Shown piece after piece: positions 1 to 64,000 of a stretch of 64,000 nucleotides of DNA (its first letter is position 1; each line of letters starts with the position of its first letter). The notes below the pieces were generated by a model. It saw only the letters and a list, made by a program, of their open reading frames with translations. It was not told where the DNA came from and searched no databases. The DNA is taken from NCBI GenBank assembly GCA_025936825.1, contig JAICSO010000007.1, positions 124,001 to 188,000 on the forward strand, in the 5' to 3' direction. A program made the translations under genes and the position numbers. This DNA comes from Terriglobales bacterium (GTDB lineage: Bacteria; Acidobacteriota; Terriglobia; Terriglobales; Acidobacteriaceae).

Positions 1-244
1 CTGCACCTACTTCGGCTCACACACCGTCTCCCGCCGATCACGGGTCGCAGCACTTGAGTGCCGAGAATTCGCCGCGGAGGGATAGGTGATGAGATCTGGC
101 TCGAGCATGCAAGTCGGCCACGCCCAAACTCAAGTCTCACCGCCGCTGCACACCTTATCGTTTATATTGCTGTTAAGTGTTGCATAATGTTTAATTGATC
201 ACCTTTGCTGGCGCGTTCGCCCGGCGAATACAGAGAGAACCTGC

Positions 245-1765
245 GTGAAGACCATCGAGGTCATGGACACAACCCTGCGTGACGGGGAACAAACCCCCGG
301 CGTGAACTACACGCCGGAGGAAAAACTCGTCATCGCCGAAGCCTTGCTTCGGGCGGGCGTTGATGCCGTCGAAGTGGCTTCCGTGGGAATCTCCGACGGA
401 GAGGCAGAGGCGGTCCGGCGCATCATGGAGTGGGCCCATTCCCACGATGCGGCGGAACAGATCGAAATCCTGGGCTTCGTCGACAACAAGCGATCGGTGG
501 ACTGGATCGTCGAGAACGGCGGCCGTGTGCTCAACCTGCTCACCAAGGGTTCCGAGCATCACTGCAAAGTGCAGCTGAAAAAGTCTGTTGAGGGTCACCT
601 TCAGGACATCGAGAAAACTGTCCGGTACGCGGTTAGCAAAGGCCTGAAGGTCAACGTGTACCTGGAAGACTGGTCGCAGGGCATCCAGAATTCCGAACCC
701 TACGTGATGACGCTGACCAGTGGCCTCACAAAACTGCCGATTGAGCGCGTGATGTTATGTGACACGCTTGGCGTCCTGAGCCCGGAGCAATCGGAGCAGT
801 ACGTACGCCGTATGACCGAGAGTTTTGACGCGCGCTTTGACTTTCACGGCCACAACGACTACGGACTCGCCGTCCCCAATTCCATCGCTGCCATTCGCTC
901 CGGCGCCGGTCGCATTCACGTCACCACCAACGGACTTGGAGAGCGCGCAGGCAACACTACTTTGTCGACTTTAGTGGTCGCAGCGCGCGACCTGTACGGC
1001 TTCCAAACCCACGTCAAAGAGCAGTCTCTGGCCATGTTGAGCGATCTGGTCGCGGGCATCAGCGGCGTCGATTACGCGGCTAACTCGCCGGTCATCGGCT
1101 ACATGAGTTCGATCCAGGGCTGCGGCGTGCATGCTGACGGCGACAACAAGGGCGGCCTTTATCAGAACCGGTTGGACCCGGCGCGATTTGGACGCAAGCG
1201 CACTTATGACCTCGGCAAAACCGCCGGCATGGCCTCGATCCAACAAAACTGCAAGCAACTCGGCATTGAGATCACTCCCGAACAGCAACGCGCTCTGTTG
1301 GCGAAAGTGAAGGAACTCGGCGACCAGAAGGTCACGGTCACGCAGGCCGACATCATCCTGCTCCTGCACGAAATCCTGAGCGCCAAAGAGAAGGAGAGCG
1401 GTGTAAGGCTGCTGGATTACCAATTCACCTTGAAAAAGGGAACGCAGCCCAAAGCTACGCTGGATCTTTGCGTGAACGACCAGCGGCTCACGGCTACCGG
1501 AGTCGGCGACGGCCAGTTCGACGCGTTTATGAACGCGATGCGGAGCATCCGGCCGGATATGCCGGAGCTGGTGAACTATCACATCGGGATTTCGCGCAAA
1601 GGTACCAGCGGAGCGTTGACCGAAGTCACGATTACGTGGAGCAAGGACGGCAGCCTGTTCACCACCAGGGCCGTCAACCCCGACCAGCTTGTTGCCGCAA
1701 TGAACGCCGCAATCCGCATGCTCAACTACGTGGAACTCAGGCGGCAACTCACCCAAACTGTTTGA
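245..1765 (+). CDS. 2-isopropylmalate synthase / citramalate synthase family protein with C-terminal LeuA-type regulatory domain
   Basis: N-terminal MDTTLRDGEQTPGV and FHGHNDYGLAVPNS motifs of DRE-TIM metallolyases; C-terminal region resembles the LeuA dimer/allosteric domain. Confidence 0.88.
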   Translation: MKTIEVMDTTLRDGEQTPGVNYTPEEKLVIAEALLRAGVDAVEVASVGISDGEAEAVRRIMEWAHSHDAAEQIEILGFVDNKRSVDWIVENGGRVLNLLTKGSEHHCKVQLKKSVEGHLQDIEKTVRYAVSKGLKVNVYLEDWSQGIQNSEPYVMTLTSGLTKLPIERVMLCDTLGVLSPEQSEQYVRRMTESFDARFDFHGHNDYGLAVPNSIAAIRSGAGRIHVTTNGLGERAGNTTLSTLVVAARDLYGFQTHVKEQSLAMLSDLVAGISGVDYAANSPVIGYMSSIQGCGVHADGDNKGGLYQNRLDPARFGRKRTYDLGKTAGMASIQQNCKQLGIEITPEQQRALLAKVKELGDQKVTVTQADIILLLHEILSAKEKESGVRLLDYQFTLKKGTQPKATLDLCVNDQRLTATGVGDGQFDAFMNAMRSIRPDMPELVNYHIGISRKGTSGALTEVTITWSKDGSLFTTRAVNPDQLVAAMNAAIRMLNYVELRRQLTQTV

Positions 1766-2156
1766 GGGGACCTCGAATTGCGGTTGGAATCGGTTAGGAG
1801 TCGTCGCAGCTGTCCAGATCTCTTCCCGGCCGTTCTCGTTCCTGCCTAGCCCTTCGTCCTGACATTCGCCTTCTCCTGTGCTGTTCACGTTTGCACGATT
1901 TGCCGTTCTACGATGTCTCTCTCCTGAAACTCAGAAACGCCAGCAGGCACCACTCACGCGATTTCTGACTGCGAAACAGCAACGGCTTACCTCTTTTCGA
2001 GAGACGGTTACGCAAACTATCCTCTGTGTTCGTCATCGAACGCAACATCGCTACACTATCGCGAGACAAGGTGAATCCAGGGGGAAAGCAATCGCGAGTT
2101 TCAGCCAATTCCGCAGGCTAGCGCGACTAGAGGAGGAGACGACGAGGTGAGTAACC

Positions 2157-2435
2157 ATGACAGAGAAACCAAGCGTGAAGCTGCCCGGGAAAGTGGAGAA
2201 GATATTTCGGCGGACCCCAGACGAGCCTGAAAAGGCGCAGATCTCAATAGACAAGGCAGACCCGCTCTATCGAGAAATCCGTATCGAAAACTCGCTTAAG
2301 GATGTTGACGGAGACGAAGTACGTCTCGAAGAAAACGATGAAGTTGATGTGACGGTGGAGACCGAAAAGGACACTACATCGGAACCGGGCACACACGAGC
2401 ACCAACGAGAATTTCCGAGCAGAAAGACTGCATAA
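2157..2435 (+). CDS. hypothetical protein, small and highly charged
   Basis: ORF of 92 aa with a purine-rich stretch upstream (aggaggagacgacgagg). Confidence 0.5.
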   Translation: MTEKPSVKLPGKVEKIFRRTPDEPEKAQISIDKADPLYREIRIENSLKDVDGDEVRLEENDEVDVTVETEKDTTSEPGTHEHQREFPSRKTA

Positions 2436-2438
2436 CCG

Positions 2439-2849
2439 TTGAAGATCCGGCTGATCCAGGCATCCAAGCCTCACATGCCTCGCCCTACGTTGTTAGTTGC
2501 AGAGCCGGAACCCATCCAAGCTCTTTCGGTGCGGAAGCTCGTGCTCGAAACGGCGAAGTTTAACGTTCTAACCGCGCACTCGAATCGCGAGGCACTCGAT
2601 ATCTTTCACCTGTTCCCAAACATTTCGGCGGCGGTTCTGGTGGGTGAATCCGGTCTCGATTGTGATTTGATCGCAAACAGTATCCGCAACACCACCGATA
2701 AGGTCCCGATCATCTTCCTAAGTGGTCGAATCGCGGGAAGATGCGAGTATGCCAACCACAACCTGCAAACAGGCGAACCGGAGCGGCTTCTAGAACTTGT
2801 GCGTTCATTGCTCGGCGACCCGCGAGAACTCGACTCTAAACAGGCATGA
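2439..2849 (+). CDS. response-regulator receiver-like protein (degenerate)
   Basis: PTLLVAEPEPIQALSVRKLVLETAKFNVLTAHSNREALDIF resembles a CheY fold with the acidic pocket eroded. Confidence 0.5.
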   Translation: MKIRLIQASKPHMPRPTLLVAEPEPIQALSVRKLVLETAKFNVLTAHSNREALDIFHLFPNISAAVLVGESGLDCDLIANSIRNTTDKVPIIFLSGRIAGRCEYANHNLQTGEPERLLELVRSLLGDPRELDSKQA

Positions 2850-2890
2850 TGGTTGGCTAGCGTACTTCGCCGGAATTCCTGCTGAAGTAG

Positions 2891-4624
2891 TTATCGGGTC
2901 TCGTAGACTGTTTTTCCTCCAACGACCGTCCGTAGCACCTGCGTACCCAGAATCTTTTCCGGAGGGATTGCGGTGAGGTCGCGGTCGAGGACGGCGAAAT
3001 CTGCCAGCATGCCGGGGGCAAGCGTGCCTTTGTTTTTCTCGGCAAATTCGGCATAAGCTGAGCCAGCCGTGTACGCCGCGATCGCTTGCTCCATCGTGAG
3101 CTTCTGGTCCGGATAGAACTCCTGCTTACCGTCTTCGCTTTTGCGTGTCACAGCGGCATAGAGTCCGCGAAATGGCGCGACCGGCTCCACGGGATAGTCG
3201 GTTCCAAACGCGAGCGGCACTCCGCGCTTCGCGAATTCTGCCCAGGCGTAGGAATGCGCCGCACGTGCAGGTCCCAAGCGAGCCTCAGCCCAACGCATAT
3301 CTGTCAAGAGATGGCATGGTTGCATGGATGCGATAACGTTCAGCTCCCGAAAACGTGCAACCTGCAACGGATTCGTCACCTGGGCATGTTCAATGCGCAA
3401 ACGGTAGTTCGTGGTGCCATCTTGTGCCTTTGTTCGCTTGGAGTGAGCTGAGGCCTGGGCCGTGTCGAACGCATCCAGCGCCATCTGGACACCTTTGTCG
3501 CCGATGGCGTGAAACCCGAGTTGGAACCCGGCATTCACGCGCTCGACCGCCATAGCGTTCAGCTTCGCCTGATCGTATCGCGGTATGCCTGAGTTCTTGG
3601 GATCGTCCGCGTACAGCTGCAGCATGGCCGCCGTGTGCGATCCGAGCGCGCCATCCATGTACGCTTTCAGCATTCCCGTATGCAGCATCGGATCCGAACG
3701 ATCATGCGATTCACGGCGTGCCACCAGCACGTCAACCGGCAAATCAAATGGCAGCCACTCGGAAATGCGAACCGAGAGCTTACCTTCCTTTTCCAATTGC
3801 TCGAAAATCTTGAAGTCCTGCCAGCTTGCGTCGGGATCATGCCAATGCGAGTAGTCCTGGACCGAGGTGATCCCCCAGCTGGAGATGTCCTGCAACGCGG
3901 CTTCAATTGCCTGGCGATGCTTGTCTGGAGTGGGCTGCGGAATTGCTGAGGCAACGAGATCGCGGGCAGTTTCGCGAAGAATACCGTTAGGCTGACCACT
4001 TATGTCGCGACCGATCTCGCCGCCTTCGGGATCTTTGCTGGCGAGTGTTACGTGCCCCAGCTTAAGCGCCAGTGTATTTGCGACCGCGACATGGCCGTCA
4101 ATGCGTTCCATGTAGACGGGATGATCCGTCGTGACCTCGTCAATGTCCCAACGCGTGGGCAGTTGCTTGCCCTGCCATAGAGTCTCGTCCCAGCCGGAGC
4201 CTGTAATCCATTCTTCGGGTCCCGCGGTCTCGACGCGCTTGCGAATGCGTTCGCGGAACTCTTCGATCGATTTCACACCTGTGAGATCAACTGTGAGCCG
4301 CTTGAATCCGGCATCGGTCAGGTGCATGTGCGCGTCGTTGAAGCCGGGAACGACGAAATGGCCTTCGAGATCGACCACGACTGTTTCAGGCCCTTTGTAC
4401 TTCACAATCTCCTCATTTTTACCAACCGCGAGAATGCGGTCCCCTTTAATCGCAATGGCTTCGGCCCGTTGCACGACGTGAAAGGACGAGGTTCCAGTGA
4501 CGCCGGTATAGATGTTGCCGTGAATGAAAATGGAGTCGGCTTTGGGCAATGGTGGCTCGGTCTGAGAAATTGCGCCGCTGGAGAATACCACCGCAAACAG
4601 GACCATTGCCGCCCCAAGCTTCAT
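2891..4624 (-). CDS. amidohydrolase family protein (YtcJ-like), secreted
   Basis: Signal peptide; VPGFNDAHMHL, FHAIGDKG and FGTDYPVEP motifs. Confidence 0.9.
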   Translation of the reverse strand: MKLGAAMVLFAVVFSSGAISQTEPPLPKADSIFIHGNIYTGVTGTSSFHVVQRAEAIAIKGDRILAVGKNEEIVKYKGPETVVVDLEGHFVVPGFNDAHMHLTDAGFKRLTVDLTGVKSIEEFRERIRKRVETAGPEEWITGSGWDETLWQGKQLPTRWDIDEVTTDHPVYMERIDGHVAVANTLALKLGHVTLASKDPEGGEIGRDISGQPNGILRETARDLVASAIPQPTPDKHRQAIEAALQDISSWGITSVQDYSHWHDPDASWQDFKIFEQLEKEGKLSVRISEWLPFDLPVDVLVARRESHDRSDPMLHTGMLKAYMDGALGSHTAAMLQLYADDPKNSGIPRYDQAKLNAMAVERVNAGFQLGFHAIGDKGVQMALDAFDTAQASAHSKRTKAQDGTTNYRLRIEHAQVTNPLQVARFRELNVIASMQPCHLLTDMRWAEARLGPARAAHSYAWAEFAKRGVPLAFGTDYPVEPVAPFRGLYAAVTRKSEDGKQEFYPDQKLTMEQAIAAYTAGSAYAEFAEKNKGTLAPGMLADFAVLDRDLTAIPPEKILGTQVLRTVVGGKTVYETR

Positions 4625-5907
4625 TCCTCTGCCTCCCGTAACGCACCTGCGAGCGCGAGGACCACCAGCAGAATGCGCTGCAAACTAAATTCCCGTCCGG
4701 ATGGATCGAACCACTCTTGCAGCGTATGAGCTCCGCCACCTTTACCGCCTGCCCCGAGCGCTATCGCTTCGCGGCCAAGCGACAGCGGGATATTCGCGTC
4801 GGTCGAGGCACGCTGCACCTGGGCGGTGTTCCCGATGTGCGCGTCGACGGCGCGCGCGATGCGAAGAATGCGAGCGTCCGGACGAAGCTCTCCGGCAGGA
4901 CGGTTACCGATAATCCTTATGTCAGCCGAGAGTTCCGTGGGACGGCGGCTGGGGTTGCGAGTTGCGGCCGCCCGAGCTTCATCGATCGTGGCCTGCTCCA
5001 CCGCACGGCGGAGTTCCATTTCCAAGCGTTCGATTTCGAATGGCGAAGTCGAGCGAATGTCGACCCGCATGCTGGCCGATTCGGGAATCGAATTCACCGA
5101 AGTTCCCCCGCTGATCACGCCGACATTAAACGTGGTCTTCGGCTGCGGCGAGATTCGGGTCTGAGCGAAAAGATGAAGCGCATGCCCCAGAGCCATGATC
5201 GGGTTCGGCACGCCGAAATCGCTCCACGAGTGCCCACCGGGTCCGGTAACGCTGATCTCGAAACGGCGGCTGCCGAGCGCCTCCGCGATGATGGTGTCGC
5301 AACCGGCGCCATCAATCACGACGCTGGCCGCAATGGAATCCTTCCATTCGGATGCCGAAAAAATGTGGCGCATGCCCCGCAGATCGCCTTCGCCTTCCTC
5401 GCCGACGTTCCCGATGAACAGCAAGGAGGAACTGTGCGGGAGTCCCAATTCTTTGATCGCTGCGGCGATCGCCAGCAATGCGGCAACACCGGCTGCATTG
5501 TCCGATATGCCCGCGCCCAGCAATTGCCGGCCTTCCTGGCGGATGCGGAGGGGAGTGCCTGCCGGAAACACCGTGTCGATATGAGCGCTGACCGAGACGA
5601 TGCCGGGAATTGCGCCAGGTTTATGGCCAGTCACATTGCCGAGCGCGTCGACCGCCGTCGTCAGTCCGAGCTCGCGGAACTGCGCGGCCAGCCACTGCGA
5701 TCTGCTGGCCTCACCGAATGGAGGAGCAGGAATGGCCGCAACTTCCATCTGCCAACGCGCGATCTGCGATTCATGTTCGCGGAACCAGGCGGTTCCCGAG
5801 GACACTCCGGGCAGCGCGGCCAGTTCAGCGATCTTCTGCTGTTGGCCGGAGACATCGCTGGAGGTGGCACGCGCCGGACTCATGATTCTTCGCCATCTTA
5901 CAACCAA
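4621..5907 (-). CDS. M20/M25/M40 family metallopeptidase
   Basis: SAHIDTVFPAGTPL, GISDNAAGVAALL, GNVGEEGEGDLRGM; overlaps the amidohydrolase by 4 nt. Confidence 0.88.
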   Translation of the reverse strand: MVVRWRRIMSPARATSSDVSGQQQKIAELAALPGVSSGTAWFREHESQIARWQMEVAAIPAPPFGEASRSQWLAAQFRELGLTTAVDALGNVTGHKPGAIPGIVSVSAHIDTVFPAGTPLRIRQEGRQLLGAGISDNAAGVAALLAIAAAIKELGLPHSSSLLFIGNVGEEGEGDLRGMRHIFSASEWKDSIAASVVIDGAGCDTIIAEALGSRRFEISVTGPGGHSWSDFGVPNPIMALGHALHLFAQTRISPQPKTTFNVGVISGGTSVNSIPESASMRVDIRSTSPFEIERLEMELRRAVEQATIDEARAAATRNPSRRPTELSADIRIIGNRPAGELRPDARILRIARAVDAHIGNTAQVQRASTDANIPLSLGREAIALGAGGKGGGAHTLQEWFDPSGREFSLQRILLVVLALAGALREAEE

Positions 5908-5987
5908 AGTCGTGACATTCAGCAGAGCCTGAGTTCGTGTAGTAATCGTTGAGTTCAGGAGACTAATGGCTTACCGGGGGCAGATCG

Positions 5988-6833
5988 TCAGAGTGGTGCC
6001 AGAGTCACAACTTTGAGCGCGGATGGCGCGATGCCGAAGGTGACGGGAGTCTTGCAGACTAATTCGCCGTCGGCGTAAACGTCGATAGGGTGCTCGGCCT
6101 CGATGTGGACGGATTCGGTTTGAGAGTATTCCACCTCTTTGAATCCCAAGTGACGGCCGAAATAGACGGTAGGAAACAGGCAGAAGAGTTTGAAGACGTT
6201 CATCCCGCGCACGACGCAAAGATCGAGCTTGCCGTCGGACAGTTGGGCGTGTGGAGCGATCTTCATCCCACCACCAAAGGCAGGTGCGTTGGCAATTGCG
6301 GCGAGGATGGTGGGCTTGGGAGCGGCTGAGGTGCCATTCAGGCTCACTCTCATCGGAAGCGGTACGAACCGGATGAACTCCGGCGGAGCACTGAGAGCGT
6401 AACCTCCACGGCCGCGAAGCCACTGGGGCAGGCGATTGGCGCGAGCGGCGATGTTGCCATCGATGCCGACACCGGCGACGCAGCAGAAGTAGAGTTGAGC
6501 GGCGCGGCTCACATCGCAAATCAGACCGAGGTCGATGCTACGCAGGTTGGTCCGGTCGGATGCAAACTGCCGAAACGCGCGTGCGGAGTCACGAACGGAG
6601 TTGATTCCGAGAGCACGGGCGAAGTCGTTGCCACTGCCGCAGGGAACTACGAGCAGAGGCGTTTCCAGTTCAACCAGTTCCGCGAGATGGCGGTGGATGG
6701 TGCCATCTCCTCCGAAAATGACCGCGACGTCGGCTTGCTCGAGGAGGGAGGTCCATTCAGCGCCAGTAAGACGCTGGAATTGGGCCATCGCTCTCGACAC
6801 CTTTCCGGGCCCCAGGATCGGAGCAGCGCGCAT
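5988..6833 (-). CDS. diacylglycerol kinase family lipid kinase (YegS/DgkB-like)
   Basis: VAVIFGGDGTIHRHLAEL and PCGSGNDFARALGI motifs; the true start may lie further upstream. Confidence 0.85.
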   Translation of the reverse strand: MRAAPILGPGKVSRAMAQFQRLTGAEWTSLLEQADVAVIFGGDGTIHRHLAELVELETPLLVVPCGSGNDFARALGINSVRDSARAFRQFASDRTNLRSIDLGLICDVSRAAQLYFCCVAGVGIDGNIAARANRLPQWLRGRGGYALSAPPEFIRFVPLPMRVSLNGTSAAPKPTILAAIANAPAFGGGMKIAPHAQLSDGKLDLCVVRGMNVFKLFCLFPTVYFGRHLGFKEVEYSQTESVHIEAEHPIDVYADGELVCKTPVTFGIAPSALKVVTLAPL

Positions 6834-6901
6834 GCGGGGAATTAGAACATACGCGAGATGGAACGCCCAGAGGTAAGTTGAAGCAGTGGTGCCCCGCCGA
6901 A

Positions 6902-8122
6902 TCAGCTTTGGGCTGCGCTGGCTCGCCCACCGTGGACCTTCTTGATCTTGCGACCAACCTGCACGACGACTTCCCCGGACAGATCAAGCTTTGTTGTCGG
7001 ATCCGTCACTGCGGCGCCATTCACTTTCACCGCGCCCTGTTTCAGCTTGCGGACAGCATCCGTGCCCGAGTCTGCCAAGCCTATGCGGGCCAACAGTTTG
7101 TCAACCCGCATCGATGTCTCGGCAACGTCAACTTGCTCGACTTCTTCCGGAACTCCGCCCTTTTGAAACTGTTTCGCCCAGTCTTCGGCGGCTTTGGTGG
7201 CGGCTTCGGGGAAGTGGAAGTCTTTGACCACGCGGGCGGCGAGGTCCTTCTTCGCCTGCATGGGATGGGCTTCGCGCTTCATGCGTTCGATGTCGGCGAT
7301 CTGGACGTCGGTCAGGAGTTCGTAGTAGCGCCACATCATCTCGTCGGAGATGGACATCAGCTTGCCGTACATGTCGAGCGGTGCCTCTTTAATTCCGACC
7401 GCATTACCGTACGACTTCGACATTTTTCGTACGCCGTCGAGGCCTTCGAGAATCGGCATTGTGAGTACGACCTGCGACTCCTGTCCGTACTGGCGCTGCA
7501 GTTCGCGCCCGACAAGAAGGTTGAATTTCTGATCGGTGCCGCCGAGTTCGATGTCGGCTTGGAGAGCGACTGAGTCGTATCCCATCACCAGTGCATAGAG
7601 CAATTCGTGCAGCGAGATGGGCTTTTCTTCCTGAAAGCGCTTGTGAAACTCTTCCCGTTCGAGCATTTGCGAAACGGTGTACTTGGAGGTCAGGCGCACA
7701 AAATCGTCGGCCGTAAACGCATCCATCCAGCGGCGATTGAAATCGACCACCGTCTTCTTTGGGTCGAGAACCTTGAAGACCTGGGTTTTATAAGTCTCCG
7801 CGTTGCGTTCGACTTCCTCGCGGCTCAATGGTGGGCGGGTCACGGTGCGGCCCGTGGGATCGCCAATCATGCCGGTGAAATCGCCAATCAGGAAAATGGC
7901 GGTGTGACCGAGATCCTGGAAGTGCTTCAACTTGCGAAGAACGACGGTGTGCCCTAGGTGCAGGTCGGGAGCAGTGGGGTCCATGCCCAGTTTCACGCGC
8001 AAAGGCGTGCCGGACTTGCGCGATTTCTCCAGCTTCTCGCGGAGTTCGGACTCCTTCACGATTTCCGCGGAGCCCTTCTTGATGTAAGTCAGTTGTTCGT
8101 CAACGGGAGCGAATGTGGGCAT
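6902..8122 (-). CDS. tyrS: tyrosyl-tRNA synthetase
   Basis: [19 protein letters not shown] and C-terminal S4 domain. Confidence 0.95.
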
Positions 8123-8234
8123 TGATTGGGATTATAAGCAAAGTTGGTTGGGGGTTCCCGTGGTCATCCGTCGGAGTACTAGCCGCGTTGCTAGGTGAGC
8201 CCTAAGATCGCTGGAAGGCTGAAGTGCTGCAGCG

Positions 8235-9428
8235 ATGAGGATCAGAGGCATCTCCGAAATGATTCTGAAGCGCCTTTCGCGCGAGACGACGTCAGGTAGA
8301 TTCATCCCCGAACTGGATGGATTGCGATTCGTGGCGATCGCAATGGTGATCCTGTATCACCTGAACGGATACCTGACCGCGAAGACGAGCTTTTATGAGC
8401 ATGGGGCGCCGCCGGATTGGCTGTGCCGCGCAGCGCTGGTGGGAAACCACGGAGTCGAACTCTTTTTCGTAATTAGCGGGTTCATTCTGGCGCTCCCGTT
8501 TGCGGCGTACCATCTGAAGCAAGACCGAGCGGTCAGCCTGCGCGCTTACTATTTGCGTCGATTGACGCGGTTGGAGCCGCCGTACTTCGCAACCATTTTC
8601 CTGTTGATGCTGTTGGGCGCGGTAATGACGCGAACGCTCACGTTACCTCTCAATGGGCACCTGCTCGCCAGTTTGTTTTATATGCACAACTTGGTTTATG
8701 CAGCCCCGAGCACTGTGCTGGGAGTCGCATGGTCGCTGGAGATCGAAGTGCAGTTCTATGTCCTGGTACCGATTCTGACGCTGGTGTTCACGATCTCGGA
8801 CAGCCGAGTGCGAAGGGCAGTGCTGGTAACAGCGATGGTGTCGTTCCTTGTACTTCAGGCAATATTTCTCGGCGGATATTCGCATCCGCGGCTTTCGATC
8901 TTGAATTATTTGCAGTTTTTTCTCCTCGGATTCCTGCTCGCTGACTTGTTTCTGACCGAGTGGGCCGCGCCGCAAAAACGCACTTACCTTTGGGATTGCG
9001 TTTCGATCGCCGGTTGGCCGCTTTTGTTCTTCACACTCCAGTTTCCGACACTGGCGCATTGGGTATTCCCAGCCCTGCTGTTTGTGCTGTATGTGGCGGT
9101 ATTTCGGGGAATAGTGAGCAATCGCCTGATCTCAATCCCCTGGGTCACTGCAGTCGGGGGCATGTGCTATTCCATTTACCTTATTCACTACGAAGTGATT
9201 TCTGCCGTAGGACGCGTTACGAAGAGGATCGGCCAGCAGTTGCCGAACCCGGCGTATCTTGCACTTCAGTTTGTATTAGTCGGGACTGCCATCGTTCTCG
9301 TTTGCGGAGCTTACTTTGTGCTGCTGGAAAAGCCATGCATGCGGCGAGACTGGCCGAAGAGGGCGTGGGGTTGGATCTGCGAATATCTTCCGGCACGTGA
9401 GCGGAAAACGAGACCAGTCGAGGCATAG
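8235..9428 (+). CDS. acyltransferase 3 family membrane protein
   Basis: IPELDGLRFVAIAMVILYHLNGY and multiple TM helices. Confidence 0.88.
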   Translation: MRIRGISEMILKRLSRETTSGRFIPELDGLRFVAIAMVILYHLNGYLTAKTSFYEHGAPPDWLCRAALVGNHGVELFFVISGFILALPFAAYHLKQDRAVSLRAYYLRRLTRLEPPYFATIFLLMLLGAVMTRTLTLPLNGHLLASLFYMHNLVYAAPSTVLGVAWSLEIEVQFYVLVPILTLVFTISDSRVRRAVLVTAMVSFLVLQAIFLGGYSHPRLSILNYLQFFLLGFLLADLFLTEWAAPQKRTYLWDCVSIAGWPLLFFTLQFPTLAHWVFPALLFVLYVAVFRGIVSNRLISIPWVTAVGGMCYSIYLIHYEVISAVGRVTKRIGQQLPNPAYLALQFVLVGTAIVLVCGAYFVLLEKPCMRRDWPKRAWGWICEYLPARERKTRPVEA

Positions 9429-9433
9429 TCTGA

Positions 9434-9468
9434 ATTTCAGATTGCTGATTTCAGATTGCAGATTGAAT
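9434..9468. repeat. heptamer array, left arm: ATTTCAG ATTGCTG ATTTCAG ATTGCAG ATTGAAT
   Basis: Five consecutive 7-nt units read directly; inverted relative to 9868..9902. Confidence 0.9.
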
Positions 9469-9484
9469 CTAGCGCAATGTCGAT

Positions 9485-9859
9485 TCACGCTGCGCGAAGT
9501 CCCTTTACGGTCCGGAGAGAAGCCACAAAAATCGATACCAGTTCGTTAGCCTCTCGCAAGGCGAACCCGACCTTTTCTCGCGGGAAAATTCCGCCCTCTA
9601 CAAGAAGTTCGAGCCAGAAACAGGACTCGTCGGCTTCCTCCAAAACTATTCCGAGCTTGGACGTAAAGTCTGCGGTTGAACGCGCACGACAAACGGCACG
9701 ATAATTTGCGGCAACCGATGTTGCAGATCGCAGCAGTTGACGGCAGATGATGCGTGATTCTTCGGTCCGCGGCGCTGCCCGACACAAGCGAAGAACAAGC
9801 AGTGCAAATTCTTTTGTTCGTTTCTTTAGAGCCTGGGCATCAATCGCGGAGGCAGTCAT
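9485..9859 (-). CDS. four helix bundle protein (23S rRNA intervening-sequence protein / S23-like family)
   Basis: RTKEFALLVLRLCRAAPRTEESRIICRQLLRSATSVAANYRAVCRARSTADFTSKLGIVLEEADESCFWLELL is characteristic of the family; ATG at 9859. The track start at 9877 is TTG inside the repeat arm. Confidence 0.88.
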   Translation of the reverse strand: MTASAIDAQALKKRTKEFALLVLRLCRAAPRTEESRIICRQLLRSATSVAANYRAVCRARSTADFTSKLGIVLEEADESCFWLELLVEGGIFPREKVGFALREANELVSIFVASLRTVKGLRAA

Positions 9860-9867
9860 ACGGTTCT

Positions 9868-9902
9868 CAATCTGCAATCTTCAATCTGAAATCTGCAATA
9901 AG
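9868..9902. repeat. heptamer array, right arm: CAATCTG CAATCTT CAATCTG AAATCTG CAATAAG
   Basis: Five 7-nt units, reverse-complementary in consensus to the left arm. Confidence 0.9.
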
Positions 9903-9927
9903 AAATGTACTCTCCTTCAAACCGTAC

Positions 9928-10545
9928 CTAGCTCAAAAAGCGCCTTCCAACAATCCGATATTCCCGATTTAGCACCAGGTTGATTGCTTCGCTGTAGGCA
10001 GTGTGTTCCTGCTCGAGAATACGTGCTGCCAGAGTGTGCTCGTCGTCGTTCTCGAGTACCGGCACGGACTTCTGCACGATGATGGCGCCGTGGTCGAGTT
10101 CTTCGTCGACAAAGTGAACGGTGCAGCCCGCCACCTTTACGCCGTAGGCGAATGCCTGTTGTTGAGCTTCGAGCCCGGGAAAGGCAGGCAGTAAAGACGG
10201 GTGAATGTTCAGAATCTTGTGCGGGAATTGCTTCACGAACCAAGGCGAAAGCAGACGCATGTATCCCGCCAGGCAGATGAGATCGACTTGGTGCTGCTGC
10301 AGCGCGGTGACGACTTCGCGGTCGTGGTCTTCGCGTTCCTTGCCTTTGGATGGAATCACCAGCGTTTCGATGCCCAAGCGCTTAGCGGTTTGGATACCGC
10401 CGGCGTCGGTGCGATTGGAGATCACGACGGCAATGCGCGCGTCGGCAATCTTGACCGACGCCACATTCGCCGCAATAGCTTCGAAATTCGAGCCGCGTCC
10501 CGAGAGAAGGATGCCTAGATTTTTCATTTGCCCATCCGGGAACAA
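9928..10545 (-). CDS. purN: phosphoribosylglycinamide formyltransferase
   Basis: NLGILLSGRGSNFEAIA, HPSLLPAFPG, VHFVDEELDHGAII. Confidence 0.94.
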   Translation of the reverse strand: MFPDGQMKNLGILLSGRGSNFEAIAANVASVKIADARIAVVISNRTDAGGIQTAKRLGIETLVIPSKGKEREDHDREVVTALQQHQVDLICLAGYMRLLSPWFVKQFPHKILNIHPSLLPAFPGLEAQQQAFAYGVKVAGCTVHFVDEELDHGAIIVQKSVPVLENDDEHTLAARILEQEHTAYSEAINLVLNREYRIVGRRFLS

Positions 10546-10592
10546 GCTAGAACGCGCGCACTTGATGAGTCAAATGAGCGACCTGGGTGTTG

Positions 10593-10814
10593 CTAAGCGT
10601 GAAGCTTAGCCAACAACGCGAGGAACAGGAGAGCGGCGATGAACAGGGCTCCCCAGGCGTTCACGCGCACCAAACGGTGAGTGGCGGGCCAGGGAAACAT
10701 GAGGACGTCGAAGACCGCGACCAGTTTTTCCGGCCAAAGCAGTCCAGCAACTCCGAACGCAAGCGACAGTTGTACTACCAGCGACAGAACCAAGTGGTTC
10801 ATCCTTCGCTCCAA
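10593..10814 (-). CDS. hypothetical small membrane protein
   Basis: 73 aa with two hydrophobic segments. Confidence 0.5.
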   Translation of the reverse strand: MERRMNHLVLSLVVQLSLAFGVAGLLWPEKLVAVFDVLMFPWPATHRLVRVNAWGALFIAALLFLALLAKLHA

Positions 10815-10902
10815 CGCAGCATTTAGGACGGGGAATCCGTTGCAGTCAGTCTAGCGTGAGCGGGAGTAGGTGAGTCAACCGAAAAACGCGCGGAGTGGTG
10901 AC

Positions 10903-11259
10903 TTATGCGTCCTTACGGTTGGTTCCGGCCATCCAGCGGAAGAGCATGTTGACCAGGCTCAGGATGATTCCACCCCAGAAAGCCCAGGCAAAGCTATCCA
11001 CGTGGAATGCGGGAGAGAGAATTACCGAGGCAAGTTCGAGCATAAGCGCATTGATGACCAGCCAAAAAATGCCTAAGGTTAATACCGTAAGCGGCAATGT
11101 GATCAGCTTGAGAAAAGCTCCGAGCGTGGCGTTCACGAGTCCGATGACCAGCGCAGCGATGAGCGCGGCGGCTACCCCCCGCACGTGAAAGCCATGAAGA
11201 AATTGAGCCACCACCCAAACTGCCAGCGCGCTTAACAGCCAGTTGATCAGGTGCCGCAC
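10903..11259 (-). CDS. phage holin family / YvlD-like membrane protein
   Basis: MRHLINWLLSALAVWVVAQFLHGFHVRGVAAALIAALVIGLVNATLGAFLKLITLPLTVLTLGIF is typical of the family. Confidence 0.8.
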   Translation of the reverse strand: MRHLINWLLSALAVWVVAQFLHGFHVRGVAAALIAALVIGLVNATLGAFLKLITLPLTVLTLGIFWLVINALMLELASVILSPAFHVDSFAWAFWGGIILSLVNMLFRWMAGTNRKDA

Positions 11260-11332
11260 GGTTTTCCTCCGAGGTGAGAATTATAGTTCGGCTGCACAAC
11301 TTCCGGCGTTAGGGGATTCTTGGGGCCGCGTT

Positions 11333-11429
11333 TTCTTTGCGCGCTTCGCGAACTTTTGCGGTTAATGTTTTCAGCAAGGCAAGCACCAGAAGTTCTAATC
11401 GCAAAGCACGCAAAGTTCGCAAAGAGAAC
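11333..11429. repeat. period-9 inverted array pair (CTTTGCG.. / CGCAAAGNN)
   Basis: Left TTCTTTGCGCGCTTCGCGAACTTTTGCGGTTAA; right CGCAAAGCA CGCAAAGTT CGCAAAGAG. Confidence 0.75.
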
Positions 11430-11486
11430 TAGACCGCAGCGCCCGCGACAATCGCGGGTGCGCGAACGTAGTAAACTCTCTCGGTC

Positions 11487-12461
11487 ATGGCGCAATTGAC
11501 CTATCTCGACGCGATCCGGCAGGGAATTTGGGAAGAGATGGAACGCGATGCGAGTGTCTTCTGCATCGGCGAAGACATTGGGATTTATGGCGGCGCGTTT
11601 AAGGTGACGGAAGGCTTTATCGATCGCTTCGGGCCGGAGCGGGTGATTGATACGCCGATTGCGGAGTCGGCCATAGTTGGCGCGGCGTTTGGCGCATCGC
11701 TCACGGGCATGCGGCCGATTGCGGAATTTCAGTTCATGGACTTCATTTCATGCGCCATGAACCAGATCAGCAACATGGTGGCGAAGACGCACTACCTTTG
11801 GGGTGCGCCTGCGCCGCTGGTTTTGCGCGGCCCGAGCGGCGGCGGAGTGCACGGTGGGCCGTTCCACTCGCAAAATCCCGAGATGTGGTTTGTGCACAAC
11901 CCAGGCTTGAAGGTAGTGTGCCCCGCGACCGCGTACGACGCCAAGGGGCTGATCAAGGCTTCGATTCGCGACAACAACCCGATTGTGTTTTTCGAGCACA
12001 AGTTCCTTTATCGAAGGATCAAAGAAGACATTCCAGCGGACGACTATGTGGTTCCGATCGGAAAAGCCCGGGTCGCGCGCGAGGGCCGTGACATCACAGT
12101 CATTACGTACGCTGCCATGGTCCATACGGCGATGGAAGCGGCAGAGACTCTGGCAAAGGAAGGAATCGAACTGGAGATCGTCGACCTGCGCACGCTGGCG
12201 CCGCTGGATGGAGAAGCCATTGTCAGGTCCGTTCGCAAGACGAACAAAGTCATTGTTCTGCACGAAGACACGAAGACCGGCGGCATTGCCGGGGAAATTG
12301 CGGCCATCATCAACGAGGAAGCCTTTGAAGACCTCGACGGTCCCGTTGTGCGGATTACCGCGCTGGATACACCGGTACCGTTCTCGCCACCACAGGAGGA
12401 ACGCTTCCTGCCGCATGTGCGTGACTTAATCGAGAAGGCGCGGTGGTTAAAGGCATATTAG
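11487..12461 (+). CDS. alpha-ketoacid dehydrogenase E1 component, beta subunit
   Basis: LTYLDAIRQGIWEEMERDASVFCIGEDIG, GKARVAREGRDITVITYAAMV. Confidence 0.92.
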   Translation: MAQLTYLDAIRQGIWEEMERDASVFCIGEDIGIYGGAFKVTEGFIDRFGPERVIDTPIAESAIVGAAFGASLTGMRPIAEFQFMDFISCAMNQISNMVAKTHYLWGAPAPLVLRGPSGGGVHGGPFHSQNPEMWFVHNPGLKVVCPATAYDAKGLIKASIRDNNPIVFFEHKFLYRRIKEDIPADDYVVPIGKARVAREGRDITVITYAAMVHTAMEAAETLAKEGIELEIVDLRTLAPLDGEAIVRSVRKTNKVIVLHEDTKTGGIAGEIAAIINEEAFEDLDGPVVRITALDTPVPFSPPQEERFLPHVRDLIEKARWLKAY

Positions 12462-12483
12462 TGAGCTGGTGGTTTTGGGTGGA

Positions 12484-12545
12484 GCAGGGCTTCTAGCCCT
12501 GCATTGACCGGCACTTAGGAAGGAGCGGCTTCAGCCGCTGAGGCT
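12484..12545. repeat. composite REP-like hairpins GCAGGGC-TTCTA-GCCCTGC and AGCGGCT-TC-AGCCGCT
   Basis: Two adjacent perfect 7-bp hairpins; a related pair lies inside rsmB. Confidence 0.75.
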
Positions 12546-12632
12546 CACAGGACTCTGCAACTCGTCCGCCTGTAACTGTTTCCGGCGGAACCGCTCTACT
12601 ACTCTTGGGGGACCACTGTTAAGGAGCACAAA

Positions 12633-13199
12633 ATGAGAGGTTTCATTCTAGGAGTAATCGTTACGTTGATTGTTCTGTTCGCTGTGGCCCTCGCGATCGC
12701 CGACCTCGGCTTTCTCCCCACCAGCGCAGATGCCACGCCTCCCGCGTTCGAAACTCGCATGGCGAGCAGTGCGCTCGACGCCTCCATGAATCGCCATGCT
12801 CCGCGAGTGAACAATCCCGTGCCTGTTAACGATGAGAGCCTGATCGATGGCGCGAAGATCTACACCATGAACTGCGCCGTGTGCCACGGGACCATGGACT
12901 ACAAGCCCAGCGCGCTGGAGCACTCCATGTACCCGCCTCCTCCGCAGCTACTACTGGACCCGCTCGACGACCCCGAGTGGCACATCTTTTACGCGGTTCG
13001 CACCGGCGTACGCTATACCGGAATGCCGTCTTGGAGCAAGGCTCTGAGCAACGATGATATGTGGCAGGTGACGGCGTTCCTGTCGCATCTCGATAAGCTT
13101 CCGCCGGCAGTCCAGACCTATTGGAAGAACGCATACGGCGTCGCTCCGCGCTCCGGGGAAGAGCACCACGAGCATGGCGCGCACGAGCATGGGGACTAG
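12633..13199 (+). CDS. c-type cytochrome, membrane anchored
   Basis: N-terminal TM; CAVCHG heme motif and downstream Met ligand candidate TGMPSW. Confidence 0.87.
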   Translation: MRGFILGVIVTLIVLFAVALAIADLGFLPTSADATPPAFETRMASSALDASMNRHAPRVNNPVPVNDESLIDGAKIYTMNCAVCHGTMDYKPSALEHSMYPPPPQLLLDPLDDPEWHIFYAVRTGVRYTGMPSWSKALSNDDMWQVTAFLSHLDKLPPAVQTYWKNAYGVAPRSGEEHHEHGAHEHGD

Positions 13200-13433
13200 C
13201 ATTTCAGCAGTGGGCACTCAGACAAAAACGACGAGTGCTGGAACTCGAGGCAATACCTTCGGGGCGTTAGCGGTTGAATTCCTATAACCGGGCTCTTTCA
13301 TGGCTGAATGCTGATTGCTGATTGCTCAGCAGCCGGCAATCCTCTTCTCGCGCAACCATCGCCTTGCCCTTCGCTATAATGACTGTTTGCGCTTGGCTCA
13401 GCTCCCCAGTAAGAGCCACCCTGGAAGGAACCC

Positions 13434-14756
13434 ATGGCTACCGATATTGTGATGCCCCAGATGGGCGAGTCCATCGTTGAAGGAACCATTACCAAGTGGC
13501 TAAAGAAGCCCGGAGACAAGATCCAGCGGGATGAGCCGCTGTTCGAGATCTCCACCGACAAGGTGGACGCGGAAATCCCAGCGCCGGCTTCCGGTGTGCT
13601 GCAGGAAATCAAAGTCACGGAAGGCACCACGGTCCAGGTGAATACGGTTGTGGGCACGATCTCTTCGGACGGCGAGGGTGCTGCGGTGAAGACCGCTCCT
13701 GCGGCCGAAAAGAAAGCTGCTCCCGCACCTGCAGCAAAAGCAGCGGCTCCGGCACCCGTACCCCCGCCTGCTGCTCCGGCTGCGGCCAAGCATGAGGTTG
13801 AAGATCACGCACGGTCATCACCCCTGGTACGCAAGATTGCCCGCGAGCACAACGTCGACCTTGGCCAGGTAAAAGGCAGCGGGCTGGGCGGAAGAATTAC
13901 GAAAGAAGACATTCTAGCGTTCATTGAGGGGCAGGAGTCGAGTGGGGCCGAAGCGGCGCGCGTCGCGGCAAGTCCGGCAACATCGCAGCCGGGCGAGGGC
14001 GCCCGGCCCTCCATAGCCCCTACCGCTCCGCGGCCGCCAGCACCCAGCATTCCCGGAGAAGTGGTTCCGATGACCAACATGCGACGCATCATCGCGCAGC
14101 GCATGATCGAGTCACGGCGCACCAGCGCGCACGTCCATTGCATGTTCGAGGTGGACCTGACGCGCATCGTGAATTTGCGAAATAAGCTGAAGTCAGGCTT
14201 CGAGCAGCGCAATGGCGCCCGGCTCACGTTTATGCCGTTCTTTGTTCGTGCAGCAATTATCGCGTTGCAGCAGTTCCCGATCGTGAATGCTTCGATGGAA
14301 GGCGACAGCATCCATTATCACAAGCACGTGAACGTCGGCATCGCGGTGGCGCTTGATTGGGGACTCATCGTTCCCGTGCTCAAGAATGCCGACGAACTCA
14401 ATTTCCTTGGCCTGCAGCGCGGCATCACTGACCTCGGCGAGCGCGCCCGCGGCAAGAAGCTGAAGCCGGAAGAAGTGGAAGGCTCAACCTTCACCGTGAC
14501 CAATCCCGGCCAGTTTGGCGCGGTGTTTGGACTGCCAATCATCAATCAGCCGAATTCGGCGATCATGGGCGTGGGTGGCATCACCAAGATGCCGCTGGTC
14601 GTCACCGACAAAGACGGCGCAGACTCGATCGCCATTCGATCGGTGGTGCACCTGACGCTCGGCTACGACCACCGCCTGATTGACGGCGCCGTCGCCGACC
14701 AATTCATGGCGTTGGTGAAGAAGACGCTGGAAGGTTGGAGCGAGGACGTAGGGTAG
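13434..14756 (+). CDS. 2-oxoacid dehydrogenase E2 (dihydrolipoyl acyltransferase)
   Basis: Lipoyl domain EISTDKVDAEIPAPASG, E3-binding domain, catalytic HRLIDGA. Confidence 0.93.
   Translation: MATDIVMPQMGESIVEGTITKWLKKPGDKIQRDEPLFEISTDKVDAEIPAPASGVLQEIKVTEGTTVQVNTVVGTISSDGEGAAVKTAPAAEKKAAPAPAAKAAAPAPVPPPAAPAAAKHEVEDHARSSPLVRKIAREHNVDLGQVKGSGLGGRITKEDILAFIEGQESSGAEAARVAASPATSQPGEGARPSIAPTAPRPPAPSIPGEVVPMTNMRRIIAQRMIESRRTSAHVHCMFEVDLTRIVNLRNKLKSGFEQRNGARLTFMPFFVRAAIIALQQFPIVNASMEGDSIHYHKHVNVGIAVALDWGLIVPVLKNADELNFLGLQRGITDLGERARGKKLKPEEVEGSTFTVTNPGQFGAVFGLPIINQPNSAIMGVGGITKMPLVVTDKDGADSIAIRSVVHLTLGYDHRLIDGAVADQFMALVKKTLEGWSEDVG
13988..14007. repeat. REP-like hairpin GCCGGGCG-AGGG-CGCCCGGC inside the E2 linker
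   Basis: Perfect 8-bp inverted repeat; same core occurs at 42911, 46346 and 63425. Confidence 0.7.
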
Positions 14757-14775
14757 TTGGGGCGCGAGCCTCAGT

Positions 14776-16452
14776 TCACCACGAGAGTTCTATCAGCGAC
14801 AATCCTTGCCGGGGCAAGTCAAAGCTGAGGCGAGTCTGGCCGTGATCGACCGCAATCCAGTGCGGCGAAGTCAGCAACTGCAACTGTCCCGCTGATTCCA
14901 ACTGCTTGTATTGATCCTGCGTGGGTGGTTGGGGCGAGCCCATGGCTTTCCATATCGCGTAAGGATTGCTGTGGTCGGAATCGACGCGGAAATGCTGCAG
15001 CAGGGCGTGCTGCGCGTCTTTGGGCAGGCCGTCGATTGTCAGTTCGATCGATGCCGGCGGCACAGTGACATCGTCGTCATGGTAATTCCACACGAGAATC
15101 TGCACACCATGATCGCTGCGCGCGGCGATGACGCGGATATCGGGATTCGCACGTACACCGTCGTTCACGACCTGCTCCGTGTTCAGAGCGGCAGGATCAC
15201 TCACATCGAGGCGTTCGTTCGCGAGCAGGCCTAGCATCCGAAACAGGTTGAAAATCGGTTTATCGACTCCGTTATTTGCCAGTTCGCGATATCCGACGAA
15301 GTAGGGCTGGTTTTCGAATTCAAACGCCCAGGTGACGATCCCTTCGAGCTTCACGTGCTGGCGTTCCGCTAACGCGAGCGTGTGGCTGATGGCGTCGGCA
15401 GTGTATGCGGCATAGAGCGGGATGTTGCGATATCCAAAGCGAGGATCGCGCTGCGGAGTACAGGCGGCACATCCGTCGGGATCGAACTCGCCAAGAATGA
15501 TGGGAGTGTTTCGCCATTTAGGCGATGCCGCCACGATCTTGAACCCGCGCTCCACCGCTTTAAGCTGTGTGGAGAGGCCCATCTGCTGATGGCCTTCCTG
15601 CCATGCGGGCGCGCCTTTCGGGTGATAACTGATGAATTCGAGAGGAGAGCCTTGCTTGCCGGTGGCGTAGTTGCGGCCAGTGTCGCAGTGCTGCAGGAAC
15701 TCGGTCAGGAATTGCGCCGAGCGCTCAGAGATTCCGGTCGCATCCGGCCCGCCGACTTTTGCGCCGGGAATGGCACGGAGCACAGCGTCGACGGAGTAGT
15801 CGTAAAGCTTGAAATACTCCTCGTGCGTGCCCTTCCAATATTCGATGTCGGGCTCATTCCAGACTTCCCAGAGCCAGGTCTTCACCTCGGCGTCGCCATA
15901 GCGCTCGCGCAGATGCTTAGCAAATTGGAAAACCAGTTCCGACCACTTGTTGTAGTCCTTCGGCGGATAAGCCCATCCGGTGAAGATGGAGCCGTTGGGA
16001 AAATTGTGACGATACGGTTCCGGATGAGTGGAGAGCGCCTCGGGCATGAATCCGATTTCGACCAAGGGCTTCAGACCGGAGTCATGGAAGGTGTCGAAGA
16101 TGTGGTCGATGATTTTCCAGTCGTAAACGGGCTTCCCGTTTGCATCTTCGGTGTAGGCGTTGGTGGATCCCCATTTTAGAGAGGGAGAGCCATCGCCGGT
16201 GGTCAGAATATTATGCACGCGGATGTACGCGGGAGTGGGGCTGAGGCCGGCGATCTCGTGCAGCAGCTTCTGTCCGTTCGGAGCGTAAGTGTAGTTGGGC
16301 TCGTCGTAGCCGAAAAAGTTCCACGAGGTGGGGAACGTGCCGGCGGGCCGATCGGCGTGGACCTGAATGGAGACGGGAGTGGGCTGGGCAAGCAGGGTTG
16401 CGGCAGTTGAGAGAAGAATTCCCAGCGCAATCCATTTCCACGAGCGGATCAT
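14776..16452 (-). CDS. glycoside hydrolase family 39-like (beta-xylosidase) secreted protein
   Basis: MIRSWKWIALGILLSTAATLLAQ signal; WLWEVWNEPDIEYWKGTHEEYFKLYDY; track N-terminus 5' of 16452 is translated repeat. Confidence 0.82.
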   Translation of the reverse strand: MIRSWKWIALGILLSTAATLLAQPTPVSIQVHADRPAGTFPTSWNFFGYDEPNYTYAPNGQKLLHEIAGLSPTPAYIRVHNILTTGDGSPSLKWGSTNAYTEDANGKPVYDWKIIDHIFDTFHDSGLKPLVEIGFMPEALSTHPEPYRHNFPNGSIFTGWAYPPKDYNKWSELVFQFAKHLRERYGDAEVKTWLWEVWNEPDIEYWKGTHEEYFKLYDYSVDAVLRAIPGAKVGGPDATGISERSAQFLTEFLQHCDTGRNYATGKQGSPLEFISYHPKGAPAWQEGHQQMGLSTQLKAVERGFKIVAASPKWRNTPIILGEFDPDGCAACTPQRDPRFGYRNIPLYAAYTADAISHTLALAERQHVKLEGIVTWAFEFENQPYFVGYRELANNGVDKPIFNLFRMLGLLANERLDVSDPAALNTEQVVNDGVRANPDIRVIAARSDHGVQILVWNYHDDDVTVPPASIELTIDGLPKDAQHALLQHFRVDSDHSNPYAIWKAMGSPQPPTQDQYKQLESAGQLQLLTSPHWIAVDHGQTRLSFDLPRQGLSLIELSW

Positions 16453-16537
16453 AGTTATCTCCAGCTTTGGTGGTGCCGTCCGCTGAAGCGGATTCCGGTC
16501 TTTCAGTTCGCTATCCCGCCACTTACGTGGCGGTTTT

Positions 16538-16611
16538 CTTTGCGTCCTTTGCGCGCTTTGCGGTTGCAGTCTCAAAAACTCCTAACCGCAAAGTACGCGA
16601 AGGTAGCGAAA
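16538..16611. repeat. period-9 inverted array pair: CTTTGCGTC CTTTGCGCG CTTTGCGGT ... ACCGCAAAG TACGCGAAG GTAGCGAAA
   Basis: Direct reading of units. Confidence 0.85.
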
Positions 16612-16662
16612 GACAGCCACTGGATTCCCGTTATTTCGCAAAAACTCAGCCAGAGTGCCTGG

Positions 16663-17364
16663 TCAGCGCTTCACCTGCACCACGCTTCCATCTTTTCCCA
16701 CAAATGCGGTTTCTGCCAGACCGATGAACAGCCCATGTTCAACGACACCTGGGATCTCGTGAAGCTTGGCGTTCAGCGCGGCGGGATCGGCGATCTGCCC
16801 GAAATTGCAGTCAAGGATGTGATGGCCCTCATCAGTGACGTAGATGCTGCCGTCCTTGTGCTTGCGCAAGGTGACTTGCGCGCCGAGGGCTTCAATGCGG
16901 CGCTGCACCAGCGCCTCGGCAAAAGAGATCACTTCGACCGGTAGAGGGAACCTGCCCAGGTGTGCCACCAGCTTCGTCGATTCAGCCACCACCACGAATC
17001 GCTTCGATGCAGAGGCAATTACTTTTTCCCGCAACATCGCGCCACCGCCACCCTTGATGAGATTGAGACGCGGATCGATCTCGTCGGCGCCGTCAATGTC
17101 GATGTCGATGACGGGGTTTTCGTCCAAGGTGGTGAGTGGAATTCCGAGTTGCTCGGCGAGTTGCTTCGTTGCCTGCGACGTCGGAATCCCGACGATCTTC
17201 AGGCCGGTGCGCACGCGGTCCGCCAGAAATTGAATGGCGAAGGTTGCCGTGGAACCGGACCCCAGGCCGACGATGTTGCCAGATTCAACGAGTTGGACTG
17301 CGGCACGAGCGGCGGCCTGCTTTTCGGAATCGCGAGATCTTTGGGTATCGGGTTGAGCGCTCAT
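16663..17364 (-). CDS. rpiA: ribose-5-phosphate isomerase A
   Basis: VGLGSGSTATFAI, DGADEIDPRLNLIKGGGGAMLREKV. Confidence 0.95.
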   Translation of the reverse strand: MSAQPDTQRSRDSEKQAAARAAVQLVESGNIVGLGSGSTATFAIQFLADRVRTGLKIVGIPTSQATKQLAEQLGIPLTTLDENPVIDIDIDGADEIDPRLNLIKGGGGAMLREKVIASASKRFVVVAESTKLVAHLGRFPLPVEVISFAEALVQRRIEALGAQVTLRKHKDGSIYVTDEGHHILDCNFGQIADPAALNAKLHEIPGVVEHGLFIGLAETAFVGKDGSVVQVKR

Positions 17365-17368
17365 TCTC

Positions 17369-17461
17369 AGCTATTAGCTCTTAGCTGTTAGCTCTTAGCT
17401 GTTAGCTCTTAGCCAAACCCAAATCAGGTCGCTAAAAGCTAAGAGCTAAAAGCTCAGAGCT
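17369..17461. repeat. heptamer inverted array pair: (AGCTVTT)x6 ... GCTAAAA GCTAAGA GCTAAAA GCTCAGA
   Basis: Six left and four right 7-nt units around an ~20-nt spacer, between rsmB and rpiA. Confidence 0.93.
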
Positions 17462-17483
17462 GCAGAGGCGAACGGATATTGTG

Positions 17484-18884
17484 TCATAACTCTCGTTGAA
17501 GAAGGGCGGCGAAGAAACCGTCGCAGGGGTGGACGCCGGGGATCGTGCGGAGGTATGGCCCTCGAATCAGCGAATCGGGGTCACACAGGAGGGTGCCTTG
17601 CTTGCGGGGCAGCCGATCTCGGATGTCGAGAACGCGGAAGGATTGGCTAGCGTGCAACACCTGGTCGACGACGGCCTCGTTCTCCTCCGGCTCCAGCGAG
17701 CAGGTGGAGTAAAGGATCTGTCCTCCGGGAGCGAGGTTCTGGGTCGCCGCGGTGAGGATTTCAATCTGGTAGGCCTGCAAGCGGGAAATATCCTCCGGCT
17801 TCAATCGCCACTTGATTTCTGGATTGCGGGCCAGCGTGCCGGTGCCAGTGCACGGCGCATCGACGAGGATGCGGTCGAACTGCGTCGCGAAGGGCATCGT
17901 TCGGATATCGCCGGCGATGACGTGAACGTTGGGTAAGGGCACTAGTCTCCTCATCAGCGCTGCGCGTTGTGGGTGAAGTTCCATTGCTATAACAGTTGAA
18001 TCGAGATTTTGTTCGGCGATGATCCGGGTCTTTCCGCCCGGCGCCGCGCAGCAATCGAGGATGCGCTGCCCGTGGCCGAGCAGCAACGCAATCAACTGGG
18101 ATCCCTCGTCTTGGATCACAAGCTGCTTCTCGCGAAACGCGCGAGTGCGTGTCAGGTCTCCGCGAACAACGGTGTACGCCTGCTTGAGTAATCGGCCCGG
18201 TTCGATTCCGACCTCCTCGTTGGCTAGCTCTTCAACCAGCTCTCTGTCGGCGCGGATTACCGTATCCGGTGCCGACTGGTCATACGCACAAATGGCCTGC
18301 GCGGTCTCCGTGCCATAGGCTTGCTCCCATCTTTGCACCAGCCACCCTGGATGGGTCTCCAAAGCACCGCCATTCCGAGCGGCAGGAGACTGCCCTGCTC
18401 GGGATGACAGGGTGGGAGATTTGGGATGGATCTTTCGCAGTACCGCGTTCACCATCCCTGCCGCCGAGCGCTTGCGCGCTTTCTTCACCAATTCCACGCT
18501 TTCGTTGATAGCGGCGTGTGCGGGAATGCGATCTAGAAACAGCAACTGATAAGTCCCGATCCGAAGCGCGGTGATCACTTCTGCATCAAGTTTGGATAAA
18601 GGATCTTTCCGGGAGGGCCTGGCTTCGAGCCGGGCCGGAAAAGTTGCAGAGTTGGCGGCTGCTTTAGCCGCTGAGGGGCGCTGACTAACATGCGCCGCGA
18701 TCTGCTCGTCCAGCACACTGCGCCAGCGCAGCACGCCCATGACGATTTCCGTCGCGAGACCGTGATCGGCAGGAGAGAGTTTGGCCACGCGCGAGGAATG
18801 CAGCAGCTCCGATGCATACGCATCACTCGTCTCAACCCTCAGCAGGATGTCGAACGCCGCCGCGCGGGCGGGAGAAACAGGCAT
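17484..18884 (-). CDS. rsmB: 16S rRNA (cytosine-967-C5)-methyltransferase
   Basis: NusB-like N-terminus; LDCCAAPGGKTRIIAE, VDAPCTGTGTLARNPEIKWR, YSTCSLEPEENE. Confidence 0.92.
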   Translation of the reverse strand: MPVSPARAAAFDILLRVETSDAYASELLHSSRVAKLSPADHGLATEIVMGVLRWRSVLDEQIAAHVSQRPSAAKAAANSATFPARLEARPSRKDPLSKLDAEVITALRIGTYQLLFLDRIPAHAAINESVELVKKARKRSAAGMVNAVLRKIHPKSPTLSSRAGQSPAARNGGALETHPGWLVQRWEQAYGTETAQAICAYDQSAPDTVIRADRELVEELANEEVGIEPGRLLKQAYTVVRGDLTRTRAFREKQLVIQDEGSQLIALLLGHGQRILDCCAAPGGKTRIIAEQNLDSTVIAMELHPQRAALMRRLVPLPNVHVIAGDIRTMPFATQFDRILVDAPCTGTGTLARNPEIKWRLKPEDISRLQAYQIEILTAATQNLAPGGQILYSTCSLEPEENEAVVDQVLHASQSFRVLDIRDRLPRKQGTLLCDPDSLIRGPYLRTIPGVHPCDGFFAALLQREL

Positions 18885-19033
18885 GGAGAGATTCTAGATG
18901 GATTGGATGAATCGCGAGGTACGCTGTCGGTTGCGAAAGGACGAGAAGACTAGGCTTCTGGGTGATATCACCCTTACCGCGCAATCTTCTATATACTCGG
19001 GCAGCATTCCGTTTTCCAACTTCGCGAGGAATC

Positions 19034-20170
19034 ATGACCACACGTCCCGTATATATGACTTTGTTCTTGCTTATTGCGTCTGTGTGCGCGAGTGCTCAGG
19101 TTGTGGACACTACCATTTGTGACATTCTGGCCAACCCGCGTTCCTTTGATGGAAAGACAGTCCGAGTTAAATCGACGGCAAGCGCGGGCTTCGATGAGTT
19201 CATCTTGAAAGATGCGTCCTGCAATCAGCCGATCAATGCCGTTTGGCTCTCCTACCCGGAGGGGACCAAAGCCAAAGCAGGCCCTCTAGCCTTAATCGCG
19301 GTACAGGCTGCGCGCAACCTTGCTGTGCCGGCAACTCAAGTTCAGCACACCCCGGTGAAACTCGAAAAGAACAAAGACTTCAAACAATTTGATTCACTGC
19401 TTTCAACGGCGCACAAAGGTGGTGGCATGTGCCTTGGCTGTGGCCGTTACACAGTAAGCGCCACATTTGTCGGCCGGCTGGACGGCGTAGATCGTGCCGG
19501 CATTATTCGCGATGCGAGCGGCAAGATCAGCGACACTGCCGGATTTGGGAATCTCAGCCTATATCGAGCTCGTTTGGTACTGCAAAGCGTAGCCGATGTC
19601 ACTCCTCATGAGATCGACTACTCTGCCAATACTGCAGCTAAGGACGACAGCGTCAACGAAGGTCAAAGTGGAGACCCCGTCGCCTCGACCCGTCAGGCAG
19701 CCAAGGCGTTCGGCGTGGAAAGCGACGCCGGCAAACAGCTCGAGAGGGCTGCCGCCGCTTATGGGAACGAAGGCGAAGACAACGGAGTAAACGTAGGCTT
19801 CGGGTCCGCCAATGAAATTCCGAAGAATGATGGATCGAAAGGCGACAAAGACTCGCCCGATGGCTTGTTGCTCAACTGTACCTTCGACATGGACCGATTG
19901 AAAGGGGATGCACTCTCTCGAGCGATGGCACACGTCGGAACGCACATCGCGGACCTTCGCGACCCGTCGCCCGCGTTGACGAGCTACGAGCTTGAGTATC
20001 GCGCCTGGATGACAACCATTCTTAGCGCGCTTGCCTATAAGCAAAAAACCCTTACAGCGCCCGGAGGATACTTGCTCTGGAACTCCGGCTGGCCGGCGGC
20101 AGAGCGACAAAAGTCGGTCGACGACGGACTAGCAAGCTTTCTGACGAACTGGGCCAGTCTAAAGAAGTAG
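19034..20170 (+). CDS. hypothetical secreted protein
   Basis: ATG at 19034, signal-like MTTRPVYMTLFLLIASVCASAQ; CX2CGR motif; no recognised domain. Confidence 0.65.
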   Translation: MTTRPVYMTLFLLIASVCASAQVVDTTICDILANPRSFDGKTVRVKSTASAGFDEFILKDASCNQPINAVWLSYPEGTKAKAGPLALIAVQAARNLAVPATQVQHTPVKLEKNKDFKQFDSLLSTAHKGGGMCLGCGRYTVSATFVGRLDGVDRAGIIRDASGKISDTAGFGNLSLYRARLVLQSVADVTPHEIDYSANTAAKDDSVNEGQSGDPVASTRQAAKAFGVESDAGKQLERAAAAYGNEGEDNGVNVGFGSANEIPKNDGSKGDKDSPDGLLLNCTFDMDRLKGDALSRAMAHVGTHIADLRDPSPALTSYELEYRAWMTTILSALAYKQKTLTAPGGYLLWNSGWPAAERQKSVDDGLASFLTNWASLKK

Positions 20171-20172
20171 GG

Positions 20173-21129
20173 CTAGTGGCCCAGTGGTTCGTTCAGATTT
20201 ACTTTGTACCCATTGGCGAAATCGCGAACAGGCATTCTTTTTCTTCCTTCCGGCTGCACTTCCAGAAGCTCGAGTACCGTGCCTTCACCGCAGCCAACAA
20301 ACACCTGAGCTCCACGCACCAGCACCTGACCTTCACTAGCTCCCGATGCCCCATTGGGTAAAGTCGCCGGCCTCGCTGCTGTCACGCCCAGCGTCTTTCC
20401 GCGAAATGTCGTGAACGCGCCGGGCCAGGGCTGAAAGCCGCGCAGGCGGTTGTAGATTTCCTGGGCGGTGCGAGTGAAGTCGATGCGGCCATCCTCTTTG
20501 GTCAGAATCGGAGCGAGGCTCGCTTTCGCGTGATCTTGCGGCTGCGGGGTAATCGTTGCAGCTTGCAGGCGCTGCAGACTTTCAATCATCAACTCGGCGC
20601 CGAGCGCGGCGAGGCGAGGAGCAAGCGTCTCGGACGTATCGTCGTCGTTGATTGGGAGGTCTTGTTGAAGCAGCATATCTCCTGTGTCGAGACCTTCATC
20701 AATTCGCATGACAGTCACGCCAGTGACTTTCTCGCCGCTCGCGATTGCCCACTGAATTGGGGCTGCGCCGCGGTATTTCGGCAGCAGCGAGGCGTGGAGA
20801 TTGATGTTGCCGTAGCGCGGCAGATCCAGCATCCATTTGGGGATGATGCGGCCATAGCCGACGACAATGATGGCATCGGGCGTGATCTCGCGCAGGCGGG
20901 CCTGCAGTTCCTCGTTGGTCTTGATCTTTTCGGGCTGATAGATCGGCAGGTTGTGGCCAACTGCTGCTTGCTTTACGGGTGATGCGACAAGTTCGAGGCC
21001 GCGTCCTTTGGGACGGTCCGGCTGAGTGAGGACGAGACGAACCGCGTGGCCGGTCGCGACAAGTTTCTCGAGCGTGGGTACGGCGAATTGAGGGGTACCG
21101 CAGAAAACGAGATTGAGAGATTGAGACAT
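20173..21129 (-). CDS. fmt: methionyl-tRNA formyltransferase
   Basis: LNLVFCGTPQFAVPTLEKL, NLHASLLPKYRGAAPIQWAI. Confidence 0.95.
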   Translation of the reverse strand: MSQSLNLVFCGTPQFAVPTLEKLVATGHAVRLVLTQPDRPKGRGLELVASPVKQAAVGHNLPIYQPEKIKTNEELQARLREITPDAIIVVGYGRIIPKWMLDLPRYGNINLHASLLPKYRGAAPIQWAIASGEKVTGVTVMRIDEGLDTGDMLLQQDLPINDDDTSETLAPRLAALGAELMIESLQRLQAATITPQPQDHAKASLAPILTKEDGRIDFTRTAQEIYNRLRGFQPWPGAFTTFRGKTLGVTAARPATLPNGASGASEGQVLVRGAQVFVGCGEGTVLELLEVQPEGRKRMPVRDFANGYKVNLNEPLGH

Positions 21130-21190
21130 TGAATCATTGAATCATTGCAGAAAATGACTCAATCGCTCAATGATTCAATGACTCAATTCT
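21111..21190. repeat. period-8 inverted array pair: GATTGAGA GATTGAGA CATTGAAT CATTGAAT CATTGCAG ... TGACTCAA TCGCTCAA TGATTCAA TGACTCAA
   Basis: Five left and four right 8-nt units; left arm overlaps the fmt start codon. Confidence 0.92.
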
Positions 21191-21192
21191 TC

Positions 21193-21702
21193 CTACCACT
21201 CCCCCGCTTTCATCAGCTTGCGGATTTTACGCTTCATCAGGTCGCGCTTGAGGGCACTGATGTGGCTGATGTAGAGCTTGCCATTCAGGTGGTCGGTTTC
21301 GTGGAGAAAGGCGCGGGCGAGCAGGTCTTCGCCGGTTTTCTCGTACCACTTGCCGTTGATGTCTTGCGCGCGGACGGTGACGATTTTGGGCCGCGTTACA
21401 TCCTCGCGGAAATCTGGAATGCTCAAGCAGCCTTCGCTCTGTTTCTGTTTGCCTTCCGTGTGGATGATCTCGGGATTGGCCAGTACCAATTTGGCGTTGG
21501 GGTCTTCCTTGAAGGTGACGTCGATGACGGCTAGGCGCTTCGAGATGCCGATCTGCGGCGCAGCAAGGCCAACGCCCTTGGCCTCGTACATGGATTCGAA
21601 CATGTCGTCGACGAGCTTCTTCAGTTCGTCGCCGAACTCGGTGACATCTGCGGCTTTGGTTTCCAAAACCGGGTTTCCAAATTTAACGATGGGATAGATC
21701 AT
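21193..21702 (-). CDS. def: peptide deformylase
   Basis: GVGLAAPQIG, EGCLSIPD, HETDHLNG motifs; ATG at 21702 (MIYPIVKFGNP). Confidence 0.95.
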   Translation of the reverse strand: MIYPIVKFGNPVLETKAADVTEFGDELKKLVDDMFESMYEAKGVGLAAPQIGISKRLAVIDVTFKEDPNAKLVLANPEIIHTEGKQKQSEGCLSIPDFREDVTRPKIVTVRAQDINGKWYEKTGEDLLARAFLHETDHLNGKLYISHISALKRDLMKRKIRKLMKAGEW

Positions 21703-21707
21703 CGGGA

Positions 21708-21855
21708 AGTTTCGAGTTTCCAGTTTCAAGTCCCCGGCTTCGGTGCAGTCCTTTGCCAAACGGCTCAGCGAAGTCGCAAAGTCCTAAGTTTCAAGGTTTC
21801 AAGTCGACGAAACGGCAGGGAACTCGAAACTAGAAACTCGAAACTAGAAACTTTT
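21708..21855. repeat. heptamer inverted array pair: AGTTTCG AGTTTCC AGTTTCA ... AACTCGA AACTAGA AACTCGA AACTAGA AACTTTT
   Basis: Direct reading of units; right arm supplies the aroC stop codon. Confidence 0.88.
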
Positions 21856-23016
21856 CAATTGTTGCAAATATCCTTCAAAGTTGCGGCGAGTCTCGAGCAT
21901 GGAGTCGCCGCCGAATTTTTCCAGCGCAAACTTCGCCAGCGTGAGCGCGACCATGGCTTCGCCAACAACTCCGGCCGCGGGCACCACGCACACGTCCGAG
22001 CGCTCATACGCCGCCTTTACCGTTTCGCGGGTGGCGAAGTCCACTGATTGTAACGGACGCCGCAAGGTGGAAATCGGCTTCAGGTACCCGCTTACGCGAA
22101 TTTCTTCTCCGTTAGAAATGCCGCCTTCAATGCCGCCAGCGTTGTTACGCGGACGGGAAAAATGCGTGTAGCCTTCCTTGGCTTCGTAGCCGATCTCGTC
22201 ATGAACAGCGGACCCAGCCGTGTATGCGGCGGTCACGCCTGAGCCGATCTCGACGGCCTTCACGGCCTGCATCGACATGATCGCGGCGGCCACAGCAGCG
22301 TCGAGACGCTCGTCCCATTGGGCGTAGGTGCCGAGGCCGGGCGGCACGTTGTGGGCCACTACCTCGAAGACGCCTCCGACGGAATCCCCGGTACGCAGTA
22401 CCTTGTCCACTTCTTCTTTCATGCGCGGCTCGGCTTCGGGATCGGCGCAATTCAGCAGTATTTCTTCGCGCCGGCAGCTGGTGACGATCTCTTCCCACAT
22501 GATCTCGCGCTGGACATGGGCAGCGCCGACCGCAACCACGTGGCTGAGTACCTCCATCCCGAGTCCCCGCAGGAATAACTTGGCCAAGGCTCCAATGGCG
22601 ACCCGGGCTGTGGTCTCGCGAGCAGAAGCTCGTTCGAGAACGTAGCGTGCCTCTGGAAAGTTGTGCTTCAGAGCCCCGGCAAGATCGGCGTGTCCAGGGC
22701 GGGGGGAAGCCACGCGCTTATGCAGCTTGGGATCACCCGTCTCGACCGGAAGCTGTTCCTGCCAGTTCTTCCAGTCGCGGTTTTCGATAAGGACGGAAAT
22801 GGGCGAGGCGATGGTCTTGCCGTGCCGCACGCCGGAGAGGATTCGAGCAGTGTCGCGCTCAATTTTCATGCGACCGCCGCGGCCGTAGCCCTGCTGCCGC
22901 CGCCAGAGTTCCCGGTTCACGAAGTCGAGGGGGACGTCCAGGCCGGCAGGCAGGCCGGAAAGAAAGGCGACAAGAGCTTCCCCGTGAGATTCCCCAGACG
23001 TGAAGTATTTGAGCAC
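21844..23016 (-). CDS. aroC: chorismate synthase
   Basis: LKYFTSGESHGEALVAFLSGLPAG, RPGHADLAGALKHN; probable GTG start at 23016. Confidence 0.94.
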   Translation of the reverse strand: MLKYFTSGESHGEALVAFLSGLPAGLDVPLDFVNRELWRRQQGYGRGGRMKIERDTARILSGVRHGKTIASPISVLIENRDWKNWQEQLPVETGDPKLHKRVASPRPGHADLAGALKHNFPEARYVLERASARETTARVAIGALAKLFLRGLGMEVLSHVVAVGAAHVQREIMWEEIVTSCRREEILLNCADPEAEPRMKEEVDKVLRTGDSVGGVFEVVAHNVPPGLGTYAQWDERLDAAVAAAIMSMQAVKAVEIGSGVTAAYTAGSAVHDEIGYEAKEGYTHFSRPRNNAGGIEGGISNGEEIRVSGYLKPISTLRRPLQSVDFATRETVKAAYERSDVCVVPAAGVVGEAMVALTLAKFALEKFGGDSMLETRRNFEGYLQQLKSF

Positions 23017-23233
23017 TATGAGGATTGTAGCCGATGTTTTCGGATGGGTGACTTCAGGATAACGATCTTCTCGGCTATTCTGCGGGCAAACCCGCAACTC
23101 CGGTCTTCATCAAACATCCGGCTGTCTATGTACCGCAGCCCGGACGCGCTAGAATGACGAGCAAAGCCGAAGTAGAACCTTCAGCCCACCTCGTCTGCAA
23201 TCTCAAGCGGTGAATCCGAAATAGAGGTGAAGT

Positions 23234-23965
23234 GTGCGTCGACGTACGTCGAAAACGAGCGCGACGGAAGCCCCCGAGGACCTTTCCCGGCAGCTGTTGA
23301 ACGCCCAGGAAGAAGAGCGGCGACGCATCAGCCGCGAACTGCACGATGAGACCGGGCAGGGGCTGATGGTCCTGCGTTTCCAGCTGGAAATGCTTGCTAG
23401 CGATGCCAGGGGGCAGGAAGAGAAAGCCAAGATTCAGGAATCACTGGAACTCCTGGACCGGACCATCGAGGGATTGCGGCGGACCATTGCCCGGCTCTCG
23501 CCTCGCGTCTTGGAAGAACTGGGCCTGCTCGCGGGGATTCGTCGCGAGGCGCAACTGGTGTCACGGCATACCGGAATCACAGGAGACCTGCAACTGCCGG
23601 AAGAGATCCAACCGTTGAGCCGTGAACTGGAAGTCGCAATTTATCGCTCGGTGCAGGAAGCTTTGCACAATATCGCTAAGCATTCCCAGGCCAAGCGATT
23701 CAACGTAAAGCTGGAAGTGGGTTCGTCCAAAGCGACCGTACACATCGAAGACGATGGCGTCGGATTCTCACTTCGGACCGCGCGCGATCGTGGCTTCGGT
23801 TTGGAAGGAATGCGGGAACGGGCCGCCGCACTGGGTGGATCCGTCACGGTTCGCTCGGGACAAGAAAAAGGTACGCGCGTCCGATTGGTATTTCCGCTAG
23901 AGCCGGCGCGCAACGTGAACCCAACAACACTTGAGAACTCGATGCACGGCGTAAGCGCAGCCTGA
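23234..23965 (+). CDS. sensor histidine kinase (NarL/LiaS type, HisKA_3)
   Basis: EEERRRISRELHDETGQGLMVL and DDGVGF/GLEGMRERAAALGG. Confidence 0.9.
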   Translation: MRRRTSKTSATEAPEDLSRQLLNAQEEERRRISRELHDETGQGLMVLRFQLEMLASDARGQEEKAKIQESLELLDRTIEGLRRTIARLSPRVLEELGLLAGIRREAQLVSRHTGITGDLQLPEEIQPLSRELEVAIYRSVQEALHNIAKHSQAKRFNVKLEVGSSKATVHIEDDGVGFSLRTARDRGFGLEGMRERAAALGGSVTVRSGQEKGTRVRLVFPLEPARNVNPTTLENSMHGVSAA

Positions 23966-23979
23966 CTTCGTAATCATCC

Positions 23980-24636
23980 ATGCCAATTCGGTGCCTTATC
24001 GTTGATGACCATACCCTCTTTCGGGAGGGACTAAAGCGGGTGCTGGAGAGCGAGCCTGGAATCGAGGTCGTGGGAGAAGCTCGCGATGCCTCCGAGGCCA
24101 TCGAGCGCACCATGTTCCTCAAGCCGGACGTTGTGCTGATGGATATAGGAATGCCGGGACTTTCCAGCTTTGAGGCCTCGCGACGAATCACGCGCGAGAT
24201 GCCAGGACGGCGCGTGATCTTTCTCACCATGTACGAAGATGAGGAATACCTGCTGCAGTGCCTGGATGCGGGCGCTTCGGGGTACATCCTGAAAGATGCG
24301 CCGGCGCCCAGATTGATTGGCGCGGTTCGCGACGTGAGCGCCGGAAGGAAATACCTGAGCCCGCAAGTGCTTGGGAAGCTGGTTGACGATTTTCGTTCGC
24401 GCTCGACTTCTGGAGTCGCACGCGGATCGACGCTTACGCCACGCGAGCGGGAAGTCATCAAGATGCTGGCGGAGGGGAATTCTGTCCGTCAAATTGCCGC
24501 AATTCTTGGGCTGAGCATCAAGACGGTTGAGGCGCACAAGTTCAATCTCATGCGCAAGCTCAACATCCACAACAAAGCGCAGCTTGTGACCTACGCGATC
24601 CAGAAAAAGATCGTGAAGATGCCGGCCGGGGCGTAG
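23980..24636 (+). CDS. LuxR/NarL-family response regulator
   Basis: Receiver domain plus C-terminal LTPREREVIKMLAEGNSVRQIAAILGLSIKTVEAHK HTH. Confidence 0.94.
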   Translation: MPIRCLIVDDHTLFREGLKRVLESEPGIEVVGEARDASEAIERTMFLKPDVVLMDIGMPGLSSFEASRRITREMPGRRVIFLTMYEDEEYLLQCLDAGASGYILKDAPAPRLIGAVRDVSAGRKYLSPQVLGKLVDDFRSRSTSGVARGSTLTPREREVIKMLAEGNSVRQIAAILGLSIKTVEAHKFNLMRKLNIHNKAQLVTYAIQKKIVKMPAGA

Positions 24637-24645
24637 GGATCGGAG

Positions 24646-24735
24646 GATTGCAGATTCCAGATTGTAGATTGCCGATTTCGCTACTCCAATCTGCAATCTA
24701 AAATCGTCAATCTGAAATCTTCAATCTACAATCTC
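24646..24735. repeat. heptamer inverted array pair, CAGATTG/CAATCTG family, no ORF
   Basis: GATTGCA GATTCCA GATTGTA GATTGCC GATTTCG ... CAATCTG CAATCTA AAATCGT CAATCTG AAATCTT CAATCTA CAATCTC. Confidence 0.93.
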
Positions 24736-24743
24736 TCCTGGAT

Positions 24744-26960
24744 CTAGTACCGAAACCGGTATGTCAACTGAACCGAAACTGTTCTGGGATTGACGTAGTG
24801 TGTCCCACCGAAGGTGTTGCTGTTGTCGAGCAGGTAGTGGTTATTCGACAGGTTCAATCCAGTAAACCGCAAAGCCAGTTTCTCTCCGAAAGACTTCGCC
24901 AGACCCACGTCAAAAGTGGTATGCGCCGGCAAATGGCCCGGACCATCTCCATCCAGAAAACCTGACCCATAATTCAAGTCGAAGTTAGCTGACGTCTTCC
25001 AGGGCAGCGAGAGGTCGAGGCCCGTGCTTAGCGTATCGCGCTGATCGTGGTCGAGAGAGCACACCGGAGCGTCACAGGAATCGCCGCCGATCAGTCCGCC
25101 GGTGATGGATCCGGACCATTCTGAGTAGGCATGCGAGTAGACAAGGTGGAACTGGGCAGTCTTCGCGATATGAGGGGAGGTGGCCGACGCTTCCCATCCG
25201 CGGAGACGCGCGTGACTGAGGGTTACAGGAAAGAAGACGTTGGAATTTCCGAGCACGTCATGGTCAAAGAAGTTGCGGGCTCCCGTGCGGAAGTTGGCAA
25301 CATCGAACGTCCAACCGGCGAATGGAATTGTCAGGCCCAATTCCCGCTGTTCGTCGCGCTCCCCGTGGAGGGGAAGAAAACACCGCGGATCTACAGAACT
25401 CTGGCATTGACTGCCCCCGAGGGTCGGATTGTTCACCGTAACTAGTGGCGGTGGCTGGTAGTAGCGCCCGTAGGACGCCCGCAGCGCCCACTTGAGTTTG
25501 GGAATCTGAACCGCGGCTCCGATTCGTGGGTCGGCTGAATTCTCGCTGACCGGGCCCTCATAGTGCGAGAGACGAACCCCGGTGTTGAAAATAAGCCAGG
25601 AAGCCGCCTTGATTTGCTCCTCAAGAAAGATCGCGGAGTTGCTGGCCCACGGCACGGTGCAGGTGGGGCCGAAGGAATTGGCCGGCACGAGCCTGTCCGT
25701 CACGGAATAGAACTGATTGTCCCGCTCGGCAAACACCTGTAGGCCGGCATGGAAGTTGTGCCGTCCGCGCATGAGCCCCAAGTTCGCCACCCCGCCGAAG
25801 TAGTTTGAGCCGCGGTGGTATTCGGAAAGCACCGAATCCTGCGAACCAGGAAGGTAGTGCGCACGGTTAAAGTGGTAGAAGGGCGAGACAGTAAGCGAGA
25901 TGCCTGTTCCAATCGTATGTAGCCAGCTGAAATTGACGAAGTCGTCGCGCTCATCCTCGACGTCGTGAAGTGGGTCGGCTGGATTGATCGGGACCTGGTA
26001 GTGGTCTCCCCTAGCCGAAGCAACCAGGCGCAACTGGTTGGCGGGATCCTTGTTGAAGATCAGGGACGTGAACCCGCTGAGGCCCGCAGCCTGGTCATTG
26101 ATGGCCTGAGGAACTGGAGTCTCCAATCCGAGATCAGTGCGGTATCCGGTTAAGCTGCCGTAGTAGGCGAAACGCTCGGTATGATCGCCGAAACTGATTT
26201 GATCGTTGGTGTTGTTGAAGCTGCCGTAGCTGGTCACCAGTTCGGCTTCCCGATTGCGCTCGAAGCCCGATCGCGTAACCACGTTAAAGACACCATAGGT
26301 GCGGTCACCGTACTCCGAGGAGTATCCGCCGCGCTGGACTTCGATGCTGTCAATGTCCTTGGGATCGAACTGTGGCCCGACATTCGACGCAATGCTGGTG
26401 TTCGGGACGGGTACGCCGTCGAGCAGCCACGAAACCTGGTGCCCTCCGCGAATGTGCAGCTGGTCGTGGACCACAAACGAGCCGGGCACATAGCTGGTGA
26501 TCATAGCCATGCTGTTGGTGTCAGAGGCGCCCGGGGTTTCGGCGATGTCACGCCGGCTCACCACGCTGGTTGACGTCGAAGAGCCCGGATTGATGGTTTG
26601 GGCTTCATCCTTAACTTCGACCGACTCGTTGGCAACGGCGATGGTCAGGGGGAAGTGCAGGCGAACCTCGCTTGACGAAGTAACCGTGATCGCCTGTTCT
26701 TGCGGAACGAAGTTCGCAGCCTCCACCCGAACTGTATAAGAGCCGACAGGAACGTTCTCAAAGCGAAACTGGCCGGAGTCGTCGCTCGTTCGGCTTTGAG
26801 TCCAGTTGGAATCAATCGCCGACAAAATGACGCTAGCGCCTTGGACAGGTCGATGCTCAGGGTCGTGGATCAAACCAGTGACCGAGCTGAAAATTGTGGC
26901 ACTCAGGCTGGCGGCAAAGCACAAGCTTAGAACGCCAAGCCACGCGCATACTTTATGCAT
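24744..26960 (-). CDS. TonB-dependent receptor with N-terminal carboxypeptidase regulatory-like domain
   Basis: GLIHDPEHRPVQGASVILSA, plug-domain IRGGHQVSWLLDGVPVPN, C-terminal aromatic residue. Confidence 0.9.
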   Translation of the reverse strand: MHKVCAWLGVLSLCFAASLSATIFSSVTGLIHDPEHRPVQGASVILSAIDSNWTQSRTSDDSGQFRFENVPVGSYTVRVEAANFVPQEQAITVTSSSEVRLHFPLTIAVANESVEVKDEAQTINPGSSTSTSVVSRRDIAETPGASDTNSMAMITSYVPGSFVVHDQLHIRGGHQVSWLLDGVPVPNTSIASNVGPQFDPKDIDSIEVQRGGYSSEYGDRTYGVFNVVTRSGFERNREAELVTSYGSFNNTNDQISFGDHTERFAYYGSLTGYRTDLGLETPVPQAINDQAAGLSGFTSLIFNKDPANQLRLVASARGDHYQVPINPADPLHDVEDERDDFVNFSWLHTIGTGISLTVSPFYHFNRAHYLPGSQDSVLSEYHRGSNYFGGVANLGLMRGRHNFHAGLQVFAERDNQFYSVTDRLVPANSFGPTCTVPWASNSAIFLEEQIKAASWLIFNTGVRLSHYEGPVSENSADPRIGAAVQIPKLKWALRASYGRYYQPPPLVTVNNPTLGGSQCQSSVDPRCFLPLHGERDEQRELGLTIPFAGWTFDVANFRTGARNFFDHDVLGNSNVFFPVTLSHARLRGWEASATSPHIAKTAQFHLVYSHAYSEWSGSITGGLIGGDSCDAPVCSLDHDQRDTLSTGLDLSLPWKTSANFDLNYGSGFLDGDGPGHLPAHTTFDVGLAKSFGEKLALRFTGLNLSNNHYLLDNSNTFGGTHYVNPRTVSVQLTYRFRY

Positions 26961-27036
26961 GGAACTCTCCGAGCAGCTGCGAGCCGAGCATCCAGCGGTG
27001 AGCAAGATCGCACGGCGAACTAACCTGAAATGAAGG

Positions 27037-27381
27037 CTAAGCTGCGATCAGGTAGCTCGGAGGAGCACGGTTGGAGAATCCCACGCCGTGGAATGCGGAA
27101 GGCGCGGAGGATCCTTCGCCAGAAGACGATTTGGATCCTGTCCAATTTGGCACGGAGGTATCGGGCTCAGCCAAAAGTGCAGAGTGCGGCGTCGTCAGAG
27201 GAGGGCAACAGTTCCCGTTTCGCTCTACCGGTGACGAAATCTGCGGCTGGTGACCTGGATGATGACCTAATCTACGGAGGCAGCAGGCGTGAGGCTGGAC
27301 TCCAGATAGCGCCTGGAGCCAGGGCGTGAACCCCGCCAGCAGAAAACCCACGAGAAGTACCAATGCGGTCGTGCGGCGCAT
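27037..27381 (-). CDS. hypothetical secreted Cys/His-rich protein
   Basis: Signal-like N-terminus then HACCLRRLGHHPGHQP...NCCPP; upstream and co-directional with the TonB receptor. Confidence 0.55.
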   Translation of the reverse strand: MRRTTALVLLVGFLLAGFTPWLQALSGVQPHACCLRRLGHHPGHQPQISSPVERNGNCCPPLTTPHSALLAEPDTSVPNWTGSKSSSGEGSSAPSAFHGVGFSNRAPPSYLIAA

Positions 27382-27604
27382 GGTGAATGGCTAGAGGATA
27401 GCTTGTACGGCTAAAGACCTGCAACTTTCCGCCGATATGTATCGTGACGAAATGCCGGCAATGCAATCGGACGCGATGGGTTTCGTAACTTCGATTGCGA
27501 AGTTCTGTAACAGAACTTTTACTCAGATTTTTTCTTGATGCTCTTGCATTTTGAAGCGAAACGGGAAAATAATTTGATTAGATTCTCGGACCAGGAGGCG
27601 ACCC

Positions 27605-27883
27605 ATGGTATCAAAATGCGCCAACCCTGAATGCTCCGCGCCCTTCCTCTACTTCCATCGTGGGAAACTTTTTCGCATTGATACTGAAGGTCGGCCGGAC
27701 CGGCGCCGCAATATGGGCAACGAAAATACAAGCGGCAGGTGCCTGCGTCGAATTGAGTTTTATTGGTTGTGCGATGAGTGTGCGCTCAAGATGACGCTTG
27801 CCTTCGACAAAGTCAGCGGTGTTTTCGTGCGTCCACATGTTCCAGTTCAAGCGGTCAAACCTGCTGCGGTTGCCGCGGCTTAG
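27605..27883 (+). CDS. hypothetical small protein with paired Cys motifs
   Basis: CANPECSAPF ... WLCDECA suggests a zinc-binding fold. Confidence 0.6.
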   Translation: MVSKCANPECSAPFLYFHRGKLFRIDTEGRPDRRRNMGNENTSGRCLRRIEFYWLCDECALKMTLAFDKVSGVFVRPHVPVQAVKPAAVAAA

Positions 27884-28665
27884 TGGACGCGATACCTTCC
27901 AGTTAGTGCATTCCAGCGGATTCTCAGTACCTCGCCCATCATTCGCAAGCCGTCGCGCAAGGGGCTGATTCGTGTACCGCCCACATCAGCCCACGCGACC
28001 GGAACTTCATCGATCCTGAACCCGAAATGCCGTCCTAGATACAGGATCTCCGGATCGAATCCCCAGCGCTCGATTTGCTGCAGCGGGAAAATCCGTTGCG
28101 CGGCTTCGCGAGTAAATGCCTTGAAGCCGCACTGCGTATCTTTCTGTTTCAGCCTCAGCAGAATTCTTAGCGCGATATTGAATGCGCGGCCGTAGATCTG
28201 CCTCATCAGTTTCTGACGTTTGGTCTGTGTTTCGGGCCGGAGCCAGCGCGAGCCAATCGCGATGCCGGCGCCGTCTGCGATCGCGGAAAGCAGTTTGGGG
28301 GCTTCCTCAATGGGTGCTGACAAATCGGCGTCGCTGAAGAGCAGCAGGTCGCCTGAGGCATGCAGCATCCCATTGCGAACGCTGTAACCCTTTCCACGAT
28401 TGCCGGGATTCTCGATCAGCTGCATGAAGGGGTAGCGTTGGGCGGATTGGCGGACAATATCCGGCGTGGCATCCTGCGATCCATCATTCACCACGATCAC
28501 TTCCGCGTCCCAACGCTGCTCGATGACGTAGTTACCGACGCGCTCCAGGCTGGGTCCCAAGCGCTTGGCTTCGTTATATGCGGGTATGACGATGCTGTAC
28601 TTGGGCATCAGCTTGGCAGTGGTGTTGAAACCATAAGGATTCGTGCAGCAAGTTCTGAAACTCAC
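27880..28665 (-). CDS. glycosyltransferase family 2 (dolichyl-phosphate glucosyltransferase-like)
   Basis: YSIVIPAYNEAKRLGPSLERV, FSDADLSAPIEE. Confidence 0.9.
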   Translation of the reverse strand: MSFRTCCTNPYGFNTTAKLMPKYSIVIPAYNEAKRLGPSLERVGNYVIEQRWDAEVIVVNDGSQDATPDIVRQSAQRYPFMQLIENPGNRGKGYSVRNGMLHASGDLLLFSDADLSAPIEEAPKLLSAIADGAGIAIGSRWLRPETQTKRQKLMRQIYGRAFNIALRILLRLKQKDTQCGFKAFTREAAQRIFPLQQIERWGFDPEILYLGRHFGFRIDEVPVAWADVGGTRISPLRDGLRMMGEVLRIRWNALTGRYRVH

Positions 28666-30392
28666 TCCCGAATCAGGATTTTGTAGCGATACGTAATTGT
28701 TTTATCCTCACCTGCTTTTACGGCGAGGTCCCATGTTACACGCGAGGTCGGATTCATCTGCCGGATGACGTCCGCGAGCTTTTCCACATGTCCGTCGCCC
28801 GTCATCGATACCACTTCGCCTACGAATGAGCGCGTAATCACAAGGCGAATGTCTTTAGCTTTGAAGTTTTTCAGCTTCAGGGTTCCCTCGACGGTAACCG
28901 CATCGTAGTTGTTGCCATCACGCTGCAAAACTCGCGCGGCTCGACCGACTTCGAGTTCTTTTTTGTCGACGCGGACGTCCGTCGCCACCGTCATCTTCAG
29001 GTCCGTGCTTGCCCCTTTCGGGGTATAGACCAGGGTGTCTTGTGATAGCGCCTGCACCCCAGAAATGACCATTCCCGGACCGCTCGTCCATGGGAATTTG
29101 GTGTTGTTTTTCAGACGCAAGGAATGCCAGACGACATTGGCGAACTTTTCAGGCGACTGGTTATTCCCGTACGACGAAACTGGATTGCCGTAAACATCGA
29201 CGCGTGGATTATCGATGACCTCCCATTCGTAGAGATGCTCGAACGGAACGTCAGCAGCGAAGAGGTTGTAAGTGGCACGTTCGCCTTTTGCCAACGTCAC
29301 GTTTGTCCGCTTGTACAGGAATAGATCCTCTTCCGGCGCTCCTTGTGGTTCTTCGACGTTGGCGCTGAAATCACCTGGAAGTCTGGCGGCACCTGCCATG
29401 TCTTCCCGCATTGTCATTTGACTCACGAGCGCATTGGCAAACTGGTTTCTGTCGTCGCGCTGTGCAGTTGCGCTCTGCAGGAATTCCGCCAACGACTGTC
29501 GCAGCGCCATCGGGGACCACATGTCGGCAAACCGGAAGTTAGGGACGCCCACGACAAAAACCACTTCAGCGCCGCTGATGTCCTCGACGTCATTGGTCAA
29601 AACCGCTTGCATAGTGATATGCGCGCTTTTTTCGTCCTGCAGCGAGACAAGATACGACGGGGTCCAACCGATGCCCTTCTGCAGGTACCCCATCGTGAGA
29701 TTCGACGTCTGTCCTGCCCCCTTGATCCTGAAGCGGAGCGCCCTAGCCTCTTCTTCCTGCTGGAACGAAAGGTTAGGTGTCTCGCCCATTGAGACCAGTT
29801 GCACTGCGCCTGGATTCAAGCCGAGTACACCGCTATCAGTTTTGAACAACAGCAACTGCGACGGCACGGAGGCCGAGACATTGCTCAACATGAACGTCCT
29901 GTTCGACGACACCGGCTGGGGTCGCTGGTCCCAGTGATTGCCGCCGCTGAGTTCGAGGACCTGCCCCGCGTATTCCTTGCCATTGAACGTTATCGTCATC
30001 TTCTTTCCGGGATTGATGCGGAGCAAATCCTGCAACGAGTCTGCCTTGTGTTCTTTTGCGGTCTTGTAACGGTACGCAACCAGCTCTTCGAGCGAAGTTC
30101 CAGGATCGTTGGGTGCCAGCCACAATGTTCCGAGTGCGGCGTCGGGAATCATGGGGATGACCGCTTCGCCGGAAGCAAGCTTGGCGCTGCCCAGGCGCAC
30201 AAAGAATCCCAAGCCATTCTTGAATACCGCGATGCTCGAACTCTTCAGGTTCGCTTCAGGAAGGCTCGCGGGGGTGTAGGTCTGATTGGTCTGACTCAGG
30301 CAACTTCCCGCACACAGGAGGAAGAAGATAAATAGAAGTATACGAATCTGATATGGTCGCACTGCCACCCTCCCCTTTTTAATTCCACTCAT
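28662..30392 (-). CDS. DUF4139-like secreted protein of unknown function
   Basis: Signal peptide; long beta-rich protein with KGIGWTPSYLVSLQDEKSAHITMQAVLTNDVEDISGAEVVFVVG. Confidence 0.65.
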   Translation of the reverse strand: MSGIKKGRVAVRPYQIRILLFIFFLLCAGSCLSQTNQTYTPASLPEANLKSSSIAVFKNGLGFFVRLGSAKLASGEAVIPMIPDAALGTLWLAPNDPGTSLEELVAYRYKTAKEHKADSLQDLLRINPGKKMTITFNGKEYAGQVLELSGGNHWDQRPQPVSSNRTFMLSNVSASVPSQLLLFKTDSGVLGLNPGAVQLVSMGETPNLSFQQEEEARALRFRIKGAGQTSNLTMGYLQKGIGWTPSYLVSLQDEKSAHITMQAVLTNDVEDISGAEVVFVVGVPNFRFADMWSPMALRQSLAEFLQSATAQRDDRNQFANALVSQMTMREDMAGAARLPGDFSANVEEPQGAPEEDLFLYKRTNVTLAKGERATYNLFAADVPFEHLYEWEVIDNPRVDVYGNPVSSYGNNQSPEKFANVVWHSLRLKNNTKFPWTSGPGMVISGVQALSQDTLVYTPKGASTDLKMTVATDVRVDKKELEVGRAARVLQRDGNNYDAVTVEGTLKLKNFKAKDIRLVITRSFVGEVVSMTGDGHVEKLADVIRQMNPTSRVTWDLAVKAGEDKTITYRYKILIRE

Positions 30393-30479
30393 GGTATTTG
30401 CAGGGCGTACGTCTGTCTATCGAAAGGAGGAGAGGGGCATGGACCGTAAGTCTTGCCACGATGCGCTTAAAGAGGTGCT

Positions 30480-31520
30480 CTACGCGACTTGGCGCTGCTT
30501 CTCTAACATCGAGAAGTACTCGGAAACCAACTCTTCATCCCACAGTCCGGTGCGGGCCTCGTCGCGCATGGTGATGGCCGCCTGCTCGTGAGAGAGCGCA
30601 GGCTTGTAGGGACGGGCGGTACGCAAGGCGTCGTAAACGTCCACTACCTGTAAGATGCGCGCGAGAAGCGGGATCTCGCGTCCCTGCAGGGCGTCGGGAT
30701 AGCCGCTGCCATTGAAGTGCTCGTGGTGGTTGCGAATGATGGGCAGTACCAGGCGCAGCGACTTCAGCGGACGGCAGATGTTCTCGCCGGTTACGGGATG
30801 GCGCTTCATCACCATCCATTCCTCGGGCGTGAGATTCGCACCCTTCTTCAAGATTTCGTCGGGCACGGCTATCTTTCCGAGGTCATGCAGGTAGCCGCCG
30901 CGCCGGAGAGCGATGATTTCGTCCTCGTCAAGAAGCAGATGGCGTCCAAGGTTGCTGGCGTTCTCGGCCAGACGCTCGCAATGCCCCTCGGTATAGGGAT
31001 CGCGGCTCTCGACGCTGAGCCCCAGCGTACACAGGACGCTCTCGGCAGTCTCCAATTCGTCAGTAAATTCCTTCAGCTTGATGAGCGACTTAACACGGGC
31101 AAAAAGTTCTTCGGGAAAAATTGGTTTGCTGAGGAAGTCGTCGGCTCCGGCTTCGATGCCGCGCACTCGGTCCTCACGCTCGCTCAGGCCGGTGATCAAC
31201 ACAACCGGAATCAGCCGCGTTGCCGAATTGTCCTTCAACTCGCGGCAGAATTCGTAACCCGACTTGCCGGGCATAATCACGTCGGAAAGGATCAGGTCGG
31301 GGAGACGGCGCATGATTTCCGCTTCGGCCTGCAGGGCGTCGGGAACAGCAACCACGTCGTAACCTCGGGACGACAGCAGGTCGCGCATCAGCATCATCGT
31401 ATTGGGATTGTCATCAACGACGAGAATGCGCGGAAGACGGCGGCGCAGCGAGACATCCCCGCCAGCCGAGTTTTGCTGCCCGCGGGAGTAAATCGTGGAA
31501 AGCTTCCGGGCGGAATCCAT
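30480..31520 (-). CDS. response regulator with HD-GYP phosphodiesterase domain
   Basis: Receiver ILVVDDNPNTMML; GGYLHDLGKIAVPDEIL; RNHHEHFNGSGYPD. Confidence 0.92.
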   Translation of the reverse strand: MDSARKLSTIYSRGQQNSAGGDVSLRRRLPRILVVDDNPNTMMLMRDLLSSRGYDVVAVPDALQAEAEIMRRLPDLILSDVIMPGKSGYEFCRELKDNSATRLIPVVLITGLSEREDRVRGIEAGADDFLSKPIFPEELFARVKSLIKLKEFTDELETAESVLCTLGLSVESRDPYTEGHCERLAENASNLGRHLLLDEDEIIALRRGGYLHDLGKIAVPDEILKKGANLTPEEWMVMKRHPVTGENICRPLKSLRLVLPIIRNHHEHFNGSGYPDALQGREIPLLARILQVVDVYDALRTARPYKPALSHEQAAITMRDEARTGLWDEELVSEYFSMLEKQRQVA

Positions 31521-31703
31521 GTCCCTCACAGCCGAACCAAAACATTGTATGCGAGAAAGCAAATTCCCGCAGATACAATCCAGGTACTACATAGGAATAG
31601 ATGGCAGATGCCGGTGCTCAGGATTTCCCGTTTGCGGAAAATCTCACCAACAAATGTTCGCATGACCTTGCAACCTTTGTGGAAGCAGTGTTCAGCTTGC
31701 GTT

Positions 31704-32369
31704 ATGAGAACGTTGGCGGGAATCTGCGTGTTTGCTTTCCTTGTGACCGGGACCGGTTCTGCGGCTAGCAAGCCACATGCGGTCGGATTCGGAAAATGGT
31801 CGGAGGTCAAGGTGCTCGTGGGCGATGACGAGAGCACGCCGGCGGAGATGAAGATCCGGCCATTGATCGTTGACGGACGAGTTAAGGAGTTCACCACCGG
31901 GATTGCACATGATGTGACGGATCGAATCTTTGTTGTTCAGCGAGCGTATCGCTTGAACGATCTCCTTCCGCAGGAAAGTGGCTCGAGCCGCTGGCGTTGG
32001 CAACGAGGAGGCTGGTTGCTGGTGGATCGTACCAGCGGTCGGGTTCAAACCATCGCATTGCCCGCGTTTGATGCGTACTACTCGCAAGTGAGCTGGTTTC
32101 GCGACTATGCGGCCTACTGCGGGCTCTCTGATGATGCGAGCATGCGATTCAGTGTCGTAGTTCAATTAGGCAGGCGTAAACCGCTGCTGAAGAAATCCGT
32201 GGGAGAGAAAAGCAACGCGCCCGCGAACGCTTCGTGCCCGCCGCCAGTCTGGGCGCGCGCGCCAGTGCGCGTCACCTTCGATACGCCGGGAGAAGCGAAG
32301 TTCGCCTTCATAGTGCGCAGCCAGGCGGTGGATCTGGTGACCGAGGAAGACGACGAAGGCGGGAACTGA
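31704..32369 (+). CDS. hypothetical secreted protein
   Basis: MRTLAGICVFAFLVTGTGSAA signal; the longer track ORF 30717..32369 is antisense to HD-GYP at its N-terminus. Confidence 0.6.
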   Translation: MRTLAGICVFAFLVTGTGSAASKPHAVGFGKWSEVKVLVGDDESTPAEMKIRPLIVDGRVKEFTTGIAHDVTDRIFVVQRAYRLNDLLPQESGSSRWRWQRGGWLLVDRTSGRVQTIALPAFDAYYSQVSWFRDYAAYCGLSDDASMRFSVVVQLGRRKPLLKKSVGEKSNAPANASCPPPVWARAPVRVTFDTPGEAKFAFIVRSQAVDLVTEEDDEGGN

Positions 32370-32392
32370 GATGACGCATAGCAATCAGCCTT

Positions 32393-33241
32393 CTAGGAGC
32401 CTGGCCTGGGATGCCAATACGACATCATCGGAACGTAGTGTCGCGCCAAGTAATATGCAGCAGCAAAAAGAAGCGTGGCAAGGATGAAGATCCAGCGGTT
32501 CCATGCGCTGCGTTCGTCCGGTGGAGACGTAAGGTGCGGGGCCAGCGCCGCACCCATAGCTAGTCCACAAACCAGACCACCGATATGCGCGGAGTTGTCG
32601 ATCGCAGGAACGACGGCGCCAAAAAACAAGTTGTAGCCTGCAAACGACAACAGGCTTTTGAGCGTAGATTTCAGCGCGCTGGGATGGATCGGCAGATGTC
32701 CTAAATACAGTGCGGAGATGAGCGCGCCCGCCATTCCGAAGATTGCACCCGAAGCCCCCGCGCCCACGCGTATCGGGTGGAGCACAATACTCACGAGACT
32801 TCCGGTGATTCCGCAGAACGTATACACCAGGAAATATGTCCAACGGTCGAAAATCTGTTCTGCCAGAATGCCGAGATTCCACAAGCACCACATATTGAGC
32901 GCGATGTGGAGGATCCCGATGTGTACGTAGTTGGAAGCCAACATTCGCCAGGGCTGCGCCAGGAGTGTCGCCAAACCATCGTTGGCGCCCCACTTGATGA
33001 GATCGGGGATGTTTGGTTCGCTCGGAGACGATCCAGTGAATGCCATGGCTAGAAACACCAGTGCGTTGATGGCGATCACAGTGGTCGTGACTGGAACGGT
33101 TTTGAGCGGGATCGATCTACGCTGCCGTGCCGGTAATGACGACTGCGCTCGCTGCATAATGGCCACGCGGCATTCCGGACAGATATTGTGGGGTTCGTTC
33201 GCGGACGAGAGTTCCCGCCCACAACTTATGCAGTTGGGCAT
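32393..33241 (-). CDS. rhomboid family intramembrane serine protease
   Basis: NMWCLWNLG, GASGAIFGMAGAL, AHIGGLVCG. Confidence 0.93.
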   Translation of the reverse strand: MPNCISCGRELSSANEPHNICPECRVAIMQRAQSSLPARQRRSIPLKTVPVTTTVIAINALVFLAMAFTGSSPSEPNIPDLIKWGANDGLATLLAQPWRMLASNYVHIGILHIALNMWCLWNLGILAEQIFDRWTYFLVYTFCGITGSLVSIVLHPIRVGAGASGAIFGMAGALISALYLGHLPIHPSALKSTLKSLLSFAGYNLFFGAVVPAIDNSAHIGGLVCGLAMGAALAPHLTSPPDERSAWNRWIFILATLLFAAAYYLARHYVPMMSYWHPRPGS

Positions 33242-33243
33242 GG

Positions 33244-34188
33244 TTAATCGGCGGCCACTTCAGCGGCCGCGACGGACTCGTTCTTTTTAGTCACGCTGGC
33301 GCTCGTCACCAGAATAACGGAAGCAATGACAACCGCGCTGCCGGCCAGGACGTAGCGATCAACAACTTCGTGTCGAAAGAGCCAGCCCAAGAAAACGGCC
33401 ACAACCGGATTTACGTAAGCGTAGGTAGAAACGCGGGCTGTGGGCGCATGTCCGAGGATGTAGATGTAGGCGGTGTAGCCGATCAGGGATCCGCAAACCA
33501 CAAGATACGCAATCGCCTCCACGCCGCTCGCCGTCCAGATCGCGCGATGGTAGTCGCGATTGAGAGTGGCAAATACGAAATTCCCTAGACCCGCAAAAAA
33601 TACTTGCCAGGAAGTCCCCCCAAACGTCGGTGGACCAGACTGCCACTTCTTCGCGAGCACGGAGCCGAAAGCCCAGCTGAGCGCACCGACAATCAGTGCA
33701 ATCGACCACCACAATTCTTTTCTGCCCACTCCGGTGGTCGCAGTCAGCTTTGGCCACAACAAGACAGCCGTGCCCACCAGCCCAAGAGCAAGGCCAGCAA
33801 GTCCGCGCGGAGAGACATGATAATGTCCCAGCATGAGCGCATCCAGTATCAGAAACCAGAGCGGGATGGTTGCGACCAGGAGCGCCGCAAGTCCGCTGGG
33901 AATGTACATTTCGGCATAAGAAAGAGTGAGGTTGCCGCCCATGAGCAGGAGATTCCCGACAATTGCGAGTTGCAACAGCTCGCGAGCGCTATAGCGAATG
34001 TTGTGACCCGCGACAAGGCAATATGCCAGCATGATCACGCCGGCAATGGTGAATCGTGTAGCGCACATCAGCGCAGGCGGAATGTGCTCGACCGCGATGT
34101 CGATGCCGAGGTAGGTCGATCCCCAGAACACGTAGACCAGCCCGAAGTTGAGCATCAAGAAAAACCGGGATGAGGTCTTCGAGAACAT
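33244..34188 (-). CDS. EamA/DMT superfamily transporter
   Basis: GLVYVFWGSTYLGIDIAVEHIPPALMCATRFTIAG; ten TM-like segments; start at MFSKTSSRFFLML. Confidence 0.9.
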   Translation of the reverse strand: MFSKTSSRFFLMLNFGLVYVFWGSTYLGIDIAVEHIPPALMCATRFTIAGVIMLAYCLVAGHNIRYSARELLQLAIVGNLLLMGGNLTLSYAEMYIPSGLAALLVATIPLWFLILDALMLGHYHVSPRGLAGLALGLVGTAVLLWPKLTATTGVGRKELWWSIALIVGALSWAFGSVLAKKWQSGPPTFGGTSWQVFFAGLGNFVFATLNRDYHRAIWTASGVEAIAYLVVCGSLIGYTAYIYILGHAPTARVSTYAYVNPVVAVFLGWLFRHEVVDRYVLAGSAVVIASVILVTSASVTKKNESVAAAEVAAD

Positions 34189-34652
34189 TGGGCTGATGTT
34201 AATCAGACGAATCAAGAACGGTCTGCGATTCAAGATCTCCGCGAATTTACAAGGCTTTGAAGCCTTAGCGACAACATAAACGAAGCATCGACTTGGTGAT
34301 ATCCGAAAATTGCGCTCAAACACTCTTCGTCAGCTGACGATACGCGTCGGAATTGCCAGTGAAAACGCACAGAGCAGGAGATTTCCCGGCATCCTGCCGC
34401 CGACCAAGTGGTCGGTTGATAGTGACCTTCGGTGCTTCCTTAATCTTCCTTGAGCACGATAAAATTGTGCTTAGCGATGCGTTGCTGGAATCCCAATTCG
34501 CACCTGCCTTCCTGCTGGTTGCACATGCTCGTGTGCCCACGCAGATATTTGGCCGTGTTGCCTTCGCATTCGCGTCCCAGTCTCTTCGGTAGCGACTAGT
34601 TCGGATCCTCCTCTGTTTTACCAAGGCAGTAGTTCGCCCTTGTGCGGATCTG

Positions 34653-34683
34653 CTAGCAACTAGCAACTGATAACTAGCAACTG
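34653..34683. repeat. heptamer array, single arm: CTAGCAA CTAGCAA CTGATAA CTAGCAA CTG
   Basis: Direct reading; directly 5' of the aminotransferase ribosome-binding site. Confidence 0.85.
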
Positions 34684-34698
34684 TTCAGGAGGATTCCC

Positions 34699-36039
34699 AT
34701 GACACCCACTATGATGGGTTCCGTGATCGACGGACCCAAGATTAAGACCGCCCTGCCCGGTCCCAACGCCAAGCGCGTGCTCGAGGGCGATGACCGTTAT
34801 ATTTCTCCGTCCTATACCCGCTCGTACCCACTGGTGGCGAAGGAAGGGCACGGCATCGTCGTCACCGACGTTGACGGCAATGAGTTTTTCGATTTTTCGT
34901 CCGGCATCGCCGTGACCTCGACTGGCCACTGCCATCCTGACGTGGTTGCTGCCATCCAGAAACAGGCCGGCGAGTTGATCCACATGTCGGGCACCGATTT
35001 TTATTACGAGAGCCTGGTTACATTGGCAGAGCGGCTGTCGAAGATCGCGCCGATGCCAGGGCCGCACCGCTTCTATTACGGCAACTCAGGAGCCGAGGCG
35101 ATCGAGGCTGCGCTGAAGCTGGCGCGCTATCACACTAAGCGCACGCAGATCATCGCCTTCTACGGCGCGTTCCACGGACGCACCATGGGAGCGCTGTCAC
35201 TGACGGCATCCAAGCCCCAGCAGCGTCGACGGTTCGCGCCGCTCGTGCCGGGCGTGACGCACGTGCTTTATCCGGACGTGTATCGGAAGGGCGAGAGTGA
35301 CGCGCTGGCCTGTGCGCGGTTTATCGAGGACAAGGTTTTCAAAACCACGGTCGCTCCGGAAGAAGTAGCGGCGATTTTCGTCGAGCCGGTGCAGGGCGAG
35401 GGCGGGTACGTTCCGGCGCCGCGCGTTTTCATGGAAGAACTGCGCCGGATCTGCGATCGCCACGGCATTCTGCTGGTTGCCGACGAAGTCCAGAGCGGCA
35501 TCGGGCGGACGGGCAAGTGGTGGGCGATCGAGCACACCGGCGTGCATCCTGACATCGTTTGCAGCGCGAAGGGGATCGCGTCCGGCATGCCGCTTTCGGT
35601 CATGATGAGCAAAGCCGAAATCATGGACTGGGTGCCGGGATCTCATGCGTCGACTTTCGGTGGCAATCCAGTTTGCATCGCTGCGGCAATGGCCACCCTT
35701 AATGTGATCGAACGCGAAGGGCTGATCCGCAACGCCGAGGAAGTTGGCAAGCACATCAGGCAGCGCATGGCGGACTGGCCGCGGAAACAATCGCTCGTCG
35801 GCGATGTTCGCGGGTACGGGCTGATGATCGGCCTCGAACTGGTCTACGACAAGGAGAAGAAGACGCCCGCTCCCGCCGAACGCGACCGAGTGATCGACCT
35901 CGCGTTCGAGCGCGGCATTCTGTTCCTCGGCTGCGGCCCGAATACGATTCGCATCGCGCCCCCGCTCATCGCCACCAAAGAGCAGGCGGACATCGCGATG
36001 GATGTGCTGGAAGAGTGCCTCAAACGAGCCGTCAAATAA
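34699..36039 (+). CDS. class III aminotransferase (acetylornithine/4-aminobutyrate aminotransferase-like)
   Basis: FYGAFHGRTMGALSLT, LLVADEVQSGIGRTGKWWA, STFGGNPV. Confidence 0.93.
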   Translation: MTPTMMGSVIDGPKIKTALPGPNAKRVLEGDDRYISPSYTRSYPLVAKEGHGIVVTDVDGNEFFDFSSGIAVTSTGHCHPDVVAAIQKQAGELIHMSGTDFYYESLVTLAERLSKIAPMPGPHRFYYGNSGAEAIEAALKLARYHTKRTQIIAFYGAFHGRTMGALSLTASKPQQRRRFAPLVPGVTHVLYPDVYRKGESDALACARFIEDKVFKTTVAPEEVAAIFVEPVQGEGGYVPAPRVFMEELRRICDRHGILLVADEVQSGIGRTGKWWAIEHTGVHPDIVCSAKGIASGMPLSVMMSKAEIMDWVPGSHASTFGGNPVCIAAAMATLNVIEREGLIRNAEEVGKHIRQRMADWPRKQSLVGDVRGYGLMIGLELVYDKEKKTPAPAERDRVIDLAFERGILFLGCGPNTIRIAPPLIATKEQADIAMDVLEECLKRAVK

Positions 36040-36049
36040 GTCCAGTGTT

Positions 36050-36084
36050 TGCCCCACCCTCGCGACATCTTCGAGGGTGGGGCA
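36050..36084. terminator. 13-bp perfect hairpin TGCCCCACCCTCG / CGAGGGTGGGGCA; possible attenuator, terminator or repeat
   Basis: Perfect inverted repeat with 9-nt loop between two co-directional genes; no clear T-run. Confidence 0.45.
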
Positions 36085-36105
36085 GCTTATAATCTCGCCA
36101 CTCCC

Positions 36106-36882
36106 ATGAGTCGTATCCTCCTTGTGCATTGGAACCAAGCCGAGGCCGCAGAACGCGCGCAGAAGCTCGCCAAACTTGGGCACGAGGTCACAACGCTGTG
36201 GAACAGCAAAGACTCAAGCCAATTCAAACCTAACGGCACGCCACCCGATCTCTTTGTTATCGATCTTGGCCGAATTCCATCCTACGGACGCGAAATCGCC
36301 GGATACTTTCGCCGGCAGAAGGCCACGCGCAACGTGCCGATCCTGTTCCTTGGCGGAGACGGCGGTCACATTGCGAAGACGCGAAATCTGCTGCCCGATG
36401 CGAGTTTCAGTGAGTGGCGGTCGATCAAGAGTGCGATAGCAAAGGCAGTCATAAGTGCTCCCCAAATGCCTGTCGTTCCCGGAACCATGGCAGGCTACTC
36501 AGGAACGCCGCTGCCGAAGAAACTCGGCATCCGCGAGAATTCACGCGTGGTTCTCGTCAATTCACCGCAGAGATTCGAAAGAAAGCTGGAACCGCTGCCG
36601 GAAAACGCACAGATCGTCGAAGACGCTCCGGCCGCAAATGTCGCGGTCCTGTTCGTTAAGTCAGAAGCCGATCTGGTTCGCGACTTCGGCAACCTGGCCA
36701 GATCTCTTCCGCAAAAAGTCGCGTTCTGGATCGCATGGCCCAAGCAAGCTTCCGGGATTAAGACCGACTTGAAAGAAGGAACTATTCGCGAGTTTGGCCT
36801 CGCTCACGAATGGGTGGATTACAAAATCTGCGCCATCGATGAGACATGGTCAGGCCTCTGCTTCGCGCGTAGAAAGAACTGA
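36106..36882 (+). CDS. receiver-like N-terminal domain fused to a DUF3052 domain
   Basis: MSRILLVHWNQAEAAERAQKL... then GYSGTPLPKKLGI...VAFWIAWPKQASGIKTDLKE...VDYKICAIDETWSGLCFARR. Confidence 0.78.
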   Translation: MSRILLVHWNQAEAAERAQKLAKLGHEVTTLWNSKDSSQFKPNGTPPDLFVIDLGRIPSYGREIAGYFRRQKATRNVPILFLGGDGGHIAKTRNLLPDASFSEWRSIKSAIAKAVISAPQMPVVPGTMAGYSGTPLPKKLGIRENSRVVLVNSPQRFERKLEPLPENAQIVEDAPAANVAVLFVKSEADLVRDFGNLARSLPQKVAFWIAWPKQASGIKTDLKEGTIREFGLAHEWVDYKICAIDETWSGLCFARRKN

Positions 36883-37030
36883 ATCGCGCTAATTGACAAT
36901 CTCAAGCTGAACGCCTAGTCTGCCTGCGTCTCAATTGCGGCGCGCGCAGTTCTTCCGATCTTTCGCCGGGGCCGCGTAGTAGTTTCTGATTCAGTTCGCG
37001 TTCACGTTCACATCTTCCAAGGAGGAACGC

Positions 37031-37279
37031 ATGGCACACGGGATCATCTGGTGGATCGTGGTAGGCCTGATCGCAGGCTGGGCAGCAGGAAAAATCATGA
37101 AGGGTGGCGGCTACGGCGTCGTTGTCGACATCATTTTGGGAATCGTCGGCGGTATCGTCGGTGGCTGGGTGATGAGCCTACTGGGAGTCGGTGGCGGCGG
37201 GTTGGTGTGGAGCATCCTGGTCGCAATTCTCGGCGCGGTGATCTTGATCTGGATTACACGGTTGATCAAGAAGGCGTGA
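37031..37279 (+). CDS. GlsB/YeaQ/YmgE family (transglycosylase-associated) stress membrane protein
   Basis: GLIAGWAAGKIMKGGGYGVVVDIILGIVGGIVGGWVM. Confidence 0.92.
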   Translation: MAHGIIWWIVVGLIAGWAAGKIMKGGGYGVVVDIILGIVGGIVGGWVMSLLGVGGGGLVWSILVAILGAVILIWITRLIKKA

Positions 37280-37400
37280 ACCGACAGATCGCGCTGGAAA
37301 TTTTCAACTTACTCGAGACGGGCGCGGGTACCCTCGCCCCCGTCATTTCATCTTAAGTGCCAAGGAAGAAGTAGATTCAAGAAGTGCTAAAGTTTTTTGC

Positions 37401-37811
37401 ATGAGATTCAATCGCTCTGCACCACCCTGCCCGGTTATTCCCGTGCTCATTTATCCCGATCCCAGCGCGGCTGCGGATTGGTTGTCAAAGGCGTTTGGCT
37501 TCACAGTTCGCCTGCGCATCGCCAATCACCGCATTCAGATGAAGGCCGGCGATGGCTGTTTCACGATTGCGGAAGGCAATGTGAAGCCCAACAATTCGCA
37601 ACATGTCCAGGTTCGGATTGAAGATGCTGAGGAGCACTGCGAGCGAGCGCGAAAGAACGGCGCGGTTATCCTGAACGAGCCGAAAGATCACCCATATGGC
37701 GAGCGCCAGTACAACGCGCAGGATTTTCACGGCCACCGCTGGGACTTCACCGAAACCTTCGCCGACGTTGCGCCTGAAGAATGGAGCGGCGGCGAGTTTC
37801 ATCTGGAGTGA
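37401..37811 (+). CDS. VOC/glyoxalase-like family protein
   Basis: PVLIYPDPSAAADWLSKAFGF...PYGERQYNAQDFHGHRWDFTE. Confidence 0.88.
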   Translation: MRFNRSAPPCPVIPVLIYPDPSAAADWLSKAFGFTVRLRIANHRIQMKAGDGCFTIAEGNVKPNNSQHVQVRIEDAEEHCERARKNGAVILNEPKDHPYGERQYNAQDFHGHRWDFTETFADVAPEEWSGGEFHLE

Positions 37812-37872
37812 CACGAATGCCCCCTCAGGCCCGGGGACTCGGCAAAGTATTGAAATATTGCATAAAAATCAG

Positions 37873-37885
37873 ATTATCAGATAAT
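37873..37885. promoter_or_regulatory. candidate autoregulatory operator of the toxin-antitoxin pair, ATTATC-A-GATAAT
   Basis: Perfect palindrome 8 nt upstream of the antitoxin start. Confidence 0.4.
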
Positions 37886-37893
37886 ATGATTCG

Positions 37894-38163
37894 GTGAAGA
37901 AGATCATTAGCGTCACCGAAGCGGCGCGTAATTTCGCTGAGTGCGTAAGCCGCGCCCATTATCAGAACGTCACCTTTGTGCTGCTAAAGGGCGGTTCCCC
38001 CGTGGCTCGTATCGTTCCTGACGTGGAAAAAGTCTGTTCAGGCGGCGAGTTGGCCTCCGTAATTTCTCAGGTACAGCTGTCGCCGGAGGAAGCGCGCGAG
38101 TGGGCACGTGATTTACAGGGCGCCCGAAAGAGACTGGGACAAGTCTCAGACAAGTGGAAATAA
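37894..38163 (+). CDS. type II toxin-antitoxin antitoxin, Phd/YefM family
   Basis: GTG start; KKIISVTEAARNFAECVSRAHYQNVTFVLLKGGSPVARIVP. Confidence 0.82.
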   Translation: MKKIISVTEAARNFAECVSRAHYQNVTFVLLKGGSPVARIVPDVEKVCSGGELASVISQVQLSPEEAREWARDLQGARKRLGQVSDKWK

Positions 38164-38555
38164 TCCTCGATGCCGATGTAATCATATCGGGAGAGCGCGG
38201 AACGTTTGATCTTAAACGCTGGCTTGCTTCACACGCAGAGGAGCAGTTCGCCATTGCTGCGATTACGGTTGCCGAGCTTTGGCACGGGGTGGAGCGCGCG
38301 ACGGGGACTCATCGACACTCTCGCGAAAGATTCTTGCAGGCTGTGATCAATGTTCTTCCAATTATTCCGTATACCGAGCAGACCGCATATCACCATGCGC
38401 GCTTATGGGCGGACTTGGAAGGCGCAGGCAAGATGATTGGTCCATACGACCTGGTTGTCGGCGCAACTGCGCTTGAGCGGGACGCAGAATTGGCCACCTT
38501 CAACCGGAAACACTTCGCCAAGGTTCCGCGACTTAAGGTGATCGAACCCACGTAG
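38154..38555 (+). CDS. PIN-domain toxin, VapC family
   Basis: ILDADVIISGERG, IAAITVAELWHGVERA, GPYDLVVGATAL; overlaps antitoxin by 10 nt. Confidence 0.9.
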   Translation: MEIILDADVIISGERGTFDLKRWLASHAEEQFAIAAITVAELWHGVERATGTHRHSRERFLQAVINVLPIIPYTEQTAYHHARLWADLEGAGKMIGPYDLVVGATALERDAELATFNRKHFAKVPRLKVIEPT

Positions 38556-38562
38556 CCGTAAG

Positions 38563-40368
38563 CTACTCGCCTTCCCCAACCTTGAGCACGGCCAGGAATG
38601 CTTCTTGCGGAATATCCACCCTGCCGATGCGCTTCATGCGCTTCTTGCCCTCTTTCTGCTTTTCGAGCAGCTTGCGCTTACGGCTAATGTCGCCGCCGTA
38701 GCACTTGGCCAGAACATTTTTGCGCATAGCGTGGACGGTTTCACGGGCAATGATCTTCGCACCGATGGAAGCTTGAATCGGGACCTCGAACATCTGCCGG
38801 GGAATCAGTTCGCGCATCTTGCTGACCAGCGCCTTGCCACGTTCGTAGGCGAAATCGCGGTGCACGATGATCGAGAGCGCATCGACGGGATCGCCGGCGA
38901 CTAGGATGTCGAGTTTCACCATCGGCGAATCCCAGGTTCCTGCGAGGTGATAGTCGAGCGACGCATAGCCTCGTGAAACTGACTTCAAGCGATCATAGAA
39001 ATCGAGCACGATTTCGTTCAGCGGCAATTCGTATTGCAGCATCACGCGCGTTGCGCTGACATACTCAAAGCTCTTCTGCTTCCCGCGTTTTTCTTCGACC
39101 AGCGCCAAAATTCCGCCAACGAATTCTTCGTTGGTGAGAATGGTCGCGAGGATCACGGGCTCCTCGATCTTCTGGATTTCGCTGGGATTGGGCCACCGGG
39201 ACGGGTTATCGACTTCCGTGACCTCGCCGTCGGTCTTGGTGATCTGATAACGAACGCTGGGCGCTGTGGTGATCAGGTCGAGGCCGAACTCGCGCTCCAG
39301 GCGTTCCTGGATGATTTCCATGTGCAGCAGCCCGAGAAAGCCGCAGCGGAAGCCGAAGCCTAACGCGGCGGAGCTTTCCGGCTCAAAGAAAAACGAAGAA
39401 TCATTCAGCCGCAATTTTTCGAGCGCTTCGCGCAGTTGCGTGTGCTCGTGCGCATCCACTGTATAGATGCCCGCGAATACCATCGGCTTGAGTTCCTCGA
39501 ATCCGGGCAGCGGTTCGAGCGCGGGATCGTTCTCGTCGGTGATCGTGTCGCCAATTTTGGTGTCGGCGACATTCTTGATGTTCGCAATAAGGAACCCGAC
39601 TTCTCCGGCATGCAATTCGTCGATTTCGACCGGCTTGGGGGTGAGCACGCCGAGAGTTTCCACGTCGAAGATGCGCCCGTTTGACCATAAACGGATCTTT
39701 TGTCCTTTGTGGAGGCGGCCTTCGAAGATGCGGACCAGCACGATCACGCCGCGATAGGGATCGAACCAGGAATCGAAGATGAGCGCCTGCAGCTTGCGCT
39801 CAGCGGCGCCCTTTGGTGGAGGAACTCGCTTCACAATTTCTTCAAGGACGTCGGGGACGCCTTGCCCGGTCTTCGCACTGATTGGAATGGCGTTGCTGGC
39901 GTCAAGGCCCACCGCGCCTTCGATCATTTCTTTTGTGCGCGGGATGTCGGCGCTTGGCAGGTCAATCTTGTTGATGACGGGAATGATCTCGAGGCCGTGA
40001 TTAATCGCCAGGTACGAATTCGCGAGTGTTTGCGCCTCGACACCCTGCGAGGCATCCACGACCAGCAGCGCGCCCTCGCAGGAGGCCAGCGACCGCGAAA
40101 CTTCATACGAAAAGTCCACATGCCCGGGCGTATCAATGAGGTTCAGCTGATACGTTTCACCGTTGTGCGCGGTGTACATCATGCGAACCGCGTGGGCCTT
40201 GATGGTGATGCCGCGCTCCCGCTCCAGGTCCATGGAATCAAGCACCTGCGCCTGCATCTCACGCGCGGTCAGGGACCCCGTCAACTCAAGTAGGCGGTCG
40301 GCCAGCGTCGACTTTCCGTGGTCGATGTGCGCAATAATCGCGAAATTGCGGATGTGCTGGGGATCCAT
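38563..40368 (-). CDS. lepA: elongation factor 4 (LepA)
   Basis: [40 protein letters not shown]. Confidence 0.97.
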
Positions 40369-40466
40369 GGAGAGAGTGGCTAAACACTGATTTTATCAGG
40401 CGGGAGTGGCTCGAAATGGAAGGCCGCGACGAATCGCGCCCGATTTCACTGAATTGTGAGGTCCGG

Positions 40467-41105
40467 CTACTGCTGCGGATTCGCCTTTGCGCTCTCCAAC
40501 GCCTGCCGTAGGTCAGGATGCTCCTGCAGCACTTCAATCATGCTGTCTCGGCCGATTTGCTGGCCCCATTGGCCCCCGGCAGCTTGTGACTCCGCCAAGA
40601 CTTTGGGCATGGATGTGGCAACTTTCTTGCCCACCGGCGACTCGTAGAACTCAATCAGGCTCTTGATCTCGGCATGAGTGTAGTACTTGTCGTAGATCGG
40701 AATGATAAGCGCGATCAACTGATTCGAGTCGATCTTGGATTTGAACTTCTCGAAGAACAATTCAACGAGTTTCTCGCGATATTCTCCAGGAGGCAGCGAG
40801 CTCGTCATCAGCGGACGAATGCCGTGCTCCATCTGGTCCATCATCTGCGTGGCAAGGCCTGCAGCGCCGGTTACGTCGAGCAACCGACGGATGTCGGCTT
40901 CTTTAGCAGGGTCGATCTTTGTGGCCGTGTTCGCCGGCAAGTCCGCGCCCGACGACTGAGCGCTGGTTTGTGAATAAGCTCCTGCGGACGTGAACAATGC
41001 CATCCAGGCAAGAACCGTAACGATTCTCATAATCTCTCCTGTGACAATGCTCATCGTACTTTCTGGGTGCCTGATGTGTAAGGTGCGAAGCAGCGTCCGG
41101 CCCAC
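40467..41105 (-). CDS. DUF2059 domain-containing protein
   Basis: Signal-like start then IRRLLDVTGAAGLATQMMDQM...FYESPVGKKVATSMP. Confidence 0.75.
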   Translation of the reverse strand: MGRTLLRTLHIRHPESTMSIVTGEIMRIVTVLAWMALFTSAGAYSQTSAQSSGADLPANTATKIDPAKEADIRRLLDVTGAAGLATQMMDQMEHGIRPLMTSSLPPGEYREKLVELFFEKFKSKIDSNQLIALIIPIYDKYYTHAEIKSLIEFYESPVGKKVATSMPKVLAESQAAGGQWGQQIGRDSMIEVLQEHPDLRQALESAKANPQQ

Positions 41106-41179
41106 TAAAGTAATGGCGTATTGAAAGCGTGGGTTGAGGATCTGTCGATCTAGACAGCCGAGCGGCTGTCACGAGGCAC

Positions 41180-41782
41180 CTAGTCCTCCGCACCTGGGTC
41201 GCCGAACACCTCTGCCGTGAACGCCTCGATTGTCGCGCCGGACTTCCAGGCGTCGAGCGCGAGGCCAGCCTTGCGGCAAGTCTGCTCCAGGAAACTGATT
41301 CGGTCCCAGCCATGTTCGACCGGCACTTGCGGAAGCAGCAAGCCGCGAAAGACGCCTTCGGAAATGATCAGCCCATGGCGGCCGATGGTGACATCCTCGG
41401 CGCGAATCGGCGCCACTGGCGAAAGCACGCTGATGGAAATCTTCAATCCCGGCGCCTCGCTCAGGGTGACAGGAACGAAACGCGGGTCCTCGAATGCGGC
41501 TGACTGGGCGGTCTCGATCACGGTTTTGTATAGCGCCGAAACCGCGGATGGGTATCCCACGCATCCGCGAAGTCTCCCCTGAGAGTAGACAGTCGTGAAA
41601 GCTCCTCGTAGTTGCGAGAGATGCTCGGTCGGCAGGAAGGGCCGCCGGTCGCGGTTCTCCAAAACCGCGAGGATTGCTTCGTGCGCCAACTGCAATAGGG
41701 CTGTGCGTTCTTCCTGGGTATATTCGGGCTCAGATTCTGGTGGATCGGGTGGTATCGGCGAGGATTCAGATGGTTGCGACAT
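41180..41782 (-). CDS. AMMECR1 domain protein
   Basis: LRGAFTTVYSQGRLRGCVGYP, QSAAFEDPRFVPVTLSE, GRHGLIISEGVFRGLLLPQVPVEHGWD; likely start MSQPSESSPIPPDP. Confidence 0.88.
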   Translation of the reverse strand: MSQPSESSPIPPDPPESEPEYTQEERTALLQLAHEAILAVLENRDRRPFLPTEHLSQLRGAFTTVYSQGRLRGCVGYPSAVSALYKTVIETAQSAAFEDPRFVPVTLSEAPGLKISISVLSPVAPIRAEDVTIGRHGLIISEGVFRGLLLPQVPVEHGWDRISFLEQTCRKAGLALDAWKSGATIEAFTAEVFGDPGAED

Positions 41783-42416
41783 TACTCTTCTTGCGGCGGC
41801 TGAGCACGAATGAACGGCGACGGCGTCTTTCGACGCGGTGATCGATCTTCTTCCAGAAGCCTGCGAAGTAGTCACCCGCCGACCAGAGCGACAGCACCAC
41901 CATGAACCAAATCGCGGCAAAGGCGATCCAATGCACGGGGAAGAAGAAGCTGCGGTAAATGGGCCACTCCTGCCAGCGGTGGTCAAGAATGACCGCGACC
42001 ACGGAGACGATTTGCACCACCATCTTGAATTTCCCGAGATCGCTGGCTTCGATGGTAAAGCCCTCGGATGCCGCGATACTTCGTAGTCCACTGACCAGGA
42101 ATTCCCTGCCTACTACTACCACCGCGATCCACGGCGCGACCAGGACGGGGTTGAACTTGACCAGCGTAATGAAGGCGGCGGTGATCAGTAGCTTGTCGGC
42201 GAGCGGGTCGAGGAGCATGCCCATGGTGGTGATCTGGCCACGGCGCCGGGCAATGTAGCCGTCAATGCCGTCGGTGATCGAGGCGGCGATGAACAGAATT
42301 GACGCGAGCAGCTCTTTTTCGCCATTCACACTGGTGAAGCGAGTGGTCGAGAGCACCCAGATGAGCAAGGGAATACTGAAGATCCGGGTCAACGTAATGG
42401 AGTTCGGAAGGTTCAC
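41766..42416 (-). CDS. pgsA: CDP-diacylglycerol--glycerol-3-phosphate 3-phosphatidyltransferase
   Basis: MNLPNSITLTRIFSIPLLI, DGIDGYIARRRGQITTMGMLLDPLADK. Confidence 0.93.
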   Translation of the reverse strand: MNLPNSITLTRIFSIPLLIWVLSTTRFTSVNGEKELLASILFIAASITDGIDGYIARRRGQITTMGMLLDPLADKLLITAAFITLVKFNPVLVAPWIAVVVVGREFLVSGLRSIAASEGFTIEASDLGKFKMVVQIVSVVAVILDHRWQEWPIYRSFFFPVHWIAFAAIWFMVVLSLWSAGDYFAGFWKKIDHRVERRRRRSFVLSRRKKSNVATI

Positions 42417-42584
42417 TGCACACGTCGGGCGGACACACCGTCCCTATTTAGATTATGCTCCAGCGGGTGGTGGGAGGCAACGGAAAGGGGCTGGGCAGAG
42501 GTGCCTCCCAAGAACCTCACTATGAGAGGTGATCTGTCCGCGTTTGTAGCTCTGGGAGTAAGATTTTGAGCTGAGGAATGCCCT

Positions 42585-42863
42585 ATGAATTGCGAACGCA
42601 GCTTAATCGCCTCGATTGTTTTCCTTGCCACCGGATTGGGACTAATTTTCGGATACTGCCACGGCACCATCGGCCTAAGCGGTGCATACCCTGTTGCAGG
42701 CGCCGCGCTGGAAGTCTCGATTAAGACCACTGGGTTGCCGGCCATCACGGGCGTTGCTGCCACACTGATCGGAGTCGTTCTTCTGATCGTAGCGCTGGTG
42801 CAGGCTGTGGTTGGGCTGGTGCATTTTCCGGGGGAAAAGTCGGCGGCGGTTGTGACGAAATAA
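42585..42863 (+). CDS. hypothetical membrane protein
   Basis: 92 aa with two hydrophobic segments. Confidence 0.5.
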   Translation: MNCERSLIASIVFLATGLGLIFGYCHGTIGLSGAYPVAGAALEVSIKTTGLPAITGVAATLIGVVLLIVALVQAVVGLVHFPGEKSAAVVTK

Positions 42864-42910
42864 GGTCCCAGACAGGTCCTTGATCAAAAGATTTTCTTAG
42901 GGCCAGCAAC

Positions 42911-42930
42911 GCGGGCGAGGGCGCGCCCGC
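42911..42930. repeat. REP-like hairpin GCGGGCG-AGGGCG-CGCCCGC
   Basis: Shares the GGGCG-AGGG core with three other sites. Confidence 0.65.
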
Positions 42931-42982
42931 CACATAGTGTCCCCGCCACGCAAAATCTATTCCAAGTAGTTGTCTTACCCAA

Positions 42983-43024
42983 GAACCAACAACCAAGAGC
43001 CAATAGCCAATAACCAACAGCCGC
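42983..43024. repeat. heptamer array, single arm: AGAACCA ACAACCA AGAGCCA ATAGCCA ATAACCA ACAGCCG
   Basis: Six consecutive 7-nt units. Confidence 0.88.
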
Positions 43025-43137
43025 TCCCACGGTACACCGTCCTCCGTAACCTGACGCACTTTGGTAACTCCGTGCCATAGTCACAGTTACCGACAAATTT
43101 CGCCGCAACGCGCGGACATTACAAAGGACGGGCTCCC

Positions 43138-43608
43138 ATGCTGCAATCCAACGACGCAACGAAACCGAGCTTCACACCATCAACCCCGAACCAGCTCACG
43201 CCGGTTAAGACCATGACCTCGCCGATCGAGCAGGCCACGATTGGACGCACGGTTGTGATTAAAGGCGAAATCAGCGGCAATGAGTCGCTGTACATCGACG
43301 GCCGCGTCGAAGGCAGCGTGACCTTCAAAGATCATCGCGTGACGGTTGGACGCAATGGCGTCGTGCAGGCGAACATTTCAGCGCGCGAAGTCGTGATCAT
43401 GGGCAAAGTCACCGGCAACGTTGAGTGCAGCGATCGCGTGGACATCCGTAGCGAAGGCACCCTGACCGGCGATGTGGTCAGCGCGCGCATCAGCGTGGAA
43501 GATGGCGCTATGCTCCGCGGCAGCGTGCAGCTCAATCCGACCGAGCAGAAGCAGGACAAGAGCCACGATGCGCCGAAGGCGATGGCAGCAGCGGCGGGAA
43601 AGAACTAG
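43138..43608 (+). CDS. bactofilin (polymer-forming cytoskeletal protein)
   Basis: TIGRTVVIKGEISGNESLYIDGRVEGSVTFKDHRVTVGRNGVVQANISAREVVIMGKVTGNV. Confidence 0.93.
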   Translation: MLQSNDATKPSFTPSTPNQLTPVKTMTSPIEQATIGRTVVIKGEISGNESLYIDGRVEGSVTFKDHRVTVGRNGVVQANISAREVVIMGKVTGNVECSDRVDIRSEGTLTGDVVSARISVEDGAMLRGSVQLNPTEQKQDKSHDAPKAMAAAAGKN

Positions 43609-43631
43609 TCGCTAGTGACTAGTAGAAGCTC
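43604..43631. repeat. heptamer array, left arm: ACTAGTC GCTAGTG ACTAGTA GAAGCTC
   Basis: 7-nt units; contains the bactofilin stop codon; inverted relative to 44105..44139. Confidence 0.85.
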
Positions 43632-43728
43632 TAGCTCCCGCAAGACACATCTCCGAAACGGGAACTCGTCCTAAGTTTTCACATCTTTTGTTCTCCGACA
43701 GCAGCTCTTGAAGCGCATGCTCAAGGGC

Positions 43729-44117
43729 TGCTGGAGAACAGTACGCCTTTACGTCAGTATCAAGAACTCATCGGCTGGAAGAAGAGCAGGGCTCTCGTTG
43801 CCGAAATCTACCGCCACACACAGAGCTTTCCCAAAGATGAAATGTACGGTTTAACCGGTCAGCTTCGTCGTGCTGCGGTTTCGATACCCAGCAATATCGC
43901 AGAAGGTCAGGGGCGGCTCACCCGCGGAGAATTCAAGCAGTTTCTCGGCCATCCGCGCGGTTCTACCTTCGAAGTAGAAACGCAATTGTTGATCGCAGAA
44001 GACCTTGGATATCTCGAGAGAGAATCGACTCAGCGCTTGCTTGATCAAGTTCAGGAAGTTGGTAGGATTCTCAATGCGCTGTTGGCTTCACTCGATCGCG
44101 TCCGCACTAGCCACTAG
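43729..44117 (+). CDS. four helix bundle protein (23S rRNA intervening-sequence protein / S23 family)
   Basis: In-frame reading LLENSTPLRQYQELIGWKKSRALVAEIYRHTQSFPKDEMYGLTGQLRRAAVSIPSNIAEGQGRLTRGEFKQFLGHPRGSTFEVETQLLIAEDLGYL; start codon uncertain, track begins at 43842. Confidence 0.85.
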
Positions 44118-44139
44118 CCACTAGCCACTAGTCACTTCT
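44105..44139. repeat. heptamer array, right arm: CACTAGC CACTAGC CACTAGC CACTAGT CACTTCT
   Basis: Five 7-nt units; contains the stop codons of both flanking convergent ORFs. Confidence 0.92.
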
Positions 44140-44530
44140 CTTCTGGCTTGAGTTCCAGCGACGCCGAATTCATGCAATACCGCAAACCTGTAGGACGGGG
44201 TCCGTCAGGAAAGACGTGTCCAAGGTGCGCATCGCATTTCGAGCAGCGAACCTCGACACGACGCATGCTGAACGTATTATCGGAGTGCTCTTCCACCGCG
44301 CCCTGTTCCAGTGGCTGATAAAAGCTTGGCCAGCCGCAATGCGCGTCGAACTTTGTTTCCGAGCTGAATAGCGGCTGCCCGCAACAGACGCAGGTGTACG
44401 TCCCCGGATCTTTCGTTTGGTAGTACTTGCCGCTGAAGGGCGCCTCTGTTCCCGCTTTGCGCGTGACGTAGTACTGCTCAGGGGTGAGTTCTTTTTGCCA
44501 CTCGGCGTCCGATTTTTTGAGTTTTTCCAT
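44132..44530 (-). CDS. msrB: peptide-methionine (R)-S-oxide reductase
   Basis: [53 protein letters not shown]. Confidence 0.96.
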
Positions 44531-44535
44531 AAGAA

Positions 44536-44660
44536 AGCTCTTAGCTGTTAGCCTTTAGCTCCTAGCCAAACCATAATTTTAACCGCAAAGATTGCCGAGG
44601 TCGCAGAGCCCAGACAATGTGGTCCCAGCTAGAAGCTAGAAGCTAACGGCTAAAAGCTTG
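44536..44660. repeat. heptamer inverted array pair: AGCTCTT AGCTGTT AGCCTTT AGCTCCT ... AGCTAGA AGCTAGA AGCTAAC GGCTAAA
   Basis: Direct reading; upstream of lexA; same family as 17369..17461. Confidence 0.9.
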
Positions 44661-44664
44661 TTTT

Positions 44665-44681
44665 TTCGCCTTATATTCGCC
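44665..44681 (+). promoter_or_regulatory. candidate LexA operator: direct repeat TTCGCC-TTATA-TTCGCC (11-bp period)
   Basis: Direct repeat just 5' of the lexA start; inference only. Confidence 0.3.
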
Positions 44682-44694
44682 TACAATGACTCTC

Positions 44695-45315
44695 ATGGCA
44701 ATCACTCGACGTCAGCGGCAGGTGTACGACTTCATCGCAGATTTCGTCCAGAAGAACCAGTATTCGCCGTCCTTTGAGGAGATCGGCGAGGGCTTGGGCC
44801 TGAGCTCGCTCGCCACGGTTCACAAGCACATCACGAACCTTGAGGAGAAAGGCCTGCTCAGCCGCGACTACAACCGCAGCCGGTCCATCGACCTGCTTCC
44901 GCCCAAGGGACGACTCAAGCAATCGATGGCGGTAAACAGCGGCACCATGGTTCCGCTGATGGGACGAATTGCCGCCGGCCAGCCGATCGAGGCCATTGAG
45001 CGGCCGGAGACCATTTCCCTTGCCGATTTCACTCGGTCGAAAGAAGTGTTTGCACTCGAGGTGCGCGGCGAGTCGATGCAGGATGAGCACATCCTCGACG
45101 GCGATTACGTGTTGGTTGAGAAGACCAAGGTCGCGCACAACGGCGACATCGTGGTGGCGCTGGTAGAAGGCACCGATGCAACCTTGAAGCGACTCTATCG
45201 TGAGGGTGATAACATCCGCCTGCAGCCGTCAAATGCCAAGATGAAGCCGATCATCGTGCCCGCTAAGGATGTGCAGGTCCAGGGGCGGGTAATCGGGGTG
45301 CTGAGGAAGTACTGA
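44695..45315 (+). CDS. lexA: LexA repressor
   Basis: MAITRRQRQVYDFIADFVQKNQYSPSFEEIGEGLGLSSLATVHKHI; VRGESMQDEHILDGDYVLVEK. Confidence 0.96.
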   Translation: MAITRRQRQVYDFIADFVQKNQYSPSFEEIGEGLGLSSLATVHKHITNLEEKGLLSRDYNRSRSIDLLPPKGRLKQSMAVNSGTMVPLMGRIAAGQPIEAIERPETISLADFTRSKEVFALEVRGESMQDEHILDGDYVLVEKTKVAHNGDIVVALVEGTDATLKRLYREGDNIRLQPSNAKMKPIIVPAKDVQVQGRVIGVLRKY

Positions 45316-45357
45316 GTGGTACATGGTGGAACTCAATGCCGCCTAATTCGATTTGCC

Positions 45358-45383
45358 CCGTCGGACAAGAATGTCCGACCCAC
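45358..45383. repeat. short palindromic repeat CCGTCGGACAAGAATGTCCGACCCAC
   Basis: GTCGGACA...TGTCCGAC arms; related copy GGCGGACACGAATGTCCGCC near 53200. Confidence 0.6.
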
Positions 45384-45498
45384 GCAAAGCCGTTTCCGGT
45401 GTGACCCGACGCTCCCGCCGACGTGTTTCTGATCACAGCGCTCCTAAGCTCACGGCAGTAAAAGGGTAATCAGGCCGTGTCCGCCCATGGAGTTGCAT

Positions 45499-45888
45499 AT
45501 GAAACCGACTCAGACCCCGCTCGAGACGTTAAAAAAGGAACTCGAATTCGTGGACCACGCCGGCTACAAGAAACCGGTCGGCGGCCGCCAACCGCTGTTC
45601 TGCATGGAGACTGGCGCCACCTGGCGGAAGCCGGTGTTCATCGAAGATTCTCCGGTTTGTCCCAAGGAGAAGTATTGCGCCTGCAATCCTGAAGGCGACT
45701 GCGTGCTGATGGGCTTTGTTCCTGCCCAGCACAAGCACGAGACTCTGCCTTGCCACCATATTCCCCTGAACGAGAAAGGCGAGACGATTGCCAGCCTTGA
45801 ACAGGACCGCGACAGGGTCGAACCGGCGCTGCGCGATTGGCTGGTGAAGACAATCGGCAAGCTTGAGGCGACCGAAGCGAAGCACTGA
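45499..45888 (+). CDS. hypothetical Cys-containing protein
   Basis: MKPTQTPLETLKKELEFVD...CPKEKYCACNPEGDC; no recognised domain. Confidence 0.55.
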   Translation: MKPTQTPLETLKKELEFVDHAGYKKPVGGRQPLFCMETGATWRKPVFIEDSPVCPKEKYCACNPEGDCVLMGFVPAQHKHETLPCHHIPLNEKGETIASLEQDRDRVEPALRDWLVKTIGKLEATEAKH

Positions 45889-45891
45889 GCG

Positions 45892-47031
45892 TCAGCCCAC
45901 CACGTGAATTCGGGGATGCGGCGCGGCCGCGATCTCTCCAATTTCGTGCGCCGGAACACCTGACGAGCGCAGCGCGTCCAGCAACTCCTTCGCTGATTCC
46001 GGAGCGACCGCGGCCAGCAGACCGCCCGCGGTTTGCGGATCAAACAAAACCGTCCTGATTTCTGCGGGAACATCGCTGTCATAATTCACAATGCATTCCG
46101 CAAACTCGCGGTTGGCGTTGAGTCCTCCGGGAATGTGTCCAGCTCGAATGCAATCCAGCGCACCTTCAAGCAGCGGAACCTGTGAGCTGTAGATCATCGC
46201 CGAGACGCCTTCCGAAGCCAGCAACATTTCACGAAGATGTCCGATAAGGCCGAAGCCGGTCACGTCGGTGAGAGCGTGGATAAACCCGTCGTTGGTCGTT
46301 GGTCCTTGGTCGTTAGCAGAACCCTCTGCGGGACTCTGCCCCGCCGGACGGGCGAGGGCGCCCGTCCCCACACGGCCAGTGGTGATTACTTCCGCGCCGG
46401 TTTTGTTCAGGGTCGTCATCGAAGTGACGGCGGCATCGATCCAACTCTGTTTCGCAACGCCTTTCTTGATTGCAGTCGAGATCACGCCGGTGCCGATCGC
46501 TTTCGTGAAAATCAACTGGTCGCCGGGACGCGCACCGCCGTTCTTCAGAACCCTACTCGGATCAATCATCCCGTTTACCGAATACCCGAACTTGGTTTCC
46601 TCGTCACGGATGCTGTGGCCGCCGATCACCGTACATCCTGCCTCGATCATCTTTGACAAGCCGCCGGCGAGAATTCGCTCCAGAATTTCCAGGTCCGCTT
46701 TTTCCGGAAAACAAACCATCGCCATCGCCGTCAGCGGACGGCCACCCATGGCGTAAACATCGCTCAAGGAATTCGTGGCGGCGATCTGCCCGAAGGTGTA
46801 CGGATCGTCAACGATGGGCGTGAAGAAGTCGACGGTCTGCACCAGAGCGGTGTCGGGGCCGAGTTGATACACTCCGGCGTCGTCGGCGTGATCGAAGCCA
46901 ACCAGGACGTTCGGGTCATGTTGCCGGGCTAATTTCCCAAGCACCTTGTCCAGCGCCGCCGGACTCAGCTTGGACGCTCAACCCGCCGCTTTGACCGTCG
47001 CCGTAAGGCGCACGGCCTTCGTGTCAGACAT
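45892..47031 (-). CDS. selD: selenide, water dikinase, apparent selenoprotein (Sec at codon 18)
   Basis: Reverse strand reads ATG TCT GAC ACG AAG GCC GTG CGC CTT ACG GCG ACG GTC AAA GCG GCG GGT TGA GCG TCC AAG CTG AGT CCG ..., in frame with the SelD body (FDHADDAGVY, ATNSLSDVYAMGG, GGHSIRDEE, LTDVTGFGLIGHL). Confidence 0.92.
46288..46315. repeat. heptamer array inside selD: GTCGTTG GTCGTTG GTCCTTG GTCGTTA
   Basis: Four 7-nt units in coding sequence; related array GTCGTCG/GTCCTTG at 49491. Confidence 0.85.
46346..46367. repeat. REP-like hairpin GGACGGGCG-AGGG-CGCCCGTCC inside selD
   Basis: Perfect 9-bp inverted repeat. Confidence 0.8.
46948..46975 (-). promoter_or_regulatory. candidate bacterial SECIS hairpin immediately 3' of the selD UGA
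   Basis: GUCCA-A-GC ... GC-UGGAC stem starting 3 nt after the UGA; folded by eye. Confidence 0.4.
46978..46980 (-). other. selD: in-frame UGA, predicted selenocysteine codon
   Basis: + strand tca at 46978..46980; context AAG-U-ASKLSP aligns with E. coli SelD GAGC(17)GCKISP as I recall it. Confidence 0.88.
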
Positions 47032-47065
47032 GGAGAGATTGTAAAGGGGAAAGGGTGTGTCGGGC

Positions 47066-47174
47066 TTCAGGTTTCAGGTTTCAGGCAGTCAGACCCCGTA
47101 TCCACCAGTCAGTTACAGCGCTTAGAACCTGAAACCTGAAACCTGAAACCTGAAACCTGAAACCTGAAACCTGA
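47066..47174. repeat. heptamer inverted array pair: TTCAGGT TTCAGGT TTCAGGC ... (AACCTGA)x7
   Basis: Seven perfect AACCTGA copies at 47126..47174. Confidence 0.95.
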
Positions 47175-47177
47175 CGC

Positions 47178-47687
47178 CTACTTCGTCGTTATTGCCGTGA
47201 TCTCCAGCTCCGGGTACCCCTGGTTCCACTGTTTGCTCACGCGGTCAAAGATCAGACGAAATGTGCGGGTCTGGCCTGGGCCGAGCGGGGCCATGGAAAG
47301 GTCGACGGCATCTTCGGTCGGGCCATTGTTGCGCAGGATTCTGAGCGGAACATCGGATTCGATCTGCGCCACCTGCCCGTACGCGTCGCGAAAAGTTACC
47401 TTCACTGCTGCCTGCGTAACCGTCTTGTCTCCGAGGTTCGCCACCGTGCCATCGAGATAGGTAACTGAAGAGCCCACAAAGTTCTGCGCCTCACTCATCT
47501 TGAAATCCGAAAACTTGATGTTCGAGGCATAGAGCGGAGGCGCAGCTTGGGCCTTGGGCTTTTGCCTCGTGGCAATGACGGCGATCAGCACGATGACCGC
47601 GATCCCAACAAATGCGATCAAGACCGGGAGCTTGTTGCTGCGTTCGTGTTCGGCTGGTGTTGGTGTTGGCTGGAGGAGGCCGCCCAT
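47178..47687 (-). CDS. hypothetical membrane-anchored protein (DUF2393/FxLYD-like)
   Basis: Single TM then VTYLDGTVANLGDKTVTQAAVKVTFRDAYGQV. Confidence 0.6.
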   Translation of the reverse strand: MGGLLQPTPTPAEHERSNKLPVLIAFVGIAVIVLIAVIATRQKPKAQAAPPLYASNIKFSDFKMSEAQNFVGSSVTYLDGTVANLGDKTVTQAAVKVTFRDAYGQVAQIESDVPLRILRNNGPTEDAVDLSMAPLGPGQTRTFRLIFDRVSKQWNQGYPELEITAITTK

Positions 47688-47713
47688 GCAGGTTGATTAT
47701 ATTCTTCGGGACA

Positions 47714-48100
47714 TTACGCAGGCTCAGCGGCGAGTTGGCTGGGTGTCTTAACGAAGGCGACAATGAATAGAATCCCGAGGAGCGTATCGACAGTAGCGAA
47801 CACCATGTCTGACCCGTGAACGCGGGATTGGGAATACAGAGCGAACATTGCCATCGCGTACGTGAATTTCTCGATGACAGCAGGAATCATGATGAGCCGC
47901 AGACGCACGGGATATTTTGCGATGATCAGAAACGCGATTTGCCACGCCAGTCCTGCGCCTACAAATCCGTAATAGAAGCCGGGATGAGTGATCGGCGGCG
48001 GGTCTTTGCGGCCGATCAGGCCGAACATAAAGTAAAGGGGCGTCAGTACCAGCACGCCCCAAATGCCTGCAATCAAAACTACGATTCGTGCGAATCGCAC
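47714..48100 (-). CDS. hypothetical membrane protein
   Basis: Four hydrophobic segments. Confidence 0.65.
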   Translation of the reverse strand: MRFARIVVLIAGIWGVLVLTPLYFMFGLIGRKDPPPITHPGFYYGFVGAGLAWQIAFLIIAKYPVRLRLIMIPAVIEKFTYAMAMFALYSQSRVHGSDMVFATVDTLLGILFIVAFVKTPSQLAAEPA

Positions 48101-49480
48101 CTACTCGCCCCCGACCGTGAGGCCGTCGATTCTCAACGTCGGCGCTGCGACCGACCCGCGGAATTCCAGGTCGTTAGCCACTTCAGAGATGTTCATGAAC
48201 ATGTCTTTGAGGTTGCCGGCGACGGTGATTTCCTCGACGGGGTACGCGAGCTCGCCGTTAGAGATCCACATGCCGGATGCGCCGCGCGAGTAGTCGCCGG
48301 TGACGAGATTCACACCCATGCCCATGAATTCCGTGACGTATAAGCCGTCTTTCACATCGCCGATCAACTCCTGCGGTGTACGCGAACCCGGCTGGAGGAA
48401 ATAGTTGCCCGGGCCAATGCCGGGAGTTCCCGCGAGCCCGCGCGAAGCGTTTCCGGTGGTTTTCAGCTTGAGCTTCTTGGCGGTGTACGTATTCAACAGA
48501 TACGAAGTCAGCGCGCCCTGATCGATTACGACTGTGCGGCGCGTGGGAATACCTTCGCCGTCGAATGGGCTGGTGCCGAAGCCGCCTACCATGGTTCCGT
48601 CGTCAATGACGGTCACACCACTCGCGGCAATCTTCTGGCCGAGTTTTCCAGCGAGAAACGACGCGCCACGATAGACCGAGTCTCCGTTCACACCTTCGAA
48701 GATGTGCTCCAGAATTGAAGTCGAGACCAGCGGATCGAAGATGATGGGAACTTTCTGCGTCTTTACCTTCCGCGCACCGAGTCGGCGCAGCGTTCGCTCG
48801 GCCGCAACTTTGCCGACGTGCTCTGGCGACTCAAGCCTTCCCAGACTGCGCGCCACCGAATACCAGTAGTCGCGCTGCATGGCTCCGTTCTCGTCCTGCG
48901 CGATGGGAACGGCGGAAACGGAACAATAAGAGCGCCTGTACTCGCCCAAGAAGCCGAGCGAATTGGCAAGGATCTTGTGACCGGTGGCGGCATCGAACGA
49001 GCCCCCGTCGGAATTCTTCAGGCGCGGATCAAAATCCAGCGCGGCTTTTTCTGCGCGGCGGGCGTAGCTGATGCGCTCGGGACCGGGCAGGGAGTAGACA
49101 TCCTGCGAATAGAGATCGAGATTGCCGGGAATGGATCCCAACTGCTCCTGCTCGGGAATTCCGGCGAATGGATCTTCGGAAGTAATCTTTGCCAACTCAA
49201 GCGCTGAGCTGAGCATGCGGTCAAGACCGGCGCGAGAGAAGTCGCTGGAATGGGTGCTGGCCGAGCGCCTGCCGAAAAAGACGCGCACGCCGATGGCTTT
49301 CGATCCAGATTCCTTCAAGGTTTCAACCTGGCCGAGGCGAACAAGCGTGGAAAATTCGTCGCCTTCGCGGATGACGCACTCGGCAGCGCTGGCGCCGTGC
49401 TGCATGGCGCGACGGACGAGGTCCTGGGCAAGTTCTTTCAGATCAGTTTCGGTTTGAGGCTCGAGAGTTGTTTCAGGCAT
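48101..49480 (-). CDS. TldD/PmbA family protein (PmbA/TldE-like)
   Basis: GVRVFFGRRSASTHSSDFS, GASGMWISNGELAYPVEEITVAGNLKDMF; start MPETTLEPQTETDLKEL. Confidence 0.9.
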   Translation of the reverse strand: MPETTLEPQTETDLKELAQDLVRRAMQHGASAAECVIREGDEFSTLVRLGQVETLKESGSKAIGVRVFFGRRSASTHSSDFSRAGLDRMLSSALELAKITSEDPFAGIPEQEQLGSIPGNLDLYSQDVYSLPGPERISYARRAEKAALDFDPRLKNSDGGSFDAATGHKILANSLGFLGEYRRSYCSVSAVPIAQDENGAMQRDYWYSVARSLGRLESPEHVGKVAAERTLRRLGARKVKTQKVPIIFDPLVSTSILEHIFEGVNGDSVYRGASFLAGKLGQKIAASGVTVIDDGTMVGGFGTSPFDGEGIPTRRTVVIDQGALTSYLLNTYTAKKLKLKTTGNASRGLAGTPGIGPGNYFLQPGSRTPQELIGDVKDGLYVTEFMGMGVNLVTGDYSRGASGMWISNGELAYPVEEITVAGNLKDMFMNISEVANDLEFRGSVAAPTLRIDGLTVGGE

Positions 49481-49490
49481 AAGGAAAAAA

Positions 49491-49518
49491 GTCGTCGGTC
49501 CTTGGTCGTCGGTCGTCG
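49491..49518. repeat. heptamer array, single arm: GTCGTCG GTCCTTG GTCGTCG GTCGTCG
   Basis: Four 7-nt units in the 5' region of the pmbA-like gene. Confidence 0.85.
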
Positions 49519-49541
49519 GCAAAAATCGGCCGAGTGACCAG

Positions 49542-49806
49542 TTCACCACAGAGGCACAGGGGCACAGAAAAACACAAAACTCAAAAATATAGGTATGTCA
49601 TTCCGAACCGCTTCAGCGGTGAGGAATCCGCTTCTTCCTGTGCCCGATCGAAAGCAGGTTCCTCACCGCTGAAGCGGTTCGGAATGACACCGTAAAGAAC
49701 GATTCGTAATCCGCAAAAGATCTGCACATCCACAAAAGATCTGTGCATCCGCAAACAACGGACTCCGAACGCCCCCCCTGGCTCTTCGTCGTGCCCCCGT
49801 GGTGAA
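49542..49806. repeat. nested inverted-repeat element (outer TTCACCACAGAGGCAC.../GTGCCCCCGTGGTGAA; inner perfect 31-bp TGTCATTCCGAACCGCTTCAGCGGTGAGGAA)
   Basis: Inner arms 49596..49626 and 49659..49689 are exact reverse complements. Confidence 0.9.
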
Positions 49807-49812
49807 AGACAA

Positions 49813-51264
49813 CTACTGCATGAAGCCGCCGGGATCTTTCCGGGCGGTGCCACCAACCGTCATGCGGTCGAGCTTCGTCGTGGGCATTCCTACACCGACA
49901 GGGACAGCCTGTCCATCTTTGCCGCAGGTCCCTACGCCTTCATCGAGGCGAAGGTCGTTCCCCACCATGGACACGTGCTTCAGCGCCTCCGGACCATTGC
50001 CGATCAAAGTTGCACCGCGAATGGGGGCAGTCACTTTTCCGTCTTCAATCAGGTACGCCTCGGACGCGGAGAAGACGAACTTACCGTTGGTGATGTCCAC
50101 CTGGCCGCCGCCGAAGTTCACCGCATACACCCCGTTCTTTACCGAGCGGATGATGTCTTCAGGATCGTCGTCGCCGGCCAGCATATAGGTATTCGTCATG
50201 CGCGGCATCGGGATGTGCTCGTAGCTTTCGCGGCGTCCATTGCCGGTATTCTTCATGCCCATCAACTTGGCGGAGAGCTTGTCGCTCAAATAGCCCTTCA
50301 GAATTCCCTTTTCGATGAGGACGTTTTCCTGCGTTGCATTGCCTTCGTCGTCCACGTTGAGCGAGCCGCGCCGCCACGGCATGGTGCCGTTATCGACCAC
50401 TGTGACCTTTTCGCTGGCTACCGGCTTCCCAATCAGGCCGGCAAATGCGGAAGTCTGCTTGCGATTGAAGTCCGCTTCGAGCCCGTGACCGACAGCTTCG
50501 TGCAACAGCACTCCGGGCCAGCCGGGCCCGAGCACCACTTCCATCTCTCCCGCGGGAGCTTCGCGCGCGTCGAGCTGCAGAATCGCCTGACGCGCGGCTT
50601 CCTTAGCGAAGAACTCAGGGGTCTTCTCGCCAAAGAAGAAGTCAAGGGCAACGCGACCGCCGCCACCGGCACTGCCGCGAGCGGAATTGCTGTCAGTTTT
50701 GGCGATGCACGAGACATTCAGTCGCGCCAAGGGCTGAGAGTCTTCTGCGTAAGTTCCATCCGAGCCGACCACGAGAATGTTGCGGAGTTCATCTGCATAG
50801 CTGGCGCGAACTTCCTTGATCTGCGGATTGTAGGCGCGGGCGGCGCTGTCGGCGCGCATCACGAGTTCCACCTTGGCGGTGATCTCGGCATCAACCGACG
50901 GCAAGGTTACCGGATAAAGACTGCGCGCAGCTTTCTGTTGAAATCCCGCGCTCGGGGTCTTGGCTGGCCCGCTGGCTATCAGGGCTGCAGTTCGGGCCGC
51001 ATGCAGAATTCGCTGCGGCGAAAGATCGTCGGTGTAAGCGTAGCCGGTACGCTCGCCGGAGATCACTCGCACTCCACAGCCCGCCGAAATGCCCTGCGAG
51101 GCGGATTTCACCATGGATTCATCCACAGAAAGAGCGGTCGAAGACAGGTATTCGAAGTACAGGTCGGCGTAATCACCACCCGCTGAAAGGGCTGCGGCGA
51201 GGTAGCGCTCCAAGTCGCGATCGGTCAGGCCATATTGCTGAAAGAAAAAGGGCTTATTGTCCAC
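49813..51264 (-). CDS. tldD: TldD family metallopeptidase
   Basis: GWPGVLLHEAVGHGLEADFNRK (HEAVGH metal site), GVYAVNFGGGQVDITNGKFVFS. Confidence 0.93.
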   Translation of the reverse strand: MDNKPFFFQQYGLTDRDLERYLAAALSAGGDYADLYFEYLSSTALSVDESMVKSASQGISAGCGVRVISGERTGYAYTDDLSPQRILHAARTAALIASGPAKTPSAGFQQKAARSLYPVTLPSVDAEITAKVELVMRADSAARAYNPQIKEVRASYADELRNILVVGSDGTYAEDSQPLARLNVSCIAKTDSNSARGSAGGGGRVALDFFFGEKTPEFFAKEAARQAILQLDAREAPAGEMEVVLGPGWPGVLLHEAVGHGLEADFNRKQTSAFAGLIGKPVASEKVTVVDNGTMPWRRGSLNVDDEGNATQENVLIEKGILKGYLSDKLSAKLMGMKNTGNGRRESYEHIPMPRMTNTYMLAGDDDPEDIIRSVKNGVYAVNFGGGQVDITNGKFVFSASEAYLIEDGKVTAPIRGATLIGNGPEALKHVSMVGNDLRLDEGVGTCGKDGQAVPVGVGMPTTKLDRMTVGGTARKDPGGFMQ

Positions 51265-51325
51265 AGGTATTAGATGGCCTCCGGCCGGCGTAGGACTCGC
51301 GTACTGCAGTCATTATCCCACAGCG

Positions 51326-51428
51326 GATTGAATCATTGAATCATCGGGGGATTGAGTAATTGAGAGTGGGCAGTACGGGACGTAGTAGGCATTGATTCAA
51401 TGATCCGATGAGTCAATGATTCAATTCC
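51326..51428. repeat. period-8 inverted array pair: GATTGAAT CATTGAAT CATCGGGG GATTGAGT AATTGAGA ... TGATTCAA TGATCCGA TGAGTCAA TGATTCAA
   Basis: Same family as 21111..21190. Confidence 0.9.
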
Positions 51429-51479
51429 TATGTTCATCCGTCACAGACACTGGCCCGCCGCTTCTGCAAAACTCCGACC

Positions 51480-52994
51480 ATGACCTCGCAAACTCTGTCT
51501 AGTGCGCTGGAGGGTTTCCTCGGAGGAAGCAGTGCTGCTGTCGTGATGGAAGACGGGGCAGTAGTCTTCGATCTCGAGCGCGCCAAGTACTCAGTTTCGG
51601 GAGAAAACAATAAATGCCTTTTGCATTTGTGGTCTGAGGAGCGTAATGCCGTTCGGCGGGTCCTCGATGTTGAGACCAAGGGAGAAACCCTTCGCTTGAT
51701 GGTGCAGAAGTTCGGACAGGCACGTGCGACAAGGCTGGAAATCCATCGCGAACGCGATCCGCGAAGTGCCTCGGCCAAGCGTATGGCCCGTGCAAGCTAT
51801 CAGCGCGTTCTGGAACGAGCGCTCAAAAAGCATTTTGCTGATTGGACACTGCTGCAACTGAACACGGCGATGGATCTGGAGCGCTCGTTTGGGCCAATCT
51901 ACGCGCGCGGAATGATGAAGCGCGGCCTGTCTGCATTTGCGGTGCTCGGAGTCAATCGCCAGGAACTCCAGTCTTCCATCGACGCTTCGCTTACATTTGG
52001 AATTCTGTGGCTGGATTCCTGCCGGTCGGCTCATACAGGCAAGTTGGTGATTGAAGGTTTGAAGTTGTTCATCCCGCGGGGATGTGCTGCGCTGGTTCGC
52101 GAGCGGGCGGCGCATCTCGATCAGTCAGCCGCCAAGTGGGAATTGTACGAACTTGACGAGCGGACCGACGAGTGCATCGGACTGGATGTTCTGGACTGCG
52201 GGAATGTGAACACGCGCCTGGTGCGATGTCCTGAAGAGACAGAAATTCAGGAGCGTTTTGCCGAGCCCATCGCGTTGGTTCGAGGGCTGATGTCGGAGGC
52301 TGAGATTGCCGCGGTTTCGCCCGCAGAAGTGTCGTTTCGATGCCATGGACTGGAATTCGCACGGGCGCGGTTGACGGCTGCTCCTGGGCAGCCTTGGGGA
52401 ATGCCAGAAATCGTGTTTGGAGCGGGTCCGGAAGAGCGAGTGCTCGATGGCCGAACCATGCCCGAGTTTCAAACTCTCATTCGCAGCGTCGGCGAAGTGC
52501 GGCATGCGGAGGGACCGCACGAATGCCGCTGGTGGCGCCTGCATCCGGAGCGCTGGCTGGAATCGCTTGTGGTGAGGAATGTCACGGCCTTGGAAAACCA
52601 ATTTGATCCGCGATTTGTGTATTCGCAGGTGCCGGCGTTCTACGCGTCGGATCGCGGCATGATTGACGTACTCACGGTAACCCGCGAAGGACGACTCGCT
52701 GTAATCGAATTAAAGGCGGACGAGGACATTCACCTGCCTCTGCAGGGAATTGATTACTGGTCGCGCGTGGTGTGGCACCAGGAGCGCGATGAGTTCCACA
52801 AATTCGGATACTTCGCCGGTCGGGAGATATCGGGCGACTCGCCTCTGCTGGTAATGGTCGCGCCTGCGCTGCATGTGCATCCGGCAACGGACATCCTGCT
52901 GCGATATATTTCCCCGCGAATCGAGTGGGCGGTTTTAGGCATTGATGAGCGATGGAGGAAAGAGTTGCGAGTGGTATTCAGGAAGCGGCCTTAA
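51480..52994 (+). CDS. hypothetical protein with C-terminal PD-(D/E)XK-like nuclease motif
   Basis: ORF of 504 aa; C-terminal GMIDVLTVTREGRLAVIELKADEDIHLPLQGIDYWSRVVWH. Confidence 0.6.
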   Translation: MTSQTLSSALEGFLGGSSAAVVMEDGAVVFDLERAKYSVSGENNKCLLHLWSEERNAVRRVLDVETKGETLRLMVQKFGQARATRLEIHRERDPRSASAKRMARASYQRVLERALKKHFADWTLLQLNTAMDLERSFGPIYARGMMKRGLSAFAVLGVNRQELQSSIDASLTFGILWLDSCRSAHTGKLVIEGLKLFIPRGCAALVRERAAHLDQSAAKWELYELDERTDECIGLDVLDCGNVNTRLVRCPEETEIQERFAEPIALVRGLMSEAEIAAVSPAEVSFRCHGLEFARARLTAAPGQPWGMPEIVFGAGPEERVLDGRTMPEFQTLIRSVGEVRHAEGPHECRWWRLHPERWLESLVVRNVTALENQFDPRFVYSQVPAFYASDRGMIDVLTVTREGRLAVIELKADEDIHLPLQGIDYWSRVVWHQERDEFHKFGYFAGREISGDSPLLVMVAPALHVHPATDILLRYISPRIEWAVLGIDERWRKELRVVFRKRP

Positions 52995-53021
52995 GAATCT
53001 ACAATTCAGCAACTTCTCTTC

Positions 53022-53097
53022 CGCGGACGAACGCGGATCAACACGGATTTGACCCGAATTGATTTCGAATCCGTGTTTATCCGCGTAAATCCGTGGA
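53022..53097. repeat. period-10 inverted array pair: CGCGGACGAA CGCGGATCAA CACGGATTTG ... AATCCGTGTT TATCCGCGTA AATCCGTGGA
   Basis: Direct reading of units. Confidence 0.88.
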
Positions 53098-53229
53098 GAA
53101 GAATTTGATCTTGTCCGTATCTCCGCGGTGGATCAGGGTCGCCGCGGGCAACAGCGTCGAATTCCCGGGCAGAAGTGCCGGCGCCACAAGAGCTTTGGCG
53201 GACACGAATGTCCGCCCCCACAAGAAAAC

Positions 53230-53250
53230 GGGCGGCCGTTAAGGCCGCCC
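53230..53250. terminator. probable bidirectional terminator hairpin GGGCGGCC-GTTAA-GGCCGCCC
   Basis: Perfect 8-bp stem between convergent genes with T-rich flanks on both strands. Confidence 0.55.
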
Positions 53251-53289
53251 AATCTTTTACTGGCATTTGCTACTAGTAAGTAGCAACTT

Positions 53290-55203
<1,914 letters not shown>

Positions 55204-55469
55204 TGAAAGGCTCCTCAGGAGGACGCCCTGTCCTCTCCCCCGTCGGCCCCAACCTTGGCTGGCCATTACGGGAAACCGGCAAGCCCAGCATCGCACAGCT
55301 GAGACTCCCGCATCTCTCCCCTGGAGATTAGATGCCGGTGCCGGAATTTAGATCGACAAAATGCGGCCTATGTCATTCTACCGCCGTCTTCACCAAAATT
55401 GCGGTTCCTACTGAAATAACTTGAGTCTCAGAAGGACGTGCTGCCCTCCGAAATCGTCGGTTTCGCTGC

Positions 55470-56729
55470 TCAAAATTCCCGCAACTGGCGAACCGTCTCG
55501 ATCACCCGCCCAGCGGCATAGTCAACTTCGGGTTCGGTCGTGAAGCGGCCCAGGCCAAAACGGATCGAAGCTTGCGCCAGATCATCGCTCAAGCCCAAAG
55601 CTTTCAGCACATACGATGGTTCAACGTGATCGGAGGTACAGGCGGCGCCGCTGGAAACTGCGATGTCGTCGAGCGCAGTGAGCAGGTCTTCTCCTTGGAC
55701 TCCGGCGAAGCTTACATTGAGATTTCCCGGCACCCGGTGCTCGATTGAACCATTGATAGTGACACCGTCGAGTTCCGACATGATCCGCTCGCGCAGGCGG
55801 TTTCGCAGGCCCGCAATGCGACAGGCCTCTTCAGGCAGCTCGTTTTTTGCAATCTCACAGGCTTTCCCCAGCCCAACGATCCCGGGGGCATTCAGGGTTC
55901 CTGAGCGGAGACCGTGTTCGTGTCCTCCGCCATGGATCTGCGGGGCCACAGTCACGGCTGAGCTCTTGCGCACGTACAGAACCCCGACTCCTTTCGGGCC
56001 ATAAAGCTTGTGTCCCGAAATGGAAAGCAGGTCGACGTTCTGCGCGGCCAAATTGATCGGAACCTTGCCGACAGCTTGGGCAGCATCCGTATGGAATGCA
56101 ATGCGACGCTCTCGGCAGATCGCCCCGATTTCGGCGATTGGCTGCAGAACTCCGGTCTCATTGTTCGCAGCCATGACCGTGACCAGAATCGTTTCGGGCC
56201 GTAGTGCGCGGCCAAATGCGTCAAGGTCGACACGACCGTCGTTTTGAACCGGCAAGTACGTCACTTCGAAGCCGCAGTGTTCCAGGTGTTTGCACGAATC
56301 GAGAACTGCCTTATGTTCGGTATGAACGGTGATGATGTGCCGCCCGCGGTCGCAATCGGATTCTGCGACCCCTTTGATCGCGAGGTTGTCAGACTCGGTG
56401 GCGCCGGAGGTAAAGATGATCTCTTCGGGCGCCGCCCCGATAAGATGCGCTACTTGTTGCCGCGCAAGATCAACCGCCTTGCTGGCTTCCCATCCGAAGG
56501 AGTGGCTGCGGCTGGCTGGATTTCCGAACTTACCCTGCAAAAAGGGCAACATCGACTCAAGCACGCGGGGATCGAGCGGAGTAGTCGCGTGATTGTCGAG
56601 GTAAATCGGTAACGTAACTCCCACTGCGGCGCGAGGCTGGGTCGAATTGGGAGGCGCTTCGGTCCTCATGTAACTAGTATCCATTTTCCCGCTTGACAAT
56701 TCCACGGGGACAGCTAAAAATACCGCCAA
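55470..56729 (-). CDS. cysteine desulfurase (NifS/IscS type)
   Basis: [60 protein letters not shown]. Confidence 0.94.
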
Positions 56730-56788
56730 TTCCGGCGAAGAACCGCCCGGTGGCGCAACGCCGGGCGCTCGCCAGTTAACCGGAATCT

Positions 56789-56977
56789 ATGAGCCCATCC
56801 AGTTCGCCTCAGCCCCCTCAGAAGATCGATGTCACCCAGTGCAAACACCCGCGCGTGAAGATCGTCGCCCGCGAAGAAGACTCCGAGTTTGTGGAATGCG
56901 TGGAGTGCGGAGAAGTCTTCGAGTCCAGCGAATTCAAAGACATGAACATTGAAGAGACCAAGCTGAAGGAAGGATAG
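56789..56977 (+). CDS. hypothetical small Cys-containing protein
   Basis: 62 aa; CKHPRVKIVAREEDSEFVECVECGEVFESSE. Confidence 0.65.
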   Translation: MSPSSSPQPPQKIDVTQCKHPRVKIVAREEDSEFVECVECGEVFESSEFKDMNIEETKLKEG

Positions 56978-57141
56978 GCGTCAGCTGTCAGTTCTCGGTC
57001 GGCAGGCCCGCGTCAACCATGCGTCCGTTTAAGGAACAACCCTTGAACGCTTTGATTGCAGATTTTCACTTGCAGCTTGCAGTTGGGGACGAATCCGGGC
57101 AACGGAGCTTTTCCTGACGGCTGATGGCTGACGACTGACGC

Positions 57142-58500
57142 CTACTTCTTCAGCTTCTTCGAGATTTCTCTCATTAGCTTGGGCTTGAGTTCTGCCAGAA
57201 CTGTGTCCACGATGCTGGCGAGGTCGCCATCGAGTTCGGAAGGTTGCTCATCTTGCGCAGACGCTGCTTCTGCAGACAAGGTTTGTACAGGAGATTCAGG
57301 TTGCGATGCAGCAGCGACCCCTTCCGCGGATGCTGTGGCTTTTGCGGCTTGGGCCACGCTTTCCGCCAGAGCATCCGTGCTGTGCGCGTTCATGACCGTC
57401 TCGCGGATCTGCTGCCAGTTTTCCCAAGCTGCCGCAGCTGCGGAACCGGCCGTAGGCTCGGCTTCATCCGTGGGACTAGCGACCGCACTGGTTACGGACC
57501 CGCTGCCTGAAGCTCCTGCCGCCGCGGCAAAAACGGCGCCTTGAGTGTCGGTAGAGGCTGCTTCGGGCTGCTTAGCATCGGCTGCAATTGCCGGAGGAGC
57601 CGGGGTGGTCTGGGCAGCTTCGGCCGCCCGCATCTCCTGCTCAAGTTCGAGAGCAGCTTCCTCGGGAGACAACGCAACGTTTTCCGCAACCCAGCGCGGG
57701 GCCGAAGGTGCTGTCTTGTTCTCGTCGTTGACGGAGACTCTGGTTTCTTTTTCAACTACGGTCTGTTTGTCTGCTGGAGCTTCCGCAGCAACTTTTGACG
57801 CTGCTGGTTCTTGGGGTTTCTCGTCCGCAGCGGCCGTCTGAGCGATCGCAGTACTTTGATCATCACTTGTGCCCGAATCCGGCACAACCGGAAGTTCGCC
57901 GGTGGCTTCGTGAACCAGCGGGAATGCGCCAATTTTTGGACTTGCTGCTGGGGCGGGCTCTTCTGCAACCGGCTCAGGCGCAATTTCTTCCGCCGAGGAA
58001 CTGCTCTTTCGTTCCTTAACGTGTGCGAGATATTCGGCGTTGTCCGACCACTCTCGCGAAGCTTTCGAATCGTCGTCGTGCCAAAAAGAAGGTTTTTTGG
58101 ATTTGCGACCCCGCGATGTTTCTTGCGGAACGATTCGGTCTTCAAGCTTCGCTAATGCCGCCAGCAATTCACTGGCTTCGAATGGCTTCACGATGTGGGC
58201 GTCGGCGCGAACGCGCTTGGCCTCATCGGCCTTGAAAGGCTCCATCTTCCCGACGGTGAGGAGTACCGGAATTTTCGAGGTGTCCCCGGATTCCTTTAAC
58301 CGCTGGCACACTTCCAGCCCACCGTAACCTGGCATGTAAACGTCGAGCACGATGAGATCGGGGCGGACCTCGTGGATTTTCTTGAGTGCCGCGGACCCAT
58401 TGTTGACCGTAATGACTTCATAGCCCGCATCGGTAAGGATGCGGCGGCCCATGTTTTGGGCGGTAACGCTGTCGTCGGCTAGCAGGACCGTGCGCGGCAA
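57142..58500 (-). CDS. response regulator with long Ala/Glu-rich linker and conserved-looking C-terminal helix
   Basis: N-terminal TVLLADDSVTAQNMGRRILTDAGYEVITV receiver; low-complexity middle; C-terminal LDGDLASIVDTVLAELKPKLMREISKKLKK. Confidence 0.85.
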   Translation of the reverse strand: MPRTVLLADDSVTAQNMGRRILTDAGYEVITVNNGSAALKKIHEVRPDLIVLDVYMPGYGGLEVCQRLKESGDTSKIPVLLTVGKMEPFKADEAKRVRADAHIVKPFEASELLAALAKLEDRIVPQETSRGRKSKKPSFWHDDDSKASREWSDNAEYLAHVKERKSSSSAEEIAPEPVAEEPAPAASPKIGAFPLVHEATGELPVVPDSGTSDDQSTAIAQTAAADEKPQEPAASKVAAEAPADKQTVVEKETRVSVNDENKTAPSAPRWVAENVALSPEEAALELEQEMRAAEAAQTTPAPPAIAADAKQPEAASTDTQGAVFAAAAGASGSGSVTSAVASPTDEAEPTAGSAAAAAWENWQQIRETVMNAHSTDALAESVAQAAKATASAEGVAAASQPESPVQTLSAEAASAQDEQPSELDGDLASIVDTVLAELKPKLMREISKKLKK

Positions 58501-58631
58501 AAGGTTCCCTCGTTATCCAATAGGAGAGATACTTCGAAGGTAACGTGACGGTAGGCCTAAGTCAATGAAAGTAATCGGCTAGATAGGTTACGAGGGGACA
58601 GCACATTTGGTGTACTTCCCCTCTCAGAAAG

Positions 58632-60140
58632 CTACTTTCCCGGAATGATTTTATCCAGAATGCCCTTTTTCTTCTTGTGTTTGCTGGATGCGATCTGTTC
58701 GTCGGTGGCCAGGTCCTGGCTGGAGCCCTGAGAACTGCCAGAGCTAGCCGTGGCGCCGCCGCCATTCGTTCCACCCTGCGCGATTTCGTTGACCGCAGCA
58801 GGGGCTTGGGCGGGTTGGGCATCCTTCGCAACTGTCAGTTCATTGGGGTCGGGCGCCGTAGGTTGCGAATTCTGGTTGCTGGCGACCGGAAGTTCACTGG
58901 GATCAGGCTGGCTGCCCTCAGCAGCGTTGGTGTTACTGGAAGGTTGAGGATTCGGATTATCGGAGGTAGGCGCCTTCTGGTTCTCGGCGGGAGCAACGTT
59001 CACCTTCCCGATCATAACTTTGTTGTCAGCCGTCTGGCCGCTGATCACTCGAGTTTGAGCGGCCAGAAGATCTCTGGCGCTCACAAGATCCTGCGTCTGG
59101 AGGCTGGGGTCCCCAACTCGCGCCGCAGCGCTAACGTCCGGATGACGGCTGAATGCACCCATAACCGAGCCCATAGTTGTCTGCTCTCGGCGAGAAGCTT
59201 CTTCGGCTTTGTTTTGCGCGAGCATGGCCTTGGTCGGACGGGGCACGGGCTGTTTGAGCGCCACCAGCCGCGCGCGCGCGTCATCGGCGCGCTGCATCAC
59301 AGGGTAGCGAGTCAGAATCTTGTCGTAAGCTGCGCTGGCCTTCTGGACGGCATCGTTGATGTAACGTTCGCGTGCCAGTTCATCCGCCTTGCGCTGAGCT
59401 TCCGAAAGGTGTTTCTCCCTCTCCTCTATTTGCTTGGAACGCGTAAGCCCGACCTGACTCTCATACGACTGGCCGATCAGATAAAGCGCGTCGTCTGCTT
59501 TGCTGTAGAGCGGGTAGCGGTCGACCAAAGACTCTAAGCGGGCGATTGCGGCCGGATAGCTTTCGCGCAAATAGTAGAAACGGCCTACCCGGTACTCGCG
59601 CTCGGCAATCACCTCTTGCACCTGCATCAGCTTCTGCTTAGCTTCGGCGGCAATCTTTTGGTTGTCGGGGTATTGCAGAATGGTTTCGCGGTATTCCTGT
59701 TCGGCGCGCACGGCGTGAGCAAAATCGCGATCCGGCTTTTCCATCTCTGAGAAATGAATGTTCGCAATCTTCAGCTGCGCTTCAGCTGCTTCAGGAAGGT
59801 TGGGGAAGAACGTGATGAAGTCCTTGTACTCCTGCTCTGCCTGGGCCATGCCTGCGGTGCCACCTTCCGCGTACCAGGAATCGGCGAGCGCCAGTTTCGC
59901 GCGGGCGATGAACTCCGAATCCGGATAGGTCGCGATCAGCGTTTGCATGGTCATGCGGGCGACGTCAAAGCGGTTATGCTTCATCGCGTCCATGCCGCGA
60001 TCAAAAAGCACCTTGTCGGGCTGCTTGGAATCCACTTTGGCCAGCGGGTTGTTGACCTTCTTGTTGGTACAGGCAGTGGTCAGCGCCAGCATCGCGGCCA
60101 GCGCAATCACGGGAGTTCGCAAGGACATGAAAAACCTCAA
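58632..60140 (-). CDS. bamD: outer membrane protein assembly factor BamD with long C-terminal extension
   Basis: TTACTNKK lipobox-like start; LFDRGMDAMKHNRFDVARMTMQTLIATYPDSEF TPR region; disordered tail. Confidence 0.86.
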   Translation of the reverse strand: MRFFMSLRTPVIALAAMLALTTACTNKKVNNPLAKVDSKQPDKVLFDRGMDAMKHNRFDVARMTMQTLIATYPDSEFIARAKLALADSWYAEGGTAGMAQAEQEYKDFITFFPNLPEAAEAQLKIANIHFSEMEKPDRDFAHAVRAEQEYRETILQYPDNQKIAAEAKQKLMQVQEVIAEREYRVGRFYYLRESYPAAIARLESLVDRYPLYSKADDALYLIGQSYESQVGLTRSKQIEEREKHLSEAQRKADELARERYINDAVQKASAAYDKILTRYPVMQRADDARARLVALKQPVPRPTKAMLAQNKAEEASRREQTTMGSVMGAFSRHPDVSAAARVGDPSLQTQDLVSARDLLAAQTRVISGQTADNKVMIGKVNVAPAENQKAPTSDNPNPQPSSNTNAAEGSQPDPSELPVASNQNSQPTAPDPNELTVAKDAQPAQAPAAVNEIAQGGTNGGGATASSGSSQGSSQDLATDEQIASSKHKKKKGILDKIIPGK

Positions 60141-60208
60141 AAGGCTGTTTCGAGTTTCAGGTTTCTAATTTCGTGTGCGCGACCTGGTCTTGAAACTCGC
60201 AACTGGGT

Positions 60209-60898
60209 CTACACTTTCTGCATTGTGGCTTCCAATGCAGCCTTCAGCAAATTTTCGGCATTAATCTTAGGATCGCCGTGGCTGAATACCGCGTTGCCTG
60301 CCACCAAAATTTCTGCTCCGGCCCGAACTATTTGGGCCACTGTCTCAAGGGCCACTCCGCCATCGACTTCGATGCGGTAGTTCAGACGTCTCTGCTCGCG
60401 TAAGCTCCTGAGTTTGCTGAGCTTATGCAGCGAGTTAGGGATAAACGGCTGCGCTCCGAAACCCGGGTTCACCGACATCACCAGCACGTAATCCACAATA
60501 TCGAGCACTTCGGAAAGCATCTCCACCGGAGTTGCCGGATTGATCACAACTCCCGCCTGGCAACCGTGGTTTTTGACCAGGTTCAGAGTGCGATCCAAGT
60601 GGCGGCACGCCTCGAGATGCACCGACATCCAATCGGCGCCCGCATCCGCGAAAGCTGGAATGTAAAGATCAGGGTCCTCGATCATCAAATGACAATCGAG
60701 AGGGAGCTTGGTTGCCTTCCGCAGCGAACGCACCAACTGAGGTCCCAGCGTGATGTTCGGCACGAAATGACCATCCATGACATCGACATGAATAATCGTG
60801 CCGCCGCCTTCCGCTGCCCGGCTGACTTGCTCGCCCAGACGCGCGAAATCCGCCGACAAAATCGAGGGTGCTAGCTCAATCAAGCCTGGGACTCTCAA
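60209..60898 (-). CDS. rpe: ribulose-phosphate 3-epimerase
   Basis: LAPSILSADFARLGEQV, HVDVMDGHFVPNITLGP, VDGGV. Confidence 0.95.
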   Translation of the reverse strand: MRVPGLIELAPSILSADFARLGEQVSRAAEGGGTIIHVDVMDGHFVPNITLGPQLVRSLRKATKLPLDCHLMIEDPDLYIPAFADAGADWMSVHLEACRHLDRTLNLVKNHGCQAGVVINPATPVEMLSEVLDIVDYVLVMSVNPGFGAQPFIPNSLHKLSKLRSLREQRRLNYRIEVDGGVALETVAQIVRAGAEILVAGNAVFSHGDPKINAENLLKAALEATMQKV

Positions 60899-61021
60899 AG
60901 GAGAACGACTAGGCAGATTCTAGCACGGGGGCTGAGGGTACGAGCACTGGATTGGGGCCACGTCGCACGCCCCGAGTAGACATGGCTTGTACAGTTACGA
61001 ACATTGTCTGGGGTTTGCGCA

Positions 61022-61091
61022 CGACGTGCGACGGACGACGTGCGACTGGTTAGCGTTGTTTTTCGTACGACCTACGACGGACGACGTACGA
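61022..61091. repeat. two heptamer arrays: CGACGTG CGACGGA CGACGTG CGACTGG and CGTACGA CCTACGA CGGACGA CGTACGA
   Basis: Direct reading; upstream of kdsB. Confidence 0.85.
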
Positions 61092-61131
61092 CCCCTTGCC
61101 GTTTCTACCCAAAACCCTGAAACTACTCGCC

Positions 61132-61890
61132 ATGAAAGTGATCGCCGTCATTCCGGCACGGCTGGCGTCTACGCGGTTGCCGCGAAAAATGCTGCGGGAA
61201 ATCAACGGGCGCCCTTTGGCTCTGTGGGTTTACGACGCAGTTCGAAAGTGCAGCAGGCTGGATGATGTAATTTTGGCCACCGATTCGTCGGAGATCCTGC
61301 AAGCATGCACGAAGTACGGATGCGACGTTCGTATGACGTCTGACAAACACCGCAGCGGCACCGAGCGTGTTCACGAGATCTCGCAGTCTGTTGCCGCAGA
61401 CGTATACATCAACGTCCAAGGCGACGAGCCCATGGTCCGTACGGAACAGATCGACACCATAGTTGACCTGATGAGGGGTGCTCCACCACCTCTTTCCGCT
61501 TTTGGGCGAAGTGGGAGCGAAGAAACGGAAATCATGGTTGGCACTCTCATGACTCCCGCCAAACCAGAGGACATTTCCAACCCAAACGCCGTCAAAGTTG
61601 TGACCGATTCAAGCGGAAAAGCCTTGTACTTCTCTCGCGCGACCATTCCGCATGATCGCGATCGCACTTATCCGAAATATTTTAAGCACCTGGGAATTTA
61701 TGCCTATCGCAAACCCGCTCTGGACCGCTTTGTAAGCCTGCCGGAGTCGTCACTCGAGCGAGCCGAACGGCTGGAGCAGTTGCGGTTCCTGGAAAACGGC
61801 ATTTCGATCTACGCGGCAGAAACGCCGTTCGACAGTATTGGCGTGGATACAGAAGACGATTTTCAGAGGGTGCAGGGATTGCTCAAGTAA
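61132..61890 (+). CDS. kdsB: 3-deoxy-manno-octulosonate cytidylyltransferase
   Basis: MKVIAVIPARLASTRLPRKML, VYINVQGDEPMV, GIYAYRKPALDRF. Confidence 0.95.
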   Translation: MKVIAVIPARLASTRLPRKMLREINGRPLALWVYDAVRKCSRLDDVILATDSSEILQACTKYGCDVRMTSDKHRSGTERVHEISQSVAADVYINVQGDEPMVRTEQIDTIVDLMRGAPPPLSAFGRSGSEETEIMVGTLMTPAKPEDISNPNAVKVVTDSSGKALYFSRATIPHDRDRTYPKYFKHLGIYAYRKPALDRFVSLPESSLERAERLEQLRFLENGISIYAAETPFDSIGVDTEDDFQRVQGLLK

Positions 61891-61896
61891 AACCAC

Positions 61897-62200
61897 TCAC
61901 CACAGAGACACGGAGAGACAGAGAGGCCACTCTGTTCCCGCCGACAGAGAGTCGAACTCAGACTTCATTAAGTCAGGCTTCATTTAGGGATGTCATTCCG
62001 AGGAGCACAGCGACGAGGAACCTGCTGTTCTTCTGGCTTCTGCGGCGACGCATGAGAAAAGCAGGTTCCTCGTCGTTCCGCTACGCTCCACTCCTCGGAA
62101 TGACATAGCTATGAGATTCAGGTGTTGCCTCGCGTGAGATTTAGGCAGATCCGCGTTAATCCGCGGGAATGAAGTGCCGTTCTTTGTGCCTCTGTGGTGA
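61897..62200. repeat. nested inverted-repeat element (outer TCACCACAGAGACAC / GTGCCTCTGTGGTGA; inner TGTCATTCCGAGGAG... / ...CTCCTCGGAATGACA)
   Basis: Same architecture as 49542..49806; inner arms 61991..62026 and 62060..62105. Confidence 0.88.
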
Positions 62201-62206
62201 AAGACT

Positions 62207-63343
62207 TTAAGCATTAGCCTTCGCCCAGGCTTCCGCTGCGGAAACCCTACGCGCAATCGCGGGATGCGAGTGGAACCACCACTCCACCCATCGCGATGGC
62301 GTCCGCTCCGCCATGTTCTGCTGCGCCAGCTTGTTCATCGAAGAAATGAAGGGCTCGATCGAAGCGTGCTCGAAGGCATAACGATCCGCCTGGCGTTCGT
62401 TGTAGCGGGAGAATGCATTCATTGCGGGCATGAGCAGGAACGACAGTACGACGAAGGTCAGAATCACCAGCGGCAGGTTTGCGAAATCCGAAAGCTGCTC
62501 GAAGATGTGCCAGCGGTCCGAGGCATATTGCAGGACCCAATTTGCGGACCAGAATCCTACGAATGTGACCACCGCCTGCACCGCAATTCCCTTCATGATG
62601 TGCTTGTGCACGTGATGCCCGAGTTCGTGGGCGAGCACGGCTTCGATCTCGTCGGAAGAGTAGTTGTCGAGCAGCGTATCGGCGAGGATAATGCGGCGCG
62701 TGTTGCCAAGCCCGGTCAACGCGGCATTGGCTTTCTTGCTCTTCTCCGACAGCTGCCACTTGTAAACGCCGCGCACGCGAGTACCCGCGCGCTCGCCGAG
62801 ACGGATCAAGCGGGCCTTCAGTTCTTCATCGCGTAAAGGTTCGAATTTATAAAAAATCGGGAACAGTACCACTGGAGCCAGTTGCGCGAGAAGAACCGTG
62901 ACGACCAGAAATCCCAGCCACGCCAGCACCCACCAATATTCAGGAAAATGCCGAATGATGAAGTAAAGCAATTCAGCGAGCAAGCCGCCTAAAATGACCG
63001 CCAGCAAAAATCCTTTGGCTTCGTCCCACAGCCACGAGCGCAGCTTCTGGTTCGAGAGGTTGTAGCGCTGCTCCAGGCGGAAGCCGTAGTAGTCCATGCC
63101 CAAGCCAAGCACCCGGGCGATCACAATAAGGAAGAAGACATAGAGAAATACGGCAAGGCTGTAACTCTGGAAAGAGTTGCTGTAGGCGAGGTCGCGAATG
63201 GCGCCGGTCCAACCAGTCAGCAGAAGCACCAGCAGCAGCGCGAAGCCCAGCACAAAGTCGCCGATCCCAAGCCAGCGCTTGATGCGGTTGTATTTGCGCA
63301 CCTCGGGTGAGTCCGGAGGCGCAACTGTGCTGCTGGTAGCCAT
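62207..63343 (-). CDS. M48 family metallopeptidase (Ste24/CAAX protease-like)
   Basis: EAVLAHELGHHVHKHIMKG HEXXH motif; TM helices; NAFSRYNERQADRYAFEHA. Confidence 0.94.
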   Translation of the reverse strand: MATSSTVAPPDSPEVRKYNRIKRWLGIGDFVLGFALLLVLLLTGWTGAIRDLAYSNSFQSYSLAVFLYVFFLIVIARVLGLGMDYYGFRLEQRYNLSNQKLRSWLWDEAKGFLLAVILGGLLAELLYFIIRHFPEYWWVLAWLGFLVVTVLLAQLAPVVLFPIFYKFEPLRDEELKARLIRLGERAGTRVRGVYKWQLSEKSKKANAALTGLGNTRRIILADTLLDNYSSDEIEAVLAHELGHHVHKHIMKGIAVQAVVTFVGFWSANWVLQYASDRWHIFEQLSDFANLPLVILTFVVLSFLLMPAMNAFSRYNERQADRYAFEHASIEPFISSMNKLAQQNMAERTPSRWVEWWFHSHPAIARRVSAAEAWAKANA

Positions 63344-63424
63344 TTCCGTAGATTATTGCATCCAGCGCAAGCAGGCGCGAGATTCAGGAAGGGCAGCAGC
63401 GGAAGTAAGAAGGCATTACTGGAG

Positions 63425-63446
63425 CTACGGGCGCCCTCGCCCGTAG
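63425..63446. repeat. REP-like hairpin CTACGGGCG-CCCT-CGCCCGTAG
   Basis: Perfect 9-bp inverted repeat. Confidence 0.8.
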
Positions 63447-63512
63447 TCAGTTGCCGGTTCCCGGTTGTCAGCTTCCAGCAAAGCCGCTGAGAACTGAGGA
63501 GTGACAATTGAG

Positions 63513-64000
63513 CTATAAGGAGTGCACAAACTCTTCCGACTTCGCCAGAATCTCCTCAACCAATTCCGGTGATGCAGCTTCTGCGTAAATGCGTAGCAGC
63601 GGTTCCGTTCCCGACGCCCGGAACAGTACCCATGGTTCGGCGCCATTCCCGTTCGTTGAAGCATCGAGAAAGAACTTCACGCCGTCCATGCCTTCTTTTT
63701 TCAAAATCCCATACTTGCCGAGCTTGCTTGTCCCGTCAGCTTTGGCACGGGTGATGGCGCCATTCTTGACGTCATCCGAAATGTGCAGATCGCGGCGGCC
63801 GTAGTAATGCTGCCCGTACTCCTTCTGCAGATGCGCGACCAGAGCACCCAACGGCTTCTTCTCTTCGGCCATTACATTGGCGAGCAGAAGCGAATTCAGA
63901 ATGCCATCGCGCTCGGGAAGGTACCGCGAATACCCGATACCGCCGGACTCCTCGCCACCGATCACGATCTCGCGTTCCATCATGAGGTCGGCAATGTGCT
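63513..64000 (-). CDS. phosphoglucomutase/phosphomannomutase family, C-terminal part (runs off window edge)
   Basis: IVIGGEESGGIGYSRYLPERDGILNSLLLANVMA; WVLFRASGTEPLLRIYAEA; frame stays open to 64000. Confidence 0.9.
   Translation of the reverse strand, partial: HIADLMMEREIVIGGEESGGIGYSRYLPERDGILNSLLLANVMAEEKKPLGALVAHLQKEYGQHYYGRRDLHISDDVKNGAITRAKADGTSKLGKYGILKKEGMDGVKFFLDASTNGNGAEPWVLFRASGTEPLLRIYAEAASPELVEEILAKSEEFVHSL

Follow-up and report, generated by a model that had tools for sequence, protein, structure and literature searches.

Heptamer-armed hairpins carrying S23-like four-helix-bundle genes: a candidate DNA element of Acidobacteriaceae and other bacteria

Proteins of the TIGR02436/PF05635 family are widespread in bacteria, and their function is not settled. 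We found that the genes encoding them are almost always enclosed by two arrays of tandem heptamers complementary to each other, both in a window of 64,000 nucleotides (assembly GCA_025936825.1, contig JAICSO010000007.1, positions 124,001 to 188,000) from a Terriglobales bacterium of the Acidobacteriaceae and elsewhere in its genome and in other phyla. The copy from which the analysis started is probably a complete representative of a bacteria-wide hairpin element, in which an S23/Avd-like gene lies in the loop of inverted YRG-N4 arrays; the protein would grip the DNA and host machinery would propagate the whole. The analyses demonstrated the unit, its polarity, the five-anchor arms, an association with the protein family that is nearly universal, presence/absence and inversion when orthologous sites of different species are compared, joint change of the arms, and a coupling between hairpins and gene in abundance and type. 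These findings point to a hairpin element that is widespread in bacteria and has so far been undescribed.

Gene-bearing copies in the window, the genome and other phyla

The element occupies positions 9434-9906 of the window, between an acyltransferase gene and purN. Its open reading frame (9485..9859, minus strand, ATG at 9859, 124 aa) encodes an S23-like four-helix-bundle protein, which scored 76.9 bits against TIGR02436 (cut-off 24) and 48.4 bits against PF05635 (cut-off 33.8) and is thus a family member by the curated cut-offs of both profiles. The 5′ arm in the sense of the ORF (9868..9906, minus strand), a heptamer array of the AGATTGC / AGATTTC type, lies directly upstream of the start codon, and the 3′ arm (9434..9465, minus strand) is a complementary array reading CAATCTG / GAAATCA on the minus strand. 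Direct reading yielded ATTTCAG ATTGCTG ATTTCAG ATTGCAG ATTGAAT for the left array (9434-9468) and CAATCTG CAATCTT CAATCTG AAATCTG CAATAAG for the right one (9868-9902). With 409 nt between them, the arms 9434-9465 and 9875-9906 show 88% complementarity over their 32 nt, so that the claim of a reading frame between inverted heptamer arrays, made in an earlier sequence-only reading of this DNA, was borne out. A second complete element was detected on the plus strand at 43604..44132, with the arms ACTAGTNNCTAGT (43604-43623) and CACTAGCCACTAG (44113-44132) around a PF05635 ORF match at 43764-44078(+).

The genome (6.54 Mb, 141 contigs) contains eight PF05635 genes, two of them inside the window, and all eight are enclosed by mutually complementary arrays, whose repeats differ from locus to locus (CAGATTG, CAGCCAT, CAGGTTT, TAGTNNC, TTGGTTA, CAGGCGT, GAGCGGT and the octamer ATTGAGTC). 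Comparing 250-nt flanks around a gene-sized gap, a complementarity of at least 15 was obtained for 8/8 genes but for only 3 of 3840 positions of a background that covered 400 kb of the same genome and was not confined to intergenic flanks. The enrichment extends far beyond this genome. Across about 17 phylum-level groups, 62 of 77 scored loci reached a score of 14, compared to 2/630 control windows (0.3%) on the same contigs; these 77 loci were chosen as the best matches to one conserved peptide pattern and therefore do not sample the family at random. In a further sample within the phylum, 22/24 loci were enclosed and none of 216 controls. The weakest group was the Bacteroidota with 12/22, and pooled enclosure, the 22/24 sample left aside, came to 106/128 loci. 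An attempt to refute the pattern on the flanks of other four-helix-bundle genes therefore failed, and its claimed occurrence throughout the family and across phyla was upheld; the heptamer-armed four-helix-bundle arrangement is confirmed as real and general.

Bacterial genes often have inverted repeats close to their ends, and the arrangement could in principle reflect chance, base composition or ordinary terminators beside small genes. The controls refute such a reading, to which we assign next to no probability: enclosure in control windows stayed at 0-0.3%, and period 7 was missing from shuffled sequence, the window having 17 period-7 arrays and five Markov-resampled windows 0-1 apiece. Among periods 4-20 only 7 stood out in the window, together with its 14-nt double. 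As a further control, a small set of other genes (Y1 transposases with eight matches, RT with one) showed heptamer arrays at 0/9 loci; the inverted repeats around this genome's Y1 transposase genes are of a different, GC-rich and REP-like type.

Copy number ranges from 0 to 14 per genome. Some copies are plasmid-borne, and a PF05635 gene is present on Nostoc and Calothrix plasmids; on two plasmids of Calothrix brevissima (L223 and L224) the S23 gene, with the arms AGGGTGT / CTACACCC, lies among genes including a phage-type integrase. The closest copies inside the genome are 71% identical, and no near-identical copies with different flanks were detected among all fetched loci. Recent transposition with exact ends was considered for three near-identical pairs (L223/L224, L283/L284 and L139/L164) and rejected, each pair representing one and the same locus.

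Repeat unit and gene-less hairpins

Despite their different sequences the arrays share the polar consensus YRG-N4. Phasing of 83 sense-strand 5′ arms resulted in the unit R-G-(T)-N-N-(T)-Y, with G in 93% and a preceding A or G in 92%, and a phased profile score of 200 compared to 129-140 in a column-permuted null; 74 of the 83 arms had one polarity. Median array length was 4.6 units. RG anchors at 7-nt spacing showed a sharp mode at five (66/171 gene arms, 22/50 empty hairpins), which was seen on the expected strand only. Only two solved relatives were found, 2GSC and 2RLD, each of them a five-chain structure, and we infer that one protein subunit may bind each heptamer, a pentamer sitting on the array. 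A Mantel test of protein distance against heptamer distance gave p 0.001, and protein pairs below 30% distance had a mean heptamer distance of 0.22 versus about 0.52: related proteins carry related heptamers. The TIGR02436/PF05635 proteins are thus provided with a candidate DNA partner of defined motif, copy number and geometry, which makes their function accessible to a binding assay.

The window also contains hairpins with similar arms and no gene. Small loops were found at 24646..24719 (loop 10 nt, GATTGCA / CAATCTG type, the right array extending to 24734), which has the heptamer type of the 9434-9906 element, at 17376..17461 (AGCTNTT type) and at 21120..21187 (octamer ATTGAGTC type, that of gene copy L007). 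Further gene-less hairpins lie at 21708..21845 (AGTTTCG type, loop 90 nt), 44536..44658 (AGCTNTT type, loop 61 nt), 47060..47153 (CAGGTTT type, as in gene copy L003, the right array extending to 47179) and 51327..51425 (octamer ATTGAATC type). Single period-7 arrays with no obvious inverted partner nearby were observed at 13303, 34653, 42979, 46288, 49491, 57114 and 61066, with the heptamers GCTGATT, CTAGCAA, CCAACAA, GTCGTTG, GTCGTCG, CTGACGG and TACGACC, respectively. Octamer-like CACAGAGG repeats occur at 49547-49568 of the window and at L013:14950-15100, the latter site accounting for one of the rare inverted pairs in the background whose gap is gene-sized.

Hairpins were sampled in 864 kb of the window's genome and in 1.36 Mb over three genomes. 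In the 864 kb, gene-less inverted pairs of arrays, with loops of 10-117 nt, numbered about 28 and often shared their heptamer type with a gene-bearing copy, compared to 4 occupied pairs. In the 1.36 Mb, 8/8 correctly polarised pairs with loops of 300-700 nt coincided with TIGR02436 matches. The sequence-only reading was right in assigning the arms to the ORF as its own, but it missed that hairpins with such arms form a class spread through the whole genome and mostly gene-less. Empty hairpins that share a repeat type have loops of unrelated sequence, except that AAACC...GGTTT recurs immediately inward of some arms; the empties are thus not plain copies of one another, and their origin by simple deletion from a single master copy was ruled out. 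Three gene-less heptamer-armed hairpins with longer loops (185-272 nt) were observed in genome G048 (L265:13097-13452, L266:14625-14921 and L267:8511-8853); the loops of the first and third share the stretches CGTCATTCTG and GAATCCCGGC, perhaps part of another dispersed element.

Array density, taken as the genome-wide count of one degenerate four-unit pattern, followed gene copy number, with a Spearman rho of 0.67 within the family (61 genomes) and of 0.65 for the phylum's other families (108 genomes), or 0.64-0.67 overall, all as correlations with no phylogenetic correction. Gene-free genomes had a median of 0-1.3 pattern matches per Mb. A reversed-pattern control correlated more weakly (rho 0.56), and it correlates at all because it matches other arrays. 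Three genomes (G026, G164 and G128) showed many array matches and no detectable TIGR02436 gene, which might reflect recent gene loss or another driver. Two phylum relatives, G114 and G126, had approximately 2700 and 1900 pattern matches at only 7-9 gene copies and are candidates for active expansion.

The several-fold excess of empty over occupied hairpins (about 28 small-loop pairs versus 4) speaks for an alternative in which the gene is a separate cassette that enters and leaves the loops of pre-existing host hairpins, ordinary repeats serving as its targets. The occurrence of the ORF in both orientations also agrees with it. On the other hand, the protein clade tracks the heptamer type across genera and gene-free genomes mostly lack arrays, and together with the site comparisons below this makes a cassette unlikely in our view.

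Gain, loss and change at orthologous sites

Whole units are present or absent between congeners at orthologous loci. At the window site, tyrS and purN have nothing between them in three congeners, a fourth carries a small hairpin that is empty and whose heptamer type is that of two occupied relatives, and four genomes contain hairpin and gene, on the same strand in this genome and in G027 and inverted in G063 and G064. All relatives holding the gene at this site are armed (L074, L067 and L072), and refutation of the unit by an armless relative failed. The sites of L002, L004, L006 and L007 are gene-free in all congeners compared; a gene-less hairpin stands in place of the gene in 4/6 congeners at the L007 site and in 1/4 at the L006 site. 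At these four sites and the window site presence or absence is clean with intact flanks, as in a mobile element, in support of the proposal that arms and ORF form one unit. Flank identity at the compared sites is 70-80%, too low to resolve target duplications. Furthermore, in five independent sets of sites the ORF points in opposite directions in different species at one syntenic position. From presence/absence and inversion between species we infer that the element is probably mobile. For the cassette alternative these sites cut both ways: the empty hairpin of matching type beside purN and the gene-less hairpins at the L007 and L006 sites favour it, whereas at several sites the unoccupied state is free of any hairpin.

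Two observations concern individual sites. The acyltransferase gene (window 8235-9428) lies between tyrS and the hairpin; in G061, G065 and G066 tyrS directly precedes purN, and this gene may therefore also be a lineage-specific insertion. The gene-free L002 site of G027 (L097, G027:C8:171330-172180) consists of 20 nt and holds CAGCCATCAG, the heptamer of the occupied allele, either as the footprint of a loss or as the seed of a gain. Despite this CAGCCATCAG motif, the coupling of protein and heptamer stands against arms made from target DNA in general.

Between dprA and topA, nine or more genomes from several genera have kept the gene, and the arms change from AGCGGTG to AGCTNTT, GGTTGTC or CCGGGTG. 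Arms of one genome pair with scores of 15-26, compared to means of 9-14 for arms combined across genomes and a background of 9; own arms pair far better than cross-genome arms and, therefore, both arms change together. Such joint change at a fixed site offers a natural model in which to follow the upkeep of complementarity between inverted repeats.

The protein is under purifying selection, with pN 0.12-0.33 at saturated synonymous sites (for the window ORF and its same-site orthologue L074 in G027, pN 0.18 and pS 0.86); selection is accordingly expressed as pN against saturated pS rather than as dN/dS. Strong purifying selection also fits a host function. The hairpins might be host-beneficial, non-mobile loci with a regulatory or nucleoid-organising role, the protein being a resident binding factor, and the long retention between dprA and topA and the lack of near-identical recent copies would agree with this. 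Nevertheless, copies come and go at orthologous sites, range from 0 to 14 per genome, are inverted, reside on plasmids and occupy every kind of intergenic context, and we regard non-mobile host loci as very unlikely.

Mode of action and relation to known systems

In the propagating hairpin that we favour, an oligomer of the protein, a pentamer in the solved relatives, would grip the array as DNA with one subunit per heptamer, the DNA probably being single-stranded or an extruded hairpin during replication. Host replication or repair would then copy, flip and homogenise the arms and spread or delete the loop, and gene-less hairpins would thereby be maintained in trans. Counting against this explanation, the four-helix-bundle family is not known to contain a nuclease or recombinase motif, no transposition event was seen, and the top paralogues are, at 71% identity, unlike those of an active transposon.

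Whether the element acts as DNA or as RNA is of particular relevance, since the sequence-only reading had proposed an IVS-like mobile unit. The intergenic unit with terminal arms was recovered; a strict IVS was not borne out, as the sites read are non-rRNA sites and the arms lack a G-U bias. In the Coxiella 23S IVS an S23 ORF lies in the loop of a 28-bp terminal stem that is cleaved by RNase III (PMC4990558). The window element likewise places an S23-family ORF in a loop closed by a terminal inverted repeat, but it is not inserted into a 23S rRNA helix: it lies between protein genes and gave no Rfam match, no RNA family was matched in the window as a whole, and no rRNA gene was found among the element sites whose flanks were read. 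An RNA element of this type, whose transcribed stem is cut by RNase III to free an ORF-bearing RNA that may spread via an RNA intermediate, would be consistent with the shared protein family and similar anatomy of the Coxiella IVS (PMC4990558) and with the related Avd, the partner of a reverse transcriptase in diversity-generating retroelements (PMC10053308). When the 9434-9906 unit is folded to minimum free energy, its arms do pair as RNA (z -3.2), and they pair as DNA as well (z -2.2). Mismatches in the arms, however, are balanced on the sense strand (98 G-U versus 111 A-C), so that RNA-level selection, tested by this asymmetry, was not found and nothing favours an RNA stem; the balance would fit a process at the DNA level. 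In addition, elements lie in convergent and divergent intergenic regions (L004 and L007 were inspected), where neighbouring transcripts need not cover them, and the single RVT_1 gene of the genome is not in such a hairpin. We therefore consider an RNA element distinctly unlikely and read the element as a REPIN/IVS-like hairpin acting at the DNA level.

Compared with the 23S rRNA IVSs of the Coxiella and Leptospira type, the likeness lies in the PF05635 ORF in a stem loop, a stem of about 28-32 bp and a unit of about 0.45 kb, that is, in protein family, stem and unit size. In contrast, the elements described here are intergenic, occur in many copies per genome along with genome-wide gene-less hairpins of the same repeat, and have arms of locus-specific heptamers with no sign of RNA-level selection. 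In the open-licence literature searched we found no earlier description of heptamer arms around S23/TIGR02436 genes; none of PMC4990558, PMC4476775, PMC4679880 and PMC3936711, the last of which notes PF05635 genes in cas loci, describes them.

REPINs are inverted repeats that occur in pairs around short, variable loops (PMC3116915, PMC8266576), and to that extent the REP/REPIN-RAYT system (TnpA-REP, PF01797) is similar in having a gene flanked by inverted repeats that are also dispersed without a gene. By analogy, the gene may relate to the gene-less hairpins as a RAYT gene does to REP/REPIN palindromes. Unlike RAYT, the protein is not an HUH/Y1 transposase, only TIGR02436/PF05635 having been matched, and unlike REP sequences the arms are tandem heptamers differing between loci rather than GC-rich palindromes with a GTAG/CGTC tag. 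RAYT loci of the known architecture coexist in the window's genome, where long GC-rich inverted repeats with scores of 29-49 and no heptamer arrays lie on both sides of several Y1_Tnp genes (among L269-L276). The arms as ordinary REP/RAYT repeats were ruled out, since the RAYT loci of the same genome carry other repeats. A classical DD(E/D) insertion sequence does not match either, with arms that differ per locus and top paralogues 71% identical. Avd has a homologous four-helix-bundle fold (PMC10053308), but an adjacent reverse transcriptase and a template repeat (TR/VR pair) were not seen beside the gene, and the only RVT_1 gene lies on another contig (C12), which sets the element apart from diversity-generating retroelements.

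Heptamer repeats are known from other bacteria. The P6b stems of the Nostoc trnL intron consist of complementary heptamers TDNGATT or NNTGAGT, classes of which repeatedly replaced each other at one site (PMC4476775), and in these cyanobacterial STRR sequences NNTGAGT, rotated to AGTNNTG, fits YRG-N4. They differ from the elements described here in lying inside a group I intron and in being described with no link to a four-helix-bundle gene. TAACTGA arrays of Beggiatoaceae, cyanobacteria and Bacteroidetes are intergenic, just upstream of genes (PMC4679880); the complement TCAGTTA fits the same consensus, but these arrays are almost all direct, with one inverted pair reported in that genome and no gene linked. 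The resemblances suggest a common origin of heptamer arrays in cyanobacteria, Beggiatoaceae and Acidobacteriota, the Nostoc trnL intron stems and the S23 ORFs in rRNA IVSs. Tentatively, and with considerable doubt remaining on our side, we can envisage a new kind of mobile or self-propagating hairpin DNA, in which each repeat of the tandem-heptamer ends would be recognised by one subunit of a four-helix-bundle pentamer and whose spread and complementarity would be achieved through host replication with no transposase, free-standing S23/TIGR02436 genes, cyanobacterial heptamer stems and 23S IVSs possibly representing branches of one family.
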